NCBI GenBank assembly: GCA_021432635.1
Contig: MU270026.1
Location: 204,486 to 268,485, forward strand
Source: Thozetella sp. PMI_491
Lineage: Eukaryota > Ascomycota > Sordariomycetes > Chaetosphaeriales > Chaetosphaeriaceae
Length of the DNA: 64,000 nt
Reading direction: 5' to 3'
Shown here: piece by piece, positions 1 through 64,000 of the stretch
How positions within the stretch are numbered: the first letter of the stretch is position 1
Layout of the letters: each line of letters opens with the position of its first letter
Notes under the pieces: model-generated
Seen by the model: only the letters and a program-made list of their open reading frames with translations
Database searches by the model: none
Told to the model about the DNA's origin: nothing
Translations under genes and position numbers: made by a program

Positions 1-2735
1 ATAGCTAATACTAAGGTCTCTTGTTATTATTATTTATCTACTCTTACTAGCTTCTCAGCCTTTAAATGCTTAGCTAAGTCTTTTAACTACTTATATATAC
101 CCTAGTTATTACCCTAGTACCTAGGGTAGCTAGTACTTATTAACTACTTTAATACTATAATACTTCTCCTCCTTCTAATAACTAGCTGCCCTAAGCTTTT
201 TCAAGCTTTAATTAGGTAAGTATAGCCTTATTCTGGCTTTTTAAAGGTTAGCTATAATAGCTAGTTAACTAGCTATTATTTTAGGTTAATAACTAGCTTT
301 AATTACCTATATATAGTTAGACTAGTAGAGGCTATATATTATTACTTAGCTTGTTATATAGTAATATAATAATCTTTAGGTTATAAATCTACTGATAAAG
401 ATCTTTAAAGGTTAGCTTATAGATATATTATTATAGATAAACGTCTTACTTAATAAAGACATTTTTAGTCTTTAAGACCTTATAGATCTTATAATAGTAA
501 GGTATGCCTAGCTAGATAAAAATAAAGTAATTGTTATTATAAAAGCTGATTAGTTATAGCTTAAGATTTTTAACTAATAGAATTACTATCTTTGCCTTAT
601 AATATAGTATAATAATAAGTTAAAGATCCTTTTTAAATACTATTATCTGTAATTTATCTAGGTATTCCAACCTAGGTCTTAAATACTTATAAGAAAAAAG
701 TACCTTGTCTTATATATAAGTATAGATAAAATCCTTCTCTTAATTACTAAGTATTTCTTTAATAGCTTTAACTAGTTAATATAAGTAGTTTATACTATTT
801 AAGAGGTAGTTTTTAATATTATTATTACTTATCTCTATCCTAGATATAACCTAAATACTAAAGTTTTAATACCTTTAAATATAATACTAGGCCTACTAGG
901 CTTATATACTTATATATATCTAATAAAGATATATAAAAATAACTCTTTAGTTATTAAATTCCTTATAAATATTAGCCTAAGCCTCTTTATACTTCTCTTT
1001 AGTCTTAGCAAATATAACAAACTTTTAAAGTATTAATACCCCCTTATAATTATAAGTAATTAGCCCTAAAAAGGTTTTATCTAGCTTTTTAATATTTTAG
1101 ATTATATCTTTATTATTAAAATTAAGTAAGACCTAGACTTCTTTATTACTACTGTTAATATTATTATTATTTAAAGTAAAAAGTTGTTTCTACTTTCTTT
1201 TTAACTAGAGAAAAATATTTAAATTAATATAGTAGATATATAGCTATTATTATATATCTAGAAAAGCAGCTCTAAAAGCCTTTTTTATCTATATATTAAA
1301 GTTAGTAATTACTATATTAAGAAGTTAAATCTTATACTAATTAGTTAGTTTTTAAACAGTATTAGCTAGAAATTAAAACCCTTTAAGCCTCTTATTATTA
1401 ATTATGCTAAATATAGTATTAAAAATAGTTTTTAGATAGGTCTAGCTAGTCACTTAAAACAAAGGAAGCTTATAATAGTTAGTATTATAAGTATTATTAA
1501 AACTTATTACCTTAAAAAACTGCTTTTATAGTTATATATAAGAAGGATAGGTCTATATAAGTCCTAATAGATAGTTTAAATTATTATCAGCCTATTTTAT
1601 AATATAGGGAATCTTTTTATTATTAAATAACTTAATTAAAATAATAATAAAGCTATAATTATTAAGCTTTTCCTAGTTGTTTTTTACCCTAGTATTATAA
1701 ATATCTTTCTTAGTTAAAACTAATTTAAGGTACTACTTAGTAATAATTACCTAGATGTTATATACTTAGATATTTATTTATTAACTTATTAACTTAATTA
1801 ACTCTTTAATAAAGTTAATAAGCCTTTTATAAATAGAATATGTAAATAAATTAATATTAAGTATATAATTATATTAAAGGTGCTTTAAGTTAATATATTT
1901 CTAAAGAAGCTATCTGCCTTTCTTAAGGGCTTTAGTAATAACTTTTTACTTATAGTTATACTTCTAAGGCTTTTAATTCTAGAGTTTTTCCCTCTTATTA
2001 GGCTAGGGTGTTTTATAGTGGTTATATTAAAAAGTATATTGTATTACTTAACTATTTTAGGTATAACTATTATATCTACTAATAATAAATCTATTAACTT
2101 TATTAAAAGTATTAACTATATTAAAAAGCTCTTCTATAAAAACAGCTAGTTTATCTAGTATAAGTAGGTTTAAAATCAGAGATATAACTAATTTATTAAA
2201 CTCTAACCCTAATATATAACTACCTTACTTTATTAATAGGCCTAAATATAAAGGTAGGGCTTCCCCTAAAGGGGGGGAGATTAAATCTTAAAGTAGAGAA
2301 TATCCCTATCTCTCCTACTAGTAATAAACTTATTTATATAATTATATAAGGTTAAAGATAAGTTATTAATCTATATTAATTACCTCTTAGACAAGTTTTA
2401 AGGTAGAGGTAAATTAAGCCTAGGATAATATAGCTAAAGTTATAATAGGTAATAACTAGAAAGTAGCTTAATTTTAAAGATAGGTAATTTTAATAGACTT
2501 AGGGCTTAGGATAAAAATATAAATATAATTTTATTTTACTTATTAGGGATATTTAGTAAATCAATCTAGTAGATAGATCTTTAAATCACTCTTAATAGTC
2601 TATAAAGGGTTATTAAACACTTTATTATATAGGTAGGAAATAGTTATAAAGTATTTTAAAAACATAGAAAAAAGGTTTAGTATAGTATTATTATTACTAA
2701 CACTATAGTAGAGACTAACACTAGTTCCTAAGGTA
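1..2735. repeat. AT-rich, RIP-like degraded repeat block
   Basis: The whole stretch is dominated by A and T, very rich in TA steps and almost free of CG, with no usable reading frame on either strand. Composition changes between about 2.7 and 3.2 kb to the near-even base use of the rest of the window. This is the classic look of a transposon relic mutated by repeat-induced point mutation (C to T on both strands). I could not identify the parent element, because stop codons fill all frames. Confidence 0.75.
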
Positions 2736-3047
2736 TTAATGATATCTGACAAACTAAGGGAGCTAGGTATTAGGTTTTAGTGTTATTATTTAGGAGGCGG
2801 CTGTTTTAAATGAGTTATAGTATTAAAGCGTTGCCGCTGTTAGCTTTTGATCGGGCGAATAGGGATAGGTATTAGGTTGTTATTATTATAGTTTAACTAA
2901 AGCTTTTTAAAGAGGTAATAAGACGTGTTTGTATTAGCTTAATTAAAGAAAAACAGCTAAAATAGCTTGGGGTATTTTGGCAGAATTTTAAGTGTGGTAT
3001 ATGTATTAATATTAAAAATTTGGGCCAATAAGAAGCGGTAAAACCGT

Positions 3048-3095
3048 CATGCGTCCGTAAGATCATGCGTCCGTAGCAATTTGTTATGCGTCCCT
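3048..3095 (+). repeat. Three short direct repeats (ATGCGTCC core)
   Basis: Three copies of an ATGCGTCC core, two of them extended to ATGCGTCCGTA, start near 3049, 3065 and 3086. They sit at the edge of the AT-rich block, where subterminal repeats of a DNA transposon would be expected. That role is inference only; no matching inverted terminus was found. Confidence 0.5.
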
Positions 3096-3935
3096 AGTAA
3101 TTCCCTTTATTAATACTGTTGTAATATATTATAAAATAGTTCTTTATTAGTCTATACCACATCAACACTACGATAAAACATAATTATACAGGCCTCCTTT
3201 AACTCACATGTAACCGGTTGCTGCCCGCAGGCATTGGGGCACCCTTGGCCTAAGAGCAAGCCAGCTGGCGACCAGCTGGCGGCAGGCAACGCAACACAAG
3301 TCAAGATCAGGAACGCCTTCTACTCGTACAAGATGTATATACTTTAGACTAGGAACGCCTGGAAGAGGGGGAAGGAACACAAACCCTACGCCTCCTACGC
3401 CTCTACACAAGGGGGAAGGAGAAAACACAATCTAGGGAACGAGATGGAAGAGATAAAGACCCCGGAGGAGAGCGCTCACGAAGCCGCTCTTCTTTTCCCT
3501 CCTTTTTCAGTCAGGGTGTTTTCTAGCTAGGCAGTCCGTTGAATATAACCACCTCATTTGGCTATATATGGCCTAGACAGTAAACTCCTAGGCTTATAGA
3601 TTAAATGCTAAAGGTAGGCATATCGACCCTTTCTAAAAAAGGCTAGAATTTATATTTGGACTAATTGGGGTTGGGGCTAGCAGGGGCTGCGCTGAGTTCG
3701 CCAGGCGGTTCTGGTCGAACGCCCGCAGGACACTACTACAAACTAAAACCCACCCGCAGAGATGCTAAGAGACTGCGTACAGCACAAGGATGCGAAGTAC
3801 AAGTTGACATATTCGCCAAGACCACAGAGACCTTTCAAATGTGAGGAGGGCTATTTTGTGGGAAGCCGATTGGATTTCCTTCAGCCCGGCCCTGGGGGAT
3901 TCTAGAAGAAGCCGAAGGCTTTACCCTTGTGTGCT
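3096..3935. other. Non-coding stretch between AT-rich block and cryptochrome fragment
   Basis: No convincing gene. Mixed composition returns here. A small GC-rich palindromic patch, two CCAGCTGGC units, lies near 3250-3285. Confidence 0.5.
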
Positions 3936-5126
3936 TCATTCCAAACGAAACTCGACGCGGCCGCGGCCGCTCATTTCTCCATCATTGTCATGCCCCCAGG
4001 TTCTCCAGAGCCCGTGGAAGTCACTTCTTCGGCTGCTACTGGCCTCATCTGTCCTGATGACCCGAGCACCCTGGCGGTTGCGTTTCCGCCACTCCAGCTG
4101 GCGCTGCGACCGGGGATCGAGCTCGGAATAGCTGATCGTCCCGACGGCGTTAACACACTGGGGACTCTGATGCAGACCGAGTTGTTCGAGGAGCTTCTTA
4201 GGCGCCATAGCCGGCTGGAAGAGATATTTCAGCTCCACCAGTCCGGCTAGCTCTGGAAGCCATGCGCGGACATATGAGCCGTCCTTGTCGTACTTAAAAG
4301 ATTGGTGCACTGGGTTGGCGACACGGGAATTGCTCCCGCCAGCTTTGTTACCAAAGCCTGCAAAGTACTGCCAGTTCGCCCAATTTGACGCCACATCATA
4401 GTCGACGAGCAATGCTTCGTACATCTCTGCGCCATACGGCCAGTCCATGCCTAAATTCCGGGTAAGGTATGTCGCGACAATCTGGCGAGCCCGATTTGAT
4501 GTATAACCGGTGAAGATCAACTCTCGCTGAGATGCATCGACAAGGCTCATGCCTGTCGTGCCCGCGAAAACCCGTGCCATTGTCTCCGCGATCTTGTCGA
4601 GGTCCTTGATCCGACCTGGTATGACCACGTCTGGGTCGGCGCCCTTGATCCCCCCAAGGCGGAACAGACTGCCCTTTGCCTTGATAGCACAGAGTCGCGT
4701 GTAATCTCGGTATAGTAGTTGAGATCGAAGACTCTCCGTACCCGGGCTCTCCCCCCCCCCGTAGCCTTCGACAGATTCGTACCGGGAATCCAGTCCTTCT
4801 TCGAATTTGATCAGGCGGTGGTGGACTTGCCGAGCGGTGATACAGCCTAGGGCAAGAAAAGCGGACAATTTAGCGCTGAACTTATTCCCAAGCATGTTTC
4901 GGGTCTCTTTATAGTCCTTAAGCTCGCCGGAGAGGATGAGTTGATGTGCCCGCTCCAACGCCGATTCCTCGCCGCCCTCGAACGTATGGGCAATTTCGGC
5001 GCCGGAGAGGGGTCGGCCCACGTTGGGCAGGCAATCCTCAACAGGATCGACCACCGCCTGCTCCAGGCTCTCGATGCTTGCGGGAATCACAAAAGGCTTG
5101 CACTGATCTGGAATGGTCGTGGCGTT
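3936..5126 (-). pseudogene. cry: DASH-type cryptochrome, C-terminal part only
   Basis: Encodes the FAD-binding, helical half of a cryptochrome-DASH (a photolyase-family blue-light flavoprotein). Read from about 5126 downward, the frame enters at a linker (TIPDQCKPF), then shows the family blocks LGCITARQVHH, LLYRDYTRL, FTGYTSNRARQ, DWPYGAEMYE, NWANWQYFAGFG and VRAWLPELAGL, ending at a TGA at 3936-3938. There is no ATG start: the frame runs straight into an A/G homopolymer, so the photolyase N-terminal domain is missing here. That domain lies at 50.3-51.3 kb on the same strand. The C-terminal tail is short, with one SGRGR patch and none of the long RGG tail seen in some fungal relatives. The frame itself has no internal stop, so the break is recent or an assembly effect. 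Confidence 0.85.
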
Positions 5127-5144
5127 AAAAAAAAAAAAAAAAAA

Positions 5145-5174
<30 letters not shown>
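5127..5174. repeat. A18-G30 homopolymer junction
   Basis: Eighteen A followed by thirty G mark exactly where the cryptochrome frame stops being homologous to its family. Such a run may be a sequencing or contig-end artefact rather than real DNA, so the junction here should not be trusted without reads. Confidence 0.85.
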
Positions 5175-5175
<1 letters not shown>

Positions 5176-7492
5176 CGGCGCCTGACCTAGGGGAGGATGG
5201 GGTCTATATTTCCATGGTCTGTTGATTCTCAGCCTTCTCAGGCCATACGCACGACTAGATGGACGATGCTATAAGAAACGAGGCGGCCCCCACGGGCGAA
5301 AGGTCCTCTTTGTGCCGACCTCAAGATGGAGAGAACGATACGAAATTTCTGAATTTCTTTCAAGGACCTTAAAAGTCTACTCTGAGAGGCAACAACTTCT
5401 GGATGTGCCTGTCCCATGTAGATAGAACTGAGCCCGATGCTGCAGTTCTCGAGGCCCAGGGAGTTGCGAGCAACGAGAACCGCGCAAGTTTGAGAGGCGC
5501 TCAAACGTCGTCCAGGGGACCCTGACGCCTGGCGACGCATGTACCTTGAACCTTGCAGAGAAGCTCGAATCATAGTCCCCGAAGCGTGATGTCTCAGTCG
5601 CCATCGCCCTCCTGGCCTGTACAGGTAGGTACGCTGTCATTCGCTCGTAGCTGACCCAACCCACGCGATCATCTTAACGGCGGGCACCAAGAATAGAACT
5701 GGGCAGCGTGCAGGTACTATTCACTTCATAGGGATCCTTAAATCTTTGACGTTGACGTGGGGTATGTCGCTTCTACCTTAGACAGAATTATAACTTGTAT
5801 TTAAGGGGCCACTTCGGTGGTTGCGGTACATTTGTATCTTATACCTTGCAGAGAACCCCGAGTTTCGCCCAGAGGCGCTGATGTCTGGGACGGATGTATT
5901 CGATACTTGGCACAGAACTGCGCTTTTGGCCCCAAAAATGGTTATGTTGGGGAGGGTGGGGCACAGCAGGCCAATGCACTTCCTGTCCCAATTTCCACGC
6001 CTCTGCGCGATAACATGCAAGCCATCATTACATTTGCCGTCACCTGGACGTACCTCTCCGCATGAGCGACCCTAGATCACGGAACTGACGTCCGTGCTCG
6101 CTACTAGCTTGTTGGCTTGCAACCCCCTACGGGAACGTTGCATTTTATTCAGCACCAGCGAGGTGAGGCGACAAACCAGTGAGGCGGCAGACCGGTGAAG
6201 CGGCAGACCAGTGTGCGAGTAGGCGGGTCCTTCCTGCATACCTTCCCAGGCCGAAAAAAAAAGATTCACTTAGCTGCAGTGAAAGAGGGAAGCTAGCAAC
6301 TGGCCGAAATTGTTGATATCGCAGTGATCCAGAACCTACCCTCCTCTTTTTACAATATCAGAAGGCCCTCAGCAGAAGGATGAGGGGCTATTAAAATTAT
6401 ACATTATAGGTGACACATCTTCGTCACCTAGGTGGCTCAAATTACCGTCCAGGTAATTTAGCCGTACTGTTCTCGTTGTAGTAAACCTCAAGCCATCTTA
6501 TGAAGCTGATTGGGATCCTGGAACGTATATTAGGATATTCATTGCCATGGCTCTAGATTTGCGGGAATAATCCGCATGTTAGTGACCATCCTAGCCCTAT
6601 CATAGCGCAAGAGGAGCTGCAATAGATCGATCACGACGCCTTTTCGCTAGAGTACTACCCGTAGACTAGATAGTATGATACTCGCTGTCGTTAGGGATTG
6701 CCACTGCGCACCACTGGAGTATACTGTGATGCTCTCCTCCGATCAACTTATCGCACCCTGGGCTGGAGTCATTATGGATTGGCCTACGAGAGAAAGTCTC
6801 CCTTCTACAACCAGGATTCTTGGAACGACCTCCAAGGGACGTGTTGCAACTGGTCATGAACACTATCTCCGTGGCCACATTATAGGACTGTGTGAAAATT
6901 TAAAACCACTAGTCTCGCCACGGTAGCACGCCGATAGCTGACGAAATGAGACAGCTCCGGCACCAAACTAGTAACAGGCACACATTCAGATTGAGTTATT
7001 GTCGGCATGTATCCTAATTCTTAAGAGACGGCGCGTTTTTCGTTCAACTAAAGTCGTAGCCCCAGGGCGGGCACAGTGCTACGCGTTCGAGGAAATCATG
7101 TCCGCTTCGGGGTTAGGCTAACCATACCATCCGTGGAGCCCGTAGACTATGGCGAAAGTCCCTGATCTCACATAAGCCCTAGCTAAACTAGGCCACATGT
7201 CTACATAACTGCAGTGCAGAGGTCTAGAAAGAGGATGATAGATAAAGCTAGGGGGTGGCTGGATCCACGTACTGCCACAGTGGAGTGGCTGTACAGCAAT
7301 AACTACCTTCCCATACCCAGGTATATACTTAGTTGGTTTTGGCACTGTTTCTGTGTACACCGCTACATCTGCCCACCTTATAAAAAACATTTGGTCTCTA
7401 AAATGATTTCTAGCTAGTTCCCGTCATTTTTCTTCAATTATCCCCAAGCAATCATCACGCACTAGCAAGAACTTTGGGCATAGCATTTCACA
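5175..7492. other. Gene-free stretch with a diverged duplicate segment
   Basis: No gene recognised in 2.3 kb. Two segments, about 5533-5600 and 5820-5892, are similar to each other (shared ACCTTGCAGAGAA and GATGTCT blocks about 35 bases apart), so an old local duplication is likely. Read on the minus strand both give a similar short peptide (a GFSARYK or SFSARFK block), but neither frame is long enough to call a gene. Confidence 0.4.
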
Positions 7493-8116
7493 ATGGCCAG
7501 TGAAGTGCCTGCTACCAGCGAAAGCGTACCATCGAGGCGACCCGTCACCGGCTCTTGCCTCTGTGGCAATATCAAATATGTCGCTTACCTGACGTTGCCG
7601 CACGGTCGCCCTACCAAACTGGCGAATTCGATGCAAATCTCGTACCGATGCAACTGTACTGTCTGTCACAAGACAGGCTTCATGCACATACGGGTAGCGA
7701 GCTCGCCAGACGACTTCGCACTGCTTGCGCCCCTCGACCCGCTGCAGGACCTCGGAGACTTCATGTGTGCCACAAAGGAGTTCCACCTCCTCTTCTGCCG
7801 TACATGTGGCGTTCAGTGCTTCAGATTTGCGGGCAAGGGCGAGGTGGTGGAGGGCGTGCTGCCGGGCGTCGGAGAAGACGGGGCCAAGACGAAATACTGG
7901 CATCCCGTCAAGGAGGGCTGGGCTGAGGGTCGAGAGAATGGGTGCTACCTTACCATCAACGCAGTAACGTTGGATGCTGGGCAAGAAGGTGTGGATTTGC
8001 GAGCGTGGACGGAAAATAAGGCCGTGCTGTACCTAAACAACTTGTCACCAGAACTGGCGGACCTGCCAATTAAGCCAAATTCCTGGGAGAAACCCTTCGA
8101 GGGAGGGTGCTACTAG
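7493..8116 (+). CDS. GFA-domain (CENP-V/GFA superfamily) protein
   Basis: Single-exon gene of 207 residues, ATG at 7493, TAG at 8114-8116. The zinc-binding cysteines of the GFA fold are all visible: C22-x-C24 (GSCLCGNIKY), C53-x-C55-x2-C58 (RCNCTVC) and C102-x2-C105 (FCRTCG). The family is named after glutathione-dependent formaldehyde-activating enzyme, but most fungal members have unknown substrates, so only a small zinc-bound cytosolic fold can be claimed. Length fits the longer fungal branch, which has a C-terminal extension ending here in KPFEGGCY. A TATAAAA-like run lies about 115 bases upstream. No partner gene is obvious nearby. Confidence 0.85.
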   Translation: MASEVPATSESVPSRRPVTGSCLCGNIKYVAYLTLPHGRPTKLANSMQISYRCNCTVCHKTGFMHIRVASSPDDFALLAPLDPLQDLGDFMCATKEFHLLFCRTCGVQCFRFAGKGEVVEGVLPGVGEDGAKTKYWHPVKEGWAEGRENGCYLTINAVTLDAGQEGVDLRAWTENKAVLYLNNLSPELADLPIKPNSWEKPFEGGCY

Positions 8117-9256
8117 GCATCTCACTGGTTGAGGAGACTGCACCTCGAAGGTCGAATAGATGCTATTTGAAGATAGCCCACCTCTACGTCGGACATCGCT
8201 CTTTAGTGCCGATTAAGGACTCCTTAGACTCAACGGGTAAGCTACCCGGTTGTCCCAGAGTCGACTCTGCACAGTTATCGTGTACGCCCCCTACATGAAT
8301 GCCTGCGAGCATTAGATAGGCGCGCTTCACGAACAATGCTAGAAGGGATGTCCAATGCTCTGTACAAAGTAGAACCTCGAATATAATTCCCTAAATTTAG
8401 CCAATGTGAGTTAGTCCAGGAATCTGATGTGTACTTTAAGGCATGACGTAGTCCCTCTATTAGAACGGATGGCTAGGAAAGGGATAAAAGTAGCTAGATG
8501 CATTTCACTTCTATAAAGCTGCTCAGTACTGATTTATAACTTGAGAAAGTTTGTTTCTCGCTAAATGCAATGATGATAGGAACCTGCTAGGCTTTGGTCT
8601 TTACCGGAAGCTTGGCTCCGTCCCCAAAAAGTTGCCTCACGCCCTTTTCTGGGATCCTGCTCTTTCGCCCTCTCCTTGGCTCCGTATGCTACTTTTTTGT
8701 AGACCGAAACCATTTGTTCATAATCGAGAAGATGGTGATTAGAAGCAACATAGATGTAAATGCATCACATAGATCCTTATAATTGTTCCAGTTCTACTGT
8801 ATGCATGAGGATCTCGCGAAGACTATAGGTTGTGCATAGCATACGAAGATTATGCAGAGGCGGGGCATTTGCACAAACAGGTTCCATGCGCCTAAACACC
8901 CCCTGACCCTAGTCTATCCACTCAGCTCCCCAGTCGCGTCTACAAGCGATAACACGTTGATGTCACGCTCCGAATCCCCATGCAGGTGATTGAAATTGCA
9001 CATGCCCGAATGTCTTAGCACACCCGCAGTTAGTAGGCACGTTGCTGCAGCCGCCGCCGTCAATGGCCCGCACCGGCGCTGCAGCCAGGGGGCCATTCTG
9101 CAGCGTGCCTGGCTAACCCAATAGTGCCACGCAACTATCAAGCTCAGAGCGCAGTGACCCGATTCTTGGAGGTGAGATACGGGTTCGGCACGACACCACG
9201 CCTATACCGCCGTATTATTAGCCGGTGCAACAGGCCGACATATAATGTTACCTACC
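8117..9256. other. Intergenic, nothing recognised
   Basis: About 1.1 kb with only short, non-homologous frames. The right end serves as the promoter of the phosphoesterase gene. Confidence 0.5.
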
Positions 9257-9266
9257 TTATATATAG
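9257..9266 (+). promoter_or_regulatory. Probable TATA element of phosphoesterase gene
   Basis: TTATATATAG lies 98 bases before the ATG at 9364, a normal TATA position for a fungal gene with a short leader. Assigned by position and sequence only. Confidence 0.4.
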
Positions 9267-9363
9267 ACGATCGGCGCCCGCCCTGCCGGGGGCGGCCTTC
9301 CGCCGAAGCTCCCAGGCCCGCAAGCTTATCAGCAGCAGCCAGCTTCCAGTCCTCCGGTTCAGC

Positions 9364-10785
9364 ATGCTGTCCGTCAGCGCCGGCGTCGTGGGGCTCCTCG
9401 CCTTCGCCACGCCTTCCGTGCAGCTCGCGACTCCGCGGTTCGCCAACAGCAGCAACAAGCTGTTCGGCCCTCTGCGCTTCAAGCCGGATGGTACCTTCCA
9501 GCTCTCCATATTTGAGGATCTGCATTTTGGCGAGAGTAAGCGCCCCGCCCGCGTACCCGGCGCAGATCCAACGGCTAACAGCTCCGCCCAGATGCGTGGG
9601 ATTCCTGGGGCCCGCAACAGGTAATTATCGTGTTTGTATCTTATAACCACAACCCCGCGCATTCCGCTGACCGTGCCGCAGGACATCAACTCGGTGAAGG
9701 TCCTGAATAAGATCCTCGATGACGAGGCTGGCGTGAACCTCGTCGTCCTTAACGGCGATCTCATCACTGGTGAGAACGCCTACAAGGAGAACGCCACCGC
9801 CTACATCGACCAGATCGTCGGCCCCATTGTCGCCCGCGATCTAACGTGGGCGTCGACGTACGGTAACCACGACAGCGACTACAACATCTCGCGCGAGGAC
9901 ATCCTCAAGCGTGAGCAGAGGTGGCCCAACGCGCGGACGCGCCAGATGGTGTTCGAGCAAAACTCTGGCGTGTCGAACTACTACCTCCCCGTGTATGGCT
10001 CCGACTGCAAGACTAAGTGCGGCACAGGCTGCACGCCCAGCCTACTTCTGTGGTTCTTTGACAGCCGCGGCGGATTTCTGTATCAGCAAAAAGATGCCTC
10101 GGGAAACCGGGTCGGCCAGCCAGATTGGGTTGATCAGAGCGTCGTTGACTGGTTCGTAGCCAAGAACACCGAGCTGACGCAAAAGTACAAGCGCGTGATC
10201 CCTTCCCTGGGCTTCGTGCACATCCCCACCAATGCGTCGCTTGCGCTGCAGGAAAAGGGCGTCGATGCTGAGCGGCAGCCCGGCATCAACGACGACTACT
10301 TACTCGCGCAGCAGGCCCAGGGCTGGTGCGAGGATGGGTCCAACACCTCGGGCTGCAAGTATGGCGGACAGGATATCCCGTTTATGCAGGCCATCACCTC
10401 GACACCCGGACTCATGGCCGTGTTTTCCGGCCACGATCACGGTGATACGTGGTGCTACAAGTGGGATGCCCTGCTTCCTGGCATGAGCGTGAAGGGCAAC
10501 GGTATCAACCTCTGCTTTGGGCAGCACTCGGGTTACGGCGGATATGGCAACTGGATTCGCGGCGCTAGACAGGTGGTGGTAAAAGAGGCTGACCTCAACA
10601 ACTGGATCGTCGATACGTACATCCGCCTCGAGTCCGGCGATGCGGTCGGGGCTGTCACGCTCAACTCGACGTATGGGAAGGACCTGTACCCTGTCACGCC
10701 TGATGACATGACATACTGTCCTACTTGTAATTACTCCATCGTCACCCCCATGCCTGGAACGAAGAAGCAACGGCGCTTACGATGA
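9364..10785 (+). CDS. Secreted calcineurin-like metallophosphoesterase
   Basis: Exons 9364-9535, 9592-9620 and 9682-10785, giving 434 residues. The tiny middle exon restores the family block ENAWDSWGPQQD, which supports both splice pairs. Residues 1-22 look like a signal peptide. Two-metal site motifs are in order: D52-x-H54 (EDLH), GD93, GN129-H130-D131, H247 (FVHIP) and GH318-D-H320-G. This is the fungal branch related to yeast Dcr2 and purple-acid-like phosphatases, so phosphomonoester or diester hydrolysis outside the cell is expected; the substrate is unknown. Extra cysteines (near DCKTKCGTGC) suggest disulphides, consistent with secretion. The next gene downstream is a Zn2Cys6 regulator in the same direction, 750 bases away. 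Confidence 0.9.
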
Positions 10786-11536
10786 AATAGGTTAATAATA
10801 CAGGACTAATGGTAATGATCATATCTTGTAAAGTTCGCTTTATCGCAGCATCTTGGACCAAATAGAAAGTCGACAAGCGCGTATAGATGGGGATGATCTC
10901 CGATACGCAACTAATTTAATCTCTCACATGAGCTTCCTGTGACTCTTTATCCTCTGTGCGTTGCTATCCTGAATTATCGATGCATCGAGAAGGCTTAAAG
11001 TAATGTCAGTTTACCGCTAATCCTACCTGCACCTTGCAAGCCAGGGACCTTGCTAGCATGATACGAGCTGAGAGTAACGTAAAGGGGAGGTATAATGTCC
11101 ATGGAGACAGCTCTTCTGGCATCGCTGCAAGAGGGCGCTGCGAGTGGTGTGGCTAGAACCTGCGAACGTCAGCGCAGGTCTACTTCTCCGTCTGTCGGCG
11201 TTTCTAACTAGGTACCTTAGTCACGACCTCAAAGCATCCTTAAGAGACAGGATGCCAGCCAAACAAGCTAACGCTGTAGGCGAGACCCTAGTTCGTCATA
11301 AGAAAGCAGAGCCACATGGTGGATTGAGTAGTAATCACTACGCGGGGGTGAGCGTCCGAGTCAACTCCGATTGGCCAGATTATCCTATCTCGAAATATGC
11401 GGAATAGCCCGTGGACTTCAATTCCTGCCAACCCAAGTCTTCCTAGATTCTCATTTTCCACCCCTGCACCACGCAGGCTAGTTGGTTCGCTCACTTTACA
11501 CTGCCTCCGTTCCCACCTTAAATCTGCACTGCATAG
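10786..11536. other. Intergenic, nothing recognised
   Basis: Terminator region of the phosphoesterase gene and promoter of the Zn-cluster regulator. No coding or RNA signal seen. Confidence 0.5.
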
Positions 11537-13638
11537 ATGCCTCAGACAAAGCCCACTAGGTCAAGAAATGGTAAGACCATCGAAGCCCGAGGCAAGATCA
11601 AAGCGAGAGCTGACAGGCTGGACCCGACAGGCTGCACGGATTGTAGAGCGAGACGGATTAAATGCGATGAGCAGCAACCAAGATGTGGGCGGTGTTCTCG
11701 CCTAAACCTCGAGTGCTGCAAGCCTGAACCGCCAGTCCCACTCAAGCTCCGGAGACGGGGCTATGGTTCCCTCAAGTCAAGGCCTGCTTGGAACGCCCCT
11801 CATATCTTACCTAGCCATCCACTTCCTCGGAATTCCAACGCAACCCTGGAGGGACCGGCTCCATGTAGGCGTCCTGTCAGTTCGCCTTGCGTAAGCCCAG
11901 CTACTGCAGAAAATTCGGCCAGTTGCTTAAATGTCTTAACACCGCAGGGGAACCAGAGTGATGGAAACACTAGTCTTGCGATGGCTTGCCAGGTACCTAC
12001 TCTTTTATCAGCTGGACTCCCTAGCCATGTTTCCCTCTTGCCGAATGACGACTGGGATGCTACATTGTGCAACCCCAATCTAGATATGGGGCCGATTTTG
12101 GATGCCCCAAACGGTTGGCTTGATTCGCTACTCACGCCTCTGGAGCCTGCCCAGCCCTCAAACATTGCCGACTCTTCCGAACCCGTGATTGAAGATTTCC
12201 TAGCTGGGACTTTCAACACATCGAGCACGATTCTTCCCATTGAGTCATCTTACCCATCACTTTCACGCGCATGGAGGCAGAGATTTCGCGGGTACTTTCG
12301 TACAGAACTATCGACCTTCCCTCTAATTTACGACCTTCCCGAAGCTCTGGGTCTTGGAGGCAATGAAAAGCGAGCGCTAGCGTACTATCAAAGCCACTTT
12401 TCAGATCGCAAAAGCGTGAAAGGGTTCTCGTGGTCTCAATACTCTCTGTATCTCAGCGCAGCCACTAGCCACAGGATGATTCTGGATCTTATTCTGGCAA
12501 TTTCTTTCCTCGGGGTCTCCCGCCATACACATGATCAAGACATCTGGCGGTTCGGAAAAGGTCGCCTCCAAAAGGGTCTAGAGCTTCTCTACCACCATAT
12601 CACTAAACAAGACCCTAACCACGTGGCGGTTATAATCTCGTTTTGGATACTCCTAAATCTCATAATGGACAACGATGCATTGACGACCGGAATTGACAGA
12701 CGGGATCTCAGCACAAAGATATTTAAATATGTATCCACGCATCAGCTCGACCGGTTGGTTTCCGGTACCACAGTGTCAACGCCCCGTGCATCCAGTGATC
12801 AAGATCAAAGCTCTCGAAGTCTTTTAATAAAAGTTCTCAGCATGATAGTCTATGCCGACACGCAGCTCAATTTCAACACCCGCGGAAGTCCACTCTCTCG
12901 GTACTTCTTCGACAGACCCCAGACGCGCAACGTACTTCATCTGTCTCAAAACTACCTCCAGCTGAATCACGGCCAGAAGTACCCGCTCTCGGAGCTTCTC
13001 TACGATGTGGAGATTTCACCGTGTTTTGAAGCGTTTTACGAGCAGCATCGAATGTATCACTTGCTCAATCAGCTGTTCTGGGTTGGCATTGGAGACTATA
13101 ACGACCTCGCCCAAATGATTCAGAGCTTGGAGAGTGTGAGCACTGCGTGTTATGCGGCGATTCGAGTCCGAGCACTGACAAGGGATGTGATGAACAGAAA
13201 TACAGCTCATTTTTTAGCATAGCTCACCTCGATAGCGATGAGAGCAGCTATTCCCGACTGCATTTCCACATCGACGCTGCGGTTTGCGAGTTCTACGCCA
13301 TTCGCTTATATCACTTTCGCTGCGATAGCGGGAGAGAGCCGAATGATTCTATTAGGGACTTGCTTGCTTCCTACTTACAGATTGCCCATCGTATGCAGCG
13401 CATCAAAGTCCAATACTATTGGTTTGACAGGTCATTATTTCTCATCGGCGCTGAGACACGGGATGCAATCCATAGAGAGTGGATCCAGAGTCGCATGGTT
13501 CGAACTGATCTCAAGAAATCCCTTCAACGAATTTGGGAGAGCGAGAGGGCGAGTGGGCACCGAATACGCCAGCAGGAGATGCGGAACATCTTACGGGATG
13601 AAGGCGAAGCGTATGATGCTATCATGCCGACCTTCTAG
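11537..13638 (+). CDS. Zn2Cys6 transcription factor with Fungal_trans_2-like domain
   Basis: Start ATG at 11537. The binuclear zinc cluster has exact spacing: C33-x2-C36-x6-C43-x6-C50-x2-C53-x6-C60 (core GCTDCRARRIKCDE), followed by a basic stretch. After a low-complexity linker, a helical regulatory domain begins near residue 240 and ends with the typical FDRSLFLIGAETRDAIHREWI block. One intron is needed near the end: donor at 13134, acceptor ending at 13222 (89 bases) joins the two frames in phase and gives 670 residues; a few bases of uncertainty remain at this donor. A nuclear activator or repressor is expected. The S9 peptidase gene follows 290 bases downstream on the same strand and is a possible but unproven target. 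Confidence 0.85.
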
Positions 13639-13924
13639 TAGGTCTACATCGACGCGGCTGCCATTGGTCAGATTATCCACGCCCGGCTGCGATAGAGCTC
13701 TAATTGGCTAGAATATCCTCACTCAGGCCACAGTCATGATGCTCGACTGATAGGAATATTGCGCTCTCTAAATCGAACTCGATTGGTGAGTTTAGCCGTG
13801 AAATAATCATGGCCTATGTACATATAAACTGGTGTGAAGCACTCAGTCACCGCCCTTGGGATGTAACTTCCAACCTCCTCCTGACCTAACAAATATTTCC
13901 TAACAAACCCACAACCAAGAAGTA

Positions 13925-15976
13925 ATGAGCAAGATGGCAGCAAACGAGACGGTGATTCTTGCTGAGATACGCGACCTCACACACACGGAGCTCTGGAAAC
14001 GAACCGAAAAATTCTTTGCAGATATCCATGCCCCTTCCTATGGCAAGCCTAGCAACGCTGAGGATCTGTCCGTTTCTCCCGACGGAAAGAAACTCGCTTT
14101 CACGGGACTTGTCTGGAACTCGTTGGAGGAGGGGCACAAGTCCCAGGTGTACCTCATCGACCTTACTTATGCGACTGACCAGCCGGCTGGAAGCCTCAAC
14201 CCTGTAGCTGTCACGCGGGGTCCTCACACCAGCAAAAACCCTAAATGGTCCCCCGATGGCAAGACTTTGATGTTTTTGTCAGATCGACTCCGCGCTGGAC
14301 AGTACCAGCTATTTTCTCTTGCCACCGACCAAATCGGCGATGCCCGACCTATGACTTCAACACCACTCGAGGGCATAGTCGAAGAGTTCGCTTGGTCGAA
14401 CGACGGAAAGAGTGTGCTAATTGGGCTTGCTGGGTTCGGCCTTCCGAAGTCGGGGTTCGAGGGCTCTGGATTTCTGCTAGCCAAAGAGGACGGCAGTCCG
14501 GCTTGGATGCCTCAGCTGAAGACAAATCAACAACTTGAAACTGGGCGCAGCCTCTGGGTCCATGACGTTCAAAGTCGACAAACACGAAGAGTCAGCTTGC
14601 CAGGCAGAAATGTATGGAGATTTGCATGGTGCGGATCCCATGAGGCGATCGCCCTTGTCAGTGCCAGGCCGGAGGAAGGAGCATACCAAGAGTCTTCGGT
14701 TGTGAAGATGTCGATTTCCGATGGCTCGGAGCAGGTATTGATCAAAGAAAACGGATATTTCTTCACGGAACTCACTGCCTCACCAACGGGAGATAAAATA
14801 TGCGTCATTGAGTCCGTGGGCGGTTCTCGAACAAAGCTGATCGGCGAAATGATATGGATTGACGCCAAAGACAACAACTCCCAGTCGCGCCTATCCCTTA
14901 AAATGGACGTTTCATCGATACAGTGGACTAGCGAAGACACCTTGATAGCAATGGGCGTGAGAGATCTCGAATCTATAGCTGTGGACATCCATCTACCTAC
15001 ACAGATGGCTCACGAGCTCTGGTCGACAGCAAACGCCTGTGGTCCATCTTACCCAAAAATTACCGCAGTTCCAAGCGGAGGGTTCGTCTTGGTGCGACAT
15101 GGCTGGGAACTGGCGCCCCAAATTGGGTTCGTAGGGATAGACGGAAACTATCACAAGATCTTGGATTTTGACCACCCTGGCTACCGTCAGCTTCGCTCCC
15201 AGCTTGGACCAAGCCAAACCGTGTCGTGGAAGGCGCCGGATGGCTTAGAAATCCGGGGCCTCTTGTACGTCCCGCCCGGTGCGCAAAAGCCGTGGCCGTT
15301 GCTTCTCCATGTGCACGGAGGCCCCTTCAGTGCCTTTCTCGATCACTGGATGGGGTATAATCAGCGGGTGCCGTTTCTCGTCGCCCATGGATTCGCCGTC
15401 TTGAACCCTAATCCGAGAGGGTCACTTGGCCGAGGCCGGGAATTCACTGAGGGTGTGAAGGGGGACGTTGGGGGCGGCGATTCTAGCGACGTCCTAAGCG
15501 GTGTTGATTATCTGGTCGACCTGGGAGTTGCGGACCCAGCGCGACTAGGTGTCATTGGAGCTAGCTATGGGGGCTACCAGGCAGCTTGGCTCACGACTAA
15601 AACTGATCTCTTTGCGGCTTCTGTCCCCATTTCTCCCGTTACTGATTGGCAGCTGCAGTGGATGTGCGGTGATGAGCGTCAGGATATATTCGACGGTCAG
15701 CCGTACAATCCAGAGAGCCTATCATTTCATCGAAGTCCGCTGCGACGCGTCCATCTCTGCAAGACCCCTACGCTACAGCTAGTCGGAACCTTGGATCAGT
15801 GCACTCCACCTCCCGAGGCACATTACTATCACACGGCCCTCCTCGATCACGGAATTAAGTCGAGTATCGTCGAGTATCCGGAAGAAGGCCATGGGGTACG
15901 CCGATTTCCGGCCGTGATCGATGCATGCTGCAGGATATTCAGCTGGTTCAACCACTACATGCCAGTCGAGGAGTAG
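13925..15976 (+). CDS. S9-family peptidase (prolyl oligopeptidase/acylaminoacyl-peptidase type)
   Basis: Single exon, 683 residues, ATG at 13925. The N-terminal two-thirds shows beta-propeller-like repeats (for example LSVSPDGKKLAFTG and PKWSPDGKTLMFLSDR), which in this family gate access to the active site. The C-terminal alpha/beta hydrolase part begins near LLLHVHGGPFS and holds the triad: Ser547 in GASYGGY, Asp624 in GTLDQCTPP and His656 in EEGHG. It should cleave short or N-acylated peptides; there is no signal peptide, so a cytosolic role is expected. Length matches fungal S9C members. It is convergent with the F-box gene downstream. Confidence 0.92.
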   Translation: MSKMAANETVILAEIRDLTHTELWKRTEKFFADIHAPSYGKPSNAEDLSVSPDGKKLAFTGLVWNSLEEGHKSQVYLIDLTYATDQPAGSLNPVAVTRGPHTSKNPKWSPDGKTLMFLSDRLRAGQYQLFSLATDQIGDARPMTSTPLEGIVEEFAWSNDGKSVLIGLAGFGLPKSGFEGSGFLLAKEDGSPAWMPQLKTNQQLETGRSLWVHDVQSRQTRRVSLPGRNVWRFAWCGSHEAIALVSARPEEGAYQESSVVKMSISDGSEQVLIKENGYFFTELTASPTGDKICVIESVGGSRTKLIGEMIWIDAKDNNSQSRLSLKMDVSSIQWTSEDTLIAMGVRDLESIAVDIHLPTQMAHELWSTANACGPSYPKITAVPSGGFVLVRHGWELAPQIGFVGIDGNYHKILDFDHPGYRQLRSQLGPSQTVSWKAPDGLEIRGLLYVPPGAQKPWPLLLHVHGGPFSAFLDHWMGYNQRVPFLVAHGFAVLNPNPRGSLGRGREFTEGVKGDVGGGDSSDVLSGVDYLVDLGVADPARLGVIGASYGGYQAAWLTTKTDLFAASVPISPVTDWQLQWMCGDERQDIFDGQPYNPESLSFHRSPLRRVHLCKTPTLQLVGTLDQCTPPPEAHYYHTALLDHGIKSSIVEYPEEGHGVRRFPAVIDACCRIFSWFNHYMPVEE

Positions 15977-16107
15977 CCCTCCGCTGGATACGCATGAATG
16001 AGGATGGAGAATTTAGCAGACGTTTCATTCCAAATGCTAACGGCGTGCACTGCGGAAGGAAGAATCAGAGAGTTGAAACAGTGAGAAAACATCGACTATG
16101 AAATCTG

Positions 16108-17235
16108 TTAAAGCTCTTCTTCATCGTTGAGGGCGTTTTCGCGCCTTTCCTTATAGTCCGAGATAGCCTGCAAGCCTTCCTTCTTCCGCCAGTCAGCCGC
16201 GGGCCACCCAAATTTGAAGTACAAATGCCTGATCCAGAGATAATCGTCGTCATCATAACCAAATCCATTATCGGTCATGTCTGGTTCTCCCTGCTTCTCC
16301 ATTTTTTCGGCGTCGTAGGGTTCAACGTCATATCCCGAGAGTGTTGAATCGTTATCTGGTATGAAGACCGACCTGCAGGCTATGAATTCTTCCTGTTTCC
16401 TCTCGAAGCTACCCACATCTAGAGTCAGTAAGTGCCTTAGGTGTCGTTGAGACATACTTGGAGAAGTTGGCTGCGACTGTCCATTTATGGACCAACAATA
16501 TCGATAAGGGGGCATTTAACCATGGAACACGTACTAGCTTGCCACATCATGGACCAATGAATCCATTCTAATGATTCTCTCGTAAATCAGCCCTTTCATC
16601 GTATCCAACTGCAGAGCAACGCCGCCGCTCTCATAGCCACGAGCGATATCGATTCGGTAACGGCGGCGAACAATCCGCTTGAGCCGAAGCTGCTCTTCTT
16701 CATCGCCACTTCCTCCCTGTTGGAGGCGGATTAGGCCATCGTCACCGCCGTCGTCCCAGGCATAGTCTTCTCCATCGTCGTCTGGGTCGTAATATGAATC
16801 AAAATAAGGTTCACCTAGCGGGTCACCGTTGTCTGGCTCGGGTACATAGCCTGTTGCGAAGCTTTTGTAGTCGACGTTCTGTTCAGAATCCAGCCTGGGA
16901 AGGTGTTTGAACACGTCGGTTGTAAAATCTGAACAGCGATATCTATACTCTTCGGCCGTGACATCTGGCCAACCCTCAGGCGGTGGGCATTGAAGCGAGT
17001 CTGCGGCGATGTGGAGAGTGGTGAGAAATCGGTAGTACTGGTAAAAGGGAGCGACTAATGTATCCCTGAGAGCCTTCTTTATGGCTTTTTCATGTTCCAT
17101 GTAGACTTGATCGAGTTTGTGGGACGCTTTTCGCAGTGCAAGGGCAGAATCGAGAGTAGGCAAAGCTTGGAAGATTTGCATTAGGAGCTCAGGGGGTAGT
17201 TGAAGCAGCTGGCTGGGGCTTCTCGCGTCGGCCAT
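16108..17235 (-). CDS. F-box-like protein
   Basis: The first exon (from ATG at 17235) opens with an F-box-like helix pair, LPPELLMQIFQALPTLDSAL, near residue 14, followed by an acidic segment rich in D and E. Such proteins usually tether substrates to an SCF ubiquitin ligase. The last exon (16108 to about 16420) carries FIACRSVFIPDND and an acidic tail. A 49-base intron at about 16412-16460 joins NF to ERKQEEF in phase. Another intron near 16480-16535 is needed to link VHDVAS to WTVAANFS, but I could not find a canonical pair that keeps phase, so that junction is unresolved or the gene is slightly damaged. Convergent with the S9 peptidase. Confidence 0.6.
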
Positions 17236-18067
17236 CTTTTCTGTTGGGTACCTCGACCCCGTTGAACCTTTGTTGATGGTAATCACGTAATCTGAGGGCT
17301 CAGGAGCTAAATGAATAAGATGAAAACACGTCTGCTGGTCGCTCCGGGCTGCAACACCCAGGCGTTGAGGCTATTGCTGTTGGGAACCACAGCCACAGCG
17401 TTGAAAGCGGCATGCGTGGACAGGCTGGATATGTGGACCCGACGTATGTGCTCCTGGCGGATCTAGGCCTAATTAGACCCCGGCCAGCCGAGGCGCGGGG
17501 GACTGGAGGAGCGCGAGGCTGGCGACAGCAGATCAGGAGGGAAAGGATTTCTTCTGCGAGAAATAGCACGTATCGATGCGCCGTGGTTACTATCTCACCA
17601 TGCGATGTCTGAGGGCATAGGTAACGAGAGAGCTGTCGGCAGACGAGAAGAGGAAAGTTACTCACAGAAGCCAGACCGTAATGAGGCACCTCGGCGCTCT
17701 CAAACTCACCGCCATCTGTCCAATGTGACTTTGAGCCGGGTAGGGGAGTGTGTCTTGTTGCACGCTATCGAAGCAGATGGCCGAGAAGTAGTGTGAGGGA
17801 GGTCACTCGCCCGTGGCTACGATTTGTGCATCGCGTTCGGCTGCCTGCTCTGCCATGCATTGCCGTGCCGTGCCGTGCAGACACCGTGACGATATCCTAT
17901 TCGCTGTCACAGTGGGTCTCAATCATTCAAATAGATTCAAATAGGCCACTCCGCCAGCACCTCGTTGCATAACATTCTCGCATGCGGTTCGAAGTATTCT
18001 CCTGTTTCGCAGCTCTTCGGCTGGCGTGAGCGCACAAGACATTAGCAATTGGAGACACTTTGGTATC
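17236..18067. promoter_or_regulatory. Divergent promoter region (F-box gene and kinase gene)
   Basis: About 830 bases between two gene starts facing away from each other. No clear TATA box; a repeated GCCGTGCCGTGC patch lies near 17865. No coding signal. Confidence 0.4.
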
Positions 18068-19112
18068 ATGTCACAGGAGTGCGACGCGCAGCCTTTGCCA
18101 GCTGAGAGCGGAGATGATGGACCTCGGAGCCAGGAGAGAATCCCTTCCGATGGGGCAGAAACCCCAGGAGAGCTAACCCAGACAGCCAAACCTGCTGCTG
18201 ACATTCCGTCACAAGTTACCCAGGGCTCGCAAAGTGCAGAAAATCAGCCGGAAGAGCTCCGACTAGAGGCATTCGAGCTCGTCAGGGAGCTCGAAGAAGG
18301 TAAATTCGCGATCAGCTATCAAGCTCGCTACCACCAGTCTGGGCGCGACTGCGTCTTGAAGAGGTATCTCAAGCACCCCTCTTCGCAAGCGAAACTAGTA
18401 CGGCGCCATATTGAACTACGTGGCGATCTCCACCACCCAGGCATCGTCGGCTTCCACGGATGGTTCGAAGATGAGAGGTACCTGTATCTGATCTTCGACT
18501 ACATCGAGGGGGGCGATCTATACTCCCAGATAGAGGCGGAAGGTGCCTTCCCAGAGCCCCTTGCCGCCAGCTACGTCAAGCAGACGGCCGAAGCGCTCCA
18601 GTACCTCCACGACAGGCAGATCATGCACCGCGACGTCAAGACCGAGAACCTCATAAAGGCCTCGGACGGGACCATCCGCTTGGATGGTTTCACGCATAGC
18701 GCACGCGCAATAGATGGCCGCCGCAACTCTTGCTGTGGCACACTCGACTATCTACCTCCCGAGATGCTCATTGCATACCGCGACAAAAATTCATACTCGG
18801 ACGCCGTGGACCAGTGGACGCTAGGCGTTTTAGCTTACGAACTTCTTACCGGGAAGGCGCCTTGGGGTGACTGTACGCCGGTAGAAGTTCAGAGGCGGAT
18901 TAAAAACCTTAACATGGTCCCGCTGCCGGAAACAGTGACGGAAGCCGCGCGGGATTTGGTCCACGGGGTCAGGCGCCATTTTGACGTTTCCCCCCTCTGC
19001 TTTAGAGCCACTTGCTGACGCTCTCTTCTAGCTTATGCAGCTTGAGCCTGAAAGTCGCTTCACCCTAGAAGCCGTTCTCAATCATCCTTGGATTAGGGAG
19101 CACTGCCCATGA
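18068..19112 (+). CDS. Aurora-like protein kinase with degenerate active site (probable pseudokinase)
   Basis: Exons 18068-18967 and 19032-19112, 326 residues; the second exon adds the family ending EAVLNHPWI. The upstream in-frame GTG at 18026 is not used because the first ATG is 18068. The domain (about residue 70 to the end) is closest to Aurora kinases, sharing CGTLDYLPPEM. VAIK-type Lys98 and HRD Asp189 (HRDVKTEN) are kept. An ungapped alignment to the Aurora activation segment puts GFT (207-209) where DFG should be, so the Mg-binding Asp is gone, and the glycine loop reads EEGKFA, having lost two glycines. Phosphotransfer is therefore doubtful; a scaffold role is possible. It is convergent with the FAD oxidase. 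Confidence 0.8.
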
Positions 19113-19308
19113 ATAGGGGAGTTGAATACTGTAATACGAGCACGAGTTGAATACTGCAATACGAGCACGAGCATCACAACATCGCGAGAGAGTTTTTTCG
19201 ACAGGGCCACCAGGGGCTCGGCCACAGCAATAAGCTGGGTTGGTCGGATTATTTAGTTAATTAGTTGTTAAGGTGTCTAAGGAATGTGATACAACAGGCC
19301 CTCGTCCG

Positions 19309-21084
19309 TCAAATGTCGTAAACCTTGAAGCCGCCCGGGATGCGGACCTGGAAGAACTGCGAAGGGTCGTACTTGAGCGATGCCGCCCTCAGCAGGTCCA
19401 CGTTCTCCTTGCCGTAGCTCGAGAGGGGATCCTGGTCCTGGTTCGCGTAGTTGATGTACCGGAAGGGCACGTCCTGGCCGCTCGACTTGGCATACGCCTC
19501 GATCTCGGCCGTGGCGGCGCCGAGCTTCTCGCTCACCAACTTCTCCCACTTGGACGACGGGAGGAGCGCCTCGACCTGCATAACGTTGGCGTTCTGGGTC
19601 CGGCCCTCCAGGCCGAAGATATTGTTCGGCGCATCACCGTACGTCTTGGGCAGGGGAGTGAGCAGGAAGATGACATTGACAGCCTCGTCCACCTGGGCAT
19701 CAAGCTCGGCCACCGTCTTGTCCATGACTTCCAAGACCTTGTTGCCCATGTCGATAGTGTTGAAGAAGCTGGAGGTGTACCAGACGTTGTACTCGACAGT
19801 GGTGGACGTCAGCAGGTTGATGAGGCTGGTGTAAGGCATGGTGGTGCGGGTGTCGATGAGGGAGGTCAGGTTGCCGAGACCAATAAATGAAGGCGAGTTA
19901 GCTTCGCCGTCGACGTTGGCGGTGATCAGGGCGACCGTCGAGCCGGAGCCGTGGGTCCATGAGAAAGAGACGAAGCCGTTCTCCGACTTGACCGTCGGCA
20001 TGTTGTCGACCATGGTGGTATACTTTTGGAGGACGACGTCCCTCTGGTCCGAGAGGAAGGCCTGGATGCCGCCGTAGACATCGTGGGATGCGAAAGTGCG
20101 GATGTAGAACTTGGTTACGAGACCGACGTTGTTCCAACCGCCCTTGAGAACCTTGAAAAGATCCGGGTTCTGCTTGGCGCTGGCCCGGACGATGTTGCCG
20201 TTGGCGAGGACAACCTGAAGAATTCAATCATCAGTGATGACGACCATCGTATAGATACCATGGGCATTTACCTCATAGGCGATGACGTTGTCGGCGGACA
20301 GTCCAACCTTTCCAGAGTACCAGGAGAAGCCTAGGTAGCGATGCTACATTAGCCGACGCCTCTCACATGATCATGCCAAGGTGCGAAGCTTACCACCACC
20401 CAGGAGGAAACCACCGACGCCAACGTGCGGGGCACGTCCGCCTACCGACATGAGGCCGAGGGGCTCAAGAGCAGCGTACACGCTAGACCATCTTGCGCCA
20501 GTGCCAACGGCCACATAGCTCGAGTTCTGCCAGTCCAAGTCAGAATTTTCACGCATACAATCGAGAGACAAACAATAGCCTTACAGATCCGCAGTTCGAG
20601 ACCTTGATCGAGTCCAAGTTGCCAAGGTCAATGGTAACACCCTCCGCAATGTTGGCAGCAGTTGGGCTAGGAGAATGACCACCGCTTCGAATGGCAGCAG
20701 CCCAGCCGTTGCCACAGTCGGCGGCGAGCGCCTTGATGCCGGCGGCGACCTGCTCGACGTTCTCGGGCTTGAAGACGCACCAGGGAGAAACGTCGGCCAC
20801 GTCCTGCGAGTAGTAGGAAGTGAGGGTGGCCGTGTACTCGGCGTCTTCAGGGAAGAAGAGCTGAGCGCCCAGACCGGCGTTGATCAGCGTAGAGCACTTG
20901 GGTGAATCGTTAGCGCAGTGCGACGCGGGTCGTGCGGGGGGAAACGGCTGGTGGTGATGCTTACGCCCTTCAGGTTGCTCGAGGGGCCGCTGGTTTGGGA
21001 AGTAATGTTCTCGGAGGCGGCCGAGGCCAGGCTGGTGAGAGCCAAAAGCACCGCGGCGCCGGTAGCAGCGACCTTGGAAGCCAT
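19309..21084 (-). CDS. Secreted FAD-linked oxidase (berberine-bridge/PCMH type)
   Basis: Five exons, all in phase: 20965-21084, 20585-20896, 20394-20526, 20272-20330 and 19309-20214, giving 509 residues. Residues 1-22 form a signal peptide. The FAD-binding PCMH fold starts near PWCVFKPENVEQV; RSGGHS supplies the histidine that usually carries covalent FAD, while the GGFLLGGGFSW block lacks the cysteine of bicovalent members. The BBE-type end reads YINYANQD. Such enzymes oxidise alcohols, sugars or alkaloid-like substrates with oxygen as acceptor; the substrate cannot be told from sequence. A TATA-like TTTAAATATC lies about 82 bases upstream of the start. Confidence 0.92.
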
Positions 21085-21164
21085 GTTGGACTATGCTGGT
21101 ATCAAGCTCACCGTGTTTTGATAGAGATGGTACCGAACATCATCATCGGGAGTGAGCACCCGGG

Positions 21165-21174
21165 GATATTTAAA
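21165..21174 (-). promoter_or_regulatory. Probable TATA element of FAD oxidase gene
   Basis: TTTAAATATC on the minus strand, about 82 bases before the ATG at 21084. Confidence 0.4.
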
Positions 21175-23980
21175 CCGGCTCGCATTGTACGAAAAACCCG
21201 GGGTGCCACGTTGTAAATGGGCCCCCACACGGGGCTCAACCGAAATCGTGTACCTGACCCAGGCCCGTGGCACCGCTCTTTGCCTTCATAAGTCGTCTTC
21301 ACTCCCGGGCGGACATTTCCGATCCAGTCTAGCAGATTCGCCTACCTCAGCTATTACTACGAAGACGGTAGAGTATTGCCCTGCCTTACTACTCCCGGTG
21401 TGCGCTGCCCCTGGGCCAGCTTCTAGACCAGTGGGGCCGGCATGGATATCTCATGCTATGAATACGCACCCATGCACAACGCAATTTGGGCGGATGCCTA
21501 CGCCGGTGCCCTCCTACCTCGTACTCGTACAGAGAGAGACGCCAGCGCCCTCTCGAGGACAATCGAACCGACTTCCGGGTTTTCTCGGCCCCCCCTGCCT
21601 CACCCCCATTGCCCCCCCGAAAAGCATGTTAAGGAAAACAGATCGCCTCCCGTCTCCTGCCGAACTCGGTCTTCTATGAAGTTCATCCGGAGAAAAATGT
21701 AGACGTTCATTTAGACGCTTTAAGCGGGAGAGGGGGCACGAAGCGACTGTGTGTAGGCAGTTCCTTCATTTCTGCTACCCTGCCCCGTATGCGGGGGAGG
21801 GGGGGATCTTCGATGAGGACTTTCGCTCGCATCGCTACCTTGGTTTAAGGTCGTGCCAATACGGTGGGGAACCGAAACCGAGCCCAGTAGCGCGCCAAGG
21901 CGGGCATTCTGGAGCCTAGTGCGAAGGGAAAAGACCACCAGATACAAAATAACCCCATCGCCGGTTGAAACAAGGTAGTAAAGCGTTCCATGGCTTCAAG
22001 AGCACTTCCTAGCACCCCCCCTGGTTTGCTGCAGAGTCAGCTTTATGCGAATTTCAATTGTCTTCCTAATTGGGCAATCACGTCGCCCGCCAGTAGATAT
22101 CAACATCCTCCGATCAATCCACAATCTACGATATAAGATGCCAACAAGAACAAAGCTCGCGTGAAGAAGGGATCCAAAAAAAAAAAAAAAATCCCGCTTT
22201 TAATCTGTACATACCTTGTGTTCTTGATCGCCGAGAGTTGCCCACGGGACGATCAGTCGATGTACCCACCCAGTTTGTCCGACTGGAGATGCCGTTCCTA
22301 CCGATTTTCGGCTAGGATGGCCAGCTCAAGCCAGTCCAGCTTTCTAGTACCCCTGGTAAGACCCCAAGCTAAGTAGCATATCGATAATATCTCGTCCTGC
22401 CTCGAACATACGTACTCCTAGCTTCGCGCTTAAATCTCACTTGCTACCGACCCCTGCCTTCGACCCATTTGCTCCTTGTCCTCCTCGTGCAAGTGTATAA
22501 CACCAAAGAGGGGTCGCGGTCTCCCCCCAACCGGTAGCGATACGGGACACGCCTCCGCCCGAGATGCAGCCGAGTGGCTGCTGCCACTACGGACTTTCCA
22601 AGATCCAAGATATAAGATTCTTTTATTCATTCGTACAAGAGAAGGCAAGATGCCGGATTGTTAACGGTTAACATCCCATCCCGTCTGCAGGCGTGGATTC
22701 GAAAGAAGGACAGCATCGGGAGACCCAATCAACAGTAGTATGTAACGTAGGTACAATGCAGCTTCAGCAAAAGTCTCGGTTACTTCCGGGATTCCGGAAA
22801 TGGACTTGTTGATACTTCGGCGGCCGCCTGCCAGGCATTCCCCCTGAATCTCCCTCAAGGACTCGTCCCTATCGCCCTACCGCACTATTGCATAATAGTT
22901 GCTCCTGTCCCCAGGCCTCTGTTAGGGGTGTAGGCTTTAACCCCAAGTTAAAGGCCGCAGCCAATGAACGGAAGCTTTCTTCCGAGATGCTCAGGGCGCC
23001 GCTGGGGGGCTACCATGCTCTGTACAGACGAGCTAAAACGTCTTTCATTTACCGTCAACGGTGAGGATGAGGGGGAAGCTATTTCTGATACGCAACCTAA
23101 ACAGTCTCGGCGGCATGGGGTAGTAGGTCGCCAAGAGGAATGCTTCGACCCCCTTCCACACAAGACTTTTGCTCTGCTGTATCTAGCTCTCAGGATAGGC
23201 GTTAGACTATTTTGCCTTGGCGACCCGGGTGAATAGAAAACCTTCAAAGCGGGCCGTGAGCTGGAGCCCCTTTGAAGGCTTCAAGATGGGAGGATCGCCA
23301 AGTCCATGCAGGGCACGGCCTTCCGGCTCTCGTCGCCCTGCTCGGTGGCTGCAGGGCTTTTCTCTCCGCCGGGACGGAGGACTCACGCTAAGACTAGCGC
23401 GAGCAAAATATAGTACGGTACATACCATGTCCCAGGTGGAAAAAAAAACTTCATCTATGACATTGGACGCATGTCAGAAAGTAGGGGAGTGAGTAACTCT
23501 AGGTTGGGGCCCAGGAGAAATGAATCGAACGAGACATCGCCTTCTAGCTTCGACTAGCTTCGACCGCCACCTTACAGGTACCAGTGCAACGGTCTAGATT
23601 AACCCGGGATTCTCTCTAAACCTAAATCGGTCCTTATCTCCCGCGGATGCCACCCCTAGACGGGAAAGGCTGGTGTGGCTTGCGTGTAGGAGTTCAAATC
23701 ACTTGCTTCTTCTGTAACGGGGAGGGATTCTTGTCGGGTTGCCCAGTCGAAGAATTGATGATTTATGTGCACTAGGCATGCACGTCAAGCTCTCCCCTAA
23801 AGCCTGCATGCGCACCCCTCCAGGACCGACTCAGGATCAAGTTTGGTAACCGTCTCAAGCGGGGGGTATCTCTAGGATGAAGAATCCATGCCACGTTGGA
23901 TCCTCCTCCCCACGCTCCCCGGTGACAGATTTTCCAGCTGCTGGGGCTCGGTGGAGTGAGAAGTGAATGCGTGTGCCATT
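21175..23980. other. Gene-free stretch of 2.8 kb
   Basis: Only short frames of no recognisable family. Visible structure: a run of A near 22178-22190, and an inverted repeat CCTTCAAAG...CTTTGAAGG at about 23241-23278 with a 20-base loop. No tRNA or known RNA motif found. Confidence 0.4.
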
Positions 23981-23981
23981 G

Positions 23982-23989
23982 TATATATG
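23982..23989 (+). promoter_or_regulatory. Probable TATA element of rhodopsin-domain gene
   Basis: TATATATG about 115 bases upstream of the ATG at 24103. Confidence 0.35.
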
Positions 23990-24102
23990 ATCATCCTCCG
24001 GATGCCCTACTCTGGGAAGGGAGAGTTCGCTTGGGCCTCCCAAACCTTCTTTTTAGCTTTTCTTCCTGGGAGGGTCTTCCCCAGCGCACAGAGATCGCCG
24101 CC

Positions 24103-25462
24103 ATGGCCTCCAACAGTTCGGCCGTCGATCCGGCAGCCTTAGCGCTGATTTACCCGATGCCCACGGGCGACCCGTCCGTGACCTCAAAAGTGCTTGCGTC
24201 AATATGGATCATGTTCACCATCTCCACCATCTTCCTAGGGCTTCGTGTGTACTGCCGTTCGATTCGGACGAAGACTATGTGGTGGGATGACTACCTCTTG
24301 ATTACGGGCTGGGTCTTGATGCTGGTAGCGGTGGCTCTGCAGACAGAGATCTTCCGCGATGGGTACTTGGTAACAGCGCTCTCGGGACCAATCATCAGCC
24401 CCGCGAATCTGGCTTCGGACAGTGTGATGAAGATTTCACTCGCCTTCAGCAAGACCTCTTTTTCTGTCATGTTGTTGAGAGTCACCAAGAAGGGTTGGGT
24501 ACCTTGGGTGATCTATGCCTGCACCGCTATCATGGACATTGCCTGTCTAGTCCATGCTGTGCTCACTTGGCGAGCCAGCTGCGGCGTTCCGGCGGCATCT
24601 TTCAACTGGCAGCCGTGCTGGTCGACAGACAGTGGCATTTGGATGAACATGATCGGCGCTAGTAAGTTTGTTTGCTATAGTTCTTCAGAGAGCGACCCGC
24701 GTCGCTACTGCCCAGCCGCGTATACTGATCGTTGTCCACTAAATAGTCATCTCCGCCGTGACCGACTTCATTCTCGCGCTTGTGCCAATCTACGTTGTCT
24801 GGGGTCTGCAAATGCCTAGACGAGAGAAATACGGTGTAGCCGTCGCCATGGGAATCGGTATTCTGTAAGCAGAATCTCGCACAGGTTATCCCTAGAGAAG
24901 ATCATGCCCCGTTTTGCTAACCACTTATAAATCGTAGTGCCGGTGCTGTTGCTGTTCTCCGAGCTGTCGAGGCTAACCAGGTAACCAAAGTCGTCGGTCC
25001 TGCCTGTGAGTACCCAAGTCATCTAAAACTACCCGTCGGCGCCCAAGCCCAAGTTGCTAAACTACCTTTTGTCAAGTTTCCTACCGTCTTGCCGATTTGA
25101 GCATCTGGATCCACGCAGAGGCCGACGCTGCCTTGGTCGCCTGCTCTATCCCGGCCCTACGCGTCCTCTTCCGCGACTTCAAGAAGTACTTCACGACTAG
25201 CTCCCGCTCCCGCTCCAACGGACAGCAATATATCCGATCCAACCAGCAAAGCAAGTTTCACGGCGGAATGAACTCCAGCATTGCTGGAGCGACCACGGTG
25301 AAGCCCGACAACGACAGTGAGACTAGCATCTTGTCCGACAAGAATGGAATACGACAAACCCGCCACGTGATCATCGAATATGACACACCAAATCACCATA
25401 AATATGGAGAGCAAGGCATCGAGCTTGAAAGCCAGCGAAAGCCACCTAGCCGTCGACCGTAA
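24103..25462 (+). CDS. Rhodopsin-domain (PTH11-related) integral membrane protein
   Basis: Exons 24103-24661, 24747-24864, 24938-25005 and 25077-25462, all in phase, 376 residues. The Rhodopsin_dom layout is clear: a first helix (WIMFTISTIFLGLRVYCR), the hallmark WWDDYLL, further helices through VPWVIYACTAIMDIACLVH, a segment with conserved cysteines, then ITDFILALVPIYVVWGLQM-like and MGIGILAGAVAVLRA helices. The soluble tail holds phospho-prone and low-complexity sequence. Homologues are plasma-membrane proteins of the PTH11-like receptor group; ligand and signalling route are unknown here. Start chosen at the ATG in good context (GCCGCCATGG). Confidence 0.9.
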
Positions 25463-26638
25463 TTGACAGGTCGTCGATTACGTGGTTGGCCTTGTTCATC
25501 CCAAGATGTAAATACCAGCAGGACAAGGCCGAGGCTTTCGATGGCATTTCCAGTGGCCACGAAGCTGCACATGCTGTATAGATGAGGTGTAACACTAAAA
25601 AAGTACTGTTCCTGTTAGATAGAGCTGCGCTGCGTCGCATTTGGACATAAAAGGCCCGCGCTGAATGAATAAACATCAAAAAGGATTCAATTCAATCCTC
25701 AATTTGCAGCCCGAGGGTCTCCTTGTGCCTATCTCGCATAACTCAACACACAGGTAAAAGTGCTTGGACGTCCGGACTGACAACATGGTACGTAAGATAA
25801 CTACCCAGGGAATTAATTGCCAACAGTATCTTGGTGTCTTGGATAAGCAGCCAACTTCTGCTGGTTCACATTTTGCTAGCGTTGGGCTTTTCGCCCTCTC
25901 CAGGCTAACTCCTGATTGCCACTGACGCCCGACTCTGTCATCTCTTGTCATTGTTTCTACATTATGGGCCCGACTAGAATCTGAAAGCAGTATTGCTAGC
26001 CCTTAAGGGCATCGCACTACCAGTGGTGCTTGCTAACGCAAGGCATCGAACATTGGCCTAAGAATTCACCAACTGGTGGCACCCATTACCGCCGAAAGAG
26101 GGGGGTGTAGGGGCTTTACATGGGAGATGACCAATAGGAGGGCGGCACAGACGCATTCGAGCGGCACGCATGACGCCGTCTCACGCCTGGAATGATGGAG
26201 CAGCCCTCCCGCCCAAACAGCGCGCCCGCTTTGTGTTCTGTGTCCATTGCGACGGCACAACGGCGCCACCGTGCACTGAGTCTGGATAAGCGAGCGACGC
26301 GGCACGAAGCAAGGCGCTCGATTTGGAGCCAGATTTAAGGTTGAATGCCAAGAGATGCCAAGAGATCAGGTAGGGATCCTTGGCAATGGGGCGTTTAGAT
26401 CTGGCAGATCCACGACTAGTCGCGGCAAAAGCCAGGGGCCAAACTAACGGCGTCCTTGAGGAGCGCGCATCGTCACGCTCCCAATTTTGATGAGGCTGCG
26501 AGAAGCTATGCGATATCCTTTGAACTATTTTAATTTGATGATCTATATTCTCTGGCTAATAAAGACCAGCTTTTCCTTGGACTTTTGCCCCTTCGGCTGC
26601 GTTAACAATGAGCTGCCTCCTCTATGAGCTACTCGAGA
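25463..26638. other. Intergenic, nothing recognised
   Basis: Tail-to-tail spacing between the rhodopsin-domain gene and the hydrolase gene. A tandem ATGCCAAGAG doublet near 26345-26365 is the only structure noted. Confidence 0.45.
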
Positions 26639-27592
26639 TCACACCATAATTTTGGAAAGAAGCTCGTCTAGCTCCTTCGCAACCAATTCTGGGTTGTCCT
26701 TTTGCACGAAATGTCCCGAATTCGGAGCCAGCAAAGGTCCCTTGGCCCTCTCGCCCTCCGTAATCTTGGCGAGTCCCTCGTTGTATGTATGCCAATACGG
26801 GTTGGCATAGGTCCGGGTCAGCAGCTTCTGGCGGCCCATCTTCGCCGACTCCTCTACAAAGGTCTCAAAGTCGTGCCCCACGACCGTCACAAACGGCCCA
26901 CAACCTCCCGGGCCTTTGAGAACCGGCGAGTCGCTTCCGGGCAGTAGCGTTGCCAGATTCTTCCTGCTAAGCCCCTCTCGGCTGCCGACATCTGGGTGGA
27001 ACGTCTTCCTCACGCCCTCCCGCTCGGTTCGCAAAGCCTCGGGCGTGATGCCGGCGGGGAGTACGCTGGCGTCGAAATTTTCGGCATCCGGGTCCGGGAA
27101 AATCGAGACAAAGTCGGAGTTGGCCAGAACGCTGTCGAGCAACAGCAGAGCCGAAACCGTCCCAGGGTACTCCTGGGCGTACAGACGGGCCAGTGCACAA
27201 CCGATCGAGTTGGCGACCAAGATCAACGGCACGCTTTCCAGCTCTGCGATTCCAAGCTTCCCGTTGACGATCTGCCCCAGTAATTGGTGCAGGTCCCTCA
27301 CTACACTGATGCAATCGTGCGCATGGGCAGGGTCAGAGGCCAACTTGTCTTGGGGGTCTCGATCCGTAGTCTGGCCCTGGCCGAAGCGGTCGTACGTCAG
27401 GATGGAAGGCAAGTCAGCCTCTTTGCGCAACTCCTTGAGCTTGGCGATGGCTGCGGACCACCCTGCCTGCGGCAAACCGAGACCGTTGAGGAAGACCAGG
27501 AGATGTGGCTTCGCTGTCGGAGAAGGCTCAAGCCGATAGCATATCTGCGATCCAGGCTTTGTTGAAAGCTCCAGGAATTGGAAGCCGTCCAT
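26639..27592 (-). CDS. Alpha/beta hydrolase
   Basis: 317 residues from the first real ATG at 27592 (in-frame sequence continues upstream but only from a TTG). Core strand and loops are typical: LLVFLNGLGLPQAGW near the oxyanion loop, LTYDRFGQGQT, nucleophile Ser129 in ANSIG and His294 in NSGHFVQ. The elbow is A-N-S-I-G rather than G-x-S-x-G, seen in some fungal members. No signal peptide from this start. The reaction could be ester or amide hydrolysis; no substrate can be named. Its start faces the next hydrolase gene across about 615 bases. Confidence 0.82.
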   Translation of the reverse strand: MDGFQFLELSTKPGSQICYRLEPSPTAKPHLLVFLNGLGLPQAGWSAAIAKLKELRKEADLPSILTYDRFGQGQTTDRDPQDKLASDPAHAHDCISVVRDLHQLLGQIVNGKLGIAELESVPLILVANSIGCALARLYAQEYPGTVSALLLLDSVLANSDFVSIFPDPDAENFDASVLPAGITPEALRTEREGVRKTFHPDVGSREGLSRKNLATLLPGSDSPVLKGPGGCGPFVTVVGHDFETFVEESAKMGRQKLLTRTYANPYWHTYNEGLAKITEGERAKGPLLAPNSGHFVQKDNPELVAKELDELLSKIMV

Positions 27593-28208
27593 CTTGTCCG
27601 TACAAAGGCTAGGGTATTTCAAGACAAAGACGTGGGAAGATTCAAGCAACTGCAATAAGATTAGGAGAAGAAGCTTAAGCTGATTTCTTGGGCGCTCCAA
27701 CCTTAGGTAGGCGGTCGGGCTTGATGTGGGGGTTATGGTTAGTTCTTATATACGATTTTAGCACGATCTGCTTCGCGCGATCAAATAGGCCGAGCAACGA
27801 CGTCTCTCCAGCTTAATCAGCGGCAGCCCGTAAAAAAAAGAGAAAGGGGCAAGGCCGGCTTGGCACCTATGGCTTGGGCCGCTTAGGCACCGAATTTGGC
27901 ATCAAACGAACAGAAGTCGAGAGCCAACAAAAGTTCCCAAGAAATCCACAAGCTAGACGTTCGTGGCGGCCCCTAGTGCTTAGCATGCGATGATAGCAAG
28001 CATTGATCGGCGTAGTTCGGCTGCCGGGCGGAAGGGAAGTGCCAGCTGCCAGCGCTTCCAGTACCTAACTTAAAACGAGAGTGCACCCCCGGATTCGCGC
28101 CTATAATGGCACCCTGCCTCCTCCACATTTGTCGCCGCCGATTCTGACTCGTCATCTTTGTGCTTTTCGTCCATCACCACCCTGACAGATCCACTCGAGC
28201 TGCATAGG
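27593..28208. promoter_or_regulatory. Divergent promoter between two hydrolase genes
   Basis: The intervening DNA has CGTATATAAG on the minus strand at 27745-27754, about 155 bases upstream of the 27592 start, a plausible TATA element. The two flanking genes belong to the same broad fold but are not close copies. Confidence 0.4.
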
Positions 28209-28980
28209 ATGTCCCCGGTGCTATTTCTCGTTCCCGGGCTTTGGGAAGGACCCCGAGCCTATGCCCCGCTAAAATCCTCGCTTGAGCAGTCCGGGCTCTC
28301 AGTGACCATCACGTTTTTGCGCAGCACGGGAACACGATATCCCGGCAATCCTACCATGGCAGACGATATTGCTGGGATTCAAGCCGACCTAGAAAAAGTC
28401 GTCGAGGCTGCAGGGTCCAACGGCGTCGTCGTCGTGCTCCATTCTGCCGGAGGCTTCATTGGGAGCAACGCGCTGCGAGGCTTGACCATCGGCTCCCGCA
28501 AAGAGCAGGGGAAAGAGGGCGGCGTGACCAAGATTGTCTTCATTGCCGCGGGAGTGGCTCCGGAGGGGTCCGATACATTTGGTGGCCCCTTCATTGTCGA
28601 CTTGGTACGGTGTCGACGTTTTTCCACCAAGTCACTCATGGTCTAACGAAGCACAGGATGATGGAAGCTGTGTCTGCAAGGACTCGAAAGAAGCATTGTT
28701 CCACGACCTCCCTGCGGCAGACGCCGACAAGTGGCAGGACACATTAAGCGTCCAGCCGGTCCTCGACCACTGGAAGACCAAGGTCACATATTGCGGCTGG
28801 AGAGATGTGCCGAGCACGTATATTATCTGTGAACAAGACCAGTTGTTGCCGACTCAGGTGCAAGAGCTCATGGCTACCACGGCGGGATCGACGGTCATCA
28901 GGCTTGCAGCCGGCCATATGGCACATCTCTCTGCTACCGAGAAACTAGCCCAGATATTGGTCCAAGAAGCGGCAGTATGA
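28209..28980 (+). CDS. Alpha/beta hydrolase (AB_hydrolase_6-like)
   Basis: Exons 28209-28604 and 28657-28980, phase 0, 239 residues. The N-terminus MSPVLFLVPGLWEGP is the first strand and oxyanion loop; Ser79 lies in VVVVLHSAGG and His219 in AAGHMAHLS. The family covers small esterases and lyase-like enzymes related to salicylate or methylketone esterases. No targeting signal seen. The intron (52 bases) is bounded by GTACGG and CACAG. An upstream in-frame ATG at 28158 exists but would add a non-conserved 17-residue leader. Confidence 0.82.
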
Positions 28981-29985
28981 ACTTCGAAATCATGCCATAG
29001 TCTGAGCGAACCTGAAACCTCGTAGCCCATTCTGGTTTGCCGTAGCATTTCGAGACCAAAAAAGGCGATAACTCACATACCGTTACTAATTGCGCGCATT
29101 CGGGTTCCACGGCAGGCACTGCCACCGTGACTTTCCGCCCTATCCATTATCGCCCGAGCTTGTGCCTGGGAATATCCGGTAGCTCACTCCGGCCTATTGG
29201 AACGGCGAGAGATGCAGTGTATTATGACGTGAGAAAAGACCCCACAAGTCCCGGGACCCTATTCGGAACTGGGCAGTTCCTTTGCTGAATGCCTCACCTC
29301 GTTCGGCAGCGTAGCAAGACTAAGACGAGGATGAGCAGCGTCAATTGCCTTCGGGATGCTGTGCCCTCAAAGCATACTGCCTTCCTCTTTCTCGCATGCC
29401 CGCCACTTCGGCAGAGCAATCCAACTGCGGCTTGGGAGCTGTTGGTCTGCACAGCTCTCGTTGCTACGCCGCACGCACCCGACGGTGTGCTCACTTCTGT
29501 GTCGCGTTCGCTTCAGGCGGGGGGCCGGAACTTTCCACATGCAGGTTAGCGAGCGGATTAGCCGCCAGGTCTTGGCAAATGAGATGCGGCGACAACCCGC
29601 ATGTCTACGATGGCACCATCAAACCGCGGGCACAGCCACCACCAAACCCCCGGTCATATATATAGTCACTTGGCTTCTCGAGGGGGCGGGCCGGGAAAAG
29701 CGCGACGCCCAAAGGGTCAGGTACAGTCGTCTGCCGTGGAGCTGTGCAGCGCCTAAGCGCCAGCCCCTCGCGCATGCTCCCATCACATCTGAGGGGGCCG
29801 GAATGCCATTGGTCCAACGACTGGGTAGGTTTTAGACAGCCGGGCATTTCGAACCCCTAATAAATAGTCTTGGCGTCGGTCACCGAGGGCGACGCTGTGA
29901 TATTCACCATTGTGTGAACGAAATGATCCATCCAAGAGAAGCCACAAATACATTCTCGTTGTAAACGAATACTTCCTTCGCCGCC
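28981..29985. other. Intergenic with possible upstream TATA
   Basis: About 1 kb without a gene. CATATATATAG at 29655-29665 may serve the DOMON-b561 gene 320 bases downstream. Confidence 0.4.
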
Positions 29986-31572
29986 ATGAATTCCTCATTT
30001 TTGTGGACTGTCGCTTTACTACGTAAGTGTCTACCCTTGGCCGTGTGCGGCCCTGATCGCCGCTTACTCTGCCCCAGTTGCTGCAAACTTCGTCAAGGCG
30101 GACAGCCCCAAACCCGCCGTCTCGAACCTGTACTTTTCTAACCTCCAGAGCTCATTTGCCATCAACCTGCCCCCAAATTCTGACGATGTAAACTTTTATC
30201 TCGTCGCGCCAACATGGTATTCCTACTTTGCAGTGGGAATCGGCTCTACGATGGCCGGTTCCCTGATGCTTGTGGCCTACTCGGCAGCCGACAATCAACG
30301 TGAGCCCCCGGCTTCGTTGCCACCAAGAAATGGCTAACATCTGAACCTTCCCCTAGACGTCACAGTTAGCCCTCGTCTCGGAACGTAAGCTTGCGAGGAC
30401 ACTCGTCTGCGCTGCAGTCCCAAGGCTAACGGTGCATGCAGCGGAGACACAGAGCCGCCATACTATCCAGGTGTGACAGTTTCTCTAAGCAGCAGCTCCT
30501 CCATACAGAATGACAGTTTTGTGGTCTTCGGTACTTGCAAGGGATGTCGTGCCTGGCGCGGCGGCTCTCTCGCGACCGATTCAGCGACTCAGCCTTTCAT
30601 ATTTGCCGTGGGGCCAAACCTTGCCTTCGCAAGCGACGACTTGTCAGCCGGACTGCGGCGGCATATCGGCTATGGTTCGTTTGTTCCTCTCCGCTGTAGC
30701 GGTTGCTCTCTCTCGAGCTGACGAGCTTGATTTTGTAGGGCACTTTACGATGAACACGACACAAGCCTCGGGGCCCGATGCCTCCAACCTTTTTGCTACT
30801 GCGGCCTTCGATAATACCGTCATCACCGGTGCCACTGCGAGCGGCGGTATCCATGATGACGCGGATAGGAAGGCCCTTGCGCACGGCGTCCTGATGGCAC
30901 TGGCTACTCTTGTGGCTGCTCCACTCGACACGCTCGTGGCAAATGCCCTACGACGATGGATAGTTGCGCACATATTGACCTCCACCTTACTCTTCATCCT
31001 AGTCATCGCCGGTTTCGGCACTGGGATTTCTCTGAGCCCAGAGTATATCTGGGTACGTTATGCTACCAAGAAGACAAGGAGAAAGCAAGTTAACTGTCAT
31101 GTAGTCGCAATCGTTCCGATCCCCTCATCAAGTGCTCGGATTCGTTGCATTCGCCCTTCTGATGCTGTTGCTGGTTCTTGGTGTCGGCGGCCAGGTTGGA
31201 AAGGTGGCCGCAGGGCGCCAAGAGCAGCAGCAGGAACAGCAAAAGCCTAGGTGGCATGAAAGGGGATTTCGGGTCCATGCCTGGATCGGACGAGTGCTCT
31301 GGCTGATATTGCTCGTGAACTGTGGCGTGTAGGTGCTCCCCCGGGATCTGTGCAATTAGAGGGTGACATTAACTGACGAGACATCTAGTGGCCTGAAGAC
31401 CGCTGCTGCCAGCACGACCTTCATCATCGGCTATGCCGTTCTTGCAGCCGGTGCGTGTATCGCCACCGCCATGATTCTGGGCTGCCTCTATCTTTGCTTC
31501 CGAAAAGATCGGAAGTCAAAGGACCAGGAAGAAGATGCGGCGCATCAGCTAGCGTCCATTTATGACCACTGA
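29986..31572 (+). CDS. DOMON-cytochrome b561 membrane protein
   Basis: Seven exons in phase: 29986-30022, 30078-30299, 30357-30384, 30442-30674, 30739-31052, 31105-31328 and 31389-31572, 413 residues. A signal peptide spans the first exon junction. The DOMON (cellobiose-dehydrogenase-cytochrome-like) heme domain covers about residues 25-190. The b561 part follows with its four helix histidines visible in LAHGVLMAL, IVAHILTS, HQVLGFVAF and HAWIGRVLW, then a fifth helix and a charged tail. The combination carries electrons across the plasma membrane, often for extracellular metal or ascorbate-type reduction. Five of seven exons are under 240 bases, so simple gene callers may mis-model it. Confidence 0.9.
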
Positions 31573-32750
31573 AGTCCTTATTGCCCGACCGTGGCATGTA
31601 TGAGGAATGTGTGGAATAACCGGTCGTGGCAAATTGACCCAGGGTCCGTCCCGCGAGAACAGGTGGGAGGTTATCTATTCAGCGCAATATGGCTTCTAAA
31701 ATAAGGGAATCCCTTGAATTTACAGGGGGGCGGGAGCGGGCCGGTACCAGCTACTGGAGGCGTAGGACGTAGGAGTCAACGAATTTTATTAGTGACCCGA
31801 ACTATGCTTGGGGCGTTCGGTCGGTCAATGATATTTATTGTGTGGTGTTCCTAAATCTTAACCCCCTAAGGTACTCGCCTTTCGCCACAAACAGCCCAGC
31901 GCTTCCCAATGTATTGTGAGGAAGTGTACCTATAGATCAGCTAATCCTGACCCGCGACTTGGCTTGACTTGCCTATAGCAGCATTTCAGGTTTAGGGTGA
32001 AAGAAGCTTGTCTTTCCTAAATGGTATGGTACAGACGACTCTTGCAGAAGATCGGTAGTTAGAATTTTTGCGGATCTGTTGAGCTTGGGTTAGTTACCCA
32101 CACCACTTTCCACGGGTCAGGCCAGAGCAAGGGAGGGAGGGTCTTGGACTATACACTCCGCCCTCTAGGCTTATACTCTTTGGGCACGATAACCCCACCT
32201 GTGCTGATGGTGCTGACGGCCTCATCTCTGGATTCAGCTAACATGCCCACTAGGCACCTACGAGATCGCTTCACCTCGTGGCCCTCGGCTATGGCCTATA
32301 GCATGCCAATGCCCATCATTCGCATCACCGGTTACCCCTCTATCGTATTTAGCTGCCTTGTTAAAGAATTTTTGCAGATGCAGTGGGCCTTGGGTTCGAC
32401 GCTATCCGAATTTTGTTCAATCTGCAGCCCTGTGGTTCGGCACCACGCTTATTGGAGGCGGTGTTATCCAAGCCTGCCTTAGCGGTCTTTTCTACCAGGG
32501 ACGAGCGTATTCGGGGACGAGCGTATCGGGGGACGAAAACGTGATGCCCTGTGGGGGCTGAAAAATGCTTTCCCCGGTCGATAGCAATCTTACGTCTCCG
32601 CCCAACGGTGATCAGGGATCCTTGCTTCGTAACGAGCGTCGGTTCGACATCAACGCGTGGCCATCGACAACTCTCACTCAAGCTTCAGCTTTCGGTCTCG
32701 TCGGCGCGACCTCAGACAATTCCGCCTCACGACCCCCCGGTCAGGGCAGC
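31573..32750. other. Intergenic; small tandem repeat
   Basis: No gene recognised. A GGGACGAGCGTAT unit is repeated twice, with a third partial unit, at about 32498-32537, just before the short-chain dehydrogenase. The dehydrogenase frame is open back to an ATG at 32565, so its true start may lie inside this span. Confidence 0.4.
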
Positions 32751-33915
32751 ATGCTGCTTTATACCATCCTCATCGGTCTTGTTGTCATCGTTATCTTCGT
32801 CCTCACAATGTCGGAATTCTGGGAAATGGCCCGTGTCACCCTCTTCGGGTCGAGCAACAGTGCATCGCGCGGAGGCGCCGCTGCCTTTAACCCGGCACGC
32901 GACATCCCGTCTCTAGCGGGGAGGGTAGTACTCATCACGGGCGCGGCGGGCGACCTCGGTCGGCAGACCGCTATCGAGCTGGCTCGCTACGGCCGGCCGG
33001 CCCGCATCTATGTTGCTGATCTTCCCCGGGACGACGCGGCCAAGAAAGCGCTGGCACAGCAGATTACCCATGAAGCCTATGGAGATGCGGCGACTGGTAC
33101 GGAAGGCGCCGCGCGGCCTACGGAGATTCGCTTCCTGGACCTGGACCTTGCTTCGCTAGCCAGCGTCCGGAAATGTGCCGCCGATTTTGTTGCTCAAGAA
33201 GGCCAGCTGGATATTCTCCTTCTGAACGCAGGGATCATACAAATGGCGCCGAGATTGACTACAGAAGGCTATGAGGCGCATTTTGGCATCAATTACCTCG
33301 GGCACGCGCTTTTGAGCAGGCTGCTAGCGCCGACGCTGGTTCGCACGGCCGAGCGGCAACTGGGAGCCGATGTACGCATAGTCGTTGTCTCGAGCGAGGG
33401 CCATATTATGACACCCAAAGGCGGTATTGACTTCGATCAATTGAAGACGACATGCGCCAAGATGGTGGGTTCCCTTTTTCACGATTATTCTATATCCTAG
33501 GTAAGACAGAAGAGGCTCATTGTTTCGATGCGTGTAGGACTATGCGAAACGGTACGGGCAAAGCAAAGTCGCCCTGATCGGCTTAATGAGACACCTCAGC
33601 CGGGAGTATCCGCAACTTAAGGCAGTTGCGATTCACCCCGGTAGGATCATTACTGGCATGGCCAGGGGGCTGGAGAAGGAGAGTACCCTCGTCCGCTGGA
33701 CTAAGCCCATTGCACCGCTGCTCTGCGTACCGGTAGCGGTGGGCATTAGGAACCACCTGTGGGCTACGACAAGCCCGGATATCTCGAGTGGCATGTATTA
33801 CGAACCCGTGGGCGTGCCCGGGACGGAGTCTGCAGCGGCGAAGGACGAGAGTTTGTTGCAGAGGCTGCGCGAATGGACCGACAATGCATTGGCCGGAATC
33901 GAGCTGCTTGAGTAA
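32751..33915 (+). CDS. Membrane-anchored short-chain dehydrogenase/reductase
   Basis: Exons to 33464 and 33538-33915, in phase. From the ATG at 32751 the protein has 363 residues; ATGs at 32565 and 32808 are alternatives. I prefer 32751 because a hydrophobic anchor (LLYTILIGLVVIVIFVL) starts at once. The Rossmann fold follows: cofactor loop T63GAAGDLG, NAG, Ser214 and the catalytic Y244-x3-K248. It resembles retinol-dehydrogenase-12-like SDRs that reduce lipid or steroid carbonyls on the ER face. Its tail-to-tail neighbour is a DUF1295 reductase-like membrane protein, so both may act on lipids, but this is inference. Confidence 0.87.
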
Positions 33916-34091
33916 GCAGCTTGATCGCCACGGATTCCTGATGCACACTGAGCATGGGTCCCTTATACCTAGAGGTACTCGGGCTGAAGAGACTCAAAGC
34001 TTTGTAATTCGAGTGGCAGTACATGAATCCATTATACCTGACTATGAGACAGAATACAAGGTAGGAGATCAAGACATCGTCGCGTCTAACC

Positions 34092-35208
34092 TCAGAAGCT
34101 ATTGTGGACCACCTGCTCAATGGCCGCACCTGCAGCACCGGCTCCAACCACAATCCAGAGCCACTTGTTGGTGAGCACATCAGACCTCGGCCAGAAGGAG
34201 TTGTGCGTCTCCTTGAACTTCTGGAAATCGTGATGCTTCTCCGGACTCGACTGGGAGTATCGACGTTCTTGGTGCGCCTCGGTTTTCTTGTCCCCGCTAA
34301 CGTAGCGCAGATAGACATAGTTCATGATGCTTCCAAAGATCTCAATGGGAGCCAACATGTCGGATCCGTACAGCAGCAGCGGGAAGGAGAAGTGAATGAG
34401 AGCATCACCAAGATAACTAGGACTGCATTAGCAGGTCTCTCGGGTCTTCTGACATTGGCTAGTGGACTTACTTTGGATGTCGGACCAGGCTCCATACACC
34501 TTCCTTGCACACGGCTCTCTTGTCTTGTTCGGACTCCTTGAACCGGGCCAGCTGCCAATCTGCAATGACCTCCAAAGCCAAACCAGTCGAGAACAAGCCG
34601 ACAGCGCAAGCTTGCACCAATGGGTGATAGCCGGTCAGGGCTGCCCCCGGATGGTGAAAAGGGGCAGCGAGGGGCAGCGTCAGAATGGTCTGGGCCAAGG
34701 CCTCGGGGATGAAGAGGGTGAAGAAGGCCTTGTTCCAGAACCCATCTTCCTTCTTGGCGATCTCATAGCGCGGATCATCATGGCCTTGGCCTTCCCGACG
34801 ACGCTGGATGCTCCGACTAGCAATTCGATAGAAGAGCCTACCACCCCACAGGGTCGCGCCGGCGACAAGCAGTCTCTCTGGGCGCGACAGGTGGGCCAAC
34901 GCTTGGCCGAGAGTTAGTCCGCGATATACCATCCTGCGGCCCACGGCACTCCACCACACGTTTATCACGGGTGCGGCGGGCCATAGCCAGTCTTTGGCCT
35001 CTACGTTGTCAGTGGCTCTCCCGGCGATATAGGCTGCCACTGCCAGGGAGCCATGGATCGAGAGGCTGGGGAGAATGGTGTCTTTGAATATGCCCACATC
35101 GAATAGCTCGCGCCGCCAGCTGTTGTGGTACACGATGGTCGTCGGCGGCGGCCCCGACGTATCGTTCAGATGCCCCTGCAGGGCGGCGGGACGGTCGAGG
35201 TAAGACAT
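34092..35208 (-). CDS. DUF1295 (steroid 5-alpha-reductase/ICMT-fold) membrane protein
   Basis: Exons 34472-35208 and 34416-34092, joined through RHPN-YLGD, 353 residues, start ATG at 35208 (MSYLDRP). Several hydrophobic helices are followed by the diagnostic C-terminal block: GVWSLVRHPNYLGD, then FGSIMNYVYLRYVSGDKK and a polar tail. In the family this region binds NADPH or S-adenosylmethionine and acts on lipids or isoprenoids; DUF1295 members in fungi are mostly uncharacterised. A final hydrophobic segment (WLWIVVGAGAAGAAI) may be another helix. Confidence 0.85.
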
Positions 35209-35624
35209 CGTGTGCTCTGGGAGCCAAGACTCAATTCTCAGGAGCCGTCTGTGGTCTCTGGCAAGCGAGATGATTTGCTGGGAGCTGATGAACGGCTTGG
35301 CCGTGGACGACGTCAAAGTGCGGGGTGCCGGGGGGGTCGGGTGCCCATGATAGGCTGCCTATGACGAGCATACCTACACCTTGACATAATGCCTTAATAA
35401 TCGAGGCGGCCGGTGATTCGCGAAAGAAAGTTTTGCCGATACTTGGCTGGGAGGCACGGTCGCAGTCGTAGACTGGCTGCATCGATGCACGATTGGCTTG
35501 ACAGTCGAGTCTGAAGCCTTATGCAAACTCAAGCGCCGAGCTGGTGTCTTGGCTCCACCGGCGTGGTGTAGTAGGTGAAAGACTTCTTCATGGGCGTCAC
35601 CACCTAAAAGTTTCTCTATGCATT
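35209..35624. other. Intergenic, nothing recognised
   Basis: Upstream region of the DUF1295 gene. No clear TATA or coding signal. Confidence 0.4.
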
Positions 35625-36015
35625 GAATAGTACCTTGTTTACGAGCAGAGTATTGAATTTTATTTCTTCTTTCTGTCCTCCTCTCCCCCTCCTTGGACTG
35701 TTCGTCTAGATGCCACGCACAATTGAGACCAATAGCCATACGTCTACGTGGTTACCGAATAGTACCTTGGTTGCGACTGGAGCATTGACCTTGGCTCTTT
35801 TCTTTTTCTTCCCTTGTGTTAATCTGTTCGTCTGAACTTTGCGTGAAGTGCGCCGCCGAGACGAAGTGCCGAAAGCTTAGCTAATGAATAGCTTCCCTGC
35901 TTGCGAATGGCGCATCGAATTTTCTTTTCTTTTTCCTTTCTTCTCCGAGCATGACGATGCGCTCGGACTGCAGCGAAATCCAATGGAACGCTGCTCAAGC
36001 ATTGCGGTGTCGACT
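35625..36015 (+). repeat. Three diverged ~130 bp tandem units
   Basis: Units start at GAATAG near 35625, 35757 and 35886, spaced 132 and 129 bases. Each has a GAATAG lead, a GCG or ACG with GAGCA/GCATTGA or CATCGA block, then a TTTCTT-rich pyrimidine tract. The copies are well diverged, so this is an old duplication. It may lie in the promoter of the Q/S-rich protein gene. Confidence 0.55.
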
Positions 36016-36628
36016 GGTAAGGTAATTGCAGCACGATCCCAAGAGGGGTCGTTGGGGAACGGCACGATGCCAGATTTTGCGGGGGAGCCCAAAATCAAAA
36101 TGAAAGGAAGGCCGGCGATCGTCACGATCCACGGAAGGCCGAGTCTTAAGTGATTAGCCGGAATGTTCTAGTAAAACCAGGAGGCATAAGCCGACCTTCT
36201 GGAAGAATAGCCAGCACGTTTCGGCGTCGGCCGGCCACATACAAGCTGAAACCGGGCCTTTGCTTCGACGCCCACGTTTCTCCTGCGTCTCCAAAGCTGA
36301 TCATCCCTCACCCGATTTTCGAGCCGCATTTCGGCGCACACAGACTGTGCAGTGCCGTCGACTGAGCTGCACACGCGGCATGCACGATGGCTCGCGGCTC
36401 GGCCAGTGCGGGTGGCCACGCGCTGCCGACTCTTGCCGGTGCGACGATGAAGCTGAGTGGCTCCTATATGGATCTTCCTAATTTCCAGTGGTGGCCGGCA
36501 TTGCCGTTCTCCGTGCCAGCTCACTTGGCGTTTGTGATATTTATCCTTCCGCCCTCCTCCTACATGCCAGCTTTCATGTTCTCGCACCTTTTCCATCGCT
36601 ACCTCTATCGCTACGACGTGCAGGCACG

Positions 36629-37861
36629 ATGTGGTTACTACGGCAAACAGTACTAGCTTCCTTGGTGTTGACACTGGCCTGCACAGCCAGCGCCAGTCGC
36701 GATAACCATGAGGCGGCCGCGAGGAGAGAGCTCTCTCCTGGCCTTCCAGCTCCTACCAGGGTCGCTGCCCTTTACCCTCGCCAGGACCCCGGCAGCGGTC
36801 AAAAAGGTGGTGGGGGCGGCGACGACGGCCAGGCCCAGCAACAGGCCCAGCAACAGCTGCAGCAGCAGCTCCAGCAACTCTCACAGTCCTTCAGCCAGCG
36901 GCTCTCGCAGGTGACGCAGCAGGCATCGCAATCGCTGTCTCAGCTGTCGCAGTCTGTCCAGCAGTTCCAGCAGAGTGTGGATTCCATCCGGCAGTCTGCC
37001 GACAGCGCCATAAACAGCGTGCGCTCTTCGGCGGACTCGCAGGCCCGGCAGTCCGTCTCCAGCGCCGCCTCCAGCGCCGCTTCCAGCGCCAGCGTTGCCA
37101 TCGCCAGCGCTCAGGCAGCGGTCTCTGCAAACACGTGCCCGACGTGTGCTACGTGCCCAACCTGCCCAGATGCGCAGGGGGCGCCGGCTGCAACGGTGAC
37201 GGCGTTCGCAACGGTGACGGAAACCATCAAGATCAACGGCGCCTCCATTGAGACCGATGCTCCTGCTGCCGCGGCAGCCGCGCTACCGGCGCAGAGCTGT
37301 GCCGCAGATCCAGAACAGGTACGTATTTGTTGCATCTCGTCTCAAGAACCTTCGAGCTAACTGGTATAGACAAACGCCAAGCAAGCAGAGCAGCAGCAGA
37401 CGTCAGGTTTTGACACGTGCACAACGGCCGGCAAGGCTCTGGCTATTATTGGCCTCATCTTAGGCGTTGTTGGGTTATCCGCGCTAGGCTTCACCATCTG
37501 GAGCATCCGCCGGCGACGAACCTGGGACTCGAGGTCGGAGAGTTCTGAGGCAGGGAACAACATCACCTCGCCCGTCGGCCTCGGTGGTGCGGGTGCTAAA
37601 GGAGGCCTCGTTGAGAAGTGGCGGAACGGGCTCAGCAACGACGGCTCGCGACCGGCCAGCCCTGCGAGCAACTACAAGGACATCAAGCCGATCCGGCCTG
37701 TTCGCACCAGGGCCCCGCTGAAGGAAAGCATCTCCAAGCCCATCAGGATGAGCTTTTGGCGATGGAGGCGCGAAAGCGATGACCGACTTTCGTTCCAAGA
37801 TATTGGAGCGCCTAACATGTCAACGAGGACGAACACTGGCGGCCGGAATGATTACCCATAA
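36629..37861 (+). CDS. Q/S-rich single-pass membrane protein with Cys-cluster
   Basis: Exons 36629-37318 and 37370-37861, 393 residues; ATG chosen because a signal peptide (LLRQTVLASLVLTLACTASA) follows directly. The ectodomain has a glutamine-rich stretch (about residues 70-90), a serine/glutamine-rich, heptad-like coiled stretch to about 165, then C-x2-C-x2-C-x2-C in CPTCATCPTC. A transmembrane helix (about 253-276) and an arginine-rich start to a long cytosolic tail come next. This resembles cell-surface sensor or wall-stress proteins in layout, but no named family is recognised, so the function is unknown. The intron is 51 bases. Confidence 0.72.
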
Positions 37862-38580
37862 CTGAAGGGAACGGATTATTTGTCCGCTGATTTCAGCGAC
37901 TAAGCTGGCGCGTATCTGTACGCTAGGTTGGAATGGCCCGGATTGTTACCCGGGAGGTACCTATACCCCGGACGCAGTTTTGTTCTTTTTGTAGATATTT
38001 AGTTAGTAGATAATGCGGTGCTCGGACCTGTGCGGTCAATCTGATCAAACTTGAAAGCGGAAATCTCGAGATGTTCAGGCAAGTTGCGAACTAGGGCAAC
38101 CCGGTGCAGATCGAGCGAGACGGTCGAGGTGGTCAAGTCACGCCGGCGGAAGTTGGTCGGTGCGCCGTATCTTAATAGGTATATAGCGAGGCAACATTTT
38201 ACGCGATTGGACTTGAGCTGCGTCAAAATCAAAGGGGGCCCCGGTGGAATACCGAGCCCCGTACTCTGTATATGTGAGATAAGAGGGCTGGTGCCAGTGC
38301 TGTGCAGTCTTTTGCTTGGCAGCCCAAGTTGGCGTTACACGGATAGACGAGGACCACGCTTGCCCTCCGAGCCCCTGCCGCTGCAACCAGCTAATGTCAA
38401 TCTCTGAGGCCAGCACGATCCTGGCCTGTGGCCTGCAGGGGGTTTTCTAACTTTGATTCGCGCTGGGTATTAAGAGAACGCCTCTCCCAGCCCTACCACA
38501 AGCGCGGAACGCCAGCTATCTACGCTTCCGCTTCTTTTCGGCACATATCCCTAACGGCCTACCTCGCCGTCGCTCCAGCG
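37862..38580. other. Intergenic, nothing recognised
   Basis: About 720 bases with no recognisable coding; a TATTAAGAG-like element at about 38466 is a weak TATA candidate for the downstream gene. Confidence 0.4.
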
Positions 38581-39097
38581 ATGCTACTCCTGCGCCTGGG
38601 ACTCGCCCTCTCGGCGCTTCATGCCGCCCATGCCACCAATTGTGATTTTAAGGGCGGCTTCGCGATGCGGAAGCCCGGAGGTTGCTCCGGCTCGCAGGTT
38701 CGTTGCGAACGGGGCGTGCAGCCGCGGTGCTGCCCGGGTTCATTCAAGTGCTTCGGACAAATCGACAGCGCCTACTGCTGCCCGACCGAGAGTGACTGTT
38801 ACGAAGATGTCTTTAACAAGCCCCGGGTGCGTCCGCCAGCGAGAGACGATAAGAGAGTGCTTTTCTGACTCAATCCCTCTCCAGTGCGCAAACAGCAGCT
38901 GGTCTCTTTGGGATAACACAGGATCCGTCGAGGACGGCGCGTGGTGCTGCGACGCTGGGTACTTCGGCCTGGCGACACTCCCACACTCGGGGAACGGGGG
39001 TGGCTTTGGCTGCACTCAGTTGGGCTCGTCTCTCGGTTCGTATCAGGCTACGGCTACCGCGGCTCGAAATCTTGAATCGACGTGCGCAGATGCTTAA
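38581..39097 (+). CDS. Cysteine-rich secreted or surface protein
   Basis: Exons 38581-38826 and 38885-39097, 152 residues. After a 21-residue signal peptide come paired cysteines (CCPGSFKC, YCCPTESDC, CANSSWSLW, WCCDAGYFG and GFGCTQ), the pattern of a fungal surface-protein family that normally continues with an S/T stalk, a membrane helix and a tail. Here no membrane helix follows. A tail-like open frame at 39106-39329 (EEEPTQGYLTQAYESQ...) could be added by an alternative intron, 39036-39105, but still without a helix. Either the protein is secreted or the gene has lost its anchor. Confidence 0.65.
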
Positions 39098-39884
39098 TGC
39101 TGGAGCACCGCAGTCGCCAGATTGGTCACAGTTGCCAATAAAAGTTGAGGAGGAGCCGACCCAAGGGTACCTGACACAAGCCTACGAGAGCCAAAGATAT
39201 TACGCACCCCTCTACGAGGCTCCAGGGGCCGAAATCCGAGCATATGATGAATTAGAAGCTCCCAGTGTGCAGAACTATGACATAACAGCCCGGGACCGGA
39301 CGACACATGCGACCGACACGTCCAGATAGAAGCCATCTATGCGCAGCTGCCTAGAATCTAGAGTACTTACAGGCTATGTTTGGTAATCGGTAGCTTTTTT
39401 TTTTAATCACATCTAGAAGTGAAAATCGTCAGTGGAAGGAGGATGCAAGCTCGAAACAGAAAGTACTCGAGCCATAGTAGGCATATTTCCAAAAAAACAG
39501 CATGTGTCATGGTTTAGACTACCGAATTTGGCTGGCGTGGAGCTGCGGTTTTCCGCAGTCCAAACCATCTGGCTAAGTATATGTGGGTCGTCGTGGATGT
39601 ACCTCTTGGCGTTCCCGATACCCGCCCAGGGCCACCAGACCAGCCATAGCCAGAACTCGGGCTGCCAACAGGAGATAGTGATTGGCCATCTCTTCAGCCA
39701 GCGGCCGGGCTGTATGTTAGACAAGGAAAAAAAGAAAAAAAAGGATATAAGTCGCCACCCCCCTCACCCACTTCCTACGACTATGCACCCCAATAGCAGA
39801 ATCACATAGTGTGTCCTCTACCTGCCTGACATATTCGGTACACTGCTAACAATTGACGAATGCAGGTGTCGGTGTGCCTAAAAT
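39098..39884. other. Intergenic between Cys-rich gene and recombinase
   Basis: Contains the orphan tail-like frame to 39329 and a possible TATA (GGATATAAG at about 39743) upstream of the recombinase gene. Beyond this nothing was recognised. Confidence 0.4.
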
Positions 39885-42800
39885 ATGGAGGCAGCGGCCG
39901 CAAGAGTCCGAGCGCAGCGGGCTCAGCTCACGCAACCACGCCAGAAGCCACTAACCTCGGAGAAGCTTCAAGCATGCTACCATCGAGCAAACCGGCGACG
40001 CCCTATACGGCGACCACGCGCGCCAAGAACCATAATAAATGATGTCTTAACGCTGCAACGATGGAAATTGTTTGCATCTCATTTCGAAGACCCCAAAGGC
40101 CGAGACTGGAAGGAGCTTGTTAGAGCCTTGTCCTGGGATGAAAGAGGCCTCGTGGAAGCGTATGGTAAATGGGCGATGGAAAGAGCCGGAGCAAGAATCA
40201 AAAGCGAGAGTGCGGTGCGTAGGTACTTCCGGAATTTATCGGCGCTCTACTTCAGGTTTAAAGGGGAACATTTGGACCTTCGACTCCGGGACCACATGCT
40301 GACTGTGGTACGATCGGAAATCACCCCGAACTACGGACTGCGAACGGAACCAAAGCGCAAAAACATCCTTGGGCCTCGCGCTTTCACCTATCTGGTTCAC
40401 TTTGCGTGGGTTCGCTGGCGAAGACCTTTCAAAATTGGCCTCGACCGGAGCGATCACGTACTTTGTGAGATGCTCGAAGAATGGACTGGTTGCCGCCGGC
40501 ATGAGTTGGTATACGCCAGCCAAGATATCGACACCTATATGCGGCAATACGACGAAGAGTCGGATGCCTTCACCGATGTCGAGGATGCCTCAGACAATGA
40601 CGTTATGAAGCAACCTAAGAAGTGCTGGACCTGCAGTGAGCTGGATGGCAGGACCCACCCTCAGTACCAAGTCATCTGCTGGGAGGATGTGACCCTTGGT
40701 ATTCTTCGCGACCCTTTCGACACCGGCCGAGATGTATTCACGATGGACATCATGCTGAGATTCCACAAAAATCACAATAAAGAGACACGCCCGACCAAGT
40801 TCCACTTTGAGGAGGAGGAATATCCCCTTCTCTGCCCTATCGCCATCCTTATCTCCAAGGCAGCTGCTGAGGGTGCGATCGATTTCACCAAATTAGGCAT
40901 CGATGTCTCCGAAAAGAGTATGGAAGACATCATTTGCGCTCTCTATAACACCAAACTCCACCGTCCATCAGTCACGATACCCTGGAAGAAGGAGTTCTGG
41001 CATAGGCCAGTATTCCGCAAGACAGCATTCACCGCCGAGGGCAAACCAGTGAAGACAGATCAGCCTGTCACGGCGGCAATGCATGACAACAATCTTCGTA
41101 ACCACGGAAAGGATGCAGGTCTGCCAGATAATTTGAAGTCATACGACTTTCGTCGAGGGAACTTAGACACTCTTGAGAGTAAGTTGTTAACGCCGGCCTA
41201 GATTGTACTCTGCTGACACTTTAGAAGCGAATTTCAACCCAGCCACTCGCAATCGTGGAGCAAGACACCGGCCCGGCACCACTGTATTTGAGACGTTCTA
41301 TTACGGTGACGGCATGAAGTGCATCACCCAGAATGCGTTCCTGGGGCGCGGCGCTCACTCGCCCCTCCTGGATATTGTTAATTATATTGGGGTCATTTAT
41401 GACGAGAATGCCCCGACAGAAGCAACGGAGGAGATGATGCGTGCTGTCGGGTACAGTGAACTTGTGGTTGAGCTCGACCAAGAGCTGGCTGCCCTTGAGG
41501 CTGAACTTCGATCCAAGTACGGGAGCATCAGACTGTCCACACCAGCAGAGAGGGAACAGCACGCCAAGTTACAGACTCGCCGACGATATGCGAGGCAGAC
41601 GGATCGAAGGCGGACTGGCCAGCTCTTCCGCAAAGATTACTTCGACACGAAAAACAATGAGGAGCTCAGCAGACAGCTACAAAGCGAAACGCGACCAGAG
41701 ACCAGTGAAACGCTCCGGCAAGTTTATTTCAGTTGTCCGGAACGGAGACGGATTGCCGCTCTTGCCGGTGATTTCGATAGTGAGCTTACTGAAGCGGAAA
41801 AAGTACAGAGGAAGGTCGACTGGACCTTAGCCTTGTTCCATTATGCCTTTGTGGTCGAACAAAAGGAGCCACTTGAAGCGACATATAATGATATGACCCA
41901 GCCGAAACTAGAAAACGCAAAGCCCCCACACCGTCCATGGTTTACATCCATGATCCAAGACCCGGCAGGACCACCGGTTTGGGCGCCAGAGTTCAGTACA
42001 ATGAAAAATATCCCTCCCAAGGCAAGAAAAGGCCCATACGAGTGTCCATTTTGTAGAAAACGGCCCAAGAGGAGAGCAACGATGTGGAACTGCGCCGACC
42101 GGCATCTCAGTCGCATGACGGCCGGCATTCTCTGCCCACGTTCGAATTGCACATCTCAAGGCACCTCCTTCGAGAGCGAAATGGAGTTCAAGAATCACAT
42201 GGCAGCGGACCACCAAATATACCTCAGGCCCATAGCAGGCAGCTACGAGGTTGCATTTACTCATTGCGAGATGACGCATGACATTACCGTTGGAGAATCG
42301 CCAACACCTGTTGCACATGGAGACGAGCTCTTGATGGACGATATAACAAGCGAACATGCACCTCCCTTGATATATCCAGAGCCGGATAGTGGGACCTGGG
42401 CCTCGACTTTTGCTGTATCCAATGCGAAGGCGGAATCAGTCGGGGTTGCAGACTCAAGAGCGCTGCTTTTGCCCGGCCCAGAGAATGACTTTACCACAGA
42501 GCAGCTGAACAGCAGCCTTGACGAGTTCACTTTGCCGGATCAATGCTACGGCTGGGCATTGCCACCTACGGCTGAGGAAGTCGAGATGTTTGATGGAGGG
42601 TTACAGTGCCTACAGGACATAGGCGACAACATTATAGACCCAACTCTCCGAGATGGCATGATATCGGGTCGTCAGCCAGGAGAAGCAATCGTCGCTGAAA
42701 TCTGGCCTGGAGACTCAGAGCCGGAGCCAGAACCCCCGTCGCCAGCCCCCGAATCGGATCCGACCTTCTCGGGTTTGCCTCACAGAGCATTGGAGGCCCT

Positions 42801-43083
42801 TACTATGGACATCGATACACACTGCCAGAAAGCCCCAGAGCCGGGAGACGGATTATGGAACGTGGACAGTCTAGTCGGTCGGTACTCGGAGACATGTCTT
42901 CTGAGGGGTCGGGAGCGAAAGGAGGTAAAATATCGGGTCCGCTGGGAAGGCTGTGAGGACAAGGATGATACATGGGAGCCGAAGTCAGAGCTCTTGAGAG
43001 GTGGAAAAGAGGTCCGAAAAATGGTAAAACAATTTGACATTGACTACCCATTAGTGGAAGGCGATATCGACCTGACTAGTTAG
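39885..43083 (+). CDS. DUF3435 tyrosine recombinase fused to zinc clusters and a chromodomain
   Basis: Exons 39885-41178 and 41225-43083 (46-base intron, GTAAGT...TTAG), in phase, 1050 residues. The N-terminal half is the DUF3435 recombinase of fungal giant mobile elements (Starship captain or crypton-type). Box I is TGCR204RHEL; VICWEDVTLGILRDP and YPLLCPIAILI are family blocks; the active site continues as Y420DFR423, H446 and Y457/Y458 in FETFYY. C-terminal to this lie CPFC and related Cys/His clusters (about 705-770) ending HMAADH. Residues about 975-1040 read as a chromodomain (YRVRWEG, DDTWEPKSEL, VRKMVKQF). It should cut and rejoin DNA, and the chromodomain may steer it to methylated histone; both are inferred. 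The full set of catalytic residues suggests it is intact. Confidence 0.85.
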
Positions 43084-43450
43084 GTGAATTTTCTGCTGAT
43101 AAATGTTGTTAACTCCTCTGCGCCCTCCCGGGAAGCGTAGGGAAGATCACTTGAGGTAGCTTTTGTTAGTCTCTTGCTTGCTCTTCCTTTGGGACTGGTT
43201 GCCCGAGGTAGTACTTGGCTGGGCAAATAGGGTTAAGGCGTCAGAAATGGTCCGTGCTCTCCGGGCTATCTGTACCGACTTTGCGAGAAATGAGCCCTCA
43301 GTCAGGCCACTAAGCCCGAGTTGTGGCGCTATAAGGCCGGAGTTGCCACAAGCCGGGCCCGTGGCCGATACAGCTTTGTATAAATCAACGTCCTCCACGT
43401 TTTCAACGTCTTCAAACTTTACCACCGCCTGATAGACACCTTCGTGGACC
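43084..43450. other. Region just 3' of the recombinase
   Basis: Frames of about 90-100 residues exist on both strands, but none is recognisable. No terminal repeat visible. Confidence 0.35.
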
Positions 43451-43678
43451 ATGGCGCTCTATACTCTCCAAAACGCCGAACGACGTGAAGCCCAGATAAA
43501 GGCGAAGCGACTCGCGCTTAAGGTGCTGCGAAGGCGAAGGACAATCCTCAATTCTGTCCACCGGTTTTTCAACGAATTTGGGCTACGGGCCTACGTGCAT
43601 CTCGAAAAGTATGGCAGGGCCGGCAGTTATGATGTCTATACCTCACTAGATCCGTTACACCAGTCGATCGTAGGTTGA
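43451..43678 (+). CDS. Small basic protein, possibly mobile-element associated
   Basis: 75 residues from ATG at 43451 in a good context (GACCATGG). Its core (LRRRRTILNSVHRFFNEFG, then YDVYTSLD) resembles small MADS-like fungal proteins often found near repeats, but no confident family assignment is possible. It lies 370 bases after the recombinase, same strand, and could be an accessory gene of the same element. Treat as hypothetical. Confidence 0.35.
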   Translation: MALYTLQNAERREAQIKAKRLALKVLRRRRTILNSVHRFFNEFGLRAYVHLEKYGRAGSYDVYTSLDPLHQSIVG

Positions 43679-44574
43679 ACTTTGCCTGCACGCACTGCAG
43701 AGGTTCTTCGCTAATCATACAGGCGAAATGTTACCCCTTGCCTATTGTGTATACGCCTGGTAATGTGGCTACGCTGTGGAAAGGCACGAGGGCAGGTAAA
43801 TACAAGACGAAGACTGGTAGGAACCTAGAAGCTTAGTCCGGCAAGCAACCTATAGAAACACTATGAGGGCTTACATCTTGGCATAAACGAATGGTTAGGT
43901 TGTCTTCGGAATCGTATGCCCTACCCCCTTACGATCTAAGAGAGGAAATTACACTGCTACTGCCCGACTCAGCAGCCGTTGCATTTAGGGAGTCATTAAG
44001 TTTAAGCCGTTAGGACAACCAGGGCCCACCGGGGGTCAGCAGGCAACACAGGAAGTTACCAAAGCAAAGGAAAGGTATGTGCCCAGTCTATCGACGCGGG
44101 CAAGGGAATAAGGGATATAAGAGCTAGCTAGCGATTATGTGATTGCAAGAATCGCCTAGAATAGAAGGTTCTATACTCTTTATAAATAGCTGGATGCGCG
44201 TGGCTGGGCAGGGTTGGAGGGGGTAAATATTGCAGTGAAATTCTGCAAACACCCGGATGTAAGGTTCGTAGAGGTTACAGCGTGCTTGCTCGCATAGTTA
44301 CTGTAGCTCTGTACCAGCTCTTCTCTATTTTCGTACAAGGATTGGGACAGGCTATACTGGCTTTCTCTCCTTTAGGATATAGAGGACAGGCTCTTCGATC
44401 TCAGGAAGCCTGACTCGGACGGATTCGTCGACGTCCTCGTGGCCAACGGGCCGGCGAGCGCGCCAGCGCCACACCGGCATGTCGTGGTGGACCTTGTGGG
44501 AGACACGGCCCCCAGAAGAACACCAAGGGCGAAAGGCCGGCCGACCGGCGATTGGATGCCGGGTAACCAGTTGG
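43679..44574. other. Non-coding stretch, nothing recognised
   Basis: No gene signal; only short open frames. Confidence 0.4.
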
Positions 44575-44712
44575 AGAGGACCAGTCAGGGGGGCAGAGAA
44601 CCAGTCAGTGGGACAGAGAACCGGCCAGGGGGAGAGAACCGGTCGGGGGGACAGAGAACCGGTCAGGGGGACAGAGAACCGGTCAGGGGGACAGAGCCAG
44701 TGAGGGAGACCG
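44575..44712 (+). repeat. Minisatellite, ~20 bp unit
   Basis: About six to seven imperfect tandem copies of a unit built on GACAGAGAACCGGTCAGGGG, lengths 16-20 bases. It lies within a 102-residue open frame (44439-44744) whose peptide is repetitive and not recognised as a gene product. Confidence 0.8.
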
Positions 44713-44819
44713 AAAACCCGGATCCCTTCCCTAGTGTTTTATAGCAGGGTAGGCTAGAGGACTAGACCGTTGGAGAAAGTGGCACTGCTTGTCCAGCCTC
44801 TAGCGAGACTGTCCATCGC

Positions 44820-45420
44820 CTAATCTACAAAGAGAAACTGCCCCGAGACCGCACCCATGATCACCAACAAGAGTGCGGTGTACTTGTTGGTGAACTTGTA
44901 CAGAACCGCAAGGGAAAGCATGTACAGAACCGCCGCCGGGCCCACCTGAGCGGTTTTGTCAATCACCTCCCCAATAGGCATGTCCTTCAGCTTGTCCAGG
45001 GAGCCTTCAATACTAGCCTTGAGAATCCTGTACTACCCCGCCACAGGCATAAGAGCTTATTGGAATGCGTGTCCTGCCGGTGACTAGCCGAGGAAGCGGT
45101 TCGCCTTCCCGTACTTGAGCCTTATCTCGGGGCGGCGCAGAAGTTCTGCAGCAGGGGCTTCAACTAGAACACCACGCGACTTGCTCTTATAGAATGCACA
45201 GTCGCATTCAGCCGTAGAAGCGTCAACAGCCCGAAAATTGGCTACATTGAATCAGTATAAAGCTCAAGAGACGTAAATCGGCGGAAACCCGTACCTCCCT
45301 CCAACCTCTTCTCCCAGCACGACCAGCTTATTTCCGACACCACGGTCGAAAGATACTCAGTTTCGCCTCGCACTATTCTGAAAAGGTAAACTTCCTCGAA
45401 GAATAGTACTAGTGCGTCCA
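44820..45420 (-). pseudogene. Broken gene for an unrecognised protein with C-terminal membrane helices
   Basis: The minus strand carries three coding-like pieces in different frames. One ends in MPIGEVIDKTAQVGPAAVL and KFTNKYTALLLVIMGAV-type hydrophobic sequence with a stop at 44820; one reads GVLVEAPAAELLRRPEIRL near 45120-45200; one reads FDRGVGNKLVVLGEEVGGR near 45310-45370. The C-terminal piece would span the membrane once or twice. Frame changes and lack of consistent splice sites suggest a decayed gene. I do not recognise the family; whether all three pieces belong together is not certain. Confidence 0.4.
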
Positions 45421-47750
45421 TTGGAGGAAGGATAGTTGAAAGAGGTTTGTAGGTACAGTCTCAGAATGTGGCATCAGAAAAGGAAGGTGAGCAGATACGT
45501 GGAGTTATGGGGCAGTAGTGCCAAGATATAATGCTAGCTACGGCCGCTTCAGGCCTCTACACTTATCCAGACAGCTGCATAGAATAAGCAAGCTGGTGGC
45601 TCTGGGTTTGCCCAGTACTTGGAGTTAGAAGCTGGTCCAAGGATTGTGGCGCTCCCTGACCGATTCCTAACCAGCCACGAGTGATCCAGGTAGCTTCGTC
45701 CGAGACAAGCCATACTCAATTGGTTGTTAGCACTGGCGCCTTGGCGCTCTGGCGCTGTGTCTTCACTGGCAACGGAGCTGCTCAAGGTCGGATTGAGAGC
45801 GCCAGTCTCCCAGAGCAGAAAAAAATACAGGTGGCTATGTACAATCGGTTAACCAGACCGGCCGGCCTCCGATTTCTCTGTCGTCTTTGTTGGTGCAGCC
45901 TGAGGTTGTTGACTGCTGGATGGAGAGGGGCTTGGAGCAGTTCGAGGTTACGGCACAGCCACTGTCACGATCGGCGGACATGATTGGGTAGTCACAGCGG
46001 CAGCGCTGCGCCGTGGCGCCATGGGGTCGGACGTCACATAGCCCAGACATATAATTGTGTGCCGCAGGGGTGTGCGCTTCCACTCTTGGATGACTTCAGG
46101 CCGCTCACAGCGAGCTTGATGCAGTCCGGACGTAGAAAGGACCGTGGACTCTCTCAACCGCTATAGCCATCATACGAGCTCTATACTGCCACGGTGTTCC
46201 TCACGGCTCCCACCATAGCCACTCCAAGGGCTTTCACATGATCATCCCTGACGAGCGAGCGCCGCCAAATCCGAGTCATGGAAGGAAAGGCTAGTGGCAT
46301 GGCAGGCGTCAGCACCAGGAGACAAGGACACGGAGAAGAAAAAAAGAAAAGCATAGAAAGCATGTCCTGCCATTTAGGACTTTCGGGGGGCCAGTTGTCC
46401 CCGTAACGTACATGAATTTCTTTATGCTCCGAAAATAGGACGGCGTGACCCTCGGCCCTTCACCCTTAGTGCGCCACCGTGAGGCACCTGCGAGCCGGCC
46501 ATACCCATTGACCCAAAGCAACGGCTATCACGAAAGAAAACCCACAGCAGGTTTTTTAAGACCCGTAGTGCCAGACACTGTATAGACATTTTTTTTTTTT
46601 TTTTTTTAGTTAGCCTTCTCTAAAGGTCTGGCCACTCCGCAACTTGTAGCTAGTAAGCCTTCAGTCGCCAGCCACACTGCGGCAGGGTACAGTAATCGGT
46701 GACTGAACGCAGCCACATTGCTTCTCCGCTGCCAAAGACTAACACCCACTGGAGATTTTCGGAGCGGTTGTATGTCTGCAACGCCTGAGCCGATCGTCTG
46801 GGAACCCGCTTGCAAGCCGGTGGAGCCTGTCACATGAGACATCGTATGATACTGTGTATGTAGTGATTCACAAACGTATGATAACATTAATTTTGACTCA
46901 GGATTCCGATATAATAGGGCCTAGACTTGGTGTCTTAGATTACCTCCGTGTAGGTCTGTTGTAAACTTGGGGAATGGAGACATAAGATGGGGAGCCGATA
47001 AAGGACAGATATCTATCCGCACCTTTGTCGCTGGCGTAAACTCCGGAAGACACAGGTATTACGAGTAAATTATGGCTGTTCACTCAAATTAAATCAGACG
47101 CGACCTGGCGAAACTCTGTTCCCTAGCCTCAGGCCATTCGTACTATTGATTGCGCGAGTGTACCGTCTATCTTCCTAGCACGAAGCAGTCAGTGAAATCT
47201 TAGGCTAGGCCACTAAAAGCTAGGCGTATACTAGCCCTAACTTACTCATCGTTAACCTTATCAATACAGGGTGTCTATCAATAAACCTTTCATTGCCATC
47301 GCCTACCCTTCCAAGCTCTCCTCCAGGCCATGTCGTATCGGATCACGGCAAGCACAGCGACTCATAAACTCACTAGTATTTACAGTTCTTACACTAGTTA
47401 CAGTTCTACTTAACAAGGCCACCGCAAGAGTAGATCGTAATCCACAGCCTGGTGGTGATATCCAGGTGAAGGTGGGACGCATGAAGACCTCGTAGGCCGC
47501 GATTAGCTTGTACAACGGACCTCGTAGCCGGCATAGAACACCCTCGTGAACTAGAATTACCGAATTAGCGGGTCATACCGCTAAAGCCATCCACAGTGAA
47601 TAGCCCGCCTCGGCGAACTCGTCGCTATCACTGTTTTATATAGCTACTGCTCAACTAATCCTGCAGAAGCCAAGCCTAGCTCACATGGGATATGAGTTCC
47701 TAGGAGGCACAACGTGAAGATACTAGGCCCCAGACCGAGATTGTTCAATC
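45421..47750. other. Long non-coding stretch
   Basis: About 2.3 kb of mixed composition with no recognised gene. A T19 run sits at 46589-46607. Confidence 0.4.
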
Positions 47751-48330
47751 CTATACGGCCCCAAGCGCCAAGCCAGCCGGATCGAATTCCTGGTACCCAA
47801 GTAACAACCTCGTCACCACTACGGCTTCATAGAGCGGCGAGGCTCGTTTTCTCACCGCCACGCAATTGCAGGCATAGTTACGGTCGCCATACATCATATA
47901 CACCTTGAATCCGCTGTTAAAGTAGACCACCGCGTCGAAGAAACCGCCGAGCGCGAGGTCATTCGTGCCAACAAAGTCTTCATACACCGCACGGGAAGAA
48001 GCAGAGGAATTTTCAAAACACACAAGAGCGCCCAATATCGATTCCTACAGCAAGTAGCCATGCATTCTCGGCTCGGGGAAAGGGTCGTACTTAGAGTAGC
48101 CAATATCATACCAGTCACGCTTATCATCCACCTCGGTCTAACGACAACATCTCCTAGGAGCAACCAGAGGCAAGCCATCCTCAGGCAGGCACATATTCTA
48201 CCAGCGCGACACAGTAATATTCCGTCCCTTCCGGCTCTCTTGGCACGCAACCAGTTACCCCGGCCACTCCCAATCGTACCACAACTCGTCATAAACGCTC
48301 TACTACAAGGTTATGGAGGGGTCTGTTTTC
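47751..48330 (-). pseudogene. Serine carboxypeptidase (S10) pseudogene, C-terminal part
   Basis: Minus-strand translation gives the end of an S10 carboxypeptidase: VYDELWYDWEWPG, SRKGRNITVSRW, DKRDWYDIGYSKYDPFPEPR, LGALVCFENSS and VYMMYGDRNYACN (the Asp of the triad lies in the YGDR block). At least four stops interrupt it (after DWEWPG, after SRW, before TEVDD and after HGYLL). The CAG to TAG type changes fit C-to-T decay. The catalytic-serine half is not found upstream, where an intact GT34 gene starts. Dead gene with high confidence. Confidence 0.75.
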
Positions 48331-48499
48331 ATCAAGCCAAAATATGCACACGAAACTGCGATCAACGTCAGCGGGATCTTTCGGAAATGGAAGCGGTTCA
48401 TTGCGAAGTCCAAAAGGCGCCGGTTTCGATAGAATATACCCTCAGCTAACCTCTCAATTAGAGTACCGCGATAAGTTGAAAGTCGGAGCTAGAAGGTGA

Positions 48500-49675
48500 C
48501 TATTGAGACCCTGAACCGCTGAGACCCTGAACCGCTGAGGCCCAGAAGCTGTCCGCTTCCTTTTTTAGTTGGAAGCGGCTTGTCTTGTTTGCCCACTGCG
48601 GCTGCAAACCCTCTGCCCTTTCGAGCCATCTCCCCATCCAGCTATCTCTTATTCCTTTCGCTGCGGCCGTAGCACCAGCAAAATGCACAGCCATGTCTCC
48701 CTGCATTACTTTCCACGTATTCACCTTTTTTTCGCTGCCCCCGCCGTATACATTCATGGTACCGTTATCGAACGTCTCGTCCGTTATGTTCGTGGCATAT
48801 ATCCACGCCCTGCCGTCGACGATGGGGTCATTGAACGGGAAGGAATTGAACCATCGTATAGGAACTTCAATCCAGTGCTCTCTGCGGCGCGTCGATAAAC
48901 TTGCTAAAGGGGAACCCGGGTTCTGTAGGAGAAATTGAAATGCGCTCTGATCTCGGAAGCGGTCCTCCTTTTGCCGTTCTGCCTCATATATCGGGTAAGC
49001 AAGCACTGCAGAGAGCAGTGAGACCGACCACGTGTGTACTCGCAATGCGAATACTCCAGAATTCAGACCGTCCCAGTTGGATGATATAAGGAGATGTATA
49101 TCCTCAAGGTCGCGGTCAGACTTTGGTGGCGTGAACAGTTCAAGTGGAGTGTATGGATTTAGAACTACCGTGTCAGCGTCGAACCAGCTGCCACTCCAGT
49201 CAGACGACTATATAAGGACAACTTCAGTTCTTAGGAGTGAGGGTATAGAGACGTACAAAACCCATTCTAGCCTCTGGTTCTCCTCTTTCTGCAGCTCAGT
49301 CACAATGATAGAGAGTAGATATGCAGGCTTTGTCCAGGCGCCCGCCGGTCTGTTATATCTGTCGTGCTCGACCAGCTCGCCTACAGCTTCTTTCCCAGCG
49401 AGATAGTGCTTGTAGCCATGTATCAGATTCTGGACATGATGGCTTTTTATTGCCCGATGGATGGTAGTCCCACCCAACGCATTGGCTGCGACCGTAACCT
49501 TCGCTACCCGCGACCGTGGGTTACTGTTCCAGTGTAGGGACGCCGCTTTTGCAAAGCCGCTCGACGGCGGCCACTTGCTCGGCAACAAGCCTTGGCTGCT
49601 CCTTATATAGGCGCCCCAGAATAATAATAATGATAACACAGCTAGCAGCTTCGCGCATCTCTTTCGGTAGTGCAT
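48500..49675 (-). CDS. GT34-family galactosyl/mannosyltransferase (GMA12/MNN10 type)
   Basis: Exons 49257-49675 and 48500-49187 (69-base intron, in phase), 368 residues. It starts MHYRKRCAKLLAVLSLLLFW, a type II Golgi anchor. The GT34 fold shows KPAYLLSIIVTEL, the metal-binding D143-A-D145 in WVFWFDADTVVLNP, DIHLLISSNWDGLNSGVF, RDQSAFQFLL and the final DMAVHFAG. Enzymes of this family add alpha-1,2 galactose or alpha-1,6 mannose to glycoprotein glycans in the Golgi. All family motifs are present, so it is likely functional although surrounded by decayed DNA. Confidence 0.88.
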
Positions 49676-50300
49676 TATAGGGTGCTATTGCGGGGGCTGT
49701 CACTTAATTCAGAGGCCACGTCGGCTTAGCAGCGTCATGGAAGTCAGCACATAGATGAAAAATCTCTTGACTTCCTTGCTTGAAGACCTCGCGGACTAGC
49801 TCATGTTATATATTAGCCTTCCATGCATGTCGTTGGAATGAAGGGCTATTGAATTAATGTGGAAAGCATTTGGGGTGTTAGCTTTCCGAGAATATCTTTG
49901 GAATGAAGGCGACTGAGCTGATTTAGGGTTTAAACGATGCATTTGCAGCGAATTAGACTACTGTAGCGTGGGCCACGGCAGAGTGGCTTGTGATAGGGGC
50001 TCGTAAACGGAGCAGTTGGAGTAGCTATGTGACTCCCTATGGATTAGGAAGTGCACTGGGCAGTGCGGTCCGAATTGTGCATACCAACCGAACTTCGCTG
50101 CACCCGTGCATCGCCCGAGAAACTAGAAACCGGGTCGGAGATAGAGGTTTCCCACCTGGCTACAGGAACGTTGGCAGATTGCCGACTAAAGAATCGAAAC
50201 GTGTGTTTAAGCGTATTACTATCGCCATTACTTGCTAAGCTGAATAGTAGTGCAATACGGGCCGACCAGCCTGTAAGCGGTGCATGCAAGCTGGCAGCCA
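49676..50300. other. Intergenic up to the cryptochrome junction
   Basis: No gene recognised. It ends where homology to the cryptochrome copy at 4.7 kb begins. Confidence 0.4.
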
Positions 50301-50411
50301 GTGTACCCAGGCTCTCCCCCCCCCCCCCCTAGCCTTCGACAGATTCGTACCGGGAATCCAGTCCTTCTTCGAATTTGATCAGGCGGTGGTGGATTTGCCG
50401 AGCGGTGATAC
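50301..50411. repeat. Duplicate of cryptochrome segment at 4.73-4.84 kb
   Basis: This stretch repeats 4730-4843 almost exactly: beyond the C-run only one base differs over about 80 (GTGGATTTG versus GTGGACTTG). A C14 run here replaces C10 plus G there, turning a Tyr codon of the frame into TAG. About a dozen bases of similarity continue left of the C-run before the sequences part. The duplicated part forms the left edge of the cryptochrome N-terminal fragment. Confidence 0.8.
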
Positions 50412-51344
50412 NNNNNNNNNNNNNNNNNNNNNNNNNNNNNNNNNNNNNNNNNNNNNNNNNNNNNNNNNNNNNNNNNNNNNNNNNNNNNNNNNNNNNNNNN
50501 NNNNNNNNNNNNNNNNNNNNNNNNNNNNNNNNNNNNNNNNNNNNNNNNNNNNNNNNNNNNNNNNNNNNNNNNNNNNNNNNNNNNNNNNNNNNNNNNNNNN
50601 NNNNNNNNNNNNNNNNNNNNNNNNNNNNNNNNNNNNNNNNNNNNNNNNNNNNNNNNNNNNNCGGGAGCTTCGATGCGGAAGGTCGCGGCACGGCTGCGCG
50701 AGGTTTGTTGCTCAGGGGCTCCAAGCTCTTGCGATACTCGGCAAAGACATTGGGGAGATCGTCGAGGCTCTCAACAGGCAAGTCGCGACTGTGTAGGCAT
50801 TCTTAGGATGTGGCAGCGACAATCCCGGGACAGTCGATGTCACTCACTCGTCAATGTAGTACTTCTCGTCCTTCCAAAGCTGGAATTCTACACCCCTCTC
50901 TTTGCAAACTTTGCGGACAGCCTTTTCGTCTCGCTCTTCTTCGACTCCTATATCCTCTGTCATCCAAACGGCGCCCACCTGAGTGTCGCTAGGCAAGCCA
51001 TCAAGGAGATGTTCGACCACGTCGCGGAACAGGCCAACACGCATAATCATACCGCAGCCGAGGGATTCGTACGCCTCCTTCAGTTTCCACACACTTTGGG
51101 CGACAAACTTGGCACGGTGGGGACCACAGCGACGGTAGCCTGCCACGCGGCTCCGAGCCTCGGGGTAGGGACTGGTGCTACACTGCACAAATCCTGAAGT
51201 CTCCATCTGTTGCGCGTCAAAGATATATACAGGCAGTAAGTGGGTGAAGGCATGGTCGGTTGTAGCTAGGCGGTCGAGGATGGGATTGTCGGAGACTCGC
51301 AAGTCCCGTCGTAGGAGATACACAAGAATGGTTGATGCGGGCAT
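50330..51344 (-). pseudogene. cry: DASH-type cryptochrome, N-terminal part
   Basis: ATG at 51344; first exon 50848-51344, 59-base intron, second exon from 50788 downward into the N gap, then on to a TAG at the C-run. The photolyase-type domain is clear: ILVYLLRRDLRVSDNPIL, LLPVYIFDAQQ, then DVVEHLLDGLPSDT and a KYYIDD hinge, followed by ESLDDLPNVFAEYRK, where the family's middle linker begins. After the gap comes ITARQIHHRLIKFEEG and a stop. It therefore lacks the FAD-binding half, which lies at 3.9-5.1 kb on the same strand. Neither half alone should make a working flavoprotein. Confidence 0.85.
50412..50661. other. Assembly gap (250 N)
   Basis: Unresolved bases inside the cryptochrome. The size agrees roughly with the missing coding length between SASKLP and ITARQ judged from the other copy. 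Confidence 0.99.
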
Positions 51345-52186
51345 TGCGATTCGAAGGCCGGGTTCAGGAGTCGCTCATGGAGTAGGGACGAAGAGGTCGC
51401 TCATTGATGAAGTTCTGGCCTCGTTATATATACGGCATATGTGGTGGGGCTATAAAGGGCATGGTCTAGACCTAGATACTCTTATCCGCGGGATTGCCGA
51501 GTCACCTGAGGATGCAAGTATTGAAGGGCGCTTTCGGCATGCTAGAATTCCAATCGAGGAACCTTGGAGCCACCGAGCAAGGCTGGAATGTTATTCGACT
51601 TAAATACAAGATAGCATCTGTCTTATACTGCTCAGCTTATATCCCAATATCGCAGACACATCCCTGTGCAACTCCAATCTTCACACTATTCCTCCTATAG
51701 AACTCTAAATCTTGCGAGTTAAACTCTAACTCTAAGTCAACGGATTCCGCTAATGTTAACACACTAGCCTTTTGACACTCTGGATGGATAGAACTACCGC
51801 TGAACCTGAGCACTGCTAATCCGTGTAGTTCTTGACAGAAGTGTCTAATGGCTCCGGGACGATTAGGCGGATGGAAGTCTTGGCTACGTTTCCTACGGAC
51901 TCCACCTGTGATTCGGCCTTATACGCAGCCGAAGTTTGCGGAGACTGTGCAGGGAGAGCATTGGTAATATTGATCGGCGGACAGATGGCTAGGGTAGAAG
52001 CTATACTCTCTTCGTCCAGTAACTCTTCCATATACAGCTACTAGCATACCTCCTCTAGCACAGAATTATACCCCTCCCATTTTATATCTTACTGTGCGTG
52101 CTTGATACGCCTCGCTAGGTGGCAGGTCTTGAGCCCGTAGTGCCTCACCTCCGTCAATGCCAATCCAGCAATAGGTGCCATTACTT
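51345..52186. other. Non-coding stretch upstream of cryptochrome N-part
   Basis: Would hold the cryptochrome promoter. No clear light-responsive motif could be assigned by eye. Confidence 0.35.
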
Positions 52187-52939
52187 ACCACCCTTGGTGA
52201 GTCAACTTGCTCGTTATTGGCTGGGAAAAGGAGAAAAGCGAGGCAAGAGTGAAAGAGGGAAGATCGGTCCCGATGATTTAGATGCCGCTTAGATGCGGCT
52301 GTAGAGGTTAGAGTTTAGCGGCTAGGACGACGTTTAAGTGTAAATCAAGGTAGTAAGTACCTCAAGTCTCCGACGGGATAGCAGAGGAATCGAGATTTAA
52401 GAAGGGTTAGAGGTTAAGGCAGGGCAGGGACAAAGCCAAGGCTCGGTTCGCTCGCCATGAATTCCTCCTGACAGTGGCGGCGGTTGAGATAGATACCTAT
52501 GCGTTAGAGGCCAGGCGCTGCCGGCAGAACTCAGCTTGGCTATCGGCCCACTGCCGCAATCGCCGGGTCTAGGTCGCGCTTCTTTTATGATCTATTCTCC
52601 TATGATCTACTCTCCAACCTCAATGTCCGGTGGAACTGTCTCTCGGCGTGTTTCTCGGCTCCCTCCAGACTCCGGAATCGCACTAGAAATGTCGATACCA
52701 GATTGGATGACTTACCCGACGCCACGGACAGGACCTGACAGCGCCTGAAAGAACCTGGCCGTGCGCCTTGATTCAGCTGGTGGACAGCTGCAGGGCAGTT
52801 TGGAATCGCGGCCACGGGTACTTTCTAGGAGATAAAAACCTCGCGTGGAACCCCTCAGCCCCTTCCCCCTCCTCCCCTATCTCTCTTTCCCTTATTTATG
52901 CGCTTCCAAAAAAAGACGCGATACTCTACTAAAGATCGT
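52187..52939 (+). repeat. Dispersed repeat, copy A (~750 bp)
   Basis: Begins ACCACCCTTGGTGAGTCA and ends ACTAAAGATCGT; matches 60788-61542 along its full length in the same direction, with most differences being transitions. The ends are not inverted copies of each other, so it is not a simple inverted-repeat MITE; a solo LTR or a non-autonomous element is possible. Confidence 0.8.
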
Positions 52940-53115
52940 GGAGCATTGTCATAGTAGGGTAGACAGCCGAATAAGGGGTAATGGTGGTTGGGGTTATCGT
53001 GCCAATGGACCTCCTTTGGCGTAATGTCTAGAATTCTGGCAAGAATTGTGGCCGGGAAGATCCTGGCGTCGCGTGGAAGTTTCAGCGTGTCAACTAGGTA
53101 TAGTCCCAGCACGCT
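52940..53115 (-). other. Orphan coding-like fragment
   Basis: The minus strand reads DARIFPATILARILDITP and continues to YPLFGCLPYYD before running into repeat copy A. It looks like part of a real protein cut by the repeat, but I cannot name it. Confidence 0.25.
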
Positions 53116-53399
53116 GCTCTTTTATTAATGGGTTGGAAACGCGCGTAGCTCAGTGCCCAGAGCAAGGATCGGGTGAAGGTGATAACCTGGTAAGGCGCAT
53201 CATACCTTCCTCCTAACATATAGCAGACAATATTATCCGGGGCCACAATACGGAGATACCGGTCTCGGCCGTCCTAGCAATATATAGAGTCAGTATTATA
53301 ACGCCGAAAGAAGGGGAGAGACTAACTAGCCCCGGCGAGAGGCGCCAGAGTAGGTAGATAAGCGATTGGTATACTAATGGGCGTCATACAGCGCGAGCC

Positions 53400-55200
53400 T
53401 CTCGTGCGCGCAAGGGAGGCCATACTACCGCCGGGGAGGCTGCGTACAGGGAGGCAAGACTTTTGCGTAGTGATACCGCTCGCAATCTCGCGATGCCACC
53501 TCGCCTAGCATACGGCGGTGTTGCTGGACCAGGAGGTCGAGAGCCCATCGTGAGAGTGCTATCGTCGCCATACCAAGCCACTCTTGCCCTATACGCCCCT
53601 TCGTCGTACGCTCCCGGAAGATGCTGAAGGCATCGCGATATGCCGTTATACGGTCATCCACGAAGGGGCTCGTCACTGAGAGAAGCTTCTCAAGAGGGCA
53701 CCGCGTCGAGACCGTACGTCTTGATGGCGCCATTGGGACTCACTGGGAGGCGACGTACGGCAACCGAAGTTAAGGGTATCGCGAGGTCAAGCAATTGGCC
53801 CATTGCTCTCTGGTCTGGTATTCGCCATCGAGATACTATATAATCGCCGGCTAGGAGGCTTTGAACTGCCTCCGGACCTGGGACCATGTGGCTTCAAAGT
53901 CCTCCTCCTCCGACGCGTACGCCGTGTGTTGCCACAACAAGACGAACCCAGGCCTGGTGTTCGCGATATTAGATGGCGGTCGGCTAAGTCGAGGGTGGAC
54001 GTGGGGGTTTCGCTGTAGACTGGCGGCGAGAGCTTCGGTATCGAGTTGGTCGGCGTGGGCGTCGTCGGTAGGGTCACTGCTCTCAGGGGCAAGATCAGCA
54101 AGTGCTTTAAAGATGGCGATGTCCTCACGCTCGGCCCTGGCGGCAACGAGGAACGCCTCGAGTGCCCGCTGGTCATCCGCTCGTCGCCAGTGCTTCCTGA
54201 TGTAGTCAATGTTTTTTGCTTTGTGGAAGATACAGCGCTAGACTCTAGCCTCGGGGAGACGAGCTTTGAGAGCCAACTCGGCCCCTTGGGCGCCGTCAGT
54301 AAGGACGATACCAGGAAGTGGAATGCCAGCCTTCCGCCGGCACTCTCGCATACTGTTGACCATGGTCTTATAGCTTTCCTCGGTCTCGTTAGAGATGAGG
54401 CTTTGGAAGGTGAGTATCGTGATCTTTTCCGGCGTCGTAACAACAACGAGAACAAGTGACCATTGAAGACAGTTGGTCTTGTATGTGGCGTCAAGCGAGA
54501 GGCAGTCTGGCCACTGCCTCCACCTGGCTCTAAAAGCACTAGTCACACTGGGTGAAGCTTTCCATACCATCTTCGTGGGTATAGCCCTTAGTGCGATACC
54601 AGAAGACGTCCTCACGAGTCTCTAGCTCTCTGACGAAGAACTAGGCGTCTGTATACCCACCTAGGAGCCCGTGTCGGTACCGGACCATGAGATTATATAC
54701 CTCGACGTTTCGGATATCGCGGCCAAAGGTGTCCCTGAAGGACACGTAGAGGTCTCGTGGGCGTATGGTCAGACCGTGGCGTCTAACGTATGCCTCCGCC
54801 TCCTCGGTCAGTCGACGACATACACAATACTCCTGGAGCTCGATGGACCGAGGGTGGCCGGCGTTGAGGAGAGATCGTGGCGTGATCTGCCAGAGACCAC
54901 CCCTTCGCGCTTCTTACACTGGATAATGAGCTCGAAAGGGCATGCCGGCGCCTTCTTTGACGTACTGGTCTTCCGTATGAAGCCTCGGGCCGGCCGCTCG
55001 CCGGCACGGTCACGCCGGAGCCACACATTGTTGATCTCCCGGTCCGGCTGGTCTCGCCGGCTATGCTTCTGGTCCCGTTGGCTACGCGCCGCGATCACAG
55101 CAAAGCCGTTCTGGCCCGCTCACGTGTTGATCCCGGCCATGGGGGCATCGCGACTGTGGAAGGGCGCGTCCGCCAGCGACCTCGGCAGGGAGACGGTCCA
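53400..55200 (-). pseudogene. Mutator-like (MULE) transposase pseudogene
   Basis: The minus strand reads, in order: a FAR1-like start (INNVWLRRDRAG, then ACPFELIIQCKK) near 54900-55060; the MULE core CLSLDATYKTNCLQWSLV, then GIVLTDGAQGAELAL near 54250-54500; CIFHKAKNIDYIRKHW near 54190; and a C-terminal part to 53425. Frames shift several times and stops occur (for example near 55125, 54810 and 54235), so the transposase is dead. The DDE-type Asp residues of DATYKTN and TDGAQ are visible. No matching terminal inverted repeats were found. Confidence 0.75.
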
Positions 55201-56449
55201 GGGGGGTGAAAGCTGGTCAGAAGCTTCAAACTCGCCGACCAGGGAGACCAGTACGTAGGAGATAGTCTCTATTGCTAAAATCGAACAGTCAACTTATGTA
55301 TATCCGATTAGTGCACCACCTGACGGTAAGTCCACGCATCTGGCAAGTAGCAGGCTCTCCTTCTCGTCACCAGCCCGTCCCGCAGGTCGTCTGGGATGCT
55401 GCCCTCCGCATCAAGAATCAGCTGGCAGGTGACCCTGCCGGCCTCAACTTCATACCTGCTCGGAAGGAATACGGTGATTGCACTCCAGCAACGTGCTCTT
55501 TTTCGGGCTGTAAATACGTTTCTAGGTATACCAGCTGTGTTGCTATGCAGCCCGTTTCCTTCTCTGTCGTCTTATCCGGGAACGTTATCTCGGCGGAAAA
55601 GTGATGCGAGGGGAGCGGCCGCTGGTTGGATAATTACGCCATGTGCCCTCATCGCCGAGATTCCGGCGGTCACCAAGGCCGAGACAACCGCCTCTAAAGC
55701 CCGAAGCTCGGATATATATGGGGATGGCGTCGAATCACACCATTATGAAACCAAAAGTGGCCTGATCGTGGAACAATTTACCGGAACGGTTGCCGTTATT
55801 CTATTAAGCAAATTCAAGACGCAAGCATCCCTGCGGCATTGCAGCATCTGTCTCACAAGGCCTTTCTTTTCCTGCTCCTCTGCCACTCTCCGCTGCGCCA
55901 CGGGCGTTCCTCTCCAACATTATGGGGTGGAATTGCACGATCAAGATTCCTTCCCGGCGCACTGTAGGAGAGAAGTCTAGAACGTGTGGCTGAATGGCGG
56001 AATTGACGGAAGACTAAGAGCTTGCCAACTGGCCTTAAACCCCTCGGCGCTTGCCCCGAGCGAAAGGGCCAGGCTTGTACCCGCGGCCAAGCCTAAGCCC
56101 AACTTTACTTCCTTGACATCGACAAAAACAGTATCTCCATAATAACATTTCGCCCGATCGAGCCGGCCCCGTCACGCCCCCGGGGAGAAGGTCACCCTAG
56201 CGGGGACCCACAGACGCCAAAAACGCCTCTCCGCCCGGCTAAGGGCAACACTATGAGCTTAGCTGAGCCACACCTATCAGGCCTCCCATGCGCAGCGTGT
56301 TGCCCAACCTGCAGTCTTTATCAGAATCTTACATTCTTCGTATCGGGAAGGTCTACTACCACTAAAGGCCAGGAACGACTGAAGCATAGACGTCGGCTCT
56401 TTCTCTTCGTAGATTTACACTACGGAGGAGGAATCCGAAATAAGGCACA
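55201..56449. other. Non-coding stretch, nothing recognised
   Basis: A 195-residue plus-strand frame (55396-55980) is not similar to any family I know and is rated as chance. Confidence 0.4.
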
Positions 56450-57560
56450 TGGACCGCGACGAGGCTACGACGGCTCTAGCCCCGCGCCGTTAGACTTGGA
56501 GGATCCGGCGAGTACTTGAGGAATTTGACAGGGAAGCACTGGCTCGCGTTCTCCGCGATCACGACTACAGTCCAGGCTTGTGAACACTGCTGCAGAGCAA
56601 AGGCGAAGGTGGGTTCCGTTTTGCCTTCTCCTGGATCCGTTTCGCTTGTGCATACTGATTCCACTAACACCCGCGCGGGGGCAGTGCGATGGTGCTCGGC
56701 CAAAATGCTGCTCTTGTGTCTACAAGGACTAGCCTTGTGTTTACGTGGGAGACAATGGCCAGTCGGGAATTAATGCCAACAAATCCTGCCTTGAGGCATT
56801 GGAGAATGTCCTGGAAACCTTCCGCACTGGTACCTCGGACCGGCCGAACAGTATCTTGCAGAGTATATGTATGGAATAGGACTTAGCCGGGGTTATCGAT
56901 GGGTTGAATAGCTCTGTAGACGCCAGTCCGGCTTAGGGGATTAAGGAAGGAAGTGGCACGTACGCCATGGCAGCAAAGACCGAAGAAGTAATAAGTGCCG
57001 CAGGTACAGGGTATGCCAGCCTTTGTCTAGCTCTGTCATTGTGACGCAAGTTGTCCCCGCCATATGTGGGCTTCCACGCGGAAGATGGCTCACAAGGCAT
57101 GGCGTATAAGTATTTCTACGTTGGCTCTAGGTTGGAACGTGCCCCGACCTCAACAACTTCGACCGACGACTCGCCTGAGTCGATCCTCTTACAGTTACCG
57201 GAATATTTTTAACAGCGCGTGCTGTAGCATTATTGTTTGGCTGCAGCGGTAAGTCCTTTAATGTCGTTACTCGGGCTCAGATCGAAGAATGCCGTCGCGA
57301 TGTCGAGAGACCCGAGCAGCTGCCCCTCGAGACCCTTAAGGCAAAAATCTGCTGCATAATGGCCGTCTCTACCGTTAGAGCTCAGTAACTTCAGGCCGTG
57401 TTAAGCAAGGCGCTTCTACGAGCTTGCCAAGCGGTTCTTTGATGCGACCCTAGAGCACGAGCCGCTCTCAGCCATAAAAGTCTCTACGTTGCTAGCGCAG
57501 TACGAGGTCATGGAGGAAGCCATGGTTGCTCTCGCCTACATCGGTCAGTAGTTTTTCTGG
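56450..57560 (+). pseudogene. Fungal regulator-type gene remnant
   Basis: The plus strand shows decayed pieces of a fungal regulator: VQACEHCCRAKAKV near 56573 (a likely Zn-cluster start), LENVLETFRTGTSDRPNSI and DLAGVIDGLNSS near 56800-56915, then AQIEECRRDVERPEQLP and FFDATLEHEPLSAIKVS through QYEVMEEAMVALAYIG near 57270-57545. The last piece fits the middle domain of fungal transcription factors. Frame changes and stops separate the pieces. No functional product is expected. Confidence 0.55.
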
Positions 57561-57639
57561 TATCGTTATCGTCCCTAGACGGCCAATATACTTTACAGTC
57601 TAACCAGCCGTGCCAAGAAATTGGGCTAGGTATGTCTCG

Positions 57640-58167
57640 CATGGGTGGGCTCAGCGGGACCTCTGATAAGAACTACGCATTGGGTGCGTGTCACGTGACC
57701 CCAAGTCACGGATTTGTCTTTGCTAGTAAGGACAGTCTGAAACGAGGAGCACCGACTCGCTCTCTTGTATGGCCTATTGTCGCAGCGAATCTTCCCGTGC
57801 ACGGCGTCTCCGCTTTTCAGTATCCCCGGGATGTGGACCCCTGGGAGGGTGCGATTCTAGTGACACCGACATTCTCGTCACCCACGGTCCCGCTCACATG
57901 CACCTCGACCAGCAGGGCTTCCGCCGCGCGGGATGCCAGTACCTCGGCGCCGAGGTAGCACGCGTGCGGCCGCGATTGATGGTGTTTGGGCATATTCACG
58001 CGGCATACGGGCTGGAGGACCGATTGCTAGATTGGACAATAAGACTATACGACGAGATTATCGGTGGCTGGGCGGGGTGGCGAGCCGTATTGGTAATGCT
58101 AGGTGGTGTATCTCTGTGGGCGTTTCCAGCCATGTTGTTAGGTAGGAAGAGGTTACAGAGGTGGTAG
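57640..58167 (+). pseudogene. Calcineurin-like phosphoesterase, C-terminal remnant
   Basis: Contains VSAFQYPRDVDPWEG in one frame and DTDILVTHGPAHMHL, FGHIHAAYG and a hydrophobic C-terminus in the next, so one frameshift near 57850. The two histidine motifs THG and GHIH of the metallophosphatase fold remain, but the metal-binding N-terminal motifs are missing. It is a different branch from the secreted enzyme at 9.4 kb (MPPED-like with a C-terminal membrane segment). Confidence 0.7.
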
Positions 58168-58867
58168 GCTAGGAAGACTACTATCTTTATGCATGTAATA
58201 GTGGTGGGAGGGCCTTAGATTTAGCTTAAAAACGAGGCTATCGTTGTGGAATTAAATTAGAGGTCGAGTCCCTGTACTGTATGCCGGATCTGCGGTATCG
58301 CCAGAGTTGTCCCTGTTGCTGTTGGGGCCGCTTCTAAGGCCGTTGTTGTCGCTGTTGCCGCCTTAGGCGGCTATTAAGTTTACTGTCGATATACTTTGGG
58401 GTTTTCTAGCCGTATATTAACTATTAGGTCCCTGACTGGCTTTGCTAGCCGCCTTCACTCCTTATTAAGGTTAACCGAACCTGGCCGTCGGCGAAAAGCT
58501 CCTATACAAAGGACTGGGTAGGTTTAGTGACTAGTCCTCTCGCCTGCGAAGCTCCTTGGCCAGGGTCGCCATGGTGGCGGTCGCCTCGGCTTGTCAGACG
58601 TCTTAGCAGGCGTCAGAGTCTTTGTTAACCCATACATTTTAGTGGGTCGCTACTTTGACCCAGGAATAAGCACAGTAATAATTTGAGAAATTATTTATGT
58701 AGGTACTCCGCTAATCAATAGGCTATTCTTAAATTAACTATTAATAATTATGTGTTTCGCTGCTTCTCATATCCAAAACAACGCAGGAAGTGAACACCGC
58801 AAGATGCTGTAAACCAAGGGTGCGTCGAAGGTCACTGGAGTGGCTGTTGGGGTGTGCGTGCGAGAAT
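58168..58867. other. Non-coding stretch, AT-rich at right end
   Basis: Likely repeat remnants. The minus strand reads MATLAKELRRRED near 58535-58575, a coiled, gag-like start, too short to call. Confidence 0.3.
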
Positions 58868-59500
58868 CTAGGCCGGTGCTGACTGGGGGTGCAGATTGTG
58901 GCGGGCCAGTGTGGGTTGTGGTAGTGTGGTAGGCATTTTCGAACTTCGGCGGGCAATGATAGACTTTTGAAGCCTTAAAAGGCGCAAACCATTATCTCTG
59001 GGCCCGTGATGGGAGACACTGACGTTTGAAAGTTTCAGACATGGCAGGAAGAACCAGGCTTTGCCGCAGAAACTAGGCTGGTTTCCATAGTTGATGCGAT
59101 CTTTGTATTGACACTCCGAACATACATTGTTGAAATGGCTGGGCATGTAGGTGCACTCGGTGAAATAGCGAAAACCGGACGTATGGGTACAGTGGCAGCA
59201 CCGGCCTACACGTACCCCGAAAATGGCGGTGAGCAGACCGTTAAAATAAGTAGTATGCTTCCAAATCGACTCCATAGAGAAGGTTTGAAGGTAGCGTCGG
59301 TTCACTTTGATGGCTGGACGCACGGTATTGTTCCCTATTATAGCCCGCTGCACCTGGCTAGAAGAGTGTGCTACTAGCCAGCTCCAGAAAGTAGTAGTGC
59401 CACAATGTAAAATGGCTTGATCCGGTATGCCATCCAGATAAGAAACATGGTTGTTCCACGTCTTCTCGGCAGCATTAATGTTGTGGGGCGTAGGGTTCAT
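58868..59500 (-). CDS. Hypothetical protein with DUF3716-like zinc motif
   Basis: Single frame, 210 residues from ATG at 59500 (MNPTPHN). The middle (about residues 105-150) has a DUF3716-like pattern: RCCHCTHTSG, ECTYMPSHFNNVCSECQYKD and QPSFC, i.e. C-x2-C ... C ... C-x2-C. Such domains are common in fungal genes near repeats and of unknown role, possibly DNA-related. The rest has no known similarity and the C-terminus looks low in conservation, so the gene could be longer with introns or partly decayed. Confidence 0.5.
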   Translation of the reverse strand: MNPTPHNINAAEKTWNNHVSYLDGIPDQAILHCGTTTFWSWLVAHSSSQVQRAIIGNNTVRPAIKVNRRYLQTFSMESIWKHTTYFNGLLTAIFGVRVGRCCHCTHTSGFRYFTECTYMPSHFNNVCSECQYKDRINYGNQPSFCGKAWFFLPCLKLSNVSVSHHGPRDNGLRLLRLQKSIIARRSSKMPTTLPQPTLARHNLHPQSAPA

Positions 59501-60787
59501 TATCGGCGTTGAGATCACAAGTTGGCCGCACCGCGGGACTAAGTGCTCCTAACAACGGAAGAAATTGCCGAGGGTATGAACGATAAGACCCTATGAAGTA
59601 ATATCAAGTCAATTGGGGTACTTTGAGAAGTCTGATACCGTACCCTTAGGCTCTTTTTATTGTAGAATTCTACTGCAGAGTGGTTCTTTGGCATGAATGC
59701 TCCGGAAACAAGGTACGCTACTGCCGCTTCCAAACTTTTTGCTTTTACAATGATCCGATAATAAGCGGGGCACGGCACGGTTAGTGCCGACAAAGGAATG
59801 GAACGGGTGTTGTCCGCCTATAGCGTACACTTTCCCTCCGCTATGCAAACGCTTCTCGCCCCGGAGACGCTTATTACTTAGCTAACAAGGGCAACATTCC
59901 GCGCAGATAATAGCGGTATTAGTCGGTCAGCTCGGGATCGGAAACTCAGACATATGGCTCGGTCACGACGTACTGTAGCGTCGTGGTGGGGTATAACGAC
60001 GGTCAATCCCTTCGTAGGGATAATCTCAGGGTGTATTGCTTGCGCCCGTGGCGAGCTGGTAAGGATCGAGCACGTCATCTAGTGCAAAACTTGGTGGATT
60101 AGGTTGGAGCAAGCTGGCTCCTTGGAGATGCGTGGGTTTGAACGCAACATCGAGCGTTGCAGAAGATTGGGTACGGCGCGGCTATGACGCCAGGCAAGCT
60201 GTGCAGTTCAGGCGTATCAACGCCAGATCGTATCTAGCCCCTCCCTGTCGTTTTCGCCTGCTCCAACGGACAGTAAGTACTACAATGAGGTGTAATTGAT
60301 GAAACTGCCTAACGGAGATATTGAACCTTACTAAATAAAGGACTGGAAACGCATAGAGTCGGTTACCATCTATGGGGGCTTCGGCCTTATCGCCCTCATT
60401 CACTGTCGACTTCTTGCTTTTTAGTGTTTAAAATCTCCTCGAGCTCCTATTTAGCTCCTTCTGTCATTGTAGCTTTAGTAATGGTCTAGGAAGACGTGAA
60501 AATCGTCTGGTTTTCCACTTATTATATATCCCCCTTATATTGTATATTGAGACTCAGAGAAGCATAATAGTAGAAAAATATGTAATAAATATAGCCGCTG
60601 CAGAACCAGGTAAGAGCATATTACGCTCTTGGTACAGGAGGGGTTCGCATCTACTATCTCACACACCTACCATCAGAGGGAAGGGCAAACATCTACCGGT
60701 ATAGTAGTTATGAGGAGATAAGGCTAAGAGTGCCTCTGTGCAGAAGTACATCAATAGCTGACCCCGGTGGTGCTGCTGCCCGTGCTC
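59501..60787. other. Non-coding stretch with AT-rich patch
   Basis: No gene recognised; an AT-rich patch covers about 60420-60600. Confidence 0.4.
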
Positions 60788-61542
60788 ACCACCCTTGGTG
60801 AGTCAGTCCGCTCGGTATTTGCTGGGAAGGGGAGAAAAATGAGGCAAGAATGAAAGGGGGAAGATCGATCCCGGTGATTCAGATGCGGCTGGGGGAGGTG
60901 GGAGTTTGGCGGCTAGGACGACATTCAGGCGCAAATCAAGGTAGAAAGCACCTCAAGTTTCTGGGTGGATGGCAGGGGAATCGGGATTAAGAAGGGTCAC
61001 AGGTCAAGGCAGGGTAGGGACAAAGCCAAGGTTCGGTTCGTTTCCCATGAACTCCTCCCTGACTGACAGTGGCGGCAGTCGACATAGACAGCCATGCGCC
61101 AGAGGCTAGGTGCCGCCGGCAGAACTCTACTCCACTGCCACAATCGCCAGGCCTGGGTTGCACATGGCTTGACCCACCTTCCCTTGCCACCTTACTTCTT
61201 CAATGATCCACTATCCAGCCTCAATATCCGTTGGAAGTGTCTCTCGGCGTGTTTCTCGGCGCCCTCAAGACTCCGGAATCACACTAGAAATGGCGATGCC
61301 AGATTGAATGACTTATCAGACGGAGCCAGCGGGGGGCTGACGCCCCCGACAGAACCTGGAGGCGGCTGAAAGAACCTGTTCTTGCGCCTTGGTTCAGCTA
61401 GTGGGCAGCTACAGGGCAGTTTGGAATCGCGACCACGGATACTTTCTCAGAGATAAAGGTGCAGTCGGCCCCCTCCCCTATTTCTCTTTCCATTTTTCAA
61501 GTGCCTCCCAAAAAAAAGACGCGACAGTTTACTAAAGATCGT
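60788..61542 (+). repeat. Dispersed repeat, copy B (~755 bp)
   Basis: Direct-orientation partner of 52187-52939, with the same start and end motifs. Differences are mainly A/G and C/T changes plus small indels, including a local GCGGCT difference near 60880. Confidence 0.8.
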
Positions 61543-62119
61543 AGTATAGAAGTAAAGAATGTCTTTTCGACAATGCTCAAAGAATTACACGCCGGGTTGA
61601 TTCAAGCATCGCCAACAGCCTTGCTTTGAGTTCCTCTGGGGGCAGACAAGGATGGCTGCATGCATACTGACTCCAGACGCTTTCGAGAGGTCCTAATGGC
61701 TCGATATGGCGAATCAACCAACAAACACGGGGACTCGTGCGTGAGCCTAGCCGAAACCGAACCGCAAGTGCCTAACACGCTTTCTAATGCCAGGCTTGTT
61801 TGTTTACGCCTTGATGATGCCTGCACGCGCACAAGCCCGAGGCAAGTGCTACTTGCTAGTCCCGTCTTTAACATAGGAATGCACCGATTCCCGTAGGCCT
61901 TCCTCGGGCATCTCCATCTCTCTATAAAGCACGACCGTTGCCACACCGCACCCCGACGGCAGCACACCTATCACTTCCTGCTTTCGCAGACCCCGGAGGG
62001 TTCAGACTATTCACATCATCCATGATCATCACTCACATTCTTCCTCTCACAACAGCATCAGCTTTCCAAGTTTACGCCATCCACGCACCCATCCTGCTTG
62101 ATAAATAGGAATATATCGG
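61543..62119. other. Upstream region of the Myb gene
   Basis: Pyrimidine-rich leader before 62120 and no competing gene. No clear TATA. Confidence 0.4.
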
Positions 62120-63154
62120 ATGCAGCAGCTCAGGCAACCATCGGTGTACCCCACACCACACAAAAAGGGCTCGTCCGTCCTCACGGGTTTGACAATGTCA
62201 CCCATCAACTACCGGATAGGATATTGGTCGCAGCATGAGGATAGTCTCCTCATGACCCTAGTCCAACAACAGGGAGCTGTCAACTGGGTCCGGATCGCCA
62301 GCCTTCTTGGTACAAGGACGCCCAAGCAATGCCGGGAGCGCTACCATCAAAACCTTAAGCCTTCGATCAACCGCCAGCCCATCTCGGTGGAGGAAGGGAT
62401 CGAGATCGAGCGTCTAGTTAACGAGATCGGAAAGAGGTGGGCCGAGATCGCTAGGAGGCTGCACGGCCGCAGCGACAACGCCGTCAAGAACTGGTGGAAC
62501 AGCAGCCAGAACCGCCGCAAGAGGGCGAACCTACGACAAGCATCGAACCCGTCCTACCACGAAAAGCGATCCGACCTAGCGGTAGTACCCAGCTACCCCC
62601 TAGCACTTGAGAGGTCCCAAGCCCTTCATCCCCTCCCCAAAACATCCTCTCAGCGCATCCCTCCACCTCTCCTCTCGGCTCCATTCCACAGACGGCCTTA
62701 TATAACGCCTCTACCATCTCCCTCAAAGCTATCGCTTAATTCCGACGTGGCTCCCTCCCTCTCATCTCAGGGTTCGTACTACTCAGTTTCCCCAAAGAGC
62801 TACAGCATTGCGGCGCCAAAATTCCATCTCTCACCGCTCAAGATCCTAGCCGACAACCAATACTCGCCCTCCGCTTCATCAGCATCTCCCTCCTCCGCCC
62901 GGGAGCCCCCATCTCCCAAGGAGCTCACCTCCCTACGTTACATACATCACTCGCCCAAGCTCAACAGGGTTGACCTGCTAAGACAACCCCTTCCTACACG
63001 GCACCGACTTAACGAGGACACACACTCGCCATGGTCACAATCCCAGATACAGCTACCTACCGCGCCAAACTCCCCGGTATATCTCTCCAGCTTACAACTA
63101 CAGGACCAGGAAGGGAGGACTACGAAGGTACATATAGCAGATCTACTTCACTAA
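62120..63154 (+). CDS. flbD: FlbD-like R2R3 Myb transcription factor
   Basis: Single exon, 344 residues from ATG at 62120; the ATG at 62195 (MSPINYRIG) is nearer the usual family start. Two Myb repeats follow: WSQHEDSLLMTLVQQQG, NWVRIASLLGTRTPKQCRER, then EEGIEIERLVNEIGKRWAEI and LHGRSDNAVKNWWNSSQNRR. This matches FlbD/Rca1 of Aspergillus, which controls asexual development. A long S/P-rich region follows, and the C-terminal KVHIADLLH agrees with the conserved family ending, so the protein is full length. It is nuclear and binds DNA through the repeats. It lies about 575 bases after repeat copy B. Confidence 0.88.
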   Translation: MQQLRQPSVYPTPHKKGSSVLTGLTMSPINYRIGYWSQHEDSLLMTLVQQQGAVNWVRIASLLGTRTPKQCRERYHQNLKPSINRQPISVEEGIEIERLVNEIGKRWAEIARRLHGRSDNAVKNWWNSSQNRRKRANLRQASNPSYHEKRSDLAVVPSYPLALERSQALHPLPKTSSQRIPPPLLSAPFHRRPYITPLPSPSKLSLNSDVAPSLSSQGSYYSVSPKSYSIAAPKFHLSPLKILADNQYSPSASSASPSSAREPPSPKELTSLRYIHHSPKLNRVDLLRQPLPTRHRLNEDTHSPWSQSQIQLPTAPNSPVYLSSLQLQDQEGRTTKVHIADLLH

Positions 63155-64000
63155 ATAGGGTAGTGCCTCTCCCTCACCCAAGGCCAGGGAAAGCGGTAAG
63201 AACAGGAAAAGGAATTCGATAGAGCAATATGATACCTATTGCTATATTTTCTCCAGTTATACAGATGTACTCGTATCCACTCGTATACAGACTTAACAGC
63301 TAAAAAGTCTGTTTATTACTCTCTCTCTCTTTATATATCTCTTATTATATTCTTAGTTTATAAGTCACAAGCCCGCGCTTGCACTGAGATCTCGACCGCC
63401 TACTGTCACTTGATTCCTCCACGCCATCGCCTTCCCTTACCCTTAAGGAAAACCCCTCCTACACACCGTACTATCCCTTTTGAGACCCCAATGTTGTAAC
63501 AATACGAATTTTTGCCCTATGTACTTTCCCTGCCCAGATCTCCGCTGCCCCCGCTTGGGGCAGACCTGCACGGAGGTAATCTAAGACATTAAAGTCCAGG
63601 ACCTAGTATATCAGAATCTGGAATGAAAACTGAGCTGTCATACGTTTCTGAATCTGTTGAACGAGGGTTTATAAACTAGCGATCCTACGCTGTAAACTAG
63701 CATTTAAGTGCTGTATTTAACGATCCATCGCGTGGATTTTACCTGTAGTTAGTTTGCCACTACCTGTATGTTTGCCACTATTTTGCCACCCAACGGCGCT
63801 GCCGTACGTAGATAAATAGCTGGCCAGCCAGCCAGCTTCCAGAGCAGCTGGTCAAGCAAGCATCTCTCTTTCAATCCCTCGTTTACTAGCCAATATAGCT
63901 AAATACTAGCCTACGCTTTCACCATATCCTCGTCAGTCCCATACTAGCTCATAGTTATAAGCCCGGAAGACGCCATAAACACTCAAAGCAGCGCTACGTA
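63155..64000. other. Downstream region of Myb gene
   Basis: No gene recognised. A small hairpin CTGCCCC...GGGGCAG is at about 63547-63565, and a TTTGCCAC motif repeats near 63750-63790. Confidence 0.4.

Follow-up and report, generated by a model that had tools for sequence, protein, structure and literature searches.

The stretch of DNA analyzed here, called the window below, comprised 64,000 nt of contig MU270026.1 from Thozetella sp. PMI_491 (positions 204,486-268,485, forward strand), and all positions are counted from its first base. A gene that joins a DUF3435 recombinase domain to a C-terminal chromodomain, a small module that commonly recognizes chemical marks on chromatin, was located at 39885-43083 on the + strand. 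Translation after intron removal gave a product of 1050 amino acids without an internal stop. The earlier note had given the gene these coordinates, this length and a 46-base intron, and it was right on each. The features of the gene were as follows.

39885..41178, +: exon 1, residues 1-431 and the first base of codon 432, open from the ATG, matching DUF3435 profile positions 6-203
41179..41224, +: intron of 46 nt predicted from the sequence, with a GTAAGT donor, a CTGAC branch-like site and a TTTAG acceptor
41225..43083, +: exon 2, the rest of codon 432 to residue 1050 including the stop, with DUF3435 profile positions 218-407 and the Chromo match in the same frame
40389..41811, + (span including the intron): DUF3435 domain, residues 169-627 (Pfam PF11917, E 3.2e-44)
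40494..40496, +: R204 in TGCRRHEL, presumably the box I Arg of tyrosine recombinases
41142..41153, +: Y420-D-F-R423, presumably the Y-x-x-R box
41266..41304, +: H446 to Y457/Y458, presumably the region of the His and the nucleophilic Tyr
42043..42213, +: two C2H2-spaced Cys/His clusters, seen by eye, with Pfam zinc-finger matches below their cut-offs
42214..42852, +: linker from the clusters to the chromodomain, open and with no consensus intron, acidic and rich in proline toward its end as judged by eye
42853..43050, +: chromodomain region, approximately residues 975-1040, with the Pfam core at residues 996-1024 (42916-43002), based on PF00385, PDB chromodomains and alignment

The gene model was examined in both exons. 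An in-frame TAA stop (39879-39881) preceded the ATG and was separated from it by one codon. The 46-nt intron contained the stop of the first open frame, and its removal restored a single frame. When the exons were compared separately with DUF3435 in Pfam, exon 1 matched profile positions 6-203 (E 1.6e-23) and exon 2 matched positions 218-407 (E 1.4e-14). The intron was thus well supported, since the two exons matched consecutive segments of the same profile. A scan of the whole gene with the consensus pattern GTRNGT ... CTRAY ... YAG, with length limits, recovered exactly this intron, and the pattern had no second match inside exon 1 or exon 2. The stretch of residues 628-1050 was open for 423 codons, for which the probability by chance was approximately 1.6e-8 given the stretch's own dinucleotide composition, and the other five frames over it contained 10 to 22 stops each. 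On the strength of the 423 open codons and the lack of a second consensus intron, a hidden intron or frame break between the domains was rejected.

An error in the gene model, in which two transcripts or a mis-spliced model put an unrelated chromodomain into the same frame, would agree with the weak codon-usage scores. Among the three sense frames, the true one ranked first or tied for first in 11 of 14 windows of 75 codons; among all six it did so in 8 of 14, and in 4 of 4 for residues 751-1050. The margins were small. This scoring was itself weak, with one of its eight training stretches out of frame, and it was given no weight. However, the length of the open stretch and the missing second intron both speak against such an error, as does the position of the window's sole N run (50412-50661, 250 bases) outside the gene. 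We found an error of this kind hardly credible. At the level of sequence, DUF3435 and the chromodomain are in one reading frame, with no obvious artefact.

The recombinase region and the Cys/His clusters

The whole protein matched PF11917 with 151.9 bits against a cut-off (gathering score) of 25.8, over positions 6-407 of the 418 in the profile. R204, Y420-x-x-R423, H446 and F-Y457-Y458 followed one another as the Arg, [Y/H]-x-x-Arg, His/Trp and Tyr of the active site do in tyrosine recombinases. R204, Y420/R423, H446 and Y457/Y458 are presumably the active-site residues, with either Y457 or Y458 as the nucleophile. The catalytic residues had been called complete in the earlier note, and all the motifs were indeed located in order. 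However, comparison of the recombinase part with PDB by sequence gave a single match, at E 1.4, and the word complete stands for the presence and order of the motifs. By these motifs, the recombinase looks uneroded. Neither of the two exons matched a PHROGs or NCBIfam family at E <= 1.

Downstream of the recombinase domain, two clusters of Cys and His residues were seen by eye. The first was C705-x2-C708-x12-C721-x3-H725, in which Cys replaces the first His of a C2H2-type finger. The second was C735-x4-C740-x15-H756-x4-H761, in which the middle is longer than in a C2H2-type finger. The clusters noted earlier were thus present with C2H2 spacing, but no Pfam finger reached its cut-off; zf-Di19 scored 14.7 bits against 27.5.

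The C-terminal chromodomain

In the whole protein, PF00385 (Chromo) matched residues 996-1024 with 29.7 bits against a cut-off of 25.1 (E 5.9e-7). When the C-terminal 77 amino acids were scanned alone, the score rose to 35.1 bits against the same cut-off (E 1.3e-8). The match spanned profile positions 12-43 of 53. The C-terminal 79 amino acids were also compared with PDB using phmmer, and 61 distinct sequences were matched at E <= 1; among the 60 listed, the chromodomains of CDYL, CDY1 and MPP8 stood at the top (E 2.9e-5 to 1.5e-4). With a profile made from five known chromodomains, the protein scored 29.2 bits, whereas the highest score among 2000 shuffled versions of it was 11.2. AlphaFold2 run without relatives was uninformative, with a mean pLDDT of 42.6 for the C-terminal 88 amino acids and 36.7 for exon 2. 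By sequence, the C-terminal domain is a real chromodomain. A profile search, one of the checks that the earlier note had proposed, detected both DUF3435 and Chromo above their Pfam cut-offs, and its claim that one protein carries the two domains held in one open frame.

The residues expected to form the aromatic cage were located by alignment to the five chromodomains. W976 and W1005 were aromatic and the third position was C1008, where the positions were assigned through the HP1 cage. Trp at the first cage position also occurs in the solved HP1 chromodomain sequence 6mha. The alignment further gave an insertion of about 6-7 residues, which makes a longer loop after the first strand. A methyl-lysine reader of the HP1/CDY type has a full cage of three aromatic residues, and two of three were aromatic here by alignment. 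For this reason, the chromodomain was not classified as a methyl-lysine reader. With C1008 in the cage and the extra residues in the loop, the domain may bind methyl-lysine weakly or not at all.

The Cys at the third position and the long loop are in line with another reading, in which the chromodomain works but is not a guide for insertion. The incomplete cage would bind DNA, RNA or another protein, or the domain would tether the enzyme to its own (silenced) element or keep it away from there, and excision or expression would be regulated instead of target choice. Chromodomains with other binding partners are known. The chromo domains of CHD4, for example, are described as binding DNA (PMC3476528), which also favors this reading. 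However, two of the three cage positions remain aromatic, and the Trp at the first of them is shared with HP1 in 6mha. We considered a non-guiding chromodomain rather unlikely.

Surroundings of the gene and element ends

The ORFs on the two sides of the gene differed in their matches to Pfam. Upstream, between 7.5 and 35.4 kb, 9 of the 10 ORFs tested had a Pfam family at E <= 0.001. Families at the same threshold were also found in a photolyase-type fragment (3.9-5.2 kb) and in a Zn-cluster ORF (11.5-13.2 kb). Nearer to the gene, neither of the two ORFs at 38.4-39.3 kb had a family even at E <= 5. Downstream, between 43.4 and 48.3 kb, none of the 10 ORFs tested had a Pfam family at E <= 5 (26 ORFs of at least 70 amino acids lay in 43090-48400), and the same was found for all four ORFs at 53.8-58.0 kb. 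Farther downstream, Pfam recognized a photolyase-type fragment (50.8-51.4 kb) and the following genes.

48.5-49.2 kb: GMA12-type glycosyltransferase
62.1-63.2 kb: Myb-like gene

Several smaller features were observed downstream. An ORF of 75 amino acids (43451-43678, +) lay about 370 bp downstream of the recombinase on the same strand; its product was basic and resembled a MADS-box-like short protein by eye, and Pfam gave nothing at E <= 5. A tandem array of about six copies of a G-rich 20-bp unit (AGAGAACCGGTCAGGGGGAC) was found at 44567-44718. The ORF at 58871-59548 (-) matched DUF3716 weakly, with 17.6 bits where the cut-off is 22. ARAGORN found no tRNA genes in the window.

The downstream ORFs bear on where the chromodomain came from. 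It might be a passive tail without a selected role, perhaps from a retrotransposon integrase, that a solo DUF3435 gene picked up at its 3' end. Its place at the extreme C-terminus would suit such a capture. DUF3435 genes are reported to occur more usually as solo copies (PMC12134995), and chromodomains are reported in fungal retroelements and Mavericks (PMC10799480). However, the domain has a well preserved core (YRVRWEGCEDKDDTWEP), and no stop interrupts residues 628-995. In addition, no retroelement domain was seen beside the chromodomain, since 0 of the 10 downstream ORFs tested had a Pfam family at E <= 5. A captured tail without a role was judged unlikely.

Base composition was compared along the window. 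The recombinase gene had no RIP signature (TA/AT 0.61, (CA+TG)/(AC+GT) 1.27), and its present site, with 52% GC, was neither AT-rich nor RIP-like. In contrast, positions 1-2000 were strongly RIP-like (TA/AT 1.68, (CA+TG)/(AC+GT) 0.21). They belonged to an AT-rich block at 1-4000, with 22% GC in the first 2 kb and 37% in the next. The strong RIP indices in this block suggested that the host probably has, or had, RIP. Downstream of the gene, a lean toward RIP was patchy: TA/AT was 1.19 and 1.12 at 44-48 kb and 1.25 at 58-60 kb, against 0.89 at 48-50 kb and 0.86 at 54-56 kb. The composition change at the gene would fit, weakly, an element that begins on the left with this gene as its captain and extends rightward.

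Ends of such an element were searched for as words shared between 39091-39885 and 43085-64000, and none was recognized by this search, to which short repeats are invisible. The longest common words were 13 bp in direct orientation (A-rich) and 11 bp inverted. They were no longer than expected by chance, because 11 of 40 control pieces of the same length reached 13 bp direct and 38 of 40 reached 11 bp inverted. The direct repeats of Starships are reported as 2-12 bp long (PMC12153272), and the shared-word test thus neither shows nor excludes an element. The gene may be a Starship captain or a solo copy, the latter being the case reported as more usual (PMC12134995).

These surroundings also bear on a further reading, in which the DUF3435-chromodomain protein has been domesticated: it would work for the host and would have ceased to move DNA. 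Ordinary Pfam families upstream, the lack of RIP in the gene and the absence of ends from the shared-word search would all agree with a host gene. However, all of the recombinase motifs are present, which domestication does not require. We regarded a domesticated gene as very improbable.

Possible chromatin docking and comparison with known systems

We propose, with a probability of about one half, that the locus carries an uneroded gene for a DUF3435 tyrosine recombinase, the type of enzyme by which Starships are mobilized, with a chromodomain of its own that docks on chromatin and biases where the enzyme works. The recombinase domain would cut and rejoin DNA through its active-site tyrosine, and the zinc clusters, together with the N-terminal part, would bind a DNA sequence. 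The chromodomain, carried on a long linker, would dock on chromatin through a histone tail, modified or not. Docking would then bias the enzyme's site of work, most probably by choice of the insertion region and possibly through access to its own element for excision. We give about even odds to an effect of docking on insertion, or on how the enzyme reaches the element's own copy, and chromatin-guided insertion is plausible. C1008 in the cage, the loop insertion, the lack of recognized element ends and the single example count against this proposal. Targeting to constitutive heterochromatin in particular fits poorly with a present site of 52% GC that is not RIP-like, and a single site proves little.

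Two Starships provide the closest comparison. In Sanctuary, the first gene is reported to be a DUF3435 captain and the conserved last gene a chromodomain gene, ROU50; the authors describe heterochromatin targeting as a "purely speculative" hypothesis (PMC12506042). Frontier of Alternaria ventricosa is reported with the same two conserved ends, a captain and a chromodomain gene (PMC11857905). Its authors considered that the terminal regions, the captain and the CHROMO protein may be the minimal unit of transposition, and they suggested target choice as a role of the chromodomain protein (PMC11857905). Chromodomain-guided Starship insertion is therefore already in print, as speculation for a separate gene (PMC12506042, PMC11857905). 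In the present gene, as in Sanctuary and Frontier, both protein domains belong to one genetic unit, whereas there each domain has a separate gene, one at either end of the element, and here they form a single protein. By the logic of gene fusions, the fusion found here would suggest that the separate proteins of Sanctuary and Frontier work together. The occurrence of separate chromodomain and captain genes at the ends of these elements would be the strongest indirect argument that the two domains have a joint function. Starship captains in general share with the gene a DUF3435 domain over nearly the whole profile and the recombinase motifs. They differ from it in that a C-terminal chromodomain is present here, and the gene is known here without recognized element ends or cargo.

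Enzymes that integrate DNA and carry a C-terminal chromodomain are known from other mobile elements. Chromodomain integrases of retroelements were reportedly targeted to heterochromatin in the work of Gao et al. of 2008. Chromodomains are reported in fungal retroelements and Mavericks (PMC10799480), and integrases with a C-terminal chromodomain in the Ty3/Gypsy retroelements (chromoviruses) and in Mavericks (PMC10799480, PMC12477816). The present protein resembles them in joining an enzyme of a DNA-integrating type to a C-terminal chromodomain. However, those enzymes are integrases and this one is a predicted tyrosine recombinase, and no retroelement domain was found in the 10 downstream ORFs tested. 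Among chromodomains, those of CDYL, CDY1 and MPP8 were the top PDB matches, and the domain is like those of CDY/CDYL, MPP8 and HP1 in its aromatic first and second cage positions. It differs from them in the Cys at the third position and in the longer loop after the first strand.

In the searched literature on DUF3435 and chromodomains, no description of a recombinase-chromodomain fusion was met among the matches listed, which agrees with the earlier note, whose author knew of none. No publication in the literature searched named PF11917 together with PF00385. Relatives of the protein were looked for in viral contigs, where 8 stretches matched a peptide pattern, none encoded a relative and further patterns had no match, and in prokaryote genomes, where 23 stretches matched a pattern and none was a relative; plasmids gave none either. 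These missing relatives say nothing about fungi, because the three collections are not fungal.

The fusion would have consequences beyond this locus. How giant fungal transposons select their insertion sites is only partly understood; the targets named are short motifs in the sequence and, in certain families, 5S rDNA or other transposons (PMC12134995, PMC12153272). If a recombinase of the captain type carries a chromodomain itself, chromatin targeting could be tested directly on a single protein. Such an enzyme would also provide a link to the chromodomain gene, as yet unexplained, at the other end of Sanctuary and Frontier. A bolder idea is that a lineage of giant fungal transposons put the targeting module into the recombinase itself. 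The result would be a chromatin-reading tyrosine recombinase, of which Sanctuary and Frontier, with their separate chromodomain protein, would have the split version. We offer this only tentatively, as a possibility that is probably not the case. Such a recombinase would differ from the known chromodomain-carrying enzymes of mobile elements, which are retroelement and Maverick integrases in the portions of the literature searched. The fusion would be of little importance should the domain turn out not to read histones, or should the fusion be confined to one genome.

Repeats and a split gene elsewhere in the window

Two pairs of longer repeats were considered as the ends of a Starship led by the gene and were rejected, since in each pair both copies lie wholly downstream of it. 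The inverted pair at 46865-46980/63539-63654 consisted of a repeat of about 116 bp that was 81% identical over 95 aligned bases. The direct repeat at 52176-52939/60777-61542 was about 765 bp long and 75% identical over 808 aligned columns, and 80 of its 119 substitutions were transitions. It looks like an old dispersed repeat.

A photolyase/cryptochrome-type gene was also considered, as a target of the recombinase. It was split into two parts, both on the - strand (3939-5126 and 50303-51374), with the N-terminal part (PF00875) at 50.8-51.4 kb and the C-terminal part (PF03441) at 3.9-5.2 kb. This candidate was rejected because the recombinase gene lies in the interior, where about 7 kb separate it from the nearer break, and both breaks carry signs of assembly error. 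The two parts had a stretch in common, with 94% identity between 4738-4843 and 50303-50411. At one break (5127-5174), 18 A and 30 G formed a run, and a run of 250 N bases lay near the other, which indicated assembly trouble at the split. These observations suggested that the split is an assembly error, with a real insertion of about 45 kb as the alternative.
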